The position numbers and the translations under genes were made by a program. DNA of 47,082 nucleotides, taken from assembly GCF_013697775.1 (NCBI RefSeq), contig NZ_JACCWG010000435.1, positions 1 through 47,082 of the forward strand, in the 5' to 3' direction. Source of the stretch: Ramlibacter sp. (GTDB lineage Bacteria; Pseudomonadota; Gammaproteobacteria; Burkholderiales; Burkholderiaceae_C). Below the pieces are notes generated by a model. It did not search any database. It was not told where the DNA came from and was given only the letters and a program-made list of their open reading frames with translations. Shown in pieces: positions 1 through 47,082 of the stretch; position 1 is the first letter of the stretch, and each line of letters begins with the position of its first letter.

Positions 1-1023
1 GGTCCAGGCCGCGCAGCCGGCCGGGTCCAGCGTGCTGGAGCCCAGCTTGCCGCCGCGCGTGCACACCTGCCCGTCGCGGTACTGGCGCGCGTCCAGCAAC
101 ACCAGGCGCGCCAGCCGGCCGTAGGCCTGGCGCGTGTAGATGCGCATCTCGGCGCCCGCCGCGAGCCCGGCCAGCGCGCGCGTCAGCACCGACGCGCGCA
201 GCGGCATGTGCTCGTAGTAGGCCTGGTAGGCGCCAGCGCGGCGCGCGGCGAAGTCGGCGACCTCGGGGCCCGAGTTGCCGGCCTGCAGGCCGGCATAGTC
301 GTTCTGCACCTCGTGGTCGTCCCAGGTGAACAGCCAGGGGCAGGCGTGGTGCATGGCCTGCAGGTCGGGATCGGTCTTGTACAGCGCGTAGCGGCGGCGG
401 TAGTCGTCCAGCGTCAGCACGTCGTTGCCGCCGGGCGAGCGCACCTGGCTGGTGGCGCCGGGGTATTCGTAGATGTAGTCGCCCAGGAACAGCACGGCGT
501 CCGGGTCGTCCTGGCGCATCTGGCGATAGGCGTTGAAGTAGCCGTGCTCCCAGCGCTGGCAGGAGGCATAGGCCAGCCGCAGCCGCTGGGGCATGGCGTC
601 GGCCGCGGGGAAGGTGCGTGTGCGGCCGACCGGGCTGGTCCACTCGCCCGCGATGAAGCGGTAGAAGTAGCCGCGCTCCGGCTCCAGGCCGGCCACCTCC
701 ACGTGCACGGAATGCGCAAGCGCCGCCACGGCGCGCGCTTCGCCGCGCTGCGCGATGCGCGCGAAGCGCTCGTCGTGCGCCACTTCCCAGCGCAGGCCGA
801 CATCGCCGCCTTCCAGCGCCTGCGCACCGGCGCCGACCAGGCGCGTCCACAGGACGACGGAGTCGTGCGCCGGCGAGCCGCTGGCCACGCCCAGCGCGAA
901 CGGGTTGTCGGCGAGCCTGGGTTGCGCGCCGGCGGGCAGCACGAGGCCGCAAGACACGGCGGCGGCCAGCTGCAGCATGCGGCGGCGCGACAAGGAGAGA
1001 TGGGGAGGATTGGAAGCGGCCAT
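1..1023 (-). CDS. PhoD-like alkaline phosphatase/phosphodiesterase, Tat signal, partial (C-terminus outside window)
   Basis: Reverse-strand translation MAASNPPHLSLSRRRMLQLAAAVSCGLVLPAG...NPFALGVASGSPAHDSVVLWTRL...VLFLGDYIYEY...FTWDDHEVQNDY; twin-arginine motif and PhoD metal-binding motifs. Confidence 0.88.
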   Translation of the reverse strand, partial: MAASNPPHLSLSRRRMLQLAAAVSCGLVLPAGAQPRLADNPFALGVASGSPAHDSVVLWTRLVGAGAQALEGGDVGLRWEVAHDERFARIAQRGEARAVAALAHSVHVEVAGLEPERGYFYRFIAGEWTSPVGRTRTFPAADAMPQRLRLAYASCQRWEHGYFNAYRQMRQDDPDAVLFLGDYIYEYPGATSQVRSPGGNDVLTLDDYRRRYALYKTDPDLQAMHHACPWLFTWDDHEVQNDYAGLQAGNSGPEVADFAARRAGAYQAYYEHMPLRASVLTRALAGLAAGAEMRIYTRQAYGRLARLVLLDARQYRDGQVCTRGGKLGSSTLDPAGCAAWT

Positions 1024-1078
1024 GAGCCGGCCAATATAGGGCATGCTGTCAGGTGGGACACAACACAAAGGATCAGGT

Positions 1079-1708
1079 ATGCAGCCCAGCGCGCGGCCCC
1101 GTCATTTTTCCATGCTCCGGGAATTCCACCTGGCCGATTTCTTCACCCTCGGCAACGCCGCCTGCGGCACCGCCGCGGTGCTGCTGGCCATGCTGTACAT
1201 GGCCAGCGGCAGCCGCACGCATTTCCTGTGGGCCGCGGCGCTGGCACCGGCGGCGTTCCTGTTCGACGTGCTGGATGGACGCATCGCGCGGGCGCGGCAC
1301 GAGCATTCGGCGCTCGGGCGCGAGCTGGACTCGTTGTCGGACGTGATTTCCTTCGGCGTCGCCCCGGCCGCACTCGGCTTCGCGGCCGGCATGCAGGGCG
1401 GCTGGGACGCTGGCGCCCTGATCTATTTCGTCTGCTGCGGCGTCAGCCGGCTGGCGCGCTTCAACGTCACCGCCGAGAGCATGGCGGACGACGGGGGCAA
1501 GGTGAAGTATTTCGAAGGAACGCCAATTCCCACCAGCGTCGTGCTGACCGGCGTGCTGGCATTCGCCGCCTGGCAAGGGCGGCTGGGGGACGCACTCTAC
1601 GGCGGCACGCTGGTGCTGGGTCCATGGCAGCTGCATCCGCTGGCTGGGCTGTTCGTGCTCTCCGGCAGCCTGATGATCAGCAAGACGCTGCGAATCCCCA
1701 AGTTCTAA
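1079..1708 (+). CDS. pssA: CDP-alcohol phosphatidyltransferase, phosphatidylserine synthase-like
   Basis: LDGRIARARHEHSALGRELDSLSD matches the CDP-alcohol phosphotransferase DGx2ARx8Gx3Dx3D pattern; multiple TM segments. Confidence 0.8.
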   Translation: MQPSARPRHFSMLREFHLADFFTLGNAACGTAAVLLAMLYMASGSRTHFLWAAALAPAAFLFDVLDGRIARARHEHSALGRELDSLSDVISFGVAPAALGFAAGMQGGWDAGALIYFVCCGVSRLARFNVTAESMADDGGKVKYFEGTPIPTSVVLTGVLAFAAWQGRLGDALYGGTLVLGPWQLHPLAGLFVLSGSLMISKTLRIPKF

Positions 1709-1825
1709 GTCCAGGCTCCGAGTTCCTTCCGCTGCACCCGCGTTTTCCCTCTCACGAAACCGGGGCCGGCGCACTACATTGACTTGGTGTGGGAACGGCA
1801 TTGTCCAGACCCTCCACGAGCGATT

Positions 1826-1851
1826 CGAGCCCTTCGGGGCTCGTTTTTTTT
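1826..1851 (+). terminator. Rho-independent terminator
   Basis: CGAGCCC-TTCG-GGGCTCG stem with UUCG tetraloop followed by TTTTTTTT. Confidence 0.85.
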
Positions 1852-1956
1852 CGCTCCGCCATTTGCGCCATCGCTTTTGCAACCCGCAGGAGTAGCGAAA
1901 AGGGCTGCGTCCAGCGCATAATCCCCGCCACACGCAGTGTTGGGCTGCGTTGTACG

Positions 1957-2805
1957 ATGTCTGAAGTTTTGAACAACAGCGATCCCGTCGGCGATTTCAT
2001 GCAGCAACGGCTGACCTGGGCCCAGGCGGCCTGCGCACGCGCCATGCGCCCCCTGATCCGCTTGGCGCTGTGGGTCGGCCTGAAGCACCCGCAATTGGAA
2101 GAACTGCTGCGCGAGCTGTTGATCGCTGAAGCGCAGCGGCTGTGGCGCGCCAAGGGCGTCGCCGAGCCCAACATCAGCCAGCTGGCCGTCACCACCGGCC
2201 TGAACCGCAAGCAGGTCACGGCGCGTGTGCGCGGTAGCGGCCCCGATCCCCTGCTGCACACCGAAATGTCCGCCGCGGCCAAAACCTTCACCCGCTGGCT
2301 GCAGCTTGCGCAGGAGCAGCCGGCCTTGCGCCGCTTGCCGGTGGCATCCCAGGCGGACGCGCTGTCCTTCGAAGAAGTGGCCCGCCAGGCCAGCCGGGGC
2401 GACGTGCACCACCGCTCGGTCCTGGATGAGCTTGTCCGCCTGGGCATGTGCGACGAGGATCGCGGCTGGGTCGAGCTGCAGGCCGACAGCTTCGTGCCCA
2501 GCGCCGACCTGCAGAACACATTGGCCTTCCTGGGCGACAACCTGCGCGACCATGCGGCGGCGGCGGTGTCCAACACGGCCGCGGCGGCTGCGCCTTTCCT
2601 GGAACGCGCCGTGTTTGCCGATGGGCTGTCGGCGGACGATTGTGCGGCTGTGCACCAATTGGCACGTGAGCGCTGGAACGACCTCCACCGCGAATTCGTG
2701 CATACACTCACGGATGCCGTGGAACGTTCGCGCGGCAGCGGGTCCAAGCGGATGCGGCTGGGCATGTACGTGTATTTCGAAGACCAGGAAGGAACCGGCG
2801 AATGA
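1957..2805 (+). CDS. DUF6502-family protein
   Basis: MSEVLNNSDPVGDFMQQRLTWAQAACARAMRPLIRLALWVGLKHPQLEELLRELLIAEA...; N-terminal helical/HTH-like region typical of this family. Confidence 0.65.
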   Translation: MSEVLNNSDPVGDFMQQRLTWAQAACARAMRPLIRLALWVGLKHPQLEELLRELLIAEAQRLWRAKGVAEPNISQLAVTTGLNRKQVTARVRGSGPDPLLHTEMSAAAKTFTRWLQLAQEQPALRRLPVASQADALSFEEVARQASRGDVHHRSVLDELVRLGMCDEDRGWVELQADSFVPSADLQNTLAFLGDNLRDHAAAAVSNTAAAAAPFLERAVFADGLSADDCAAVHQLARERWNDLHREFVHTLTDAVERSRGSGSKRMRLGMYVYFEDQEGTGE

Positions 2806-4040
2806 ATCGGATGCGCCGCCGCCTTGGGGCCTGTGCACTGCTGCTGGCCCTCACCGCCTGTGGCGGTGGATTGGGCTCGGGCGGCACCGGCATCGACTCC
2901 GGTGTCGGCTCGGGCGGCACCGGCCACGCCATGGGCTTCACCATAGGCACGATCACCGGCACCGACGGCCTGGTGGTCAACGGCACGCGCTTCAACACCA
3001 GCCAGGCCAGCTTTCAGCTGGAGGACGCCACCTCGCTGCAACCGGGCATGACGGTGCGGGTGATCGGCGAGATCTCCGACGACCGCAGCCAGGGCACCGC
3101 CACCAACGTGATATCGGCCGCCGACCTGCGCGGGCCCGTCGGCGCGCTCGACGCGGCTGCTGGCCGCTTCAGCGTGCTGGGCGTCGCTGTGGGCGTGGAC
3201 AGCGAAACCGTCTACGCCGGCTTCGCCACGCTTGCCGAGCTGAACAACGGCGGCAACGTGATCGTCTATGGCCTGCCGGGCGCCCAGGGCACGCTGCGCG
3301 CCACCCGTGTCGAGCGGACCGCCGACGCCGGCGTGGCCGTCGTGAGCGGCGTGGTGCAGGATCTGGATCCGGTGGGACGCACCTTCCGCGTCGGCGCCGC
3401 GACGGTGCTGTATGCCACCGCCGCCGCCGTGCAGGTCGACCTGGCCAACGGCGTTGCGGTGCGTGTGCGCGGCGGTGCAACCGTCCAGGGCGTGCTGGTC
3501 GCCACGAAGGTGCAGGCCTGGTACGACCTGCCGCGGGCGCAGACACCGAACGTCACGCTCGCCGGGCTGGTGGCCAACTTCACCGCCCCGGCGTCGTTCA
3601 CGCTGGCCGGCGTGACGGTGCAGGCCGGAGCTGCCGTGCTCACTGGCGGCACGCTCGGCAACGGCGTGCGCGTCGAGGCCACTGGCACCCTGACCGGCGG
3701 CGTGCTGGTCGCGACCAGCATCCGTGTGTCGCCCGCGCACACCGACGGACCGCAGAACGACGGCAACAACGGCGGCACGGGCAACAGCGGCAACAGTGGC
3801 ACGGGCAATAACGGCAACGACAACGGCGGCTCGGGCAACAACGGCAACGGTAACGGCGGCTCGGGCAACAACGGCAACGGCAACGGCGGCTCGGGCAACA
3901 ACGGCAATGGCAACGGTAACGGCGGCTCGGGCGGAAACGGAAATGGCGGCAACGGCAACGGCCATCTGCAGGCTTCCGCCAGCATTTCGGCTCCGTCGCA
4001 GCGCGGCGCTGTCGTCAATCCGGGCGTGGATACCGCCTGA
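2802..4040 (+). CDS. DUF5666-type lipoprotein with Gly/Asn-rich repetitive C-terminus
   Basis: Lipobox LLALTACGGG; repeated DUF5666-like units; ATGA overlap with upstream gene. Confidence 0.7.
   Translation: MNRMRRRLGACALLLALTACGGGLGSGGTGIDSGVGSGGTGHAMGFTIGTITGTDGLVVNGTRFNTSQASFQLEDATSLQPGMTVRVIGEISDDRSQGTATNVISAADLRGPVGALDAAAGRFSVLGVAVGVDSETVYAGFATLAELNNGGNVIVYGLPGAQGTLRATRVERTADAGVAVVSGVVQDLDPVGRTFRVGAATVLYATAAAVQVDLANGVAVRVRGGATVQGVLVATKVQAWYDLPRAQTPNVTLAGLVANFTAPASFTLAGVTVQAGAAVLTGGTLGNGVRVEATGTLTGGVLVATSIRVSPAHTDGPQNDGNNGGTGNSGNSGTGNNGNDNGGSGNNGNGNGGSGNNGNGNGGSGNNGNGNGNGGSGGNGNGGNGNGHLQASASISAPSQRGAVVNPGVDTA
3825..3945 (+). repeat. In-frame ~30-bp tandem repeat encoding NGGSGNNGNG units
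   Basis: aacggcggctcgggcaacaacggcaacgg repeated about 3-4 times in tandem. Confidence 0.85.
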
Positions 4041-4058
4041 GCGGGGGGAGCCACCGCC

Positions 4059-4658
4059 TCAGAGCGGCGTGCCAGGCTTTCTTCCGAGCGCTTCACTCGG
4101 CTGCAGCAGCGCCGCGTCGCGGATGGCGAACAGCGCTTCCAAATCCTGCTTTAGTTCTTCGTCCTCCAGCGGCGCAGGCAGGGTGTCCGGCGCGTCCGGG
4201 GTTGCGGCGCCGGCTGCCTGGCTCCACACGCCCGGGTCGGGCATGGCGGCAGGGCCGGCAGGCGCGTCGCCGCTGAACTGCCACGACAGGCTGAGGATCC
4301 AGCCCAGCGCGCGCGGCTCGAATTCGCGCATCTTGCGGATGAAGCTTTCCTCGAAGGCATGCACGTACGTGAGCAGCGTGTCCTCGCCCTGGCGCACGAC
4401 GAAGGTCACATGCACGCCGGAGCTGCCGCCGGTGCCGGTGCTGACCACCGAGAGCACGCGGCAGTCGATCCACCCCGTGGGAATGCCGTGCTGGCGCATG
4501 GTTTCGCGCAGCACCACTTGCACCAGTTCGCGTCGCCGCGCGGTCTTCGACGGCGGGCCGGAATGCGCTTCGCTTTCCTGGAACTGCGCGCTCAGCGGCG
4601 GCGGTGTCGTCGAGGGTGCACCGTCCTTGTGGCGAAACAGTTTGCCGATCAAGCTCAT
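4059..4658 (-). CDS. Conserved hypothetical protein
   Basis: ORF MSLIGKLFRHKDGAPSTTPPPLSAQFQ...; consistent coding frame between two genes. Confidence 0.6.
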   Translation of the reverse strand: MSLIGKLFRHKDGAPSTTPPPLSAQFQESEAHSGPPSKTARRRELVQVVLRETMRQHGIPTGWIDCRVLSVVSTGTGGSSGVHVTFVVRQGEDTLLTYVHAFEESFIRKMREFEPRALGWILSLSWQFSGDAPAGPAAMPDPGVWSQAAGAATPDAPDTLPAPLEDEELKQDLEALFAIRDAALLQPSEALGRKPGTPL

Positions 4659-4762
4659 GCGGACATTGTGCGGCAAAACCCGCGCAGCCCGGCTTTATGC
4701 ATACAGCGCAGTGCATGCCGCGCAACAGCGGCCGTGCGGTGTGCACGCGAGCGCCGAGCTTC

Positions 4763-5302
4763 CTAACGTGCCGCTTGCGGCGCCGCCTGCCGCAATGCGG
4801 CGTACGGGTTGACCGGCTCGCCCTTCCACCAAAGCTTTTCCGGCCCGAGACGGAACACCGCGAAGTGCAGGTGCGGGCCGTCGGGTGCGGCATTGCCGGT
4901 GCTGCCGACGTAGCCGATCACCTGCCCACGCTTGAGCATCGTGCCTTCCTTCAAACCGTCTGCATAGTGGTCCAGGTGGGCGTAGTAGTAGGCCAGCTGG
5001 CCCGAAGGATCGAACTGGTAGATGGTGAGGCCACCCGGCACGCTCCTGAACAGCTTGACCAGCTTGCCGTCGTCCACCGCCACCACCGGCGTGCCGCGTG
5101 CCGCCATGATGTCCATGGCCTCGTGCTGGCGCCCGCCGCGCGCCTGCGTGTAGGTGTCGGCCAGCGCCTGCGGCGCGATGCCCTGCACCGGGACCAGCAG
5201 CGGGCGAGCCGCCAGCAGCGCGGCGCCGTCGGATGTGGCAGCGATGGCGCCCGCGGCGCCCAGCACCGCGAGCACGCCCAGGAACCGGTTGCGCATCCGC
5301 AT
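4763..5302 (-). CDS. M23-family metallopeptidase (LytM-like)
   Basis: GGRQHEAMDIMAARGTPVVAVDDGKLVKL...YYYAHLDHY...VGSTGNAAPDGPHLHFAVF. Confidence 0.88.
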   Translation of the reverse strand: MRMRNRFLGVLAVLGAAGAIAATSDGAALLAARPLLVPVQGIAPQALADTYTQARGGRQHEAMDIMAARGTPVVAVDDGKLVKLFRSVPGGLTIYQFDPSGQLAYYYAHLDHYADGLKEGTMLKRGQVIGYVGSTGNAAPDGPHLHFAVFRLGPEKLWWKGEPVNPYAALRQAAPQAAR

Positions 5303-5309
5303 CGCCTGC

Positions 5310-6380
5310 TTACCCCTGCACGTCGACCACGGTGCCGGCCTTGACGATGCGCGACAACCGCTCCACGTCCCAGTTGGTCAGCCGCACGCAGCCGTTGGTG
5401 TCCACCTTGGCCATCTGCGACGGCTCGCTGGTGCCGTGGATACCCCAGTGCGGCTTGGTCAGCGCCAGCCACATCACGCCCACCGGGCTGTTGGGCCCTG
5501 GCGGCAGCCTGAGCTTGGTGTCGGCCTTGGGATTGCGCAGCAGCGCGGGGTTGTAGGTGTAGTTCGGGTTGGCCTGCTTGCCGGTGATCTTCATGCGCCC
5601 GAGCGGCAGCGGGTCCTGCTGGCCGCCGAAGCTCACCGGGAACGCGCCCATCACCTTGTTGTCCTGGCCCAGGATGTAGAGCACCTTGTCGGACTTGTCG
5701 ATGCGCAGCGACGTGGCTTCGGGCAGCTGCGTGCTCTTGGTCGTATCGGCCAGCACCAGCTGCGCGCCCGCTTCCAGCTTGCGGCCCTTGTTCATCTGCT
5801 CGATCAGCTTGGGGCTCATGTGGTAGCGCTCGCCCAGCGCTTCCAGCAGCGTGCGGAAGGCCAGCGCCGGCAGCTTCGACTGCGCCACCGGATCGGGCGG
5901 GATGTCCGCGTACGGGCCGGCGACGTCCTGTTCGGTGACGGTATAGGTGCCGAAGGCCGGGGCGGGTGCCTGCTGGCCCTGCAGCGCCTGCCAGGTGGCG
6001 GCGTCGATCTTGCCGGTGTCGGACAGCCCCCGCGCGAGCTGGAAGGCCGCCACCGCGCGCACCATGTTGCTGCCATAGCCGGCGTCGATCTCGCCCACCG
6101 AGAACCAGGCGCGGTCCAGCAGCACCTGCGCGCGCATCACGGCGACGCCCTTGGCGCCGCGCGAAAGCTCCGGCGTGCCGGTGTCGGCATTGAGCTGGTT
6201 CATGTGCGCCGTTGCGTCGGCCGGTGCGGCGGGCATGGCCGGCGCACCGGCGGCGTGTGCCGAATGGCCCTTGGCGTGGGCGGACTTCGCGATGGCGGCT
6301 GGCGCGACGCCAGTGGACAGGGCAGCGACGAGCAGCGCGGCGGCGCTGGAGAGAGGAAAACGCAAACGGCTCACGGGCAT
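5310..6380 (-). CDS. L,D-transpeptidase (YkuD) with peptidoglycan-binding domain
   Basis: [34 protein letters not shown] (YkuD SxGC(V/I)R-type motif); PG_binding_1-like N-terminus. Confidence 0.88.
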
Positions 6381-6504
6381 GGAAAGGCCTCCAGACAGGA
6401 TGGGTTCCACGTTAGGGCCGGGGCGCGCCCCGCCCTGTCGGCCTGCGCCGATGGCGCGGGTCAGCCGCCCCGGTCAGTCCCGCCCGCCGGAGCGGCCGCG
6501 GCGC

Positions 6505-7089
6505 TCAGCCTGCCTGCACTTCGATGTGGTACAGGCCCCAGGGGCACAGGGCGAAGCGCTGGTCGATCGGCTTGGCCATCATCTCGGGGAAGCGGTCGGC
6601 GTCGTACACCGCCCACAGCGGGCCCAGGCCGCCCAGCGGCATCGGCTTGCCATCGAGCTGGGTGGCGACGATGTAGCGGTACTTGCGCGCGTCGGCGATG
6701 CTGATGGCGGGCGCATAGCCGTCGACCGCGCACATCGCCAGCTTGCCGTTCTCGGGCGCGCCGGCGGCCTTGAGCACGTCGGCCAGCAAGGGGCCGGCGA
6801 GCGTGTGGACCTTCTTGTCGTATTCCACCGTGGGCTTGATGGTGGTGGCCGGCATCGCGGTCAGCGCGGCGTAGTCGAACGCGTAGGCCTTGTCGAAGGC
6901 GAGCTTCTGCTTGGCCATCATCTGGTCCAGCACCGGGTCGAGAGCGCCCCGGTTGGTCCTGGAGAGGGCGCCGGTGACCGTCAGCAGCGCCGGGCCGTGC
7001 AGGCCCTTGGCCGCGTTGTCGGCGCGCGCCAGCATCGGCAGGGACACGCCGCCGGCGACGGCGGCGGCTAGGAAATCGCGCTTGTTCAT
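6505..7089 (-). CDS. Exported molybdopterin-dependent oxidoreductase-like protein
   Basis: Signal-like MNKRDFLAAAVAGGVSLPMLARA; ADVLKAAGAP...LAMCAVDGYAPAISIAD. Confidence 0.55.
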   Translation of the reverse strand: MNKRDFLAAAVAGGVSLPMLARADNAAKGLHGPALLTVTGALSRTNRGALDPVLDQMMAKQKLAFDKAYAFDYAALTAMPATTIKPTVEYDKKVHTLAGPLLADVLKAAGAPENGKLAMCAVDGYAPAISIADARKYRYIVATQLDGKPMPLGGLGPLWAVYDADRFPEMMAKPIDQRFALCPWGLYHIEVQAG

Positions 7090-7149
7090 GGGTTCTCCCT
7101 GAGTGCAAAGCTGCCGATGATAGCCAGCGCGCAGCGGCCCCTTCGCCCG

Positions 7150-7950
7150 TCAGGTGAAGCGCACGGCCAGCGGCGCCAGCGGCGCGTCGAAGCGCGCGGT
7201 CCAGGTTTCGCCGGCGCGCACCGGCCACGCATCGGTCCAGGTGCCGGTGGTCACCACGTCGCCGGGCAGCAGCTGCGGCGCGCCGGGGCAGGCATGCAGC
7301 GCCTGCACGAAGTGATGCAGCGCGTGCAGCGGGCCATCGAGCACGTTGGCGCCCACGCCCTGCTCCACCGCTTCGCCGTCGCGCAGCAGCGTGACGTGGG
7401 CCGTGGCCAGGCGCTGTTCGAACGCGCCAGCGTCGCCGGCAACCTGCGCCACGGGTACCGGCCGCCCGACCAGCAGGCGCGCGTGCAGGCCGCCATCGGC
7501 CACCGTGTCGGCGGCGCTGAACTTCCAGTCGGGCATGTGCGACTGCACCACCTCGAAGCCGGGCGCCACCCAGTCCAGGCAGGCGAACAGCGCCTCCAGC
7601 GAGGCGCCGGCCGGCGGCGTGGCGCGGATGCCGAACACCGCCTCCGGCTCCAGCCGCGGCTGGCAGGCCTGCGCCAGCGAGAGCTCGCCCTCGCCGTCGC
7701 AGTGCCGCAGCCCGGTGTCCCAGACCGTGCCCCAGATCGGCGCGAACACCTGGTAGCGCGGCCAGATGTTGCGATTGGTGAAGCCCACCTTGTAGCCGCG
7801 CGGCTGCTCGCCGCGTGCCTGGCGCAGGCTGCGCACTTCCAGGGCCAGCGCATAGGCCGCTGCCAGGTTCAGGCCGCTGGCAGCGGGCCAGAGCTTGCCG
7901 CCGTCGTGGTGGCCGAGCAGCAGATCGGGAGCGGGGAACCGTGTGGTCAT
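7150..7950 (-). CDS. 2-keto-4-pentenoate hydratase / fumarylacetoacetate hydrolase family protein
   Basis: YKVGFTNRNIWPRYQVFAPIWGTVWDT...EPEAVFGI...LLPGDVVTTGTWTDAWP. Confidence 0.75.
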   Translation of the reverse strand: MTTRFPAPDLLLGHHDGGKLWPAASGLNLAAAYALALEVRSLRQARGEQPRGYKVGFTNRNIWPRYQVFAPIWGTVWDTGLRHCDGEGELSLAQACQPRLEPEAVFGIRATPPAGASLEALFACLDWVAPGFEVVQSHMPDWKFSAADTVADGGLHARLLVGRPVPVAQVAGDAGAFEQRLATAHVTLLRDGEAVEQGVGANVLDGPLHALHHFVQALHACPGAPQLLPGDVVTTGTWTDAWPVRAGETWTARFDAPLAPLAVRFT

Positions 7951-8032
7951 GACAGAGCGGTAACCAGTGGTAATCGATGGCTTCACATCTTGGCATGCTT
8001 CCTACAATCCCGGCACTTTTCGCCGCTCGACC

Positions 8033-8482
8033 ATGCCCAGCCACCACACCAGCGACTCCCCCTCCGGCCGGCCCGCCCGCGCCGGCTGGACCAGCTGGCT
8101 GGGCCTGCGCAAGCCGCAATCCGGTCCGGCCTCCATCCCCGCCACCGAGCCGATGCAGCGCCTGCCGGGCATGGACGGCGTGCGCCTGTGCTTCTGGGAC
8201 GCCTTCAAGCCGATCTTTCCGCCGCACGCGATGGCGGCGCAGACGGCCGGCGGCTCGCTGGTGATTTCCTGGTCGACCCAGGGCGACCCGCATGCCACCT
8301 ACCGCCACGCCACGCCGGTGGTGCTGCGCTTCGAAGCCGAACTGGTGGAGATGATGCTGCGCGCCGATGCCGAGCAGCGCCGCCGCGTCGCCGCCCAGCA
8401 GGAGCAGGTGCTGCGCGCCGGGCTGGTCGGCTACGACCCCTACGCCACGGTGCCGAACGCGCGGGTGGTGGTGCTGGGCTGA
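8033..8482 (+). CDS. Hypothetical protein
   Basis: ORF MPSHHTSDSPSGRPARAGWTSWLGLRKP...; TGATG overlap with downstream gene. Confidence 0.55.
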   Translation: MPSHHTSDSPSGRPARAGWTSWLGLRKPQSGPASIPATEPMQRLPGMDGVRLCFWDAFKPIFPPHAMAAQTAGGSLVISWSTQGDPHATYRHATPVVLRFEAELVEMMLRADAEQRRRVAAQQEQVLRAGLVGYDPYATVPNARVVVLG

Positions 8483-9360
8483 TGATGGATTTCGATCCCG
8501 AAGTGCTGGTCCTCTTCGACGCCTACGTGCACGGCCGCATCGACCGGCGCGGTTTTCTCGACCGGGCGCAGAAATTCGCCACCGCCGGCATCACCGCCAC
8601 CGGCCTGCTGGCTGCGCTCAGCCCCAATTTCGCTGCCGCCCAACAGGTCAAGCCCGAAGACGCCCGGCTGCGCGCGCAGCGCGTGGACGTGCCCTCGCCC
8701 GCCGGCTCCGGCAGCGTCAAGGGCTACCTGGTGCGCCCGGCCTCCGCCGCGGCCACGGCGAAGCTGCCGGCCATTCTGGTGATCCACGAGAACCGCGGGC
8801 TGAACCCGCACATCGAGGACATCGCGCGCCGCCTCGCGCTGGACGGCTTCATGGCCTTCGCGCCCGACGCGCTGACGCCGCTGGGCGGCTACCCGGGCGA
8901 CGAGGACCGCGCCCGCGCACTGTTCGCCCAGTTGGACCGCGCGAAGTCCGAAGAGGATTTCATCGCCGCCGGCAAATGGCTGCAGGCCCGCGCCGACGGC
9001 AATGGCAAGCTGGGCGCGGTCGGCTTCTGCTGGGGCGGCGGCACCACGCACACGCTGGCCACGCGCATGCCCGAACTCACCGCCGCCGTGCCGTTCTACG
9101 GCCCGGCGCCGGCGCCGGCCGAAGCGGCCAAGGTCAAGGCCGCGCTGCTGGCGCACTTCGCCGAGAAGGACGACGGCGTCAATTCCACCTGGCCGCCCTA
9201 CGAGGCCGCGCTGAAGCAGGCCGGCGTGCGCCACACCGCCTACACCTATCCCGGCACGCTGCACGGCTTCAACAACGACACCACGCCGCGCTTCGCCGAC
9301 GCGGCGGCAAGGGAAGCCTGGGGCCGCACCGTGGCGTTCTTCAGGCAGCAGCTGGCCTGA
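8482..9360 (+). CDS. Dienelactone hydrolase family protein
   Basis: PAILVIHENRGLNPHIEDIARRLA...LGAVGFCWGGGTT...HGFNNDTTPRF (E, C, D, H catalytic pattern). Confidence 0.9.
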   Translation: MMDFDPEVLVLFDAYVHGRIDRRGFLDRAQKFATAGITATGLLAALSPNFAAAQQVKPEDARLRAQRVDVPSPAGSGSVKGYLVRPASAAATAKLPAILVIHENRGLNPHIEDIARRLALDGFMAFAPDALTPLGGYPGDEDRARALFAQLDRAKSEEDFIAAGKWLQARADGNGKLGAVGFCWGGGTTHTLATRMPELTAAVPFYGPAPAPAEAAKVKAALLAHFAEKDDGVNSTWPPYEAALKQAGVRHTAYTYPGTLHGFNNDTTPRFADAAAREAWGRTVAFFRQQLA

Positions 9361-9387
9361 GCGGCCGGCACCGCGGCGGCGCCTGCA

Positions 9388-11442
9388 TCACTGCAGGATC
9401 TTGAACAGCCGCCCGATCAGGTCGTTGATGACGTTGTCCACCGCGCGCGGCAGGCTGTCGCCCGGCTCCTCGCGCGGCTTGGGCCGTGGGCGCGGAATGT
9501 CGAACTCCGCCTGGGCGTCGATCCAGCGCGCGCGCAGCGACTGCTGGAACACGTCGCCCACGATCGGCAGCGCGCTGCGCGCGCCCGGCCCCCAGGTGTC
9601 GCCCATGGTGATGCGGTTGTCGTCGAAGCCGACCCAGGCCCCCGCCACCAGCTGCGGGTGCATCAGGATGAACCAGCCGTCGGTGTTGTCCTGGGTGGTG
9701 CCGGTCTTGCCGGCCACGTCGGCCTGGATGCCGTAGCGCGCGCGGATCGCCGTGCCCGTTCCCTGGTCGATCACGCCGCGCATCACGTCGGTGAGCCGCA
9801 GCGCCTGCGCGCGCGACATGGCGCGGTCCTGCGGCGGGTCCTGGGGCGCAACCACCTGCAGCACCTGGCCCTTGCGGTTCTCCACCTGCGTCACCAGTAC
9901 CGGCTCGATGAAGCGCCCACCGTTGGCGATGCTGCCGTAGGCGGCCACCATCTCCTTGAGCGTCACCGGGCTGGTGCCCAGCGCCAGCGACGGCACCTCG
10001 TCCAGCTTGCTCTGGCGAATTCCGAGCCCGCGCGCCAACTGCGCCACGCGCTGCGCGCCCACGCGCTGCATCAGCTGCGCGGTGATGCGGTTGCGCGAAT
10101 GGGCCAAGCCGTCGCGCAGCGTCACCGGCTGGCCGGTCGGCGGCTCGGGGTCGGACGGGCTCCAGACGCCGCCGCCGCGCTCGCGGATTTCCACCTGCTG
10201 GTCGATGAAGGTGTCCTCGGGGCCGAACCCCATCTCGAACGCGGCGCCATAGACAAATGGCTTGAAGGTCGAGCCCGGCTGGCGCCGCGCCTGGTTCACG
10301 TGGTCGAACGGCTCGGAGGCGAAATCGGGGCTGCCGACCCAGGCCTTCACGTGCCCGTTGCGCGGGTCCAGCGCCAGGAAGCCAGCCTGCAGCGGCGTGC
10401 GCTCCTCGCCGCGCTGGCGCCTGCGGTCGGCGTGCGGCTGCAGCTGCGCCACCTGCCGCGCCACCGCCTGGTTGGCCACCTTCTGCAGGCGCGACTGCAC
10501 GGTGGTGCGCACCACCAGGCCGTCGGAGTGGATGTCGTAGCCGCGCCGGTCGGCCCAGTCGATCAGCCACTTGCGCACCTGCTGCGCCACGTGCGGCGCG
10601 ATGCCGGGCGACGCGACCTGGCGCTCGAAGTCCAGCCGCAGCGGCCGCTGCGCCAGGGTGTGCATGCGCGCGTCGTCGAGCTTGCCGGCCTTGACCATCT
10701 GCGCCAGCACGACATTGCGGCGCGCCAGGGCGCGCTCGGGGTTCAACACCGGGTTGTAGTAGCTGGTCCCCTTGAGCATGCCGATCAGCGTGGCCGCCTG
10801 CAGCACGTCCAGCTTGTCGGCCGAGGTGTCGAAATAGGTGCGCGCCGCCATCTCGATGCCGAAGGCGTTGTAGAGGAACGGCACCGTGTTGAGGTAGATC
10901 TCCAGGATCTCCTGCTTGGAATAGATCGCCTCGATCTTCAGCGCGGTGATCGCCTCCTTCATCTTGCGGTTGACCGTGGGCGCGCGGCCGATGTCCTCGG
11001 GGTACATGTTGCGCGCCAGCTGCTGCGTGATGGTGGAGCCGCCCTGGCGGTCGCCCTTCAGCGTGGCCAGCACCGCGGCCGCGGTGCGGCGCAGGTCGAT
11101 CCCGTGGTGCTCGTAGAAGCGCCGGTCTTCGGTGGAGATCAGCGCGTCCACCACCTTGGGCGAGATGCGCGCGAGCGTGACCCACTGGCGGTTCAGGCGC
11201 TTGAATTCGGCCAGCACCACGCCGTCGGCGGACATCACAACCGAAGGCACTTCCGATTTGGCCTTGCGCAGGTCGGTGGTGCTGGGCGTGAACGGCAGCA
11301 GCACCAGCGCATAGGCCAGGAACAGCGCGGGCGGCAGCAGGGCCGTGCGCACGGGATGCCGCCGCGCCAGCGCCCAGAGGCTGCGCAGCCGCTCTGCGGC
11401 CCACGCGCGGGCATGGGCGATGGCCGGTGTCATGAGCGCCAA
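9388..11442 (-). CDS. Class A (bifunctional) penicillin-binding protein
   Basis: Glycosyltransferase motifs STEDRRFYEHHGID and GGSTITQQLARN; transpeptidase motifs STFK, SRN, KTGTT. Confidence 0.92.
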   Translation of the reverse strand: MALMTPAIAHARAWAAERLRSLWALARRHPVRTALLPPALFLAYALVLLPFTPSTTDLRKAKSEVPSVVMSADGVVLAEFKRLNRQWVTLARISPKVVDALISTEDRRFYEHHGIDLRRTAAAVLATLKGDRQGGSTITQQLARNMYPEDIGRAPTVNRKMKEAITALKIEAIYSKQEILEIYLNTVPFLYNAFGIEMAARTYFDTSADKLDVLQAATLIGMLKGTSYYNPVLNPERALARRNVVLAQMVKAGKLDDARMHTLAQRPLRLDFERQVASPGIAPHVAQQVRKWLIDWADRRGYDIHSDGLVVRTTVQSRLQKVANQAVARQVAQLQPHADRRRQRGEERTPLQAGFLALDPRNGHVKAWVGSPDFASEPFDHVNQARRQPGSTFKPFVYGAAFEMGFGPEDTFIDQQVEIRERGGGVWSPSDPEPPTGQPVTLRDGLAHSRNRITAQLMQRVGAQRVAQLARGLGIRQSKLDEVPSLALGTSPVTLKEMVAAYGSIANGGRFIEPVLVTQVENRKGQVLQVVAPQDPPQDRAMSRAQALRLTDVMRGVIDQGTGTAIRARYGIQADVAGKTGTTQDNTDGWFILMHPQLVAGAWVGFDDNRITMGDTWGPGARSALPIVGDVFQQSLRARWIDAQAEFDIPRPRPKPREEPGDSLPRAVDNVINDLIGRLFKILQ

Positions 11443-11493
11443 TCTAGGGCCGGGCAGCTCAGCGGACTGTAGGACGGCGGCTCGTCAGTCCCA

Positions 11494-11928
11494 TCAGGCT
11501 GCCAACTTCTCGGCCGCCTCGCGCTTGCCCATGTTGCGCAGCGTGGCGATGGCTTCGAGCTGCTTGGCGCGCGGGCGCGTCTTGCCGCTTTCCCATTTGT
11601 AGACCGACAGCGCCGACACGCCCAGCAGCTTGGCCACCGCGGCGGCCGACAGGCCCAGGCGGCGGCGCTGCGCGGCCAGGCCCTTGGCGCTGAAGCGCAA
11701 GCGGGCCTGGGCATCGTCGTCGGACTCCTCCACCGGTGCGGCGCTGCGTGTTCCCGGGCGGCCCTGGCGCTTGATCTGGCGCTCCAGCGTCTGCAGGCGG
11801 CGCTTGAGTTGCGCGATCTGGCGGCGGTACTGGGTGACTGATTTTTTGAGCGCCTGGGTTTCTCCGCGCAGCTCCCTGCGGGCGATGCGAGCAATCTCGC
11901 TTTTCAGGATGGAGCCAATGTTCGGCAT
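11494..11928 (-). CDS. XRE-type HTH protein with N-terminal coiled coil
   Basis: LAAQRRRLGLSAAAVAKLLGVSALSVYKWESGKTRPRAKQLEAIATLRNMGK preceded by a Q/R/L-rich coiled coil. Confidence 0.75.
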   Translation of the reverse strand: MPNIGSILKSEIARIARRELRGETQALKKSVTQYRRQIAQLKRRLQTLERQIKRQGRPGTRSAAPVEESDDDAQARLRFSAKGLAAQRRRLGLSAAAVAKLLGVSALSVYKWESGKTRPRAKQLEAIATLRNMGKREAAEKLAA

Positions 11929-12165
11929 GCAGTCTCAACCTTCGATGGTGCGCGTTTCTCCGACGCGATTCGCTTGTGCTTTGGTTGCTCCCAGCGCACA
12001 TCTTATCCGCAAGCCGTCCACGCCCCGTCGGGTTGCATAGAAACCGCCGCGCCTTATCCGCCATTGCGGCACGTCGGCAGCTGCGGCGAAGACGGTTGCA
12101 TTTATTTGTTTGCAACCCCGCTGCGCCCGGACGCTGGCTACACTTCGAATTCCCCAGGAGCCCCA

Positions 12166-12753
12166 ATGATGCGCACACTGGCGCTGCTGTTGCTGCTTGC
12201 CGCCCTCCCCGCCGCCGCCGCCCCCGAAGAAGACGACGCAGCGCTGTTCGACGCCTGGGTCAAGACCCACAGCGTTGCCGATTTCGAGGAAGACCTGGCC
12301 AAGAGCGAACTCAACGGCGTGGTGCCCACGCGCCAGCTGCTGCGCACCGCGACCGACTGGAAGAAATGCGGCGCCGAACGTTTCGAGATCCCGCCGCGGG
12401 CGCAGTGGGCGGACGTCAAGAAGGTGCTGAAGCTCGTGGCCGAGCTGAAGAAGCGCAAGGTGCTGGAGGACTTCGAGGGCGCCTCGGGCTACCGCAACCC
12501 GGCGCTCAACCGCTGCGCCGCCGGCGCTCCCAAGAGTTCGCACACCATCAGCTTCGCCCTGGACATTGTTCCCAAGGGCGCGGGCGGCGCCGACGAGCAG
12601 CGCTTGTGCGAGTTCTGGCGCAAGGAAGGCCAAGCCTGGAACATGGGCCTGAGCAAATACCCGAGCGGGCGCATCCACCTGGACGTGAGCGGCTGGCGCA
12701 GCTGGGGCGCCGACCACACCCGGGCGACCTCGTTCTGCGCGGTGCGGCGCTAG
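12166..12753 (+). CDS. M15-type D-Ala-D-Ala carboxypeptidase-like protein
   Basis: Signal peptide; GYRNPALN...SSHTISFALDIV...SGRIHLDVSGWRSWG. Confidence 0.7.
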   Translation: MMRTLALLLLLAALPAAAAPEEDDAALFDAWVKTHSVADFEEDLAKSELNGVVPTRQLLRTATDWKKCGAERFEIPPRAQWADVKKVLKLVAELKKRKVLEDFEGASGYRNPALNRCAAGAPKSSHTISFALDIVPKGAGGADEQRLCEFWRKEGQAWNMGLSKYPSGRIHLDVSGWRSWGADHTRATSFCAVRR

Positions 12754-12830
12754 CCGTACGCGCTGCGCGCCTACAAGGCGCACCGTCCAGCCTGCCTAGA
12801 CTCTGCCATTCTCACTAGGAGGAGAAGACG

Positions 12831-14093
12831 ATGGGTGGGCCTTTTTGGGGCGGGTTGCTGCTGGCGCTGGTGATCGTGCTGGGCATCGTGGTCTGGTCGA
12901 TCCGGCGCCACCGCGACCCCGACCTGCACATTGAATGCGATGCGCCGATCGACGAGCTGATCGACTCGCTGGCCGGGCTCACGCTCAACACCGCCGTCGC
13001 CGGCAACCGCTGGGAGGTGCACGAGAACGGCGCCTTCTTCGACGTGCTGCTGGAGCGCATTCGCGCCGCGCGCAAAACCGTGCACTTCGAAACCTTCCTG
13101 TGGAAGGACGGCACGCTGGGCCGCCGCGTCGCCGCCGCGCTGTCCGAACGGGCGCGCGCCGGCCTGAAGGTGCGCGTGCTGCTGGACGCGCAGGGCTCGC
13201 AAAAAGCCGGCAAGGAAGTGGTGCAGCAGATGCGCGACGCCGGCTGCCGGGTGGAGTTCTTCCACAAGCGCGCGCTGCGCAACCTGGGCGTGCTCAACGA
13301 CCGCGACCACCGCAAGATCGTCGTCATCGACGGCAGCGAAGCCTTCGTCGGCGGCCACTGCGTCACCGACGAGTGGCTTGGCAACGCGGAGGACGGCAAG
13401 CATTTTTCCGACGTCAGCCTGCACCTGCACGGCCCGATCGTGCACAGCCTGCAGGGCGCATTCAGCGAGAACTGGGGCGGCGAGACCGGCGAGCTGTTCG
13501 TCGGCAATGACGTGTTCCCCAGGCTGGAGCCGGCCGGCGACGTGCTGATGCACGCGGTGTTCGCCAAGCCGGAGAACTCCGCGCCCGCGGTGAAGATCCT
13601 GCACCACACGGCGATCTGCATGGCGCGCAAGCGCATCTGGATCCAGAACCCCTATTTCATTCCCGAGCCCGACGCCATCGACGCCTTCGGCTGCGCGGTG
13701 AAAAAAGGCGTCGACGTGCGCGTGCTGATGCCGGCCATCGCCGGCTCGGACAACCCCATGGTGCAGCACGCGGGCCACCGCAACTTCGAGAAGCTGCTGC
13801 GCTGCGGCGTGCGTCTGTTCGAATACCCGCACACGCTCTTGCACCAGAAGATCATGACGGTGGACAGCGTGTGGTGCGCCGTCGGCTCCAGCAACTTCGA
13901 CGACCGCTCATTCGAGACCAACGACGAGATCAGCATGGGCATCCGCGACCCCGCGCTGGCCGAGCGGCTGGACGGCATCTGGGAAAAGTACGCGGCGCGC
14001 GCGCAGGAAATCAAGCTGGAGGAATGGGTGCGCCGCAGTCCCTGGGAAAAGCTGAAGGACAACGCCACCTACCTGATCAACGAGCTGCTCTGA
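12831..14093 (+). CDS. Cardiolipin synthase / phospholipase D-family protein
   Basis: Two HKD-type motifs: NDRDHRKIVVIDGSEAFVGGH and TLLHQKIMTVDSVWCAVGSSNFDDRSFETNDE. Confidence 0.9.
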   Translation: MGGPFWGGLLLALVIVLGIVVWSIRRHRDPDLHIECDAPIDELIDSLAGLTLNTAVAGNRWEVHENGAFFDVLLERIRAARKTVHFETFLWKDGTLGRRVAAALSERARAGLKVRVLLDAQGSQKAGKEVVQQMRDAGCRVEFFHKRALRNLGVLNDRDHRKIVVIDGSEAFVGGHCVTDEWLGNAEDGKHFSDVSLHLHGPIVHSLQGAFSENWGGETGELFVGNDVFPRLEPAGDVLMHAVFAKPENSAPAVKILHHTAICMARKRIWIQNPYFIPEPDAIDAFGCAVKKGVDVRVLMPAIAGSDNPMVQHAGHRNFEKLLRCGVRLFEYPHTLLHQKIMTVDSVWCAVGSSNFDDRSFETNDEISMGIRDPALAERLDGIWEKYAARAQEIKLEEWVRRSPWEKLKDNATYLINELL

Positions 14094-14131
14094 GCCATGG
14101 CGCGGCCGCGCCCTCGGCTACATTGCGGGCG

Positions 14132-15337
14132 ATGTCCGACGTTCCCGCGCCGCCGCCCTCTTCTTCCTCCCTGCCCCGCGCGCTGCTGGTGATCTTCGCC
14201 GGCGTCTGCGGCGCGGTCCACGTGGCCAAGCTGCCGCCGGCCATCCATGCGCTGCAGCAGCAGATGGGCCTGTCGCTGGTGGATGCCGGCTTCCTGCTGT
14301 CGATGGTGCAGCTGGCCGGCATGACGACCGCCATCGCCATGGGCGCCTGGGCCGACAGCCTGGGCGGCAAGTGCAGCATGGTGCTCGGCCTGCTGGTGCT
14401 GGCCGCCGCCAGCACGGCGGGCGGCTTCGCCGGTTCGGCATCCATGCTGCTGGCGCTGCGCGCGCTGGAGGGCTTCGGCTTCCTGCTGGTGGTGGTGCCG
14501 GCACCGGCGCTGGTGCGCCAGCCGCCCGGGCGCGTCAGCCGGATGCTGGGGCTGTGGGGTTCCTACATGCCGCTAGGCACGGCGATAGCGCTGCTGGCCG
14601 GCCCGCTGTGGATCGACCACTGGGGCTGGCGCCACTGGTGGTGGAGCGCGGCGGCGCTGTCGGCCGCCATGGCCGTGGTGCTGATGCTGGCGCTGCCGGC
14701 GCGGCCGAACGACGTGCCGGCGCAGGCGTCCGCCGGGCTGCTCGCTCGTCTGCACGGGACGCTGTCGCGCGGCGGCCCCTGGCTGCTGGCCGTGGCCTTC
14801 GCCACCTACTCCAGCCAGTGGCTGGCCGTCGTCGGCTTCCTGCCGACCATCTACCAGCAGGCCGGCGTGGAGTCCAGCGCGCGCGGCGTGCTGACGGCGC
14901 TGGCAGCGGCGGTGAACATCATCGGCAATGTCGGCGCCGGCCGGCTGCTGCACCGTGGCACGGCACCGGTGCGGCTGCTGTCCATCGGCTTCGTCGCCAT
15001 GGGCCTGAGCGCGGTGGTGGCCTTCGCCGGCGCCGAGGGCGCGGGCGCGCCGCCGGCGGTGCGCTACATCGCGGTGCTGTGCTTTTCCATGGTGGGCGGC
15101 CTGGTGCCGGCCACGCTGTTCGCGCTGGCCATGCGCCTGGCGCCGGACGAACGCACCATCTCCACCACCATCGGCTGGATGCAGCAGTGGTCCGCCTTCG
15201 GGCAGTTCGCCGGCCCGCCGGTGGTGGCCTGGGTGGCAAGCCACGCCGGCGGCTGGCACTGGACCTGGGCGGCCACTGGCACGGCGGCGCTGGTGGGCCT
15301 GGGGCTGGCCCAGCGCATCGGCCGGCTCGCGCGCTGA
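14132..15337 (+). CDS. MFS transporter (CynX/NimT-like)
   Basis: 12-TM pattern; MGAWADSLGGKCSMVLGLL motif-A-like loop. Confidence 0.8.
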   Translation: MSDVPAPPPSSSSLPRALLVIFAGVCGAVHVAKLPPAIHALQQQMGLSLVDAGFLLSMVQLAGMTTAIAMGAWADSLGGKCSMVLGLLVLAAASTAGGFAGSASMLLALRALEGFGFLLVVVPAPALVRQPPGRVSRMLGLWGSYMPLGTAIALLAGPLWIDHWGWRHWWWSAAALSAAMAVVLMLALPARPNDVPAQASAGLLARLHGTLSRGGPWLLAVAFATYSSQWLAVVGFLPTIYQQAGVESSARGVLTALAAAVNIIGNVGAGRLLHRGTAPVRLLSIGFVAMGLSAVVAFAGAEGAGAPPAVRYIAVLCFSMVGGLVPATLFALAMRLAPDERTISTTIGWMQQWSAFGQFAGPPVVAWVASHAGGWHWTWAATGTAALVGLGLAQRIGRLAR

Positions 15338-15429
15338 AAAAGAATTTCGCGGTGCGCGAATCCTTTTGCCCCACCCGGCCCTCCTTGCCTGCGATGCCGC
15401 ATATTGCGCGGCAGCCAGGAGAAACGGTG

Positions 15430-15639
15430 ATGTGGTATCGCAAGAACATGGGTCCCAAGGAACGCGCGCTGCGCATCGCGGCAGGCGCCGGTGCGGTGGC
15501 GATCGGTTTCACGCAGTTCGGCTTCACGCCGCTGGGCTGGCTGGTTGCCGGCAGCGGCGTCGTGGGCGTGCTCACCGGCATGGTCGGCTTCTGCCCGGCC
15601 TGCGCCATGGTGGGCCGCAAGCCGGTGGAAGGCGGCTAG
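15430..15639 (+). CDS. DUF2892 / YgaP-type inner membrane protein
   Basis: MWYRKNMGPKERALRIAAGAGAVAIGF...LTGMVGFCPACAMVG. Confidence 0.8.
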   Translation: MWYRKNMGPKERALRIAAGAGAVAIGFTQFGFTPLGWLVAGSGVVGVLTGMVGFCPACAMVGRKPVEGG

Positions 15640-15641
15640 CC

Positions 15642-16181
15642 GTGGCGGCGCTGGACGCGGCGGTGTTCCGCGCGGCGCAGGCCGGCGACCCGGCCGCGCT
15701 GGACCGCATGCTGCGCGAGCTGCAGCCGGACATCCGCCGCTACGCGCGCCGCCAGTGCCACCGCGGCTCCGCGCTGGAGGACGTGGTGCAGGAGGCGCTG
15801 ATCGTGCTGTACCGCCGCGTGGGCACGGTGCGCGACGGCGCGGCGCTCGCCGGCTGGCTGCTGAAGGTGGTGGCGCGCCTGTGCATGCTGCCGGTGCTGG
15901 GCCTGCTGCGCGGCGCCGACGCGCTGACCGAGGCGCACGAAGCGAAGCATTTCGCCGCAATGCCCACGCACGAACTGCGCATCGACGTGGTCCGGGCGCT
16001 GGAGTCGCTGCCGGCCATGTACCGCGACATCCTGCTGCTGCGCGACATGGAGCAGCTGACCATCGGCGAGGCGGCCGCGCGCCTGGGCATCACGCGCGAG
16101 GCCGCCAAGAGCCGGCTGCACCGCGCCCGCACGCTGGTGCGCGAGTACCTGCAGCCTACTTCTTCTGCCCCAGCAGGCTGA
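15642..16181 (+). CDS. RNA polymerase sigma factor, sigma-70/ECF type
   Basis: GTG start; LEDVVQEALIVLYRR (region 2) and LPAMYRDILLLRDMEQLTIGEAAARLGITREAAKSRLHRARTLVREYL (region 4). Confidence 0.85.
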   Translation: MAALDAAVFRAAQAGDPAALDRMLRELQPDIRRYARRQCHRGSALEDVVQEALIVLYRRVGTVRDGAALAGWLLKVVARLCMLPVLGLLRGADALTEAHEAKHFAAMPTHELRIDVVRALESLPAMYRDILLLRDMEQLTIGEAAARLGITREAAKSRLHRARTLVREYLQPTSSAPAG

Positions 16182-16830
16182 AGCCGTGGGTCCAGTGGTT
16201 GTTGCGTACGCCGTATTCGATCCACACCATGGCCAGCGGCTCCAGCAGCCGGCTGGCCGCGATGCCGCCCATGTCGATGGCGCGGCGCCAGCCGAAGGCT
16301 TCCAGGATGCGGCCGGTCTCGAGCTTGGCGTCTTCGTCGTCGCCGGCGATGAACATGTCCGGCGTGCCGTCCGGCAGGCTGGGATGCACCATGTGCGCCG
16401 CGGTGATGGTGTTGAACGCTTTCACCACCTTCGCTTCGGGCAGCAGCCGCTGCACGATCTCGCCCGCCGAATCCGAAAAGCCCAGCACCATTTGCGGCGC
16501 ACCGGAGGAGAAATCCAGCGGATTGCTGGTGTCGATCACCAGCTTGCCCGCCAGGTTGCCGGCGCCCGCGGCCTCCACGCCTTCGCGCAGGCCGGCATAG
16601 GGCAAGGCGACGACCGCCAGGTCGCCCGCCTGTGCGGCGTCGCGGAACGAAGCCGCCCGCGCGCCCGGGACCGCGGCCAGCGCCTCGCGCGCCTTGGCGC
16701 CGTTCACGTCGCGGGTGCCGAACACCACGCGAAAGCCGTGGGCGACGAAGCCCTTGGCCAGCGCGATGCCGACGGCGCCGTTGCCCAGAATGGCGACGGT
16801 GCGCTGCGGGTTGGATGGATTGCTGCTCAT
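16156..16830 (-). CDS. NADPH-dependent F420-reductase-like / NAD(P)-binding oxidoreductase
   Basis: TVAILGNGAVGIALAKGFVAHGFRVVFGTRD Rossmann motif; VVKAFNTITAAHM. Confidence 0.82.
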   Translation of the reverse strand: MSSNPSNPQRTVAILGNGAVGIALAKGFVAHGFRVVFGTRDVNGAKAREALAAVPGARAASFRDAAQAGDLAVVALPYAGLREGVEAAGAGNLAGKLVIDTSNPLDFSSGAPQMVLGFSDSAGEIVQRLLPEAKVVKAFNTITAAHMVHPSLPDGTPDMFIAGDDEDAKLETGRILEAFGWRRAIDMGGIAASRLLEPLAMVWIEYGVRNNHWTHGFSLLGQKK

Positions 16831-16944
16831 GGTGTTGTCCTGTCTTCAGGTGGTTGCGATGGAATGGATTCTGGCCGCGGCACCTCGCGAAGGGAACGCC
16901 ACCAATGGTCCTGGCATTCACAACCTGGTGTTTAGAATCCGGCC

Positions 16945-17901
16945 ATGGATGCCACCCATCGCGTACGCGCCATGCTCTCCTTCGTGCAGGCCGCCGACCA
17001 CGGCAGCTTCGCGGCCGCCGCGCGCAGCCTGGGCATCTCCGCCGCCGCGGTGGGAAAGAACGTGGCGGGCCTGGAAGGCGCGCTGGGCGTGCGGCTGATG
17101 AACCGCAGCACGCGCTCGCTGCAGCTCACCGGCGAAGGCCAGGCCTTCCTGGAGCGCGCCCGCGACGCCATCCAGGCGCTGGACCTGGCCATCGACACCG
17201 TCGCCGCGCAGCGCGCCGCCCCCGCCGGGCGCGTGCGCATCTCGGTCAGCAACGCGTTCGGCCACCGCTACGTGCTGCCGCTGCTGCCCGGGCTGGTCAA
17301 GCGCCATCCCGCGCTGGTGCCCGAACTGGATTTCGACGACCGGCAGGTGGACATCGTGCGCGGCGGCTACGACATCGCCATCCGCGGCGGCCGCATCGCG
17401 GACTCCAGCCTGGTGTCGCGCCGCATCTGCGACCTGCACACGGTGCTGGTCGCCTCGCCCGCCTACCTCAAGGCGCACGGCACGCCCGCGCGGCCGGACG
17501 AACTGCGGCAGCACCGCCTGATCGCCGTGCGCTACCTCAACGGAACAACGTCTCCGTGGAGCCTGCGCAAGGCGCCGGGCGCGCCGGTGGACGACTGGCT
17601 GCCCGAGCCCCCAGCGCTGGTGGTGAGCGATCCCTGGGCCGTGGTGGAAGCGGCCGCCGCCGGCATGGGCATCGCCCAGTCCGGCGCGCACCACGCCTGG
17701 CCCTACCTGCAGGCCGGCAAGCTGAAGGTGCTGCTGCCGCGCCACCACGATTCCGGCCGCCGCGCCATGGTGCTGCAGTATCCGCACCGCGCCCTGGTGG
17801 CGCCGCGGGTGAAGGCCACGGTGGATTACCTGCTGGAGCAGCTGCAGCGGCACCCGGCGCTGTGCCTCACACTGGCGCAGCTGCGCGGCCTGTCGGCGTG
17901 A
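16945..17901 (+). CDS. LysR-family transcriptional regulator
   Basis: LSFVQAADHGSFAAAARSLGISAAAVGKNVAGLEGALGVRLMNRSTRSLQLTGEG. Confidence 0.92.
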   Translation: MDATHRVRAMLSFVQAADHGSFAAAARSLGISAAAVGKNVAGLEGALGVRLMNRSTRSLQLTGEGQAFLERARDAIQALDLAIDTVAAQRAAPAGRVRISVSNAFGHRYVLPLLPGLVKRHPALVPELDFDDRQVDIVRGGYDIAIRGGRIADSSLVSRRICDLHTVLVASPAYLKAHGTPARPDELRQHRLIAVRYLNGTTSPWSLRKAPGAPVDDWLPEPPALVVSDPWAVVEAAAAGMGIAQSGAHHAWPYLQAGKLKVLLPRHHDSGRRAMVLQYPHRALVAPRVKATVDYLLEQLQRHPALCLTLAQLRGLSA

Positions 17902-17952
17902 GGGCGTGACGGTGCGAGCGGCCTTTCTTCAACCTTGACCAGGGCATTGCGA

Positions 17953-18597
17953 ATGAAGCAGATCCTCGTGTACAGCGACAGCGTGGGCTGGGGCATGGTT
18001 CCCGGCACCCGAGAACGTTTCCCCTTCGACCAGCGCTGGCCCGGTGTGCTGGAGAACGCGCTCGACGGCCTGGGCGCCGGCGTCCGGGTGATCGAGAACA
18101 GCCTGGCCGGGCGCAAGACCGTCTGGGACGACCCGTGGCGTCCCGGCCGCAACGGCGCCGTCGGCCTGGCCGAGGTGATCGAAATCAATTCGCCGCTGGC
18201 GCTGGTGGTGATCCAGCTGGGCACCAACGACTTCCAGGCGCCGCACGACATCCCGGCGTGGGCCTCCGCCGCCGGCGTCGGCCGGCTGGTCGACATCATC
18301 CGGCAGGCGCCCATCGAACCGGGCATGCCCCGGCCCGGGATCCTGGTGCTGGTGCCGCCCGACATCGTGGAGCCCAAGGGCGCCAATGTCCTGAAGTTCC
18401 AGGGAGCACCGGCACGCAGCAAGGGTTTCGGCGACGCGCTGAAGGCCATGGCTGAGCAGAAGCAGGTCGGCCTTTTCGACCTCAACCGGGTGACCGCCGC
18501 CAGCACACTGGACGGCATTCATCTGGACCGGGACCAGCACGCCGCCATCGGCCAGGCACTCGCGCCCGTGGTGGCCCGCATGCTGGCCGCAGCCTGA
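17953..18597 (+). CDS. SGNH/GDSL hydrolase (arylesterase-like)
   Basis: ILVYSDSVGWG (block I), VIQLGTNDFQ, DGIHLDRDQHAAIG. Confidence 0.85.
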   Translation: MKQILVYSDSVGWGMVPGTRERFPFDQRWPGVLENALDGLGAGVRVIENSLAGRKTVWDDPWRPGRNGAVGLAEVIEINSPLALVVIQLGTNDFQAPHDIPAWASAAGVGRLVDIIRQAPIEPGMPRPGILVLVPPDIVEPKGANVLKFQGAPARSKGFGDALKAMAEQKQVGLFDLNRVTAASTLDGIHLDRDQHAAIGQALAPVVARMLAAA

Positions 18598-18612
18598 CCG
18601 CGCCGAAGGCCC

Positions 18613-19245
18613 CTAGCAGAACACCTGGCGCGCCAGGTCCCAGCGGTCCAGCCGGTCCTGCATGCCGTTGTTGCCGCCGTTGATGATGCGGCTGATCTGG
18701 CGGAAGGTGTCCTCGTCGTCCTTGTCGGCCAGCGGGTTCAGGCCCTTGGAGTTCCAGAACCAGGCCGCCGACAGCGTCGCGCCGACCGGTGTGATGAGCC
18801 CGCCGGGGTTCTGCACCACGGTCCCATCGCTGATCCCCTTGCCGTAGGCCGTGTAGTTGCTCCTGCCGGTCACCTGGATCAGGCCGCGCCCGCGGAAGTT
18901 CCAGCCGTCGCCCGAGGCGGTGTTGCCGTTGCCGTTGCGGCTGGCATACACGTAGTTGGCGATCTTCTGCGGCTGGCGGTCGTAGGGCTGGGCGAAGGCG
19001 TCGCTGGTGAAGCGCGAAGGCCAGGTCTTGCGCAGGCCCTGCCACGAATAATTCAGGTTTTCCTCGACGGCGCGAAAGCTGCCCGACTCGTGCGCGATCT
19101 GCGCCACGAAGGCGGCGACCCGCACGCCGCTGTTGATGCCGAAGCGCACCATGGCGGCATTGAGCGCATCGACGTACATGGCGGCGACGTCCGGCTTGGC
19201 GTCGGGCACTGCGTCTTGCAGCTGGCTGGCTGTGATCGGTTGCAT
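18613..19245 (-). CDS. Glycoside hydrolase family 19 / endolysin-like
   Basis: AFVAQIAHESGSFRAVEENLNYS...GWNFRGRGLIQVTGRSNYTAYGK...INGGNNGMQDRL. Confidence 0.85.
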   Translation of the reverse strand: MQPITASQLQDAVPDAKPDVAAMYVDALNAAMVRFGINSGVRVAAFVAQIAHESGSFRAVEENLNYSWQGLRKTWPSRFTSDAFAQPYDRQPQKIANYVYASRNGNGNTASGDGWNFRGRGLIQVTGRSNYTAYGKGISDGTVVQNPGGLITPVGATLSAAWFWNSKGLNPLADKDDEDTFRQISRIINGGNNGMQDRLDRWDLARQVFC

Positions 19246-19402
19246 GGCGGTCTCCCCTATTTCGGCGTGTTCAGCACGCGTTGTAAGCAAAGACCGGCCC
19301 GGCCGCAAGCCCCGCGTGCGCGCAGGCGGCGAATGCGTCACGCAGGCCGCGCCTGGCGTTGTTCGCGCGCCGCGCCGATCGTCATGGCGCCCGACGAAGA
19401 CG

Positions 19403-20509
19403 CTACGGCACGTTCCTGACCAGCGCCGCCGCCATGTCGATCACCACCACCTGATGCGGCTGCAGCCGCTGCGTGGGCTTGTGGATGTGGAAACCGAACG
19501 GGTCGCCCACCTCGGTCTTGATGCCAGAGAGTTCTTCCATCACGGCCAGCCCGCAGTACGGCGCATAGAAATCGGAATAGCCGCCCTCGTGCGTCATCAG
19601 CAGCCGCCCGCCGCACAGGCGTTCGGCGGCGTCCTTCAGCGCGCGCGTCATCAGCCGGTAGGTTTCGGCCATCGCCATCTGCCGGCCCAGCGGATCGTAG
19701 AGGCAGCTGTCGAAACCCGAGGCCACGAAGACCATCTCGGGCCTGAATTTCTCCAGCGCCGGAAGCACCACGCGCTCGACCACCGCCAGGTAGGTGTCGT
19801 GCCCCGACCCCGGCGGCAGCGGCACGTTGATGTTGCCGCCGCGGCCTGCGCCTTCGCCGGTTTCGGTCAGCGTGCCGGAATTCACCGGGTAGTTGCTCTC
19901 CTCGTGCACGGACATGGTCAGCACGTCCGGGTCGTGGAAGTACAGGCCCTGCACGCCGTTGCCGTGGTGCACGTCCCAGTCGAACACCGCGATGCGCTTC
20001 ATGCCATGCACCGCGCGCAGGTGCTCGATGGCGATGGCCGTGTTGGCCAGCAGGCAGAAGCCGCGCCCGCGGTCGCGCTCGGCATGGTGGCCGGGCGGAC
20101 GCACCAGCGCGTAGGCGTTGCGGATTTCGCCGTTCACGATGGCGTCCGCGGCGGCGATGCAGCCGCCGGCCGACAGCTGCGCGATCGGCCACGAATCGGG
20201 GCCGACCGGCGCGCGCTCGCCGGCGTCGCCGTGGCCCTGCCTGCTCATCGCCTTCAGCCGCTCGACATAGCCCGGCGTGTGGATGCGCAGGACCTCTTCC
20301 TCCGTCGCGGGACGCGGGCGCACCAGGGCCAGTTCGTCCAGCAGGCCCGACACCTCCAGCAGGTTGCGGATGCGCCGTTTGCTGGTCGGCTCCTCGATGT
20401 GGAACAGGCCGGGCTCGATGAAGCCGCCCGCCGGCATGGCACCGGCGGCGATGCCGGTGATGTGCCACATGTAGCGTTCATGCCAGACCAGGCCGGTCTT
20501 CGCAGCCAT
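19403..20509 (-). CDS. Class II HDAC / acetylpolyamine amidohydrolase-like deacetylase
   Basis: RPPGHHAERDRGRGFCLLAN, FDWDVHHGNGVQ, GFDSCLYDPLG, THEGGYS: metal ligands and catalytic His/Tyr motifs intact. Confidence 0.9.
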   Translation of the reverse strand: MAAKTGLVWHERYMWHITGIAAGAMPAGGFIEPGLFHIEEPTSKRRIRNLLEVSGLLDELALVRPRPATEEEVLRIHTPGYVERLKAMSRQGHGDAGERAPVGPDSWPIAQLSAGGCIAAADAIVNGEIRNAYALVRPPGHHAERDRGRGFCLLANTAIAIEHLRAVHGMKRIAVFDWDVHHGNGVQGLYFHDPDVLTMSVHEESNYPVNSGTLTETGEGAGRGGNINVPLPPGSGHDTYLAVVERVVLPALEKFRPEMVFVASGFDSCLYDPLGRQMAMAETYRLMTRALKDAAERLCGGRLLMTHEGGYSDFYAPYCGLAVMEELSGIKTEVGDPFGFHIHKPTQRLQPHQVVVIDMAAALVRNVP

Positions 20510-20511
20510 GC

Positions 20512-21771
20512 TCAATCGCAGGACAGTTCGAGCGCCAGCAGTTCGTCCATGCGCTGGCGGCGGCGGATCAGCCGGCGGCTGCCGCCGTCCAGCAGCACCT
20601 CGGGCGCCAGCGTGCGGCTGTTGTAGTTGGAGGACATGCTCGCGCAGTACGCGCCGGCGTCGTTGAACACCGCTAGGTCGCCCACCTCGGGCTCGGGCAT
20701 GTCCTGCGTGACGATGCCGCCGCCCGCCTCCTGCGTGAACAGGTCGCCGGCCTCGCACAGCGGCCCGCCCACGATGGTGGGGCGCACGTTGCCGCGCGCC
20801 GGCGCGCCGGCCTGCGGCACGATTTCGATCTGGTGGAAGCTGCCGTACATGGACGGGCGCATCAGGTCGTTGAAGCCGGCGTCCACCAGCACGAACTGGT
20901 TGGCCCCTACGCTCTTCTTGGCACGCACCTCCGACACCAGGCAGCCCGAATTCGCCACCACGTAGCGGCCCGGCTCGATCTCCAGCGAGACCGGATGCCC
21001 CAGGTGCGCCTCGATGGTGGCGCGCGCCGCGCTCCACACGTCGAAAATTTCGCCGACGTCGAGCTCCTTGTCGCCCTCGCGGTAAGTGGCCGGCAGGCCG
21101 CCGCCGGCCGACACCGCCTGGATGTCGATCGGGCACTTGCGCACCTCGTTGACCATCGCGTCGCACACGCGCCGCAGGTGGCCGACGTCGGCGCCGGAGC
21201 CGATGTGCATGTGCAGCCCGACCAGCTGCAACTCGTGCCTGCGGATGAGGCCGTAGCACTCCTGCACGTTCTCGTGCCAGATGCCGTGCTTGCTGAACTC
21301 GCCGCCGGTGTTGGTCTTGCGGTTGAAGCCGCTGCCGAAACCGGGGTTGATGCGCAGCCACACCGCATGGCCAGGGCTGGCCTGCGCCAGCTGCTCCAGC
21401 ATCTGCGGCGAGCCGATGTTCACCGGGATCTTCAACTGCGCGATGCGTTGCAGCACCGTGCGGTCGAGGATGTCCGACGCATAGACGATGCCGGCCGGCT
21501 CGCCCGAGCCAACGAAGCCGGCCGCCACCGCGCGCTCGATCTCGCCCAGCGACACCGCATCGACCACCACGCCCAGCTCGCGCAGCAGCCGCAGCACGTG
21601 CACGTTGGAATTTGCCTTCTGTGCGTAGCGGACCACGCCGAACTTCTTCAGCCGCTCGATCCGCCCGCGGATCGCCGCCGCGTCGTAGACCCAGCACGGC
21701 GTGCCGTGCTGCTGCGCGACCTCCCGCAGCGTGTCGTCGGGGATGGTATGCCTGGTTGTGGGTGCGTTCAT
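20512..21771 (-). CDS. LysA-like fold-III PLP-dependent (diaminopimelate/ornithine-type) decarboxylase
   Basis: VRYAQKANSN (PLP Lys), HMHIGSG, SAGGGLPATY, EIEPGRYVVANSG, GGPLCEAGD. Confidence 0.88.
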   Translation of the reverse strand: MNAPTTRHTIPDDTLREVAQQHGTPCWVYDAAAIRGRIERLKKFGVVRYAQKANSNVHVLRLLRELGVVVDAVSLGEIERAVAAGFVGSGEPAGIVYASDILDRTVLQRIAQLKIPVNIGSPQMLEQLAQASPGHAVWLRINPGFGSGFNRKTNTGGEFSKHGIWHENVQECYGLIRRHELQLVGLHMHIGSGADVGHLRRVCDAMVNEVRKCPIDIQAVSAGGGLPATYREGDKELDVGEIFDVWSAARATIEAHLGHPVSLEIEPGRYVVANSGCLVSEVRAKKSVGANQFVLVDAGFNDLMRPSMYGSFHQIEIVPQAGAPARGNVRPTIVGGPLCEAGDLFTQEAGGGIVTQDMPEPEVGDLAVFNDAGAYCASMSSNYNSRTLAPEVLLDGGSRRLIRRRQRMDELLALELSCD

Positions 21772-21804
21772 CGGTGTCTCCTGGGTGTTCGGAAAATCTG
21801 TTTT

Positions 21805-22860
21805 TCAGGCCCGCGCACCGGCCGGCGCGATCTCGACGATCACGTAGGCCAGGTCGTTGAAGCCCTGCGCGATGAAGCGGTCGCTCAGCGCCGCGTAGCG
21901 GGTGCGCGCGGCCACCGGGTCGGGGTGGTACAGCCGGCAGCCGCCGGCCATGTCCAGCGCGGGCCGCAGCGGCGACGGGTTGGCCATGGTCCGGCGGCCG
22001 TCCACGCGCAGCAGGCCCTCGTGGGCCGGCACGTCGAACACCACGCTGTCGGCGCCGACGATGGACTTCGCGAGATCCACCAGCTCCCACTGCTTGGTGG
22101 CGGCGTTGCCGAGCGAATAGCCCAGCAGCACCGCATGCGCATGCGCGCCCTGCGGCGTCTGCCGGAACGCCGCGATGGCGCGGAACGCGGCGCCTTGCAG
22201 CTGCAGCCCGTTGTCGCCGCCGTTGGAGGTCAGCGCCAGCATGTCGCGCGTGGACGCCAGGCCGAACGGCAGGTTGCCCAGCACCAGCGTGCGGCTGCCG
22301 GCCGCGCCGCCGACGACGCCGGCGAAACCGTCGCGGATGTCGTTCAGCATGCCCACGCGATCCGTCTGTTCGTTCAGCACATGGTTGCAATGGAAGTACG
22401 CCAGCGCGCGCGGATTGATGTCCATGCCGATGCGGCGCACGCCGTTGCCGAAAAAGGCCAGGTTGTGGCCGCTGCCGGTCGCCAGGTCGATCACCGTGTC
22501 GGCCCAGTGCACCAGCCCGCGCCGGCGGCAGTACGCGAGGATCGCCTCGCTCTCGTCCGCGAACGGGAACACGCGGATGCGCGCATCGACCCACACGCCG
22601 TCCGTCAGCACGGTTGACTGCCCGATCAGGTTGACGCGCACGCCCAGGGCGCCGTCCTGCACCAGGCCCAGTGTGTTGAGCGCGTCCACCGTGAACGAAG
22701 CCGGCAGCTTGAACGGCCGCAGCTGCGACGGGCTGGACTGCCAGTCCCGGTATGCCGGGCTGCCGCAGACGGCCTTCAGTTGCGCGACGGCGGCGGCGCG
22801 CAGAGCCCCATCTTCCGCGAGCCTGGAGGTCGCCAGGAAGATGCTGTCGGTGTCGATCAT
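21805..22860 (-). CDS. Class I SAM-dependent methyltransferase, PrmC/RlmF-like fold
   Basis: VIDLATGSGHNLAFFGNGVRRIGMDINPRAL (SAM motif I/II); LVLGNLPFG at motif IV. Confidence 0.78.
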   Translation of the reverse strand: MIDTDSIFLATSRLAEDGALRAAAVAQLKAVCGSPAYRDWQSSPSQLRPFKLPASFTVDALNTLGLVQDGALGVRVNLIGQSTVLTDGVWVDARIRVFPFADESEAILAYCRRRGLVHWADTVIDLATGSGHNLAFFGNGVRRIGMDINPRALAYFHCNHVLNEQTDRVGMLNDIRDGFAGVVGGAAGSRTLVLGNLPFGLASTRDMLALTSNGGDNGLQLQGAAFRAIAAFRQTPQGAHAHAVLLGYSLGNAATKQWELVDLAKSIVGADSVVFDVPAHEGLLRVDGRRTMANPSPLRPALDMAGGCRLYHPDPVAARTRYAALSDRFIAQGFNDLAYVIVEIAPAGARA

Positions 22861-23864
22861 GGCGCCCTGCCCAGCATCAGGCCCAGCAACGCGCAGCGCA
22901 GCCACACGCAGTCGCGCGCCTGCTTGAAGTAGTGCGCCTGCGGCATGGGGTCCAGCGCGCGGTCGATGTGGTCGGCGATCGGCCCGATGTGCAGCACGGC
23001 GATCGGCCGCCCGAGCTGCGCCACCGCCTGCGCGGTGATGCGGTAGTTGTCCGGCGTGGGCGTACTCTGCTTGGACGCTACGTTGGCCTTGTCGTCGAAG
23101 TCGGCGTGGAAGTTCGAGTGGTACACGCCCAGCGTGGTGACCAGGTCGGCCCGCGCCAGGATCTCGCCGATGCCACCGCACATCTCCACCGCCGTGCCGC
23201 GCTGCCGCAGCAGCTGCGCCACGTCGTCGGGCATGCTGGAGCCCGGCGGTTCCAGGACCAGCAGGCGCACGCCGAACAGCGACAGGCCCATCACCAGCGA
23301 CCGGTGCGCGCGCCAGCCCAGGTGGCCGACGATGCCGACGGTCAGCCCGTCCACCCGGCCGAAGTGCTTGTGGATGCGGTACAGGTCGCCCATGGCCTGC
23401 GTCGGGTGCTCGCCGTAGCCGTCGCCGGCGTTGACCACCGGCACCGGCGAACATTGCGCGGCGCGCGCGGCGGAGCCGGTCTCGGGGTGCCGCAGCACCA
23501 GCAGGTCGGACATCTGCGCGGTGAAGCGCACCACGTCCTCCAGCGTCTCTTCGTAGAAGCCGACGGCGCGGGTGGTGGCCGGGTCGGCGAAGCCGATCAC
23601 GTGGCCGCCCACGCGCAGCATCGCCGCCTCGAAACTCATGCGGGTGCGCGTGCTCTGCTGGTAGAACATCACGGCCATGGTGCGGCCCGCGATCACGCCG
23701 GCGCAGGAGGTGCGCGGCGCCTGTTCCAGCAGGGCCGCCATGCGAAAGCAGTGCTCCAGCATCGGCCGCGTCACGTCCAGCATCGAGACGATGCTGCGCG
23801 GCAGCGCCGGCCCGTCGGCCAGGGCGCCGCGCAGGTCGCCGGCGGTCATCTGCGCTTCGGACAT
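22857..23864 (-). CDS. Aspartate/ornithine carbamoyltransferase-family enzyme, divergent second-substrate site
   Basis: Carbamoyl-P motif STRTRMSFEAAMLRVGG, LRHPETGSAARAA, EHPTQAMGDLYRI; 4-bp ATGA overlap with next gene. Confidence 0.85.
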   Translation of the reverse strand: MSEAQMTAGDLRGALADGPALPRSIVSMLDVTRPMLEHCFRMAALLEQAPRTSCAGVIAGRTMAVMFYQQSTRTRMSFEAAMLRVGGHVIGFADPATTRAVGFYEETLEDVVRFTAQMSDLLVLRHPETGSAARAAQCSPVPVVNAGDGYGEHPTQAMGDLYRIHKHFGRVDGLTVGIVGHLGWRAHRSLVMGLSLFGVRLLVLEPPGSSMPDDVAQLLRQRGTAVEMCGGIGEILARADLVTTLGVYHSNFHADFDDKANVASKQSTPTPDNYRITAQAVAQLGRPIAVLHIGPIADHIDRALDPMPQAHYFKQARDCVWLRCALLGLMLGRAP

Positions 23865-23869
23865 GGAGG

Positions 23870-24373
23870 TCACTTCGCGCCGGGCGAACCCTCGGCCAGT
23901 GCGCCGACCGCCTCCCGCGTCATGCGAAAGACATGCCAGCCCTCCATGGGCGCCGCGCCCAGCGATTTGTAGAAGTCGATGGACGGCGTGTTCCAGTCCA
24001 GCACCGACCATTCCATGCGCGCGCAGTCGCGCTGCACCGCGATCTGCGCCAGGCCGCGCAGCAGCCCCTTGCCCAGGCCGTGGCCGCGCGCCTCGGGCTT
24101 GACGAACAGGTCTTCCAGGTAGATGCCCTTCTTGCCGAGGAAGGTGGAGTAGTTGTGGAAGAACAGCGCGAAACCCACGCCCTTGCCGTCGAGTTCCGCG
24201 ATCAGCACCTCGGCGGGCGGCCGCTCGGACGCGAACAGCGCCTCGCGGATCACCGCCGGCGTCGCGACGAACATGTCCTCCAGCTTCTCGTAGACGGCCA
24301 GGTCGCGGACCAGCTCAACGATCAGGTCGGTGTCGGCCGCGGTGGCGGGGCGGATGTGGGTCGAAGATGCCAT
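23870..24373 (-). CDS. GNAT N-acetyltransferase, SSAT/diamine acetyltransferase-like
   Basis: IRPATAADTDLIVELVRDLAVYEKLEDMFVAT...YLEDLFVKPEARGHGLGKGLLRGLAQIA...WNTPSIDFYKSLGA. Confidence 0.87.
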   Translation of the reverse strand: MASSTHIRPATAADTDLIVELVRDLAVYEKLEDMFVATPAVIREALFASERPPAEVLIAELDGKGVGFALFFHNYSTFLGKKGIYLEDLFVKPEARGHGLGKGLLRGLAQIAVQRDCARMEWSVLDWNTPSIDFYKSLGAAPMEGWHVFRMTREAVGALAEGSPGAK

Positions 24374-24409
24374 GTGCTTGTTGCCTTGCTGAAATGTTGT
24401 CGTGCCGGA

Positions 24410-26215
24410 TCAGGACAGCGCGGCGGACGGCGCTGGTGCGCGCGCGGACCAGAAGTCCTCGAAGCGCTTGGGGTGGTACAGCGTGTGCATGGGATGCTGC
24501 CGCCCCTGCAGCGCATCGAGCGTGGCACGGGCCACGCCCGTGGCCTGCGAGAAGCCGCCGGTGTTGTGGCCCGAGGCGACCACCAGCATGCCGTTGCGCG
24601 CCTTCTTCATCTCGAACACGCCCAGGCTGCTGGCCGTCCAGGGCCGCACGCAGTAGCGCCGGCTGGCGCGCAGCTGGCCGGTGTCCATGGCCTGGCGGTA
24701 CGCGGCAGGGAACAGGTGCTCGATGTAGTCCTCCATCGAGGCGAAGAGTGCTTCCATCTGCGCCTCGTCGATGTTGGACAGGTCGCGCCCGACGTAGCCG
24801 AAGCCGGAGCCGAAGATCAGCACGTGCTCGCCCTCGCGGTTCTTCGCGGGAATGATGTTGCCGCTGTTGGCCAGGTGGCCCGGGCGCGAGATCTTCAGCG
24901 AGCGCTGCAGCCGTGGTTCCAGGTTCGGGAAACTCATCCAAGCACCCAGCACGCCGTGCACCTTGTTGTCCGACAGCGTGCCGCTGAGCAGGTCGGCGCC
25001 GTACACGCCCGGCGACAGGAAGTAATGGTCGCTTTGCATCAGCTCGCCGTTGACCGCCACGCCGGTGACGGTGCCGCCCTCAGTGGCGATGCGCTGCGCG
25101 TCGGCGCCCCAGTGGAACGCCACGCCATTGGCATCCAGGTAGGCCACCAGGTTGCTGACGAAGCTGTGCACGTTGACCGAGAAGCCCGCCACCTCGATGC
25201 CGCCGACGATTTCGCCGTTGCGGCAGCCGTCGGCCAGCGCGGGGTAGCCGGCCATCACCGCGGCCTGGTCCAGCTCGCGCTGGTAGGAGCCCACCCATTT
25301 CTGCCGCTTGAGCTGCTTGTGGTGGTAGGCGCCGGTGGAAGCGATGCGCAGCAGGCCCTGCTTGAACTCCACCTTGTCGAACAGGGCGGGCCGCGCCTCG
25401 ATCAGCTGGTTCCAGTACTTGAAGCTCTCGTGGTTGAGCGCGAAGATGTCCTCGTTGTACTTGTTGGCCAGGAAGATCGGCACGTCGGCGAACTCGCGCA
25501 TCCACGCTTCCTCGCGCGGGGCGTAGCGCGCGCGGTGTCCCACCTGCCAGCCGCCCTGGTCGATCGGCGTGCGGATGTGCCCGTGCAGCTGCGCGCCGGG
25601 CGCGGCTTCGCGGTCGTGGTAGTTGTCGCACTCGGTCAGCGAGAACATGCGCGCGTTCTCGCCGCCGTGGGTGCACCCGAGCGAGCTCCAGTCCGGTCGC
25701 GCGCGCGGATCGGCGGTTTTCTCGACGATCTCCACGCGCAAGCCGCTGTCCGCCAGGTGCATGGCCGTCATCAGGCCGACGATGCCCGAGCCGACCACCA
25801 GCACCCGCTGCGCCTTCTTGCCGGACGCCGTGCGCAGCAGGTCCAGCGCCTGGCGGCCGGTGACCTCGCGCGCATGGATGCCCTCTGCGGCGGCCAGCGC
25901 CTTCTCCACCGGCGTGGTGCCGCGGGAAAAGAACACCACGATGGCGCCGTCGCCGTGGCTGGCCATGCACTCCGCGGCGCCGAAGGTTTCGGCCACCAGG
26001 ATCACGACGGTGGCCCCGCGCGCCTCCCGCCAGGCCCGCACCAGGTGGGCGGGCGGCATGCGTTCGGCCACCAGGATGTCGGCGCCCGCGTCCACCAGCA
26101 GCTCCAGCAGCAGCGCGTCGTCCCGGGCCGCCGCGCCGGGCACGGGCACCAGCGTGGCCGGCATCAGCTGCTCGGCCTCCCGCGCGGACAGTTCAAGGGT
26201 CGATGCGATTCTCAT
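24410..26215 (-). CDS. FAD-dependent (DAO/DadA-like) oxidoreductase with ~130-aa unassigned N-terminal domain
   Basis: RVLVVGSGIVGLMTAMHLADSGLRVEIVEK dinucleotide motif starts around residue 138; C-terminal GHNTGGFSQATGVA FAD motif. Confidence 0.85.
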   Translation of the reverse strand: MRIASTLELSAREAEQLMPATLVPVPGAAARDDALLLELLVDAGADILVAERMPPAHLVRAWREARGATVVILVAETFGAAECMASHGDGAIVVFFSRGTTPVEKALAAAEGIHAREVTGRQALDLLRTASGKKAQRVLVVGSGIVGLMTAMHLADSGLRVEIVEKTADPRARPDWSSLGCTHGGENARMFSLTECDNYHDREAAPGAQLHGHIRTPIDQGGWQVGHRARYAPREEAWMREFADVPIFLANKYNEDIFALNHESFKYWNQLIEARPALFDKVEFKQGLLRIASTGAYHHKQLKRQKWVGSYQRELDQAAVMAGYPALADGCRNGEIVGGIEVAGFSVNVHSFVSNLVAYLDANGVAFHWGADAQRIATEGGTVTGVAVNGELMQSDHYFLSPGVYGADLLSGTLSDNKVHGVLGAWMSFPNLEPRLQRSLKISRPGHLANSGNIIPAKNREGEHVLIFGSGFGYVGRDLSNIDEAQMEALFASMEDYIEHLFPAAYRQAMDTGQLRASRRYCVRPWTASSLGVFEMKKARNGMLVVASGHNTGGFSQATGVARATLDALQGRQHPMHTLYHPKRFEDFWSARAPAPSAALS

Positions 26216-26249
26216 TGTTGTCTCCCTGCCTGCAATCGGACGCGCCCGC

Positions 26250-27047
26250 CTACGGCTGCAGCCGCCGCCGCGCGATGAGCGGGTAGCCCCGGTACTCGGT
26301 CATGCGGCGGTGCAGGGTCTCGCGGTCCTCGACCGAGATGTAGCCCAGCCGGCCGTTGCCGTGCAGCACACGCTCCTGGTCCAGCGCCATCACGCAGTGC
26401 GCGGAATAGAAAAGGAAATCGCCGCGGCGCAGCGGCTCGTCCGGCTCCAGCTTGCGGCCCAGGTGCTCGCTCATGTCGCTCATGGCGCGCGGCGACTCCA
26501 GGCCGCACAGCGACAAGGCCAGCTGGATCATTCCGGAGCAGTCCTGCCCCAGCGTGGAACGGCCGCCCCAGATGTAGGGCGTGCCGGCGAACGAAGCCAT
26601 GGTGTCGACGAAGTCCGCTTCCTTGTGCGCCAGGTCGCCCGCGTGCTCCTTGAACACCCAGCCGCGCGGCCACACGCGGAAATGCTCCTCGGTTTCGCCG
26701 ATCACGCGCAGCAGGCTGCCGCGGCTGAGCATCTCCACGTGCAGCGCCTTGAGCGATGGTGCGGAAACGATCTGCGCGACGTGGGCCTGCACGCGGTGCG
26801 TGGCCTCGCCCGGCGGTTCGGCGACGTCTTCGATGCGGACGTAGCCGGTGTGGCAGAAGCCGGAGAACTCCACGCTGGCCTGGTACCAGGCGCCGACCTG
26901 CGCGCGGATGCCCAGCGTTTCGCCGTAGAGCACCTGCGTCTCCAGCGGCGCCGACTCGGCCGGCTCCTCGCGCAGCGGCGTGATGCCCTTGATGGCAACC
27001 ACCCGCTTCAGGCCGGCGGGCAACGGTTCGATGGTTCTGTTGGTCAC
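26250..27047 (-). CDS. SH3-like + NlpC/P60 cysteine peptidase-family protein
   Basis: TPYIWGGRSTLGQDCSGMIQLAL (Cys motif), RRGDFLFYSAHCVMAL (His motif). Confidence 0.87.
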   Translation of the reverse strand: MTNRTIEPLPAGLKRVVAIKGITPLREEPAESAPLETQVLYGETLGIRAQVGAWYQASVEFSGFCHTGYVRIEDVAEPPGEATHRVQAHVAQIVSAPSLKALHVEMLSRGSLLRVIGETEEHFRVWPRGWVFKEHAGDLAHKEADFVDTMASFAGTPYIWGGRSTLGQDCSGMIQLALSLCGLESPRAMSDMSEHLGRKLEPDEPLRRGDFLFYSAHCVMALDQERVLHGNGRLGYISVEDRETLHRRMTEYRGYPLIARRRLQP

Positions 27048-27054
27048 GGCGGCC

Positions 27055-28860
27055 TCAGCTGTACAAAGTTTCGATGTGCTGCCGGCGCAGCGCGCGGAAG
27101 CGTTTGAGGTGGATGGTTCCCTTGTCGGTCAGCTCGCCCTCGGCGGCGGACGGCGGGTCGGCGAGGACGCACCAGCGCGCCAGGCGCTCGCTGCTGCCCA
27201 GGCACTGGCCGTTGTAGCGCCCGAGCAGGTTGGCCAGATGCGTGTGCAGCAGCGCGGCGCGCGCATCGTCCCAGGCAAGGTCGTGGGTCCAGCCGAAGTC
27301 GCGCAGCGCGATCTCGTCGTTCAACCAGACCAGCGCCGCCAGGTGCGGCCGGTCCGGGCCTTCGAGCACCACGTCGCGCACCAGCGGCCCGGTGATGGCG
27401 AACAGCGCGCGCTTGATGCGGTTGGGGATCACCCAGGTGCCGGTGGCCAGCTTGAACTGCTCGGCGAAGCGGCCTTCGAAGCGCAGCCCGCGGTCCGGGT
27501 TGGCAGCATCGGCGAAGGACACCGCGTCGCCGGTAATGAAGAAGCCCTCGCCGTCGAACGCGGCGGCCGTCGCGGCGTCGTCGCCCAGGTAGCCCGGCGT
27601 GACGTTGGGCCCCTGCACCGCGATGGCATACAGGCCGTCGCGCTCCGTCAGCCTGCAGCGCATGCCCGGCAGCGGCGTGCCGATGTGGCCCGCTGCAGCC
27701 ACCGGGAAATGCGTGATGGTGGTGGTGGAGGTGGTCTCGGTCAGGCCCCAGCCGCTGGCCCAGGGCGCGGGTGCCCCGGTGGCCACGCGGGCCATCTCGT
27801 CGATGCCGGTCCACACCTCGGCCGACAGCACGGCGCCGCCGTACACCAGCAGGTCCAGCCGGGAGAAGAAGCGTTCGGCCAGCGCCCGGTCCTGCTGCAG
27901 CAGCGGCAGCAGCGCCGAATAGCCGAGCGGCACGTTGGTGTACCAGGTCGGCCGCACCTCGGCCAGGTTGCGCGCCGTGGCGGCGATGCCCTCCAGCGAG
28001 GGTCGGCCATCGTCGATGTAAAGCGTGCCGCCGTTGCGCAGCGTCATGTTGAAGCTGTTGTTGCCGCCCGAGGTATGGCTCCACGGCAGCCATTCGCACA
28101 GAACCGGTGGATGGTCGTTCAAAAACTGCCACAACTGCGCCATCTGCTGCTGCTGCGCGCACAGCATGCGCTGCGTGTTGATCACGCCCTTGGGCGTTCC
28201 CGTGGTGCCGGAGGTGAACAGGATCTTGGCAACCGTGTTGCCGTCGACCGCACGGCGGCGGTCTTCAAGCGCCGCCGTCAGCGCGAGCGGCGTGTCGGCC
28301 TCGGTTTCGGCGCGGCAGGCCTGCAGGTCAGGCGTAAGAATCTCCCGGGCGTCCTCGGCCCGCACCGGCCCGGCCGCGGCGGACAGCGACAGCGGGCTGA
28401 CGTACAGGAAGGCCGGCCGCGCGATGCGCACCACGTCGCCGACCCTCTCCAGGCCAGTGGCGCTGCCCAGGTACGTGGGCGACAACGGCACCACTGCCAC
28501 GCCGACCGACATGGCGGCCAGCGACAGCACGCCATGCGCGATGCTGTTCTCGCTGATCAGCAGCAGGCGGTCGCCGTGCGTGCATTGCAGCCGCAGCAGG
28601 TGGCGCGCCACCGCGTCCACCCACTGCCTGGCTTCACCATAGGTCAGCGTCGCCCAGTCGCCGTCCGCCGCGCGCTCGGCAAGGAACACGCTGGACGGCG
28701 TGGCCGCAGCCCAGTGCGTGAGATGCGCCAGCAGCGACGCGGGGAACGACCGCAGCGGGTCGTCGCAGGAATACAGCAGGTCGCCCGCGCGCCGCACCAG
28801 CGTTGTGGCCGGCCTGGCGAGGCGCGTGCGGGCGGGTGCGGCGGCGCGAGACATGGCCAC
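27055..28860 (-). CDS. AMP-binding acyl/aryl-CoA ligase, feruloyl-CoA synthase-like
   Basis: ILFTSGTTGTPKGVINTQRML, SGWGLTETTSTTTI, FEGRFAEQFKLATGTWV. Confidence 0.88.
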   Translation of the reverse strand: MAMSRAAAPARTRLARPATTLVRRAGDLLYSCDDPLRSFPASLLAHLTHWAAATPSSVFLAERAADGDWATLTYGEARQWVDAVARHLLRLQCTHGDRLLLISENSIAHGVLSLAAMSVGVAVVPLSPTYLGSATGLERVGDVVRIARPAFLYVSPLSLSAAAGPVRAEDAREILTPDLQACRAETEADTPLALTAALEDRRRAVDGNTVAKILFTSGTTGTPKGVINTQRMLCAQQQQMAQLWQFLNDHPPVLCEWLPWSHTSGGNNSFNMTLRNGGTLYIDDGRPSLEGIAATARNLAEVRPTWYTNVPLGYSALLPLLQQDRALAERFFSRLDLLVYGGAVLSAEVWTGIDEMARVATGAPAPWASGWGLTETTSTTTITHFPVAAAGHIGTPLPGMRCRLTERDGLYAIAVQGPNVTPGYLGDDAATAAAFDGEGFFITGDAVSFADAANPDRGLRFEGRFAEQFKLATGTWVIPNRIKRALFAITGPLVRDVVLEGPDRPHLAALVWLNDEIALRDFGWTHDLAWDDARAALLHTHLANLLGRYNGQCLGSSERLARWCVLADPPSAAEGELTDKGTIHLKRFRALRRQHIETLYS

Positions 28861-28866
28861 GCGTTC

Positions 28867-30054
28867 CTAGACCGCCGCCCGGGACGCGCGGCCCGGTACG
28901 TGCCAGGCCGCCAGCGCCAGGCAGGCAAGCAGATTGGCGGCGCCCAGCACGCCCACGAATGCCGAGGCCCTGAAACCCTCGCTGCCCGTGCCCAGCGCCG
29001 CCACATGCGCGCCGAACACCGCACCCGAGAGGTGCAGGCAGCCCACGATGGCACCGGCCGCACCGGTGGACCGGTCAGCCAGCGACAGCGCCAGGCTGGT
29101 CGAATACGCCGTCAGCACGCCGTTGCACATGGAGCACAGCGTGGCGGCAAGGTAGAACAGCACCAGCGTCAGCAACCCATGCGACCACGCGGCATACAGC
29201 GCCGCGCCGACGGCTGCCTGCACCGCCGCCGCGACGCTGGTGAGCGCGGGCAAGTGCAGCTTGCCGGCGAAGCGGCGCACCGTGAGCGCCACCAGCACCG
29301 TTGCCACCGATGGGATCGCGCTCACCGTGCCGTAGAACGCGGCCGAGCGGCCCCAGTCGCGCATCACCAGGAAAGGCGCGGCATTGATGAAGATATAAGC
29401 CGCGCCGAGACCTGCCGCGCCGACCAGCGACGCCAGCCACAGCCGCGGCAGCAGCAGGTTGGCGCCCAGCCCGCGCACGCTGCCCGCGAGCGAGCTGCGC
29501 GCGCGCAAGGTCTCGGGCACGAAGCGCCAGCACAGGTAGAGCGCGGCACAGGCCAGCACCGCGATCCACACGGCGCCGGCACGCCAGCCCAGGCTCGATT
29601 CGAACAGCGCACCGGTGGGCGCACCCAGGGTGGGCCCGAGCGCTGTGCAGATGCCGACCAGTAAATTCCCCCGCGCCAGCGCCACGAAGTCATCGGGGTA
29701 CAGGTCGCGAAAGATCGGGCCGATGAGGATCAGCGACGCGCCGCCCGCGGCGGCCTGCAATATGCGCAGCCGCAGGAAGGTTTCGAAGTCTGCCACCGCG
29801 GCCTGCAGCAGCGACGCAATCGCGAACACCGCCAGGCCGCCCAGCAGGATGCGCCTGCGCCCGAACCGGTCCGACACCGTGCCGGCCAGCAGGTAACCCA
29901 CGCCGATGCCGGCGAGGCTGGCCGACACCAGCCAGCCGACCGGCCGGCCACCCGTGTCCAGTTCGCGCTGGATGGTGGGCAGCGACGCGGTCAGCACCAG
30001 CACCGCGTAGAACGGCAAAAAGGCGGTCAGGCCGAGCGCGAACGGCAGGCGCAT
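28867..30054 (-). CDS. MFS transporter, Bcr/CflA-like efflux
   Basis: GVGYLLAGTVSDRFGRRRILLGGL motif A; 12-TM pattern. Confidence 0.85.
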   Translation of the reverse strand: MRLPFALGLTAFLPFYAVLVLTASLPTIQRELDTGGRPVGWLVSASLAGIGVGYLLAGTVSDRFGRRRILLGGLAVFAIASLLQAAVADFETFLRLRILQAAAGGASLILIGPIFRDLYPDDFVALARGNLLVGICTALGPTLGAPTGALFESSLGWRAGAVWIAVLACAALYLCWRFVPETLRARSSLAGSVRGLGANLLLPRLWLASLVGAAGLGAAYIFINAAPFLVMRDWGRSAAFYGTVSAIPSVATVLVALTVRRFAGKLHLPALTSVAAAVQAAVGAALYAAWSHGLLTLVLFYLAATLCSMCNGVLTAYSTSLALSLADRSTGAAGAIVGCLHLSGAVFGAHVAALGTGSEGFRASAFVGVLGAANLLACLALAAWHVPGRASRAAV

Positions 30055-30057
30055 GGG

Positions 30058-30159
30058 TCAGGCCCCGATGCGCGCGATCGGCCGCGGCATGACGGCCACG
30101 CCGGGCGGCATGGCGCTTTCCTGCCGCGCACGGCGGCAGGAGCAAACATGGCTGCTCAT
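30058..30159 (-). CDS. 33-aa ORF MSSHVCSCRRARQESAMPPGVAVMPRPIARIGA; candidate leader peptide or small product of the operon
   Basis: ATG preceded by GGAG with 9-nt spacing; stop TGA is one codon before the MFS ATG, in the same frame. Confidence 0.45.
   Translation of the reverse strand: MSSHVCSCRRARQESAMPPGVAVMPRPIARIGA
30120..30140 (-). promoter_or_regulatory. GC-rich hairpin inside the 33-aa ORF
   Basis: Perfect 8-bp inverted repeat CCTGCCGC / GCGGCAGG with 5-nt loop, at and just after the CSC codons. Confidence 0.5.
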
Positions 30160-30270
30160 TTTTATCGACTCCCTGCTCTACCACTGGCTCACACCGGCAA
30201 CGCACGGAATCTCTGCGCCCAAGAAGATAGTGACAGCTACCTTCCTGGCGTTATGACGATATTCCGCCAA

Positions 30271-30294
30271 GCAAAGTTAAGCGATGGACTTTGC
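30271..30294. promoter_or_regulatory. Candidate operator: inverted repeat GCAAAGT-N10-ACTTTGC overlapping promoter spacer and -10
   Basis: 7-bp perfect dyad read directly. Confidence 0.45.
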
Positions 30295-30302
30295 GCTGTC
30301 AA
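30274..30302 (-). promoter_or_regulatory. Candidate sigma-70 promoter for the 19403-30159 operon
   Basis: Minus strand TTGACA-N17-TAACTT. Confidence 0.45.
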
Positions 30303-30312
30303 TCGCGTGCGC

Positions 30313-30327
30313 GTCTCAGTTTGAGAC
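30313..30327. promoter_or_regulatory. Palindrome GTCTCA-N3-TGAGAC just upstream of the -35
   Basis: 6-bp perfect dyad about 10 bp upstream of TTGACA. Confidence 0.4.
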
Positions 30328-30418
30328 AGCTGCCAAAGTGGGGAGAAGTAACCTGGCGTCACTCTTTTCTTGCTGCGGAGAGTGCGGGTTCGTGCTTTCG
30401 CCTCATGCAGACGCACCG

Positions 30419-33400
30419 CTACCTGGCCTTGTAGACACCAGCTGACAATTCGATGTCGTTAGCCTTATGAAGATGGTCGATTTGCATCTCAATCGTTTCG
30501 CGCAACTGGCTGCTCACCACCGCGAATCCAAGCGTCTTTGCGACTGCCGGAGGGATCTCCCCGCGATCTCCTCCCAAGTTCTGTTTCAGCAATAAGCGAA
30601 TTGCCTCCTGGATTTCAACAGGCGACAGGTACTCGGGTTTCCTCAACGCCGGAGACGACACCGCGGCGCGATTGCGAACACGAACTTTCCGGGTTGGAAT
30701 GTCGATGAACGATTCCCTTTTCTCGATACTCTTGTCGCGGATGAGGTGACCGAGGCTGGCCTCGACTGCATCGCGGATGCGATTCCCGGCTCGCTGCAGC
30801 CCCCACAGCGTCCGCAAACGAGTGACAAGTTCGTCTGTGTGGATCGGCCCTTCCTCCTGGACGATCTTGTAGACAAACTCGGCAAGCCGGTAGGCAGGAA
30901 CTTCGTGCAGTTCCTTGTGCTTCGGCACGTCGAAACTCGCCTCCGAATACGTTTCGCCGGGGCGGTTGCCGAACCCCACCTGCATCTCCGACGTGTTGTC
31001 TTCGCGATCGAGAAACCCGAACTGCATAACCGGCGTGGCGGCATTCGCACGCAATTCCTCGCGAGCCGCCAATTCGCCGCGCGCGGCCGCTACCGCCGCG
31101 AGCAGTTTGTCCAGCTCGATCTGCGGTTGCCTGAACCAGTCGCTTGCCCAAACCCTGTGAAGGATCCAGCCGTGATCTTCCAGGACAGCCTGCCGAAGAC
31201 GATCTCGGTCACGCGCGGAACGCGAAGAGTGATACGAGTCACCGTCGAGTTCGATCCCCAACAGGTAGCGGCCAGGATTGTCCTTGTCGAGTACGGCGAG
31301 ATCGATGAAAAACCCCGCAATCCCCACTTGCTGGTGGACAGTCAATCCTGTTTTCTCGACAGCACCCTTTAGATCGGTTTCCAGCGCGGAGCCTGCCTCC
31401 TTGCTGGTGCTCGTGGCAATCGACAGCTTTCCTGTCTCCGCGTACTTGAGAAATACCTTGAGCGCCGCGACTCCCTTGCCCTTCGCGCGCTCCAGGTCAA
31501 TGTCGTCGGCCGTGATCGACGAGAACACCTCGCACCGCAACTTGGCACGGGAAATCAGGACGTTCAGCCGGCGTTCTCCACCATCAGCGCCTATGGGGCC
31601 GAATCGCATTGCGAGGTAGCCGCTTGCGTTTCGCGCGTAGGCAACCGAGATGAAGATGACGTCCCGCTCGTCGCCCTGCACGTTTTCCAGGTTCTTGATG
31701 AAGAACGGTTCGTTGGGATGCGCCGTGAAGAAGGATTCCGTTTCCGGAAACTTGCGCCGCAGTACTTCAAGTTCGTCCTGGATGGCGATCTTCTGCTGGA
31801 GCGAGAACGATGCCACGCCCAGCGAGAGTGCGGGTGACTGCACCGCGTGTTCCATAATCGCGTGCGCGATGGCCTTCGCCTCTTCCCGGTTGACGCGCGT
31901 CCCACCCGTGTCGAAGACACCGTCCTTGACATAGTTGAATCGCAGCCCCTGTCCGCCAGCAGCAGTTGTGGGGCTCGGCACGACAAACAGCCTGCTTTCG
32001 TAGAACTGCTGGTTGGACACGGCGATCAGGGATTGATGGCGGCTGCGGTAGTGCCACCGGAGCATCTTTTGAGGCATGCCCTTGGAGACGCACAGGCTCA
32101 GGATGCTCTCGACATCCGCAGTTCCCGCAATGTGCGCCTCGTCGTCCTCGTCGTCACGTTCCGCGTCGCTTGTCATTCTCGAAAAGAATCGGGTCGGCGG
32201 CAATTGCTTGTCGTCTCCCACGACGACGATCTGCTTGCAACGCGCGACCGCACCCAGTGCATCCACCGGCTCAATCTGGCTCGCCTCGTCGATGACCAGC
32301 AAGTCGAACTCGATCGCTCCCGGCTCGAGGAACTGCGCCACGGAGAGCGGGCTCATCATGAAGACGGGCTTGATCGCTTGCACCGCCGGCGCCGCATGCC
32401 GAAACAAGCGGCGCAGCGGCATATGACCGCGTTTGCGCGCAATCTCTCCGTTCAACACGCCCATGGGGCCGATACCAGTCGCAGCGCGTGGAATGCCTTC
32501 GAAGTGGCGCAGCGCGGCCTCGGCACGCGCGATTTCGATCCGCTTTTTGTCAAGGCTTCGGAACTGCTCCACGTGCCGCGAGTGCTGGCCGCCGTCGAAT
32601 TCGACCAGTTGCGGCATCTGTCGGCACAGATCGCGCAGCACGGTTTCGTAGCTTGCCTTGAGGAACGCGGGAACAAGCTGGGCTACAGTCAAGCGCGCCT
32701 CTTCGATCTGCGTCACCAGGCCGGTGAGCCCAAGACCCTTTGCCTGTTCCCTGACGCTGAAATAGTGTGTCCACGCGAACAGGCCAACAGGCTCGCTTTG
32801 CCACCGCTCCAGCCGCGACGCAATTTCCCTCAGCGCGATCGCTTCAGATGAAGGAACACCGAAGGCCTCCGGAACATTCAGCGCGTAGTTGGCGGCGATC
32901 TTGCTCCAACTGACCTCGAACGACTGAAGCTTCACGCTGCAGTCCCGCGTGGTCGATCCGCATTCAGAAGGATCGGCAACACGCGAGTAGAGCTGCCTGA
33001 ATCGTTCCGGGACCACATTTCCGTCCGAACCCCGCATCCATTCGATCACGGCCTGCAGGTGCGACCAGTTGCTTCCCTCTCCTTGCCACGCGGCCCCGAA
33101 AGCGCTGCGCGCGAAATCGGCCTGGGCTGCCACTTCCTTGCGCAGCCGTATGGATTCCGAGATCGTATCGAGGAGCGCCAGTTGCTCGTTCCGGGTTTTG
33201 GGCAAGGCTGTGCGCAATTGGCCCTTCAATGATCTGACCGCCGCCCGGTATTCCCCTGAGAAGATCCGAAACAGCGAGTCGCCCCGCTCCGCGATGGCAC
33301 GGCGTGCAAGTGCGAAGTCCTGGTCCCATGCGCTTTCCAGGAATGCCTTCTCCAGTTTTTCCCGGCTCAGCGCATAGCTCAACCCTTTGTCGACGATCTG

Positions 33401-35161
33401 GGTCAGGGCGCCGAATCCTGCTGACCACACGGCGTGCGCAACGGCGCCTCTGTCCAGGTGCGGCGCATTCGCAATCTTCTCGCCCACACGCAGCTGCTTC
33501 TTGAGTTCGTGCAGCGTGGGTGCTTCGGGAAGTCCCAGGCTTTGTGCCACGCAAGCCGATGCAAGCTCGGTCGCTTGCAACAGCTCCAGCGTAATTGCAA
33601 CCTCCTCCTGCCACCGATCGGCGTCAAGTTTGAGGACGGCACGGTGCGAAACGCCGCGCCATGAGTGGCCGGCGATGTCACCGATCTCGTCCGCCTTTCT
33701 TGCCAGCTCCTGCAGGAGCTGGCGACGCTTGGCGAACTCATCCGGCGTCCACGTCGCCGCCTCTGGCACTAACTCGGACACCCCGCCGATCGCGTGTGCG
33801 TTCAAGCACGAGAGCATGCCGAGCACCTCGTAAGGTTTTAGGCGGTGCGGCTCGAGCCGCCTGTGCATCGCATCAGCATGCGCATTGAGATGCACGCGCA
33901 CGGCATCGAGCCGAGAAACGACCTCGTCGCGTAGCTCGAGCTTCGGCCTGCCAAGATCCTTGGTGGCCTTCAATTCTTCCAGCACGCGTCGCTTGTTCGA
34001 TCGGTTGCTGTGCAGCTCAAGGCATGCCTCACCCAGACCGATCGCGTTCAGCCGCCGGAACACCACCTCGAGGGCCGCCATCTTCTCGGATACGAAAAGC
34101 ACTTTCTTTCCGTCCGCCACGGCTGCGGCGATCACGTTGGTGATCGTCTGTGACTTGCCTGTCCCGGGCGGCCCCTGGATGACCAGATGCGCGCCGTTGC
34201 GGACCGCCTCCATGGCCAGGGTCTGCGAGCTGTCCGCGTCGACAACGTGTCGTTGCGCATCAACCGTCACCACCGCATCAATGCGGTCCGGCTCCTCCAA
34301 CAGGTCTTCACGCGATGCGAAGCCGTCCTGCATGACGGCGCGGATCAGAGGCTGTTCATCAATGCGCTTGTCGACAGGCCAGTTCGCCGGATCGAGATCC
34401 CGGTACATGAGGAATTTTGCAAAGCTGAAGAACCCGAGCGCAATCGCGTCCGGAAAGACCTCCCACCCTTTCTGTGCTTTGGCGACTTCTGCAACCTGGG
34501 AGATATAACCCATCGGCTCGAAGTCGTCGCCAGAGTGGAACTCGGGAAGCAGCAGGCCGAAATCCGCCTTGAGCTTGGCGGCGAGCGACAGGTTTTCGGC
34601 TGCGTCTTCCTGCATCCACGACAGGTGGAACCGGTCTGCCGCACTCTTGCGCGACAACATCACCGGGACAAGAACCAGCGGCGCCAAGCGGTCCTTCTCG
34701 ACTCCCTTTGGATCAATCCATTTCAGCTGGCCCAGGGCGAGGTAAAGGATGTTGACGCCCTGCTCCTCGATGAAAGTTCTCGCGTCGTAGAACATCTCGA
34801 GCAAGCGGTGTTGCAACGTATCCGACGCGAGCTTCGTCTGAAGCTTGAGATCGCGGTGCCTCGTTGCGGTGCCACCCAGCTGTTCGTCATCGTCATCGGG
34901 CTGCGACAACAGCACTCCGGCTTCGTCGTCGCCGGTTTTTTCATTCGACTTCTCGCCTTCGATCTCGCGGCCGGGCAGGAATGTCATGGATTTTTCTGTT
35001 TTGACGAGCGCTTCGTAAACGTACTGCGTCTTCTCGTCATAGATATTGATGAGCTTGCTCGACGCTCGCTTGGGGATGCTGAGGAGCCTATTGCGCGTCG
35101 AGAGATCGAGAAGCGATAGCCTGCTTTGCTCCAGTTTTTGCGCAATCGTGACCATCCCCAT
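30419..35161 (-). CDS. DUF4011 - SF1 helicase - Vsr/MTES_1575-like nuclease - DUF3320 protein (Hhe-type anti-phage architecture)
   Basis: GPPGTGKSQTITNV (Walker A), LLVIDEASQIEPVDA (Walker B), VVGDDKQLPPT, NVLISRAK; Vsr-like LGIELDGDSYHSSRSARDRDRLRQAVLEDHGWILHRVWASDWF. Confidence 0.9.
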   Translation of the reverse strand: MGMVTIAQKLEQSRLSLLDLSTRNRLLSIPKRASSKLINIYDEKTQYVYEALVKTEKSMTFLPGREIEGEKSNEKTGDDEAGVLLSQPDDDDEQLGGTATRHRDLKLQTKLASDTLQHRLLEMFYDARTFIEEQGVNILYLALGQLKWIDPKGVEKDRLAPLVLVPVMLSRKSAADRFHLSWMQEDAAENLSLAAKLKADFGLLLPEFHSGDDFEPMGYISQVAEVAKAQKGWEVFPDAIALGFFSFAKFLMYRDLDPANWPVDKRIDEQPLIRAVMQDGFASREDLLEEPDRIDAVVTVDAQRHVVDADSSQTLAMEAVRNGAHLVIQGPPGTGKSQTITNVIAAAVADGKKVLFVSEKMAALEVVFRRLNAIGLGEACLELHSNRSNKRRVLEELKATKDLGRPKLELRDEVVSRLDAVRVHLNAHADAMHRRLEPHRLKPYEVLGMLSCLNAHAIGGVSELVPEAATWTPDEFAKRRQLLQELARKADEIGDIAGHSWRGVSHRAVLKLDADRWQEEVAITLELLQATELASACVAQSLGLPEAPTLHELKKQLRVGEKIANAPHLDRGAVAHAVWSAGFGALTQIVDKGLSYALSREKLEKAFLESAWDQDFALARRAIAERGDSLFRIFSGEYRAAVRSLKGQLRTALPKTRNEQLALLDTISESIRLRKEVAAQADFARSAFGAAWQGEGSNWSHLQAVIEWMRGSDGNVVPERFRQLYSRVADPSECGSTTRDCSVKLQSFEVSWSKIAANYALNVPEAFGVPSSEAIALREIASRLERWQSEPVGLFAWTHYFSVREQAKGLGLTGLVTQIEEARLTVAQLVPAFLKASYETVLRDLCRQMPQLVEFDGGQHSRHVEQFRSLDKKRIEIARAEAALRHFEGIPRAATGIGPMGVLNGEIARKRGHMPLRRLFRHAAPAVQAIKPVFMMSPLSVAQFLEPGAIEFDLLVIDEASQIEPVDALGAVARCKQIVVVGDDKQLPPTRFFSRMTSDAERDDEDDEAHIAGTADVESILSLCVSKGMPQKMLRWHYRSRHQSLIAVSNQQFYESRLFVVPSPTTAAGGQGLRFNYVKDGVFDTGGTRVNREEAKAIAHAIMEHAVQSPALSLGVASFSLQQKIAIQDELEVLRRKFPETESFFTAHPNEPFFIKNLENVQGDERDVIFISVAYARNASGYLAMRFGPIGADGGERRLNVLISRAKLRCEVFSSITADDIDLERAKGKGVAALKVFLKYAETGKLSIATSTSKEAGSALETDLKGAVEKTGLTVHQQVGIAGFFIDLAVLDKDNPGRYLLGIELDGDSYHSSRSARDRDRLRQAVLEDHGWILHRVWASDWFRQPQIELDKLLAAVAAARGELAAREELRANAATPVMQFGFLDREDNTSEMQVGFGNRPGETYSEASFDVPKHKELHEVPAYRLAEFVYKIVQEEGPIHTDELVTRLRTLWGLQRAGNRIRDAVEASLGHLIRDKSIEKRESFIDIPTRKVRVRNRAAVSSPALRKPEYLSPVEIQEAIRLLLKQNLGGDRGEIPPAVAKTLGFAVVSSQLRETIEMQIDHLHKANDIELSAGVYKAR

Positions 35162-35293
35162 CCCCTAAGAGTCCAACGCGGCATCTTTAGCCAAGAGATT
35201 GAGCTTACGATTGGTAACTTCCCTAACTAGACCTTAGAAAGACCTTTGACTAAGGCCCTGCCCCTCACTTCGTCGTTTCAGCCTACGCCGCCC

Positions 35294-36145
35294 TCATGCT
35301 TGCCCTTTTCGCGCCTTAATCACCCAGCAAGCAGCAATCAGGCGAACCTCTTCCGCATGCACATAGGCATCGAATGCCGCGCGCACGGTGTCGGTGACTT
35401 GCGCGCGCGTCTGCGCATCCAGCGTATGGAGCATCTGGCCGAGCGGGCCGAGCCGGGTGACGTAGCGGACCAGGTCTTTTGCCGGAAACGTGCAGGCGAT
35501 GTCGATCGGCCGGATGTCGATCTCATTCCATCCGCTGTCCTGCAGGATGCCGCGCACGCGGCGCGCATTGGCGAACGCGAACTGGCCGGGCGCATCGGGG
35601 CGGCGCGCAGGCATGTCCGGCAGGAACGGCGCCGCCGCGCGCTCGGCGGCCGTCATGAACGGGTTGTCTTCGGGGCTGCGCCATGCAAGGCAACGCAGGT
35701 CCGCGCCGGCCGCGGCCGCGTGCCGCAGGTTGGCGAAGGCCTGCACCGGATCGTCGAAGAACATCACACCGAAGCGCGAGACGACCATGTCGAAGCCATC
35801 GGCCGCGAAGGCATGCCGCTGCGCATCGGCGCGGAGGAAGGTTGCCGGTGTTCCATCGCGCAGCGCGCGCGCACGCGCTGCAGCGATCAGCGGTTCGGAA
35901 ATGTCGATGCCGGTGCAATGCCCTTGCGCGCCGAGCAGCCGCGCGGCGGCCAGCGTGGTGGCGCCGGCGCCGCAGCCCACGTCGAGCACGCTGCGCGGCG
36001 CGCGCGCGGCGACGGCCTGCGCGAGCAGGTCCTCCATCGGCTGGAACAAACCATCGAGCAGGTCCTGCGTGTCCACCCAGGCCTGCCCGGCAAGGCCGTT
36101 CCACATCCGCGCCTGCGGGCTGTCGTCATCAAGCGTGCCGCTCAT
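35294..36145 (-). CDS. Class I SAM-dependent methyltransferase
   Basis: SVLDVGCGAGATTLAAARLLGAQGHCTGIDISEPLI; FDMVVSRFGVMFFDDPVQAF. Confidence 0.87.
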   Translation of the reverse strand: MSGTLDDDSPQARMWNGLAGQAWVDTQDLLDGLFQPMEDLLAQAVAARAPRSVLDVGCGAGATTLAAARLLGAQGHCTGIDISEPLIAAARARALRDGTPATFLRADAQRHAFAADGFDMVVSRFGVMFFDDPVQAFANLRHAAAAGADLRCLAWRSPEDNPFMTAAERAAAPFLPDMPARRPDAPGQFAFANARRVRGILQDSGWNEIDIRPIDIACTFPAKDLVRYVTRLGPLGQMLHTLDAQTRAQVTDTVRAAFDAYVHAEEVRLIAACWVIKARKGQA

Positions 36146-36218
36146 AATCATTCTCCTGTGCATGGATGAAACATCGAAAGCAGCACTGTGCCAATTCAAG
36201 TCGGCTTGAGGTCAAGAG

Positions 36219-36653
36219 GTGGGTGAGCTGGACATCGCGGCCGTGGCGCGGCACGCGGGCATTCCCGCGTCGACGCTGCGCTACTACGAAGAGAAGGGCC
36301 TGATCGCCTCGATTGGCCGGCGCGGGCTGCGCCGGGTGTTCGACGGCAGCGTGTTCCAGCGGCTGGCGCTGATCGCGCTCGGGCGCGCCGCCGGCTTCTC
36401 GCTGGACGAGATCGCGCGCATGTTCGGGCCCGATGGGCAGCCGCGCATCGAGCGGCCCCTGCTCGACGCCAAGGCGGACGAGCTGGACCGGACGATTCGG
36501 CAGTTGAGCGCCGTGCGCGACGGCCTGCGCCATGCGGCCGTGTGCCCCGCGCCGAGCCACATGGAATGCCCCACGTTCCGCCGCATCCTCGGCGTTGCCG
36601 CGGCTGCGAACGGGCGCGGCGCCAGGGGTGCGAGGAAGCCTCCGACCGGCTGA
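36219..36653 (+). CDS. MerR-family regulator
   Basis: LDIAAVARHAGIPASTLRYYEEKGLIASIGRRGLRRVFD; non-ATG start per ORF track. Confidence 0.87.
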   Translation: MGELDIAAVARHAGIPASTLRYYEEKGLIASIGRRGLRRVFDGSVFQRLALIALGRAAGFSLDEIARMFGPDGQPRIERPLLDAKADELDRTIRQLSAVRDGLRHAAVCPAPSHMECPTFRRILGVAAAANGRGARGARKPPTG

Positions 36654-36764
36654 CGGCGCCGGCGAAAGCGCTGGCTCATGTGGGGTCGCGGACGATGAAG
36701 AAGCGTACGATCATGCCGCCCCTCCATTGCGTCTTCACAGGCTATCTTTGGCCAGGAATACTCC

Positions 36765-37391
36765 ATGCATCTCCGCCTTGTTTTGCCGCGCCGCACGCTT
36801 CTTGCTGCAACCCTCGTCGCCTGCTTGCTGTCTGCCTGGGCGTCGGCGCAAACCACCGCCGCGCCCATCCGCCTGCGCGGCACCATCGAGAGCATCGCGG
36901 CCGACCGGCTGGTGATGAAGGAACGCAGTGGCGAGCGCGTGGAACTCGCCCTGGCGCCCAACCTGACAGTGACCGAGATCTTTCCGGTGGGCATGGACAC
37001 GGTCACGCCCAACAGTTTCGTCGGCGTGGGCGCGACGCCGCAGGCGGATGGCACGCAGCGCGCCATCGCCGTGCTGGTGTTTCCCGAAGCGATGCGCGGC
37101 ACCGGTGAAGGCCACCGGCCGTTCGATTTCCTGCCGCAAAGCACGATGACCAATGCAACGGTCGCGGGCCAAGCCACCGCCGCGGACGGCAACCGGCTGA
37201 CCCTGGCCTATCCCGGCGGCGAAAAGACCGTCGTGGTCGCGCCCGGCACGCCCATCGTGAGCCTGCGCCCCGGCAGCCGCGAACTGCTGGTGCCGGGTGC
37301 CGGCGTGTCGGTGACGGCGCAGGTGGTTGGGGAGAAGGCGACGGCCACGCGCATCAGCACGGGGCGCAACGGGTTCGCACCGCCGTACTGA
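36765..37391 (+). CDS. Exported DUF5666-like protein
   Basis: Signal peptide LLAATLVACLLSAWASA; RLRGTIESIAADRLVMKERSGERVELALAPN beta-rich repeat. Confidence 0.6.
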   Translation: MHLRLVLPRRTLLAATLVACLLSAWASAQTTAAPIRLRGTIESIAADRLVMKERSGERVELALAPNLTVTEIFPVGMDTVTPNSFVGVGATPQADGTQRAIAVLVFPEAMRGTGEGHRPFDFLPQSTMTNATVAGQATAADGNRLTLAYPGGEKTVVVAPGTPIVSLRPGSRELLVPGAGVSVTAQVVGEKATATRISTGRNGFAPPY

Positions 37392-37403
37392 CGGCTGCCC
37401 GGC

Positions 37404-37583
37404 TCATTTGCCTTCCCGGCGTTCCCTGGCCCGCCGAACCTGGCGGGTCTCGGCGGCGCGGGCTGCGTGCGCGGTGCGCTCGCGGCGGCGCGCACGCCAG
37501 CGCGCTCCGAGGATGCGCGCGCTGATGAAAGCGAGCACAAAACCGAAAAGGACAACGAGCAATTTGCCGGAATCGATGGGCAT
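37404..37583 (-). CDS. Small single-TM membrane protein (59 aa)
   Basis: Hand-translated MPIDSGKLLVVLFGFVLAFISARILGARWRARRERTAHAARAAETRQVRRARERREGK*. Confidence 0.5.
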   Translation of the reverse strand: MPIDSGKLLVVLFGFVLAFISARILGARWRARRRERTAHAARAAETRQVRRARERREGK

Positions 37584-37676
37584 GGAACGCGGACGCCGAG
37601 TGCGCAGGGGCGTCCATTCTCGCCTTCAGCCGATCTTCGGTGGAAGCAGCTCCCACACCTCCAGGCAGTCAGTCCC

Positions 37677-38876
37677 TCAAATCGCCCGCCCCAAGCGCCC
37701 CACCCCCTCCTCGATCTTTCCCACATCCGCAGTCGCAAAACTCAAGCGCAGCGTAGACGGATCAGGCTCCGTCGCATAGAACGGCGTGCCCGGCACGAAC
37801 GCCACGCCCTGCTCGATGGCCCGCTTCGCGAGCTCCGCGGCGTCCTTCACCTTGCCGCCCGCGCCGGTCAGCTTCGCCCAGAAGAACATGCCGCCTTGCG
37901 GCTGCGTGAATTCGATGGCGTCGCCCAGCTCCCGCTTCAGCGCCTTGCCCATCGCCAGCGCGCGCTCGGCATACGCCGTGCGCACGGTCTGCAGGGCGGC
38001 GGGCATGCGGCCGCTTTTCAGGTACTGCGCGGCGGTGGCCTGCGCGAAGGTGCTGGTGTGCGCGTCGCTGAACTGCTTGCACATCACCGCTTTGGCCAGC
38101 AGCTCCGGCGGCGCGATCATCCAGCCCACGCGCAGGCCGGGGCTCAGCACCTTGCTCAGGCTGCCGCAGTACGCCAGCCACTCGCGGCTGCCAGGCACGT
38201 CCTTGCTCAGGGCCAGCATGGAAGGCGGCGGCGGCTCGCTGCCGAAGTACAGCTCGCCGTAGGGGTCGTCCTCCACCACCAGCGTCTTGTACTTGGCGGC
38301 GATCTCCAGCACCTTCATGCGGCGCTCGCGCGTGAGCAGCGCGCCGCTCGGGTTGCCGAAGCTGGGGATCAGGTACACCAGCTTGGGCTTGTGCTCGGCC
38401 ACCAGCTGCTCCAGCCTGTCGGTGTCCACGCCGTGCGCGTCCACCGGCGCGCTGACCAGATCGGCGCCGTACAGGCGAAAGCACTGGATGGTGGCCAGGA
38501 AGGTCGGGCCTTCCACGATCACCTTGTCGCCCGGGCCGATCATGGTCTTGCCCAGCAGGTCCAGCGCCTGCTGGCTGCCGGTGGTCACCATCAGCTGCTG
38601 CGGCTCGATGTCGCCCACGCCCTTGCGGCGCATGAACTCCGCCAGCTGCGTGCGCAGCGGCTCATGGCCTTCGGTGGCGCCGTACTGCAAGGCGGCGCCC
38701 GGCTCCTCGGCCAGTGCAGCGTTCACGGCCTGCTGGATGCCCGCCACGTCGAACATCGCGCTGTCCGGAAAGCCACCGGCAAAGCTGATGATGCCGGGCT
38801 TGCCCAGCAGCTTGAACAGCTCGCGGATGGCGGAGGTTTCGACGTTGTTGAGGCGATCGGCAAACGGCAGGGACAT
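37677..38876 (-). CDS. PLP-dependent aminotransferase class I/II (2-aminoadipate aminotransferase-like)
   Basis: IISFAGGFPDSAMFD...GATEGHEPLRTQLAEFM...YLIPSFGNPSGALLT...YCGSLSKVLSPGLRVGW. Confidence 0.9.
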   Translation of the reverse strand: MSLPFADRLNNVETSAIRELFKLLGKPGIISFAGGFPDSAMFDVAGIQQAVNAALAEEPGAALQYGATEGHEPLRTQLAEFMRRKGVGDIEPQQLMVTTGSQQALDLLGKTMIGPGDKVIVEGPTFLATIQCFRLYGADLVSAPVDAHGVDTDRLEQLVAEHKPKLVYLIPSFGNPSGALLTRERRMKVLEIAAKYKTLVVEDDPYGELYFGSEPPPPSMLALSKDVPGSREWLAYCGSLSKVLSPGLRVGWMIAPPELLAKAVMCKQFSDAHTSTFAQATAAQYLKSGRMPAALQTVRTAYAERALAMGKALKRELGDAIEFTQPQGGMFFWAKLTGAGGKVKDAAELAKRAIEQGVAFVPGTPFYATEPDPSTLRLSFATADVGKIEEGVGRLGRAI

Positions 38877-38945
38877 GGCGGTTCTCTGGACTTCAAGAAA
38901 GGGAAATGCACGAATTCAGGCATTGTGGCGCCGTGCCGCGCAGGA

Positions 38946-39419
38946 TTAAAGCGTCTTGCGGTACACGATGAAGCCCGAGCGCTCGGCCAGCTGGTTGTAC
39001 AGGTGCTGCGCCGTGCCGTTGCTCTCGTGCGTCTGCCAGTACACGCGCGCGCACTGCGCGGCCTGGGCGCGGCCGTACACCGCCTCGATCAGCTCGCGGC
39101 CGATGCCGCGTCCGCGCGCCGCTTCCACGGTGAACAGGTCCGACAGGTAGCAGCTGGGCGCCACCGCGATGGTGCTGGGGTGGAACAGGTAGTGGGCCAG
39201 CCCAAGCAGCCGGCCATCGGCTTCGGCCACCAGCGCGTGCATCGGTTGTTCGGCATCGAGAAAGCGCGCCCAGGTAACGCGCGTCACGTCCTCCGGCAAG
39301 GCAGTGGCGCCATCGCGCTCGTAGAAGGCGTTGTAGCCGTCCCAAAGGACTTTCCACTGCGCATAGTCGTCCGGCTGGACGAAGCGGATGACGACGGGCG
39401 ACGACGGATCGGATGGCAT
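38946..39419 (-). CDS. GNAT N-acetyltransferase
   Basis: YLSDLFTVEAARGRGIGRELIEAVYGRA...YWQTHESNGTAQHLYNQL. Confidence 0.87.
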   Translation of the reverse strand: MPSDPSSPVVIRFVQPDDYAQWKVLWDGYNAFYERDGATALPEDVTRVTWARFLDAEQPMHALVAEADGRLLGLAHYLFHPSTIAVAPSCYLSDLFTVEAARGRGIGRELIEAVYGRAQAAQCARVYWQTHESNGTAQHLYNQLAERSGFIVYRKTL

Positions 39420-39470
39420 GGTGCGGCCTCTCGGGAGCTTCGCGCCATTATCGGCGCGGCCCCGCGCGGC

Positions 39471-40397
39471 TCACTGCGTGGCGGTGGCGCCGCTGCCGCG
39501 CCGCCAGGCGCCCGGGCCCATGCCGCGTTCGCGCTTGAAGGCCTTGCTGAAGGCGGCTTCGGATTCATAGCCGACTTGCGAGGCCACCTGCCCGAGCGAC
39601 AGGCCGTCCTGCCGCAGGAGGTTCGCCGCCTTGAACATGCGCCAGCGCGTCAGGTACTCCAGCGGGCTCTGGCCCACGCGCTGGCGAAAGCGCAGCGCGA
39701 AGGCCGACCGCGAAAGCAGCGCCGCGGACGCCAGCGTGTCCACCGTCCACGGCCGCGCCATGTCCTTGTGCATGGCGCGCAGCGCCGGGCCGATGCGCGC
39801 GTCGGCCAGCGCGCCCAGCCAGCCCGATTCCTCCTCGCCCGCCGAGGCCACGTGTGCGCGCACCGCCTGCACAAAGAGGATGTCGGCCAGCCGGCTCACC
39901 ACCAGGCCCGAGCCCAGCCCCGGCTCGCCGGTTTCCATGGCCAGCAGCTGCAGCGTGCCCTGAAGGGCGTGCGCGCGGGCCTGGTCCATGCGCACGTGCA
40001 GCAGCGTGGGCAGCAGGTCCAGCAGCGGCGTTGCGGCCGTGCGGTCGAACAGGAACCAGCCGCACAGCACGGTGGCCGCCGTGCCGCTGCCGCCCAATTC
40101 CACCGTGCCGCCGATGCGGTCGCGCACGGCGGAGGCGCAGCTCACCGTGGGCGTGAGCGGGTGGTCGCGCAGCACGTGCGCGCTGCCGTGCGCCAGCACG
40201 AAGCAGTCGCCGGCGGCCAGCGGCACCGGGTCGTCGAAGCCCTCCACCTCCAGCAGGCAGCTGCCGCGCACCACCAGGCCGAAGCGCGCGGAGGTGCCGC
40301 CGTTGAGGCTCAGGCCCCAGGGCGCGCGCGCCTCCAGGCGGGCGTAGAGGGCGCTTTGCACGCGCATGGCGGCGAAGATGTCGTCGAGCGGGTCCAT
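39471..40397 (-). CDS. AraC-family regulator with AraC-ligand-binding (cupin) domain
   Basis: C-terminal RSAFALRFRQRVGQSPLEYLTRWRMFKAANLLRQDGLSLGQVASQVGYESEAAFSKAFKRERGMGPGAWRR. Confidence 0.9.
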   Translation of the reverse strand: MDPLDDIFAAMRVQSALYARLEARAPWGLSLNGGTSARFGLVVRGSCLLEVEGFDDPVPLAAGDCFVLAHGSAHVLRDHPLTPTVSCASAVRDRIGGTVELGGSGTAATVLCGWFLFDRTAATPLLDLLPTLLHVRMDQARAHALQGTLQLLAMETGEPGLGSGLVVSRLADILFVQAVRAHVASAGEEESGWLGALADARIGPALRAMHKDMARPWTVDTLASAALLSRSAFALRFRQRVGQSPLEYLTRWRMFKAANLLRQDGLSLGQVASQVGYESEAAFSKAFKRERGMGPGAWRRGSGATATQ

Positions 40398-40499
40398 GGA
40401 TGGCTGTTCGGTGGATCGGACGGTGGGATTGGACGAACGGACAGGAATCATGGTGCATTGCGCATTCACCGTCCGGGCTGCCGGGGCAAAGATACACGC

Positions 40500-40919
40500 A
40501 TGAACCCAATTGCCGCAACCACCCCGGTCCCGATGCTGTCCCCGGAAGCACTCGCCGCCCTCGCCGGGCGCTACATCGAGATGTGGAACATCGCCGATGC
40601 CGCCGAGCGCCGCCGGGCCGTCGAATCCGTCTGGGTGCCCGAGGGCTGCCACTCGGTGCGCACGCTGCAGGCCCGCGGGTATGAGGAACTGGTGCAGCGC
40701 GTGGCGTCTTCGCACGAGAAGAACGTGCGCGACAAGGGCTTCCGCTTTCGCCTGAGCGGCCAGCCGCAGCAGCTGCAGGGCGCCGTGCTGCTGCACTGGG
40801 ACATGATGTGCCCGCCCTCGCCCGCGCTGGAAGCCTACGGCCTGGTGTTCGCGCACCTGGCGCCCGATGGGCGCATCGCCGCCGACTACCAGTTCGTGCT
40901 GCCGACACCGCAGGCCTGA
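40500..40919 (+). CDS. NTF2/SnoaL-like protein
   Basis: RYIEMWNIADAAERRRAVESVWVPEG...GAVLLHWDM. Confidence 0.65.
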   Translation: MNPIAATTPVPMLSPEALAALAGRYIEMWNIADAAERRRAVESVWVPEGCHSVRTLQARGYEELVQRVASSHEKNVRDKGFRFRLSGQPQQLQGAVLLHWDMMCPPSPALEAYGLVFAHLAPDGRIAADYQFVLPTPQA

Positions 40920-41013
40920 AGCAGGGCCCTTACCTCCCACGTCATTGTCCGGCCGCAGGTGGCGCGGCCACACTGCGGGGGCACCGCTCGCACTCTCGCT
41001 TTTTGGATCCGCC

Positions 41014-42459
41014 ATGAGCAACCCAATCGCATCCGCTTCCCTCGCTGGCGCACCGGCGCACGCCACGCAGCAGCAGCCCGGCCGCCTGGCGCTGCTGGTC
41101 ATGCTGTCCGGCACTTTCATGGTGGTGCTGGATTTCTTCATCGTGAACGTCGCCCTGCCCGCGCTGCAGGCCGACCTGCGCGCGAGCACGGGCACCGTGC
41201 AGATGGTGGTGGCCGGCTACGGCCTGGCCAATGCCGCCGGCCTCATCACCGGCGGGCGCCTGGGCGACATCTTCGGGCGGCGCCGCATGTTCATGCTGGG
41301 GCTGCTGCTGTTCACGCTGGCGTCGCTGGCCTGCGGCCTGGCGCCCAATGGCGACGTCCTGGTGGCGGCGCGCGTGCTGCAGGGCATGGCCGGCGCGGTG
41401 CTGCAGCCGCAAGTGCTGGCGATGATCGCGCTGGTCTACACCGGCGAGTCGCGCGCCAAAGCCTTCGGTGCCTACGGGCTCGCGCTGGGCCTGGGCGCGG
41501 CGCTGGGCCAGCTCATCGGCGGCGTGCTGATCCACCTGGACATCGCGCACCTCGGCTGGCGCAGCTGCTTTCTCATCAACATTCCCATCGGCGTCGCCGG
41601 CCTGCTGCTGGCGCCGCGCTTCATTCCACCGCTGGCCAACACCGGCGCGAGCCGGCTCGACTTGGTGGGCATGCTGCTCGCCGCGGCCGGTTCGGTGGCC
41701 GTGGTGCTGCCGCTGGTGGAAGGCCGGCAGCAAGGCTGGCCCGTGTGGAGCATCGCGATGCTGGTGGCCGCGCTGCCCCTGCTGGCGCTGTTCGCCTGGT
41801 ACCAGCGGTGGCTGGCCGCGCGCGGCGGCGCGCCGCTGGTGGCGCCCGCGCTGCTCGCGCACCGGCGTTTCGTGCGGGGGCTGCTGGCCACGCTGGCGTT
41901 CTACGTGGGCAACGCGTCGCTGTATCTCGTGCTGGCGCTCTATCTGCAGCAAGGCCTGCACATCGCGCCGATGCATTCGGGCCTGGTGTTCACGGCCATG
42001 GCCGTGGGCTTTTTCCTGGCGTCGATGGGCTCGGCGCGGCTGGCCAAACGCTTCGGCGGCGCGCCCATCGCGCGCGGCGCGCTGCTGCTGGCCGCCGGCC
42101 ACGTGCTGCAGCTTGGCAACGTGCTGTGGGGTGGCCAGCACATGCTGGCATTGATGGTGCCGATCCTGTTCGTGCAGGGCCTGGGCCTGGGCGTGGTGAT
42201 GGCGCCGCTGGTCTCGGCCGTTCTCGCCGGCCTGCCGCCGCAGCACGCGGGCGTGGCATCGGGCGTGCTGGCCATGGTGCAGCAGACCGGCAACGCGCTG
42301 GGTGTGGCGCTGATCGGCCTGCTGTTCTACGGGCAGCTGCACGGGGCGGTAACACCGGCTGCGTATGCCGATGCGTTCGCGGCGTCGCTTGTGTACCTGA
42401 CGGTGTCGGCGCTGGGGGTGGCACTGCTGTATCGGCGGCTGGTGCGCGTGGGGGCGTGA
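41014..42459 (+). CDS. MFS transporter, DHA2-type (14 TM)
   Basis: MVVLDFFIVNVALPALQADLRAS; GGRLGDIFGRRRMFMLG. Confidence 0.88.
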   Translation: MSNPIASASLAGAPAHATQQQPGRLALLVMLSGTFMVVLDFFIVNVALPALQADLRASTGTVQMVVAGYGLANAAGLITGGRLGDIFGRRRMFMLGLLLFTLASLACGLAPNGDVLVAARVLQGMAGAVLQPQVLAMIALVYTGESRAKAFGAYGLALGLGAALGQLIGGVLIHLDIAHLGWRSCFLINIPIGVAGLLLAPRFIPPLANTGASRLDLVGMLLAAAGSVAVVLPLVEGRQQGWPVWSIAMLVAALPLLALFAWYQRWLAARGGAPLVAPALLAHRRFVRGLLATLAFYVGNASLYLVLALYLQQGLHIAPMHSGLVFTAMAVGFFLASMGSARLAKRFGGAPIARGALLLAAGHVLQLGNVLWGGQHMLALMVPILFVQGLGLGVVMAPLVSAVLAGLPPQHAGVASGVLAMVQQTGNALGVALIGLLFYGQLHGAVTPAAYADAFAASLVYLTVSALGVALLYRRLVRVGA

Positions 42460-42491
42460 TTGCGTTGCTTGGGTGGCAGCGACCGGCGGTC

Positions 42492-42620
42492 GGGGTGGGC
42501 CAGGCTCCGGGATCACGCTCGCGGGCGTCTGCCTTGGTACGCACAGATCACGTCGTCAACACCGCTGTGCCGTGCTGCCTCTGTGGCGACCGCGAATGGA
42601 CCCTGCGCCTGGCCCACCCC
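42492..42620 (+). repeat. Palindromic-ended element copy 1 (129 bp, 13-bp TIR GGGGTGGGCCAGG/CCTGGCCCACCCC)
   Basis: Direct reading; interior matches reverse complement of copy 2. Confidence 0.8.
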
Positions 42621-42748
42621 GACCGCCGGCCGCACGTGTCGCTTTCACTTTCGAACGCCCCCTCACCCCGGCCCTCTCCCCCTGGGGGGAGAGAGAGGAA
42701 GTCCGGTCCCGGGCGGAACGCTCCGGTGCAACGTGGAGGGCAGTGGTT

Positions 42749-42875
42749 GGGGTACCCGGGCGCAGGGTCCATTCGCGGCCGCTACAGAGGCTGCACGGCA
42801 CCGCGGTGTTGACGACGGGCCGGCAGCATGCCGGGGCAGTCGCCCGCGAGCGTGATCCCGGAGCCCGGGTACCCC
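42749..42875 (-). repeat. Palindromic-ended element copy 2 (127 bp, 13-bp TIR GGGGTACCCGGGC/GCCCGGGTACCCC), inverted relative to copy 1
   Basis: Shared cores tccgggatcacgctcgcgggcg and gtcgtcaacaccgc-gtgccgtgc-gcctctgt-gcg-ccgcgaatggaccctgcg. Confidence 0.8.
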
Positions 42876-42907
42876 GGCCACTGCCCGATGCCACCCAAGC
42901 CAAAGCG

Positions 42908-44518
42908 TCAAAACCCCGCCGCCAGCCCGTCCCTTCGCGAATCGCTGGCCGCCACATACCCTTCCACCTTCGGATCCCCCAGCCGCCAGATGAACTGCCC
43001 CGCGCCGAAGTCCTGGTAGCTGTCGTTGATGACTTCCATGTGGTGGCCGCGGTTGGCCAGCTCCTGCACGGTAGCCGGGTCCATCTGCGCTTCCACGTTG
43101 ATCTCCAGGCCCTGGTTGAAGCGCCAGCGCGGCGCGTCGCACGCGGCCTGCGGGCTCTGGCCGTAATCCAGCATGCGCACCAGCGTCTGCATGTGGCCCT
43201 GCGGCTGCATGTTGGCGCCCATCACGCCGTAGCTCATGACCGGCTGGCCATTCTTGGTGAGGAAGGCCGGGATGATGGTGTGGAACGGCCGCTTGCCGGG
43301 CGCCACCTGGTTCGGCCCGGGCGACACGCTGAAGCCGTGGCCGCGGTTCTGCAGGCTGACGCCGTACTGCGGCTCCACGCAGCCCGAGCCGAAGCCCATG
43401 TAGTTGCTCTGGATGAAGCTCACCATCATGCCGTTCTCGTCCGCCGCGGTCAGGTAGATGGTGCCGCCCTTGGCCACGTTGCCGGCGCCGAAGTCCTGCG
43501 CGCGCTTCATGTCGATCAGCTTCGCGCGGCTGGCCAGGTAGGCGTCGTCCAGCATCTGTTCGGGCGTGACCTCCATCGCCGAGGGTTCGGCCACGTACTT
43601 GTAGATGTCGGCGAAGGCCAGCTTCATGGCCTCGATCTGCAGGTGCTGCGAATCGGCGCCGTCCACCGGCATGCCGGCCACGTCGAACTTGTCCAGGATG
43701 CCGATGGCGATGAGCGCGGCGATGCCCTGTCCGTTGGGCGGGATCTCGTGCAGCGTGTGGCCGCGGTAGTTCTTGGCGATGGGTGCCACCCACTCCGGCT
43801 TGTAGGCCGCGAGGTCTGCCGCCGTGATGGCGCCGCCGTGCTCGCCAGCAAAACGCGCGATGGCCTGCGCGATCTCGCCGCGGTAGTAGGCCTCGCCCTT
43901 CGTCTGCGCGACCAGCCGCAGCGCGCGCGCCGCCGCCTTGAACTGGAACAGCTCGCCCGCGCGCGGCGCGCGGCCCCAGGGCAAAAAGCTCTGCGCGAAG
44001 CCGGGCATGGAGCCCAGCTCCGGCGTGGCCGCGGCCCACTTCTGCTGCACCACCGGCGGCAGCATGTAGCCGCGCTCGGCGATGTCGATGGCCGGCTCCA
44101 TCAGGTCGGCGAAAGGCAGCTTGCCGAAGCGCTCCGACAGCGCCGCCCAGCCCGCCACCGCGCCCGGCACGGTGACGGAGTCCAGGCCCCGCTTGGGCGG
44201 CTTGCGCACGTCGGCGCCGTACTTGCCGCGGAAGTAGTCGGGCGTCCAGGCCGCCGGTGCCTGGCCGGACGCGTTCAGGCCGTGCAGTTCCTTGCCGTCC
44301 CACAGGATCGCGAAGGCGTCGCTGCCCAGGCCGTTGCTGACCGGCTCGCACAGGGTCATGACGGCCGCGGCGGCGATGGCCGCATCGACCGCGTTGCCGC
44401 CCTTCCACAGCATGCGCAGGCCGGCCTGTGCGCCCAGCGGGTGCGAGGTGGACACCACATTGCGCGCGAACACCGGCAGGCGCGTGGTCGGATAGGGGTT
44501 CTGGTAGTTGAAAGTCAT
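42908..44518 (-). CDS. Gamma-glutamyltransferase family protein
   Basis: VVSTSHPLGAQAGLRMLWKGGNAVDAAIAAA; GTIYLTAADENGMMVSFIQSNYMGFGSG. Confidence 0.92.
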   Translation of the reverse strand: MTFNYQNPYPTTRLPVFARNVVSTSHPLGAQAGLRMLWKGGNAVDAAIAAAAVMTLCEPVSNGLGSDAFAILWDGKELHGLNASGQAPAAWTPDYFRGKYGADVRKPPKRGLDSVTVPGAVAGWAALSERFGKLPFADLMEPAIDIAERGYMLPPVVQQKWAAATPELGSMPGFAQSFLPWGRAPRAGELFQFKAAARALRLVAQTKGEAYYRGEIAQAIARFAGEHGGAITAADLAAYKPEWVAPIAKNYRGHTLHEIPPNGQGIAALIAIGILDKFDVAGMPVDGADSQHLQIEAMKLAFADIYKYVAEPSAMEVTPEQMLDDAYLASRAKLIDMKRAQDFGAGNVAKGGTIYLTAADENGMMVSFIQSNYMGFGSGCVEPQYGVSLQNRGHGFSVSPGPNQVAPGKRPFHTIIPAFLTKNGQPVMSYGVMGANMQPQGHMQTLVRMLDYGQSPQAACDAPRWRFNQGLEINVEAQMDPATVQELANRGHHMEVINDSYQDFGAGQFIWRLGDPKVEGYVAASDSRRDGLAAGF

Positions 44519-44552
44519 GTTCCGTTCCTGCGGCCGGCGCCCGGGCAGCGAT

Positions 44553-45249
44553 TCAATCTGCGGTGAGCTTGCGCTCGGTGATGATCTTCTTCCACTTGGC
44601 GCGGTCGGCTTCGGCCATGCCAGCGAACTGCTGCGGCGTGCCGCCCACCGGCTCGATGCCCAGGCGCGCCAGCCGGTCCTTCACGGCCTGCTCCTGCAGC
44701 GCCTGGTTCAGCGCCGTGTTGAGCCGCATCACGACGTCGGCCGGCAGGCCCTTGGGGCCGTACAGGCCGGACTACGACTTGAACGCTTCGGCCGTGAGGT
44801 GCACGATGGTGGCGTTGCCGCTGCTGGCGTAGTTCAGCTTGCCGGGGTTCTTGCGCGCGTAATCGATCCATTCCTTCACGGTTTTGGCGGGCGCGCTGTT
44901 GGGCACCAGCATGATGCTGGGCGCGTTGCCCACATGGGCGACCGGCGTGAAGTCGGCCACCGCGTCGTAGGGCAGCTTGTTGCCGAAGCTCGGGCCGATG
45001 CTGTGCGTGCTGCTGGTAGCCAGCAGCAGCGTGTAGCCGTCGGGGGCTGCCTTGGCAACGACGTCCGAGCCGATGGTGCCGCCCGCGCCGGGCCGGTTCT
45101 CCGCCACCACCGCCTGCCCCAGCCGCTCCGACAGGCGCTGCGAGATCGCGCGCGCGAAGATGTCGGTGGCGCCGCCCGCGGGGAACGGCACGATCCAGCG
45201 CACCGGCTTGGCCGGCCAGGGCCAGGGCGGTGAGCACGCGTCTGTTCAT
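44553..45249 (-). pseudogene. TctC/Bug-type tripartite tricarboxylate transporter substrate-binding protein, disrupted
   Basis: AKPVRWIVPFPAGGATDIFAR...HLTAEAFKS*SGLYGPKGLPADVVMRLN...KKIITERKLTAD*: in-frame TAG and missing middle; signal peptide in a different frame. Confidence 0.78.
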
Positions 45250-45313
45250 GGCACCCATTATCGAAACCGACATGGAAAAGCCAAAGCAAATATTCGTTTA
45301 GCCACGCTAAAGG

Positions 45314-46072
45314 CTGGAGGCCGAGCTGCGCCGGCCGCTGTTCGAGCGCCAGGGCAAGTCGGTCACGCTCAGCAGCACGGGACGCGCGCTGGTGCCGGGC
45401 GTGCGCAAGCTGGTCGCCACCTACGAGCAGACGCTGCAGGCGCCCGCCGCCGGCATCATGTCGGGCACGGTGCACCTGGGCGCGGTGGTGTCGGCGGTGC
45501 GCCCGCTGATCCAGGCCACGCTGGCGCTCAAGCGCAGGCACCCGCTGCTGGAACTGCACGTGTCGGCGGCCAAGTCGATGGAGCTGGTGGCGCGCGTGGC
45601 CGGCGGCGAGCTGGACGCCGCCATCGCCGTGCGCGAGCCGGGGCCGCACCATCCGGACCTCGGCTGGACCGCGCTGTACGGCGAGCCGATGGTGCTGGTC
45701 GCGCCGCGCAAGGCCGAGGAGGCGCCGCTGCGCACGCTGCTGCAGCGCCACCCGTTCATCCGCTTCGACCACACGCAGCACACCGGCCAGCTGGTGGAGC
45801 GGGCGCTGCGCAAACTGCGCGCCGCGCCGCAGGAGTTCCTGGAGCTCAACGCCATCGAGAGCATCGTCGAGCTGGTGCGCTCGGGCCTGGGCGTGACGGT
45901 GCTGCCGCAGCTGCGCGAGAGCCGCTGGAGCGCCGACGCGCGGCTGCGCGTGCTGGAGATCCCCAACACCGAGGAGCGCCGCATCGCGCTGGTGCAGCGG
46001 CGCGACGGCGCCAACGCGCCGGTGGTGGGCGCGCTGGTCCAGGCCCTTACACTCGCCGGCCATGAAGGATGA
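45314..46072 (+). pseudogene. LysR-family regulator lacking its N-terminal HTH
   Basis: Begins LEAELRRPLFERQGKSVTLSSTGRALVPG, the post-HTH segment of a LysR protein; in-frame TAA two codons upstream. Confidence 0.7.
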
Positions 46073-46706
46073 GGACGTCGCCCCGTTTTTCGCCACGCTG
46101 CGCGCGGCCAACCCGATGCCGGCCACCGAGCTGGAGTTCAGCACGGTGTTCGAGCTGCTGGCGGCCGTGCTGCTGTCGGCGCAGGCCACCGACGTGGGCG
46201 TGAACAAGGCGACGCGCAGGCTGTTTCCGGTGGCGAACACGCCCGAGGCCATCCTGGCGCTGGGGCGCGACGGGCTGGAGAGCTACATCAAGACCATCGG
46301 CCTGTACCGCATGAAGGCCAAGCACCTGATGGAAACCTGCCGCATGCTGGTGGAGCGGCACGGCGGCGAGGTGCCGCGCAGCCGCGAGGAACTGCAAGCC
46401 CTGCCCGGCGTGGGCCGCAAGACCGCCAACGTGGTGCTCAACGTGGCTTTCGGCGAAGAGACCATGGCGGTGGACACGCACATCTTCCGCGTGGGCAACC
46501 GCACCGGCCTGGCGCCGGGGCGCAATCCGCTGGAAGTCGAGCAGGTGCTGCTGCGCCGCATCCCCCGGGAGTTCATGGTGGACGCGCACCACTGGCTCAT
46601 CCTGCACGGCCGCTACGTCTGCGTGGCGCGCACGCCGAAATGCTGGCAGTGCGCCGTCGTGCAGTACTGCGATTACCAGCCCAAGACGCCGACGCCGCCC
46701 GGCTGA
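46062..46706 (+). CDS. nth: Endonuclease III
   Basis: LLSAQATDVGVNKATRRLF, LPGVGRKTANVVLNVAFG, VDTHIFRVGNR; C-terminal Cys cluster CVARTPKCWQCAVVQYC. Confidence 0.95.
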   Translation: MKDEDVAPFFATLRAANPMPATELEFSTVFELLAAVLLSAQATDVGVNKATRRLFPVANTPEAILALGRDGLESYIKTIGLYRMKAKHLMETCRMLVERHGGEVPRSREELQALPGVGRKTANVVLNVAFGEETMAVDTHIFRVGNRTGLAPGRNPLEVEQVLLRRIPREFMVDAHHWLILHGRYVCVARTPKCWQCAVVQYCDYQPKTPTPPG

Positions 46707-46867
46707 GGCATGCGCGGTGCATCGCCGCGTCCTACCGCGCGAAGTCCTGCCGCCCACGCAGCACGTAGGTGCTCTCCGACGCGGCACGTGCGGAAATCAT
46801 TGCAAGGTGGCCTCAACGACTTCTGAAGGCGTTGCTTTCCACTTTCCAAGAGACAAGGATCCCAAGC

Positions 46868-47082
46868 ATGAACAAGCTCCTCATGACGCTGCTGTCGGCG
46901 TTTCTCGCAGCCGGCGTGTCCGCGCAGACGACCGGCACCACCGGGACCACCGCGGGCAGCACCACGCCGTCGTCGACGGCCTCGGGCAGCGCGTCCCCGC
47001 GCACCGGCACCGGCACCCGCACCGCGCCCCGTGCCGGCACGGACACGGGCACCACCGCCGGCACCGGCACGAGCACCACCAC
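46868..47082 (+). CDS. Secreted Thr/Gly-rich low-complexity protein, partial
   Basis: MNKLLMTLLSAFLAAGVSAQTTGTTGTTAGSTTPSSTASGS... signal peptide then TGT repeats; open at window end. Confidence 0.55.
   Translation, partial: MNKLLMTLLSAFLAAGVSAQTTGTTGTTAGSTTPSSTASGSASPRTGTGTRTAPRAGTDTGTTAGTGTSTT

Follow-up and report, generated by a model that had tools for sequence, protein, structure and literature searches.

Which amine is modified by a carbamoyltransferase that has the carbamoyl-phosphate residues of aspartate carbamoyltransferase (ATCase) and a replaced aspartate-binding loop? A gene raising this question was predicted at positions 22857 to 23864 of a 47,082 nt stretch of Ramlibacter sp. 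DNA (assembly GCF_013697775.1, contig NZ_JACCWG010000435.1, positions 1 to 47,082, forward strand), the whole of which is referred to here as the window. An intact open reading frame (ORF) was found there on the minus strand, a detail left unstated in the original prediction, and runs uninterrupted from 23864 to 22857; the plus-strand frame over the same interval was dismissed as merely a spurious open frame. The encoded protein matches the Pfam domains OTCace_N (2.2e-36) and OTCace (1.2e-10), and the strings quoted in the prediction (STRTRMSFE, LRHPETG, EHPTQ, HLGWRAHRS, LGVYHSNFHADFDDKANVASKQ and LHIGPI) are all present. An ortholog in Polaromonas is 66% identical, and the differences between the window and Polaromonas sequences are 0.47 at third codon positions and 0.26 and 0.21 at the others. 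Third positions thus show about double the differences of first and second positions, indicating that the genes are under selection for protein sequence and, together with the ortholog, that the motifs of the carbamoyltransferase have not arisen by chance.

Features of the window discussed in the text (operon genes numbered in order of transcription; residues are those of the window carbamoyltransferase, with E. coli ATCase equivalents where stated)
Feature	Position in window	Strand	Evidence
1, Bcr/CflA-type MFS exporter	28867..30054	-	Domain/family matches
2, acyl-CoA synthetase/AMP-binding ligase, PRK12582 group	27055..28860	-	Domain/family matches
3, NlpC/P60 + SH3 peptidase, gamma-D-glutamyl-diamino acid endopeptidase-like	26250..27047	-	Best PDB match 3npf, putative dipeptidyl-peptidase VI (5e-11)
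4, DAO-type FAD-dependent amino acid/amine oxidase, N-terminal extension of ~130 aa	24410..26215	-	DAO 5.6e-30; syntenic in L053, 58%; PDB search to 1e-5, no match
5, GNAT, SSAT/thialysine N-acetyltransferase type	23870..24373	-	Pfam; PDB matches 12jc, Thialysine Acetyltransferase (9e-45), 2fe7 (6e-45) and diamine acetyltransferase 1 (2e-29)
6, carbamoyltransferase, ATCase/OTCase fold, 335 aa	22857..23864	-	Intact ORF; OTCace_N/OTCace; AF2 model
7, putative class I SAM methyltransferase	21805..22860	-	Weak TRM5-TYW2/Methyltransf_25; Pfam at 1e-3, no match; syntenic in L053, 57%
8, second diaminopimelate decarboxylase (LysA) paralogue, E. coli type	20512..21771	-	TIGR01048 365.8 over 297.9; PDB 1knw (3e-155)
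9, HDAC-like amidohydrolase	19403..20509	-	Hist_deacetyl 1.2e-86; PDB HDAH (1e-114), propanil hydrolase (2e-109)
Q69 at ATCase E50; FYQQSTRTR vs FYEPSTRTR	23658..23660	-	Q in 8/8 altered-site proteins, E in 27/27 others
80's loop, residues 94-106, DPATTRAVGFYEE; two extra residues, Arg99 at S80, K84 absent	23547..23585	-	Alignment
HLGWRAHRS, residues 181-189; one residue shorter than DLKYGRT, R185 at R167	23298..23324	-	Alignment
240's loop, residues 245-266, LGVYHSNFHADFDDKANVASKQ; RxQxER absent	23067..23132	-	ORF translation and alignment; low confidence in model
LHIGPI, residues 291-296, HxLP/HxGP motif	22977..22994	-	ORF translation and alignment

The complement of related genes was examined in the remainder of the genome, and three OTCace_N genes were identified, argF (contig C16), pyrB (contig C363) and the window gene. 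A canonical pyrB is therefore present elsewhere, and the window gene would not encode the sole ATCase. The genome's own PyrB carries RLQNERM and HPGP and passes both ATCase equivalogs (401.6 bits against a cut-off of 263), whereas the window carbamoyltransferase falls below both, scoring 203.7 of the 236.95 required for TIGR00670 and 184.2 of the 263 required for NF002032. The TIGR00670 cut-off is likewise missed by four others that share the altered site (196.8 to 233.3). An ortholog was not found in 36 other genomes of the genus, where matches were at the level of PyrB or ArgF only, and the window carbamoyltransferase is thus accessory. Scores against the knotted families (AOTCase, SOTCase and YgeW) were weak (40.5 of 288 and 19.8 of 453), and the extended 120's loop characteristic of those enzymes is absent in the alignment.

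Active-site residues were mapped by alignment on E. coli ATCase, the numbering of which is used below unless a residue is given as one of the window protein, and eight altered-site proteins were compared with 27 other rows from the ATCase branch. S52, T53, R54, T55, E86, R105, H134, Q137, R167, P268 and R296 are kept in all eight altered-site proteins, and E50, S80, K84, R229, Q231, E233 and R234 are replaced in all eight. In the window protein, STRT, HPTQ and R125 (the R105 equivalent) are present. The ATCase-like carbamoyl-phosphate site had been predicted to be intact, which was correct for S52, T53, R54, T55, R105, H134 and Q137 but not for S80, K84 and E50, the first being R99, the second gone and the third Q69. 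The S80 position is occupied by R in 8/8 altered-site proteins and by S or G in the other rows, the K84 position by G or D in 8/8 and by K in 27/27, and the 80's loop is two residues longer in each of the eight. In ATCase, S80 and K84 are supplied by the neighbouring subunit (PMC4581275), thus the carbamoyl-phosphate site has been rebuilt where the subunits meet and is only partly intact. A change in both of these neighbour-subunit residues might be expected of a non-catalytic or structural homologue; however, the carbamoyl-phosphate residues of the protein's own subunit are invariant (8/8) and the codon pattern is that of purifying selection, making loss of activity most improbable.

Aspartate is positioned in ATCase via its alpha-carboxylate by K84 and R167 and held via its beta-carboxylate by R229 and Q231; all known ATCases have RxQxER, and the second substrate is determined by the 240's loop that contains it (PMC4581275). 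In agreement with the original prediction, the aspartate-binding loop was found to be replaced, with GVYHSN at the position of RxQxER and R229, Q231, E233 and R234 all gone. As R229 and Q231 are lost and R167 is kept, the part of the site that binds the side-chain end of aspartate has gone and the Arg for the alpha-carboxylate stays. The DLKYGRT segment, said to read HLGWRAHRS, is indeed shortened by one residue in 8/8 altered-site proteins, but R167 is retained as R185 and the segment is not functionally replaced. Retention of R185 could also reflect a structural use. LHIGPI had also been singled out as an oddity, and this applies to I293 and I296 but not to the Gly, which at the L267 position is ordinary, the genome's own PyrB having MHPGPI; HIGP is accordingly an HxGP variant as in that protein.

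The position of the window protein in the family was examined in a tree of 41 rows that contained neither UGTCase nor VioL reference sequences. Seven proteins, from the window, Polaromonas, Streptomyces, the gammaproteobacterium and Staphylococcus, formed a clade with support of 98/93 when all columns were used, and the same seven still formed one clade (96/91) once E50 and three loops had been removed from the alignment. With the diagnostic columns removed, the clade groups with the ATCases, which are separated from the OTCases by a split supported at 100/100. The window protein has the traits of this clade, namely FYQ, R at S80, an 80's loop with two extra residues, no K84 or RxQxER, and monophyly with the other members. 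A further protein from S. griseoflavus (L056) has all of the diagnostic residues, yet joined a cyanobacterial/actinobacterial set after removal of the diagnostic columns, and was therefore dropped as a firm member. In the best trees the clade is away from both PyrB groups, as expected of an enzyme outside canonical PyrB, but the AU test was less clear, marginally rejecting a tree that joins the window pair to PyrB of the E. coli type (p 0.039) and not rejecting one that joins it to PyrB of the genome's own type (p 0.258). Structure prediction, suggested previously as a check, gave an AF2 model (pLDDT 88.9) for which the best PDB folds identified by Foldseek were all ATCases (TM 0.82 to 0.91 to target, among the ATCase chains listed); the 240's loop is poorly modelled, with low confidence at residues 250-264 and pLDDT <50 at 250-254 and 258-264.

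That ATCases are the nearest solved structures and best-matching families, and that union with the own-type PyrB was left unrejected, would fit a second true ATCase, which might be catabolic or might resist an ATCase inhibitor that the operon produces. This is very unlikely, as RxQxER, S80, K84 and E50 have been lost jointly, also in relatives from other phyla, the scores are below both ATCase equivalog cut-offs, and a normal PyrB is already present in the genome. The proposal that the enzyme carbamoylates something other than aspartate, perhaps a pathway amine, is hence supported and survived the tests that were run, on the basis of sequence, phylogeny and operon.

The window gene is part of a nine-gene minus-strand operon with intergenic gaps of -4 to 36 nt, in the order MFS, acyl-CoA ligase, NlpC/P60, FAD oxidase, GNAT, carbamoyltransferase, methyltransferase, LysA and HDAC-like hydrolase. 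Five bases separate the carbamoyltransferase gene from the GNAT gene before it, and at its other end an ATGA combines its stop with the start of the methyltransferase gene. A canonical lysA (519 bits) was found elsewhere in the genome, and the operon LysA is consequently a duplicate. The same fold is known to work in reverse in the catabolic OTCase, PTCase and UGTCase pathways (PMC4581275), and a catabolic transcarbamylase could phosphorolyse a ureido compound to carbamoyl phosphate for ATP. However, neither a carbamate kinase nor a ureidase is encoded among the nine operon genes, and the exporter, N-acetyltransferase and deacetylase look anabolic, which leaves a catabolic role with hardly any probability.

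A different possibility is that the enzyme is an omega-amine carbamoyltransferase on an ATCase scaffold, acting like OTCase, PTCase or DPTCase on the terminal amine of lysine, of an N-acetylated diamine or of another diamino acid. LysA, the SSAT/thialysine-type GNAT and the HDAC-like hydrolase are diamino-acid or diamine enzymes, and the Gln of FxQxSxRT is also the choice of PTCase (PMC4581275). However, R167 is kept in 8/8 altered-site proteins and 27/27 other ATCase-branch rows, unlike in OTCases, and the motifs that characterise OTCase, PTCase, DPTCase and DBTCase on the OTCase branch (DxxxSMG, YGVx or (T/S)RWQ, and HCLP/HDLP) were not found in the window protein. Terminal carbamoylation is hence considered less likely, but as a rival it is to be taken seriously.

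Other genes near the operon or related to it were also recorded. Directly upstream (30419 to 35161) is a gene for a 1580 aa DUF4011/helicase/MTES_1575 nuclease protein with a GC content of ~60% compared with 70%, which looks acquired and is possibly defence-related. Just downstream on the same strand (18613 to 19341) is a GH19 chitinase-like (lysozyme-type) gene. A second DAO-type oxidase, 33% identical, is encoded in the same genome (L073; G000:C62:404-1858) near the end of a contig, next to an AMP-binding domain that is truncated there, and is possibly from another small biosynthetic cluster.

A scan of 84,980 genomes revealed one close relative, the protein in the Polaromonas metagenome-assembled genome. 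Six genes are syntenic there (oxidase, GNAT, carbamoyltransferase, methyltransferase, LysA and HDAC), although the methyltransferase and LysA genes are separated by an inserted MFS gene, which is a different one. Neither the acyl-CoA ligase gene nor that for NlpC/P60 was seen at the Polaromonas locus, where the contig carries other ORFs including a transposase, and as the Polaromonas homologue of the ligase is only 37% identical it was excluded from the conserved core. With a profile built on the proteins from the window, from Polaromonas and from S. griseoflavus, members were detected in 3 of 295 further Streptomyces genomes and 1 of 368 further gammaproteobacterial genomes, and the protein from the latter led to Staphylococcus plasmids. 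The group is thus rare within the collections searched, which sample genomes rather than metagenomes. When plasmids were searched with tblastn, the methyltransferase retrieved nothing, and the oxidase retrieved solely distant, unrelated small clusters.

The carbamoyltransferase genes in Streptomyces and the gammaproteobacterium adjoin a gene for a ThiF/E1-like protein, the proteins being 62-65% identical across phyla. An MFS gene is near these pairs, and a winged-helix regulator gene is present in two of the Streptomyces loci. In Staphylococcus epidermidis, plasmid p2 (8.5 kb) carries genes for MFS, ArsR-type regulator, ThiF and carbamoyltransferase, and otherwise only replication, mobilisation and hypothetical genes. 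This module is found on small staphylococcal plasmids (S. epidermidis plasmid NZ_CP093195.1, L111, 2009-4632; also matches H28 and H40-H47), its last gene being annotated as aspartate carbamoyltransferase. A published table for the nisin J plasmid shows what appears to be the same module, with the ThiF and carbamoyltransferase genes seemingly shortened and without comment (PMC6964739). Neither the window operon nor the Polaromonas locus has a ThiF/E1-like gene. Among solved prokaryotic structures, the best relatives of the Staphylococcus ThiF include TcdA and MccB. TcdA activates the carboxylate of a threonylcarbamoyl group. A possible link of the Staphylococcus module to 6-hydroxyaminopurine had no support in the literature and was abandoned.

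In S. griseoflavus JCM 4479, the altered-site carbamoyltransferase is in an NRPS cluster (L056, 1-12092), with NRPS, PALP, OCD, glutamate-mutase-like and Rieske genes as neighbours. In other pathways, a PALP and OCD pair yields 2,3-diaminopropionate, and the adjoining pair here is a further point in favour of omega-amine carbamoylation. The differing neighbourhoods (ThiF-MFS modules, NRPS cluster and window operon) suggest that different pathways have recruited this type of enzyme.

Further loci were encountered in these searches. On a Corynebacterium tuberculostearicum plasmid (L112, 6662-9560), a close ThiF relative (57.5%) shares its locus with genes for MFS and for a member of the formyltransferase family, as though this were a related module in which formyl takes the place of carbamoyl. 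Beside the gammaproteobacterial ThiF-carbamoyltransferase pair (L108, 10410-11570) is a gene that joins a haem-oxygenase-like iron enzyme to a cupin domain, a possible parallel to the arrangement of the N-oxygenase SznF. A neighbouring ATCase-branch group lacking RxQxER is represented in Synechococcus RCC307 (L066, 9872-14380), where the gene adjoins an asparagine-synthase-like gene and one for an N-carbamoyl-amino-acid/allantoate amidohydrolase, making this group a candidate for a further non-PyrB transcarbamylase.

Taken together, the window protein is probably a natural-product transcarbamylase that N-carbamoylates an amino acid of the operon other than aspartate. Counted for this reading were the PyrB and ArgF encoded elsewhere, the TIGR00670 score below cut-off, the joint residue replacements and the retained residues (8/8 each), the separate clade of seven, the match of the AF2 model to ATCase, the tight operon, the synteny with Polaromonas, the accessory distribution, the pattern of purifying selection, altered-site relatives near ThiF-MFS modules or an NRPS with PALP and OCD, and the published role of RxQxER and the 240's loop (PMC4581275). 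Counted against it were the possible structural use of R185, the poorly modelled 240's loop in an active site shared between subunits, the AU value for the own-type PyrB, and the Polaromonas locus in which acyl-CoA ligase and NlpC/P60 genes were not seen. The enzyme would belong to the ATCase branch as a transcarbamylase of trimeric type, would have departed from pyrimidine synthesis and would have lost aspartate as a substrate. Carbamoyl phosphate would be held by the usual residues of its own subunit, with the lengthened 80's loop of the neighbour probably contributing R99, which may help to bind it, in place of S80 and K84. The carbamoyl group would then pass to the amine of an amino acid that the operon produces or consumes. 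R185 suggests that the nucleophile is an amine beside a carboxylate, so that alpha-N-carbamoylation would produce a ureido acid, and the rebuilt 240's loop, without R229 and Q231, would take a different side chain. Our guess is a substrate of lysine or diaminopimelate origin, given LysA, the SSAT/thialysine-type GNAT, the HDAC-like hydrolase and an NlpC/P60 protein resembling gamma-D-glutamyl-diamino-acid peptidases. It might be kept as an N-acetyl intermediate, the GNAT conceivably adding and the HDAC-like hydrolase removing a protecting acetyl group, and an MFS exporter is present.

The window carbamoyltransferase therefore belongs to a small, scattered group that probably carbamoylates an amino acid other than aspartate. 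This is a variant within the known transcarbamylase family, and a search of the literature found no description of the group, the operon, the ThiF and carbamoyltransferase modules or a product in Staphylococcus. The clade could tentatively be regarded as an uncharacterised natural-product family with an Arg-bearing 80's loop, forming alpha-ureido acids from amino acids other than aspartate; in the ThiF-linked branch, the E1-like partner might activate the carboxylate by adenylation and so form a hydantoin ring, much as TcdA acts on threonylcarbamoyl-adenosine, with the window operon elaborating a lysine or diaminopimelate skeleton otherwise. We regard this wider scheme as possible though doubtful. 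As at least some members, the Staphylococcus plasmid copies, are annotated as aspartate carbamoyltransferase, a distinct enzyme group is hidden. If the reading is correct, Q69, R99, the 80's loop with two extra residues and the absence of RxQxER would distinguish natural-product transcarbamylases from PyrB. This signature could then be used to discover ureido-containing metabolites, including that of the plasmid module of human-skin staphylococci, and Arg in place of the Ser/Lys pair would be a second way to complete a shared active site in a much-studied enzyme.

Compared with known enzymes, the window protein shares with PyrB the ATCase fold, SxRT, R105, HPxQ, R167, R296 and ~34% identity, but lacks RxQxER and K84, has Q for E50 and R for S80, scores below the cut-offs, and differs in three loops (80's two residues longer, DLKYGRT one residue shorter, 240's longer). 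UGTCase is also an enzyme of the ATCase branch with a substrate other than aspartate (PMC4581275), but in a comparison by motifs it has H(T/S)LP and keeps an S/K pair in its 80's loop, whereas the window protein has R99, no Lys and HIGP. VioL from zwittermicin synthesis (DPTCase, 2,3-diaminopropionate transcarbamylase) is likewise a transcarbamylase of natural-product clusters, but belongs to the OTCase branch with HDLP and (T/S)RWQTTG (PMC4581275), and neither motif is in the window protein. Some transcarbamylase clades have been noted to have no assigned function (PMC4581275), and the existence of the present clade fits this remark. A further counterpart is formed by the ThiF-linked 'aspartate carbamoyltransferases' of Staphylococcus plasmids, Streptomyces and the gammaproteobacterium, which share both the clade and the set of replaced residues; these are encoded with ThiF, MFS and an ArsR-type regulator and have PFELxDF in the 240's loop, whereas the window operon is without ThiF and its carbamoyltransferase has GVYHSNF.
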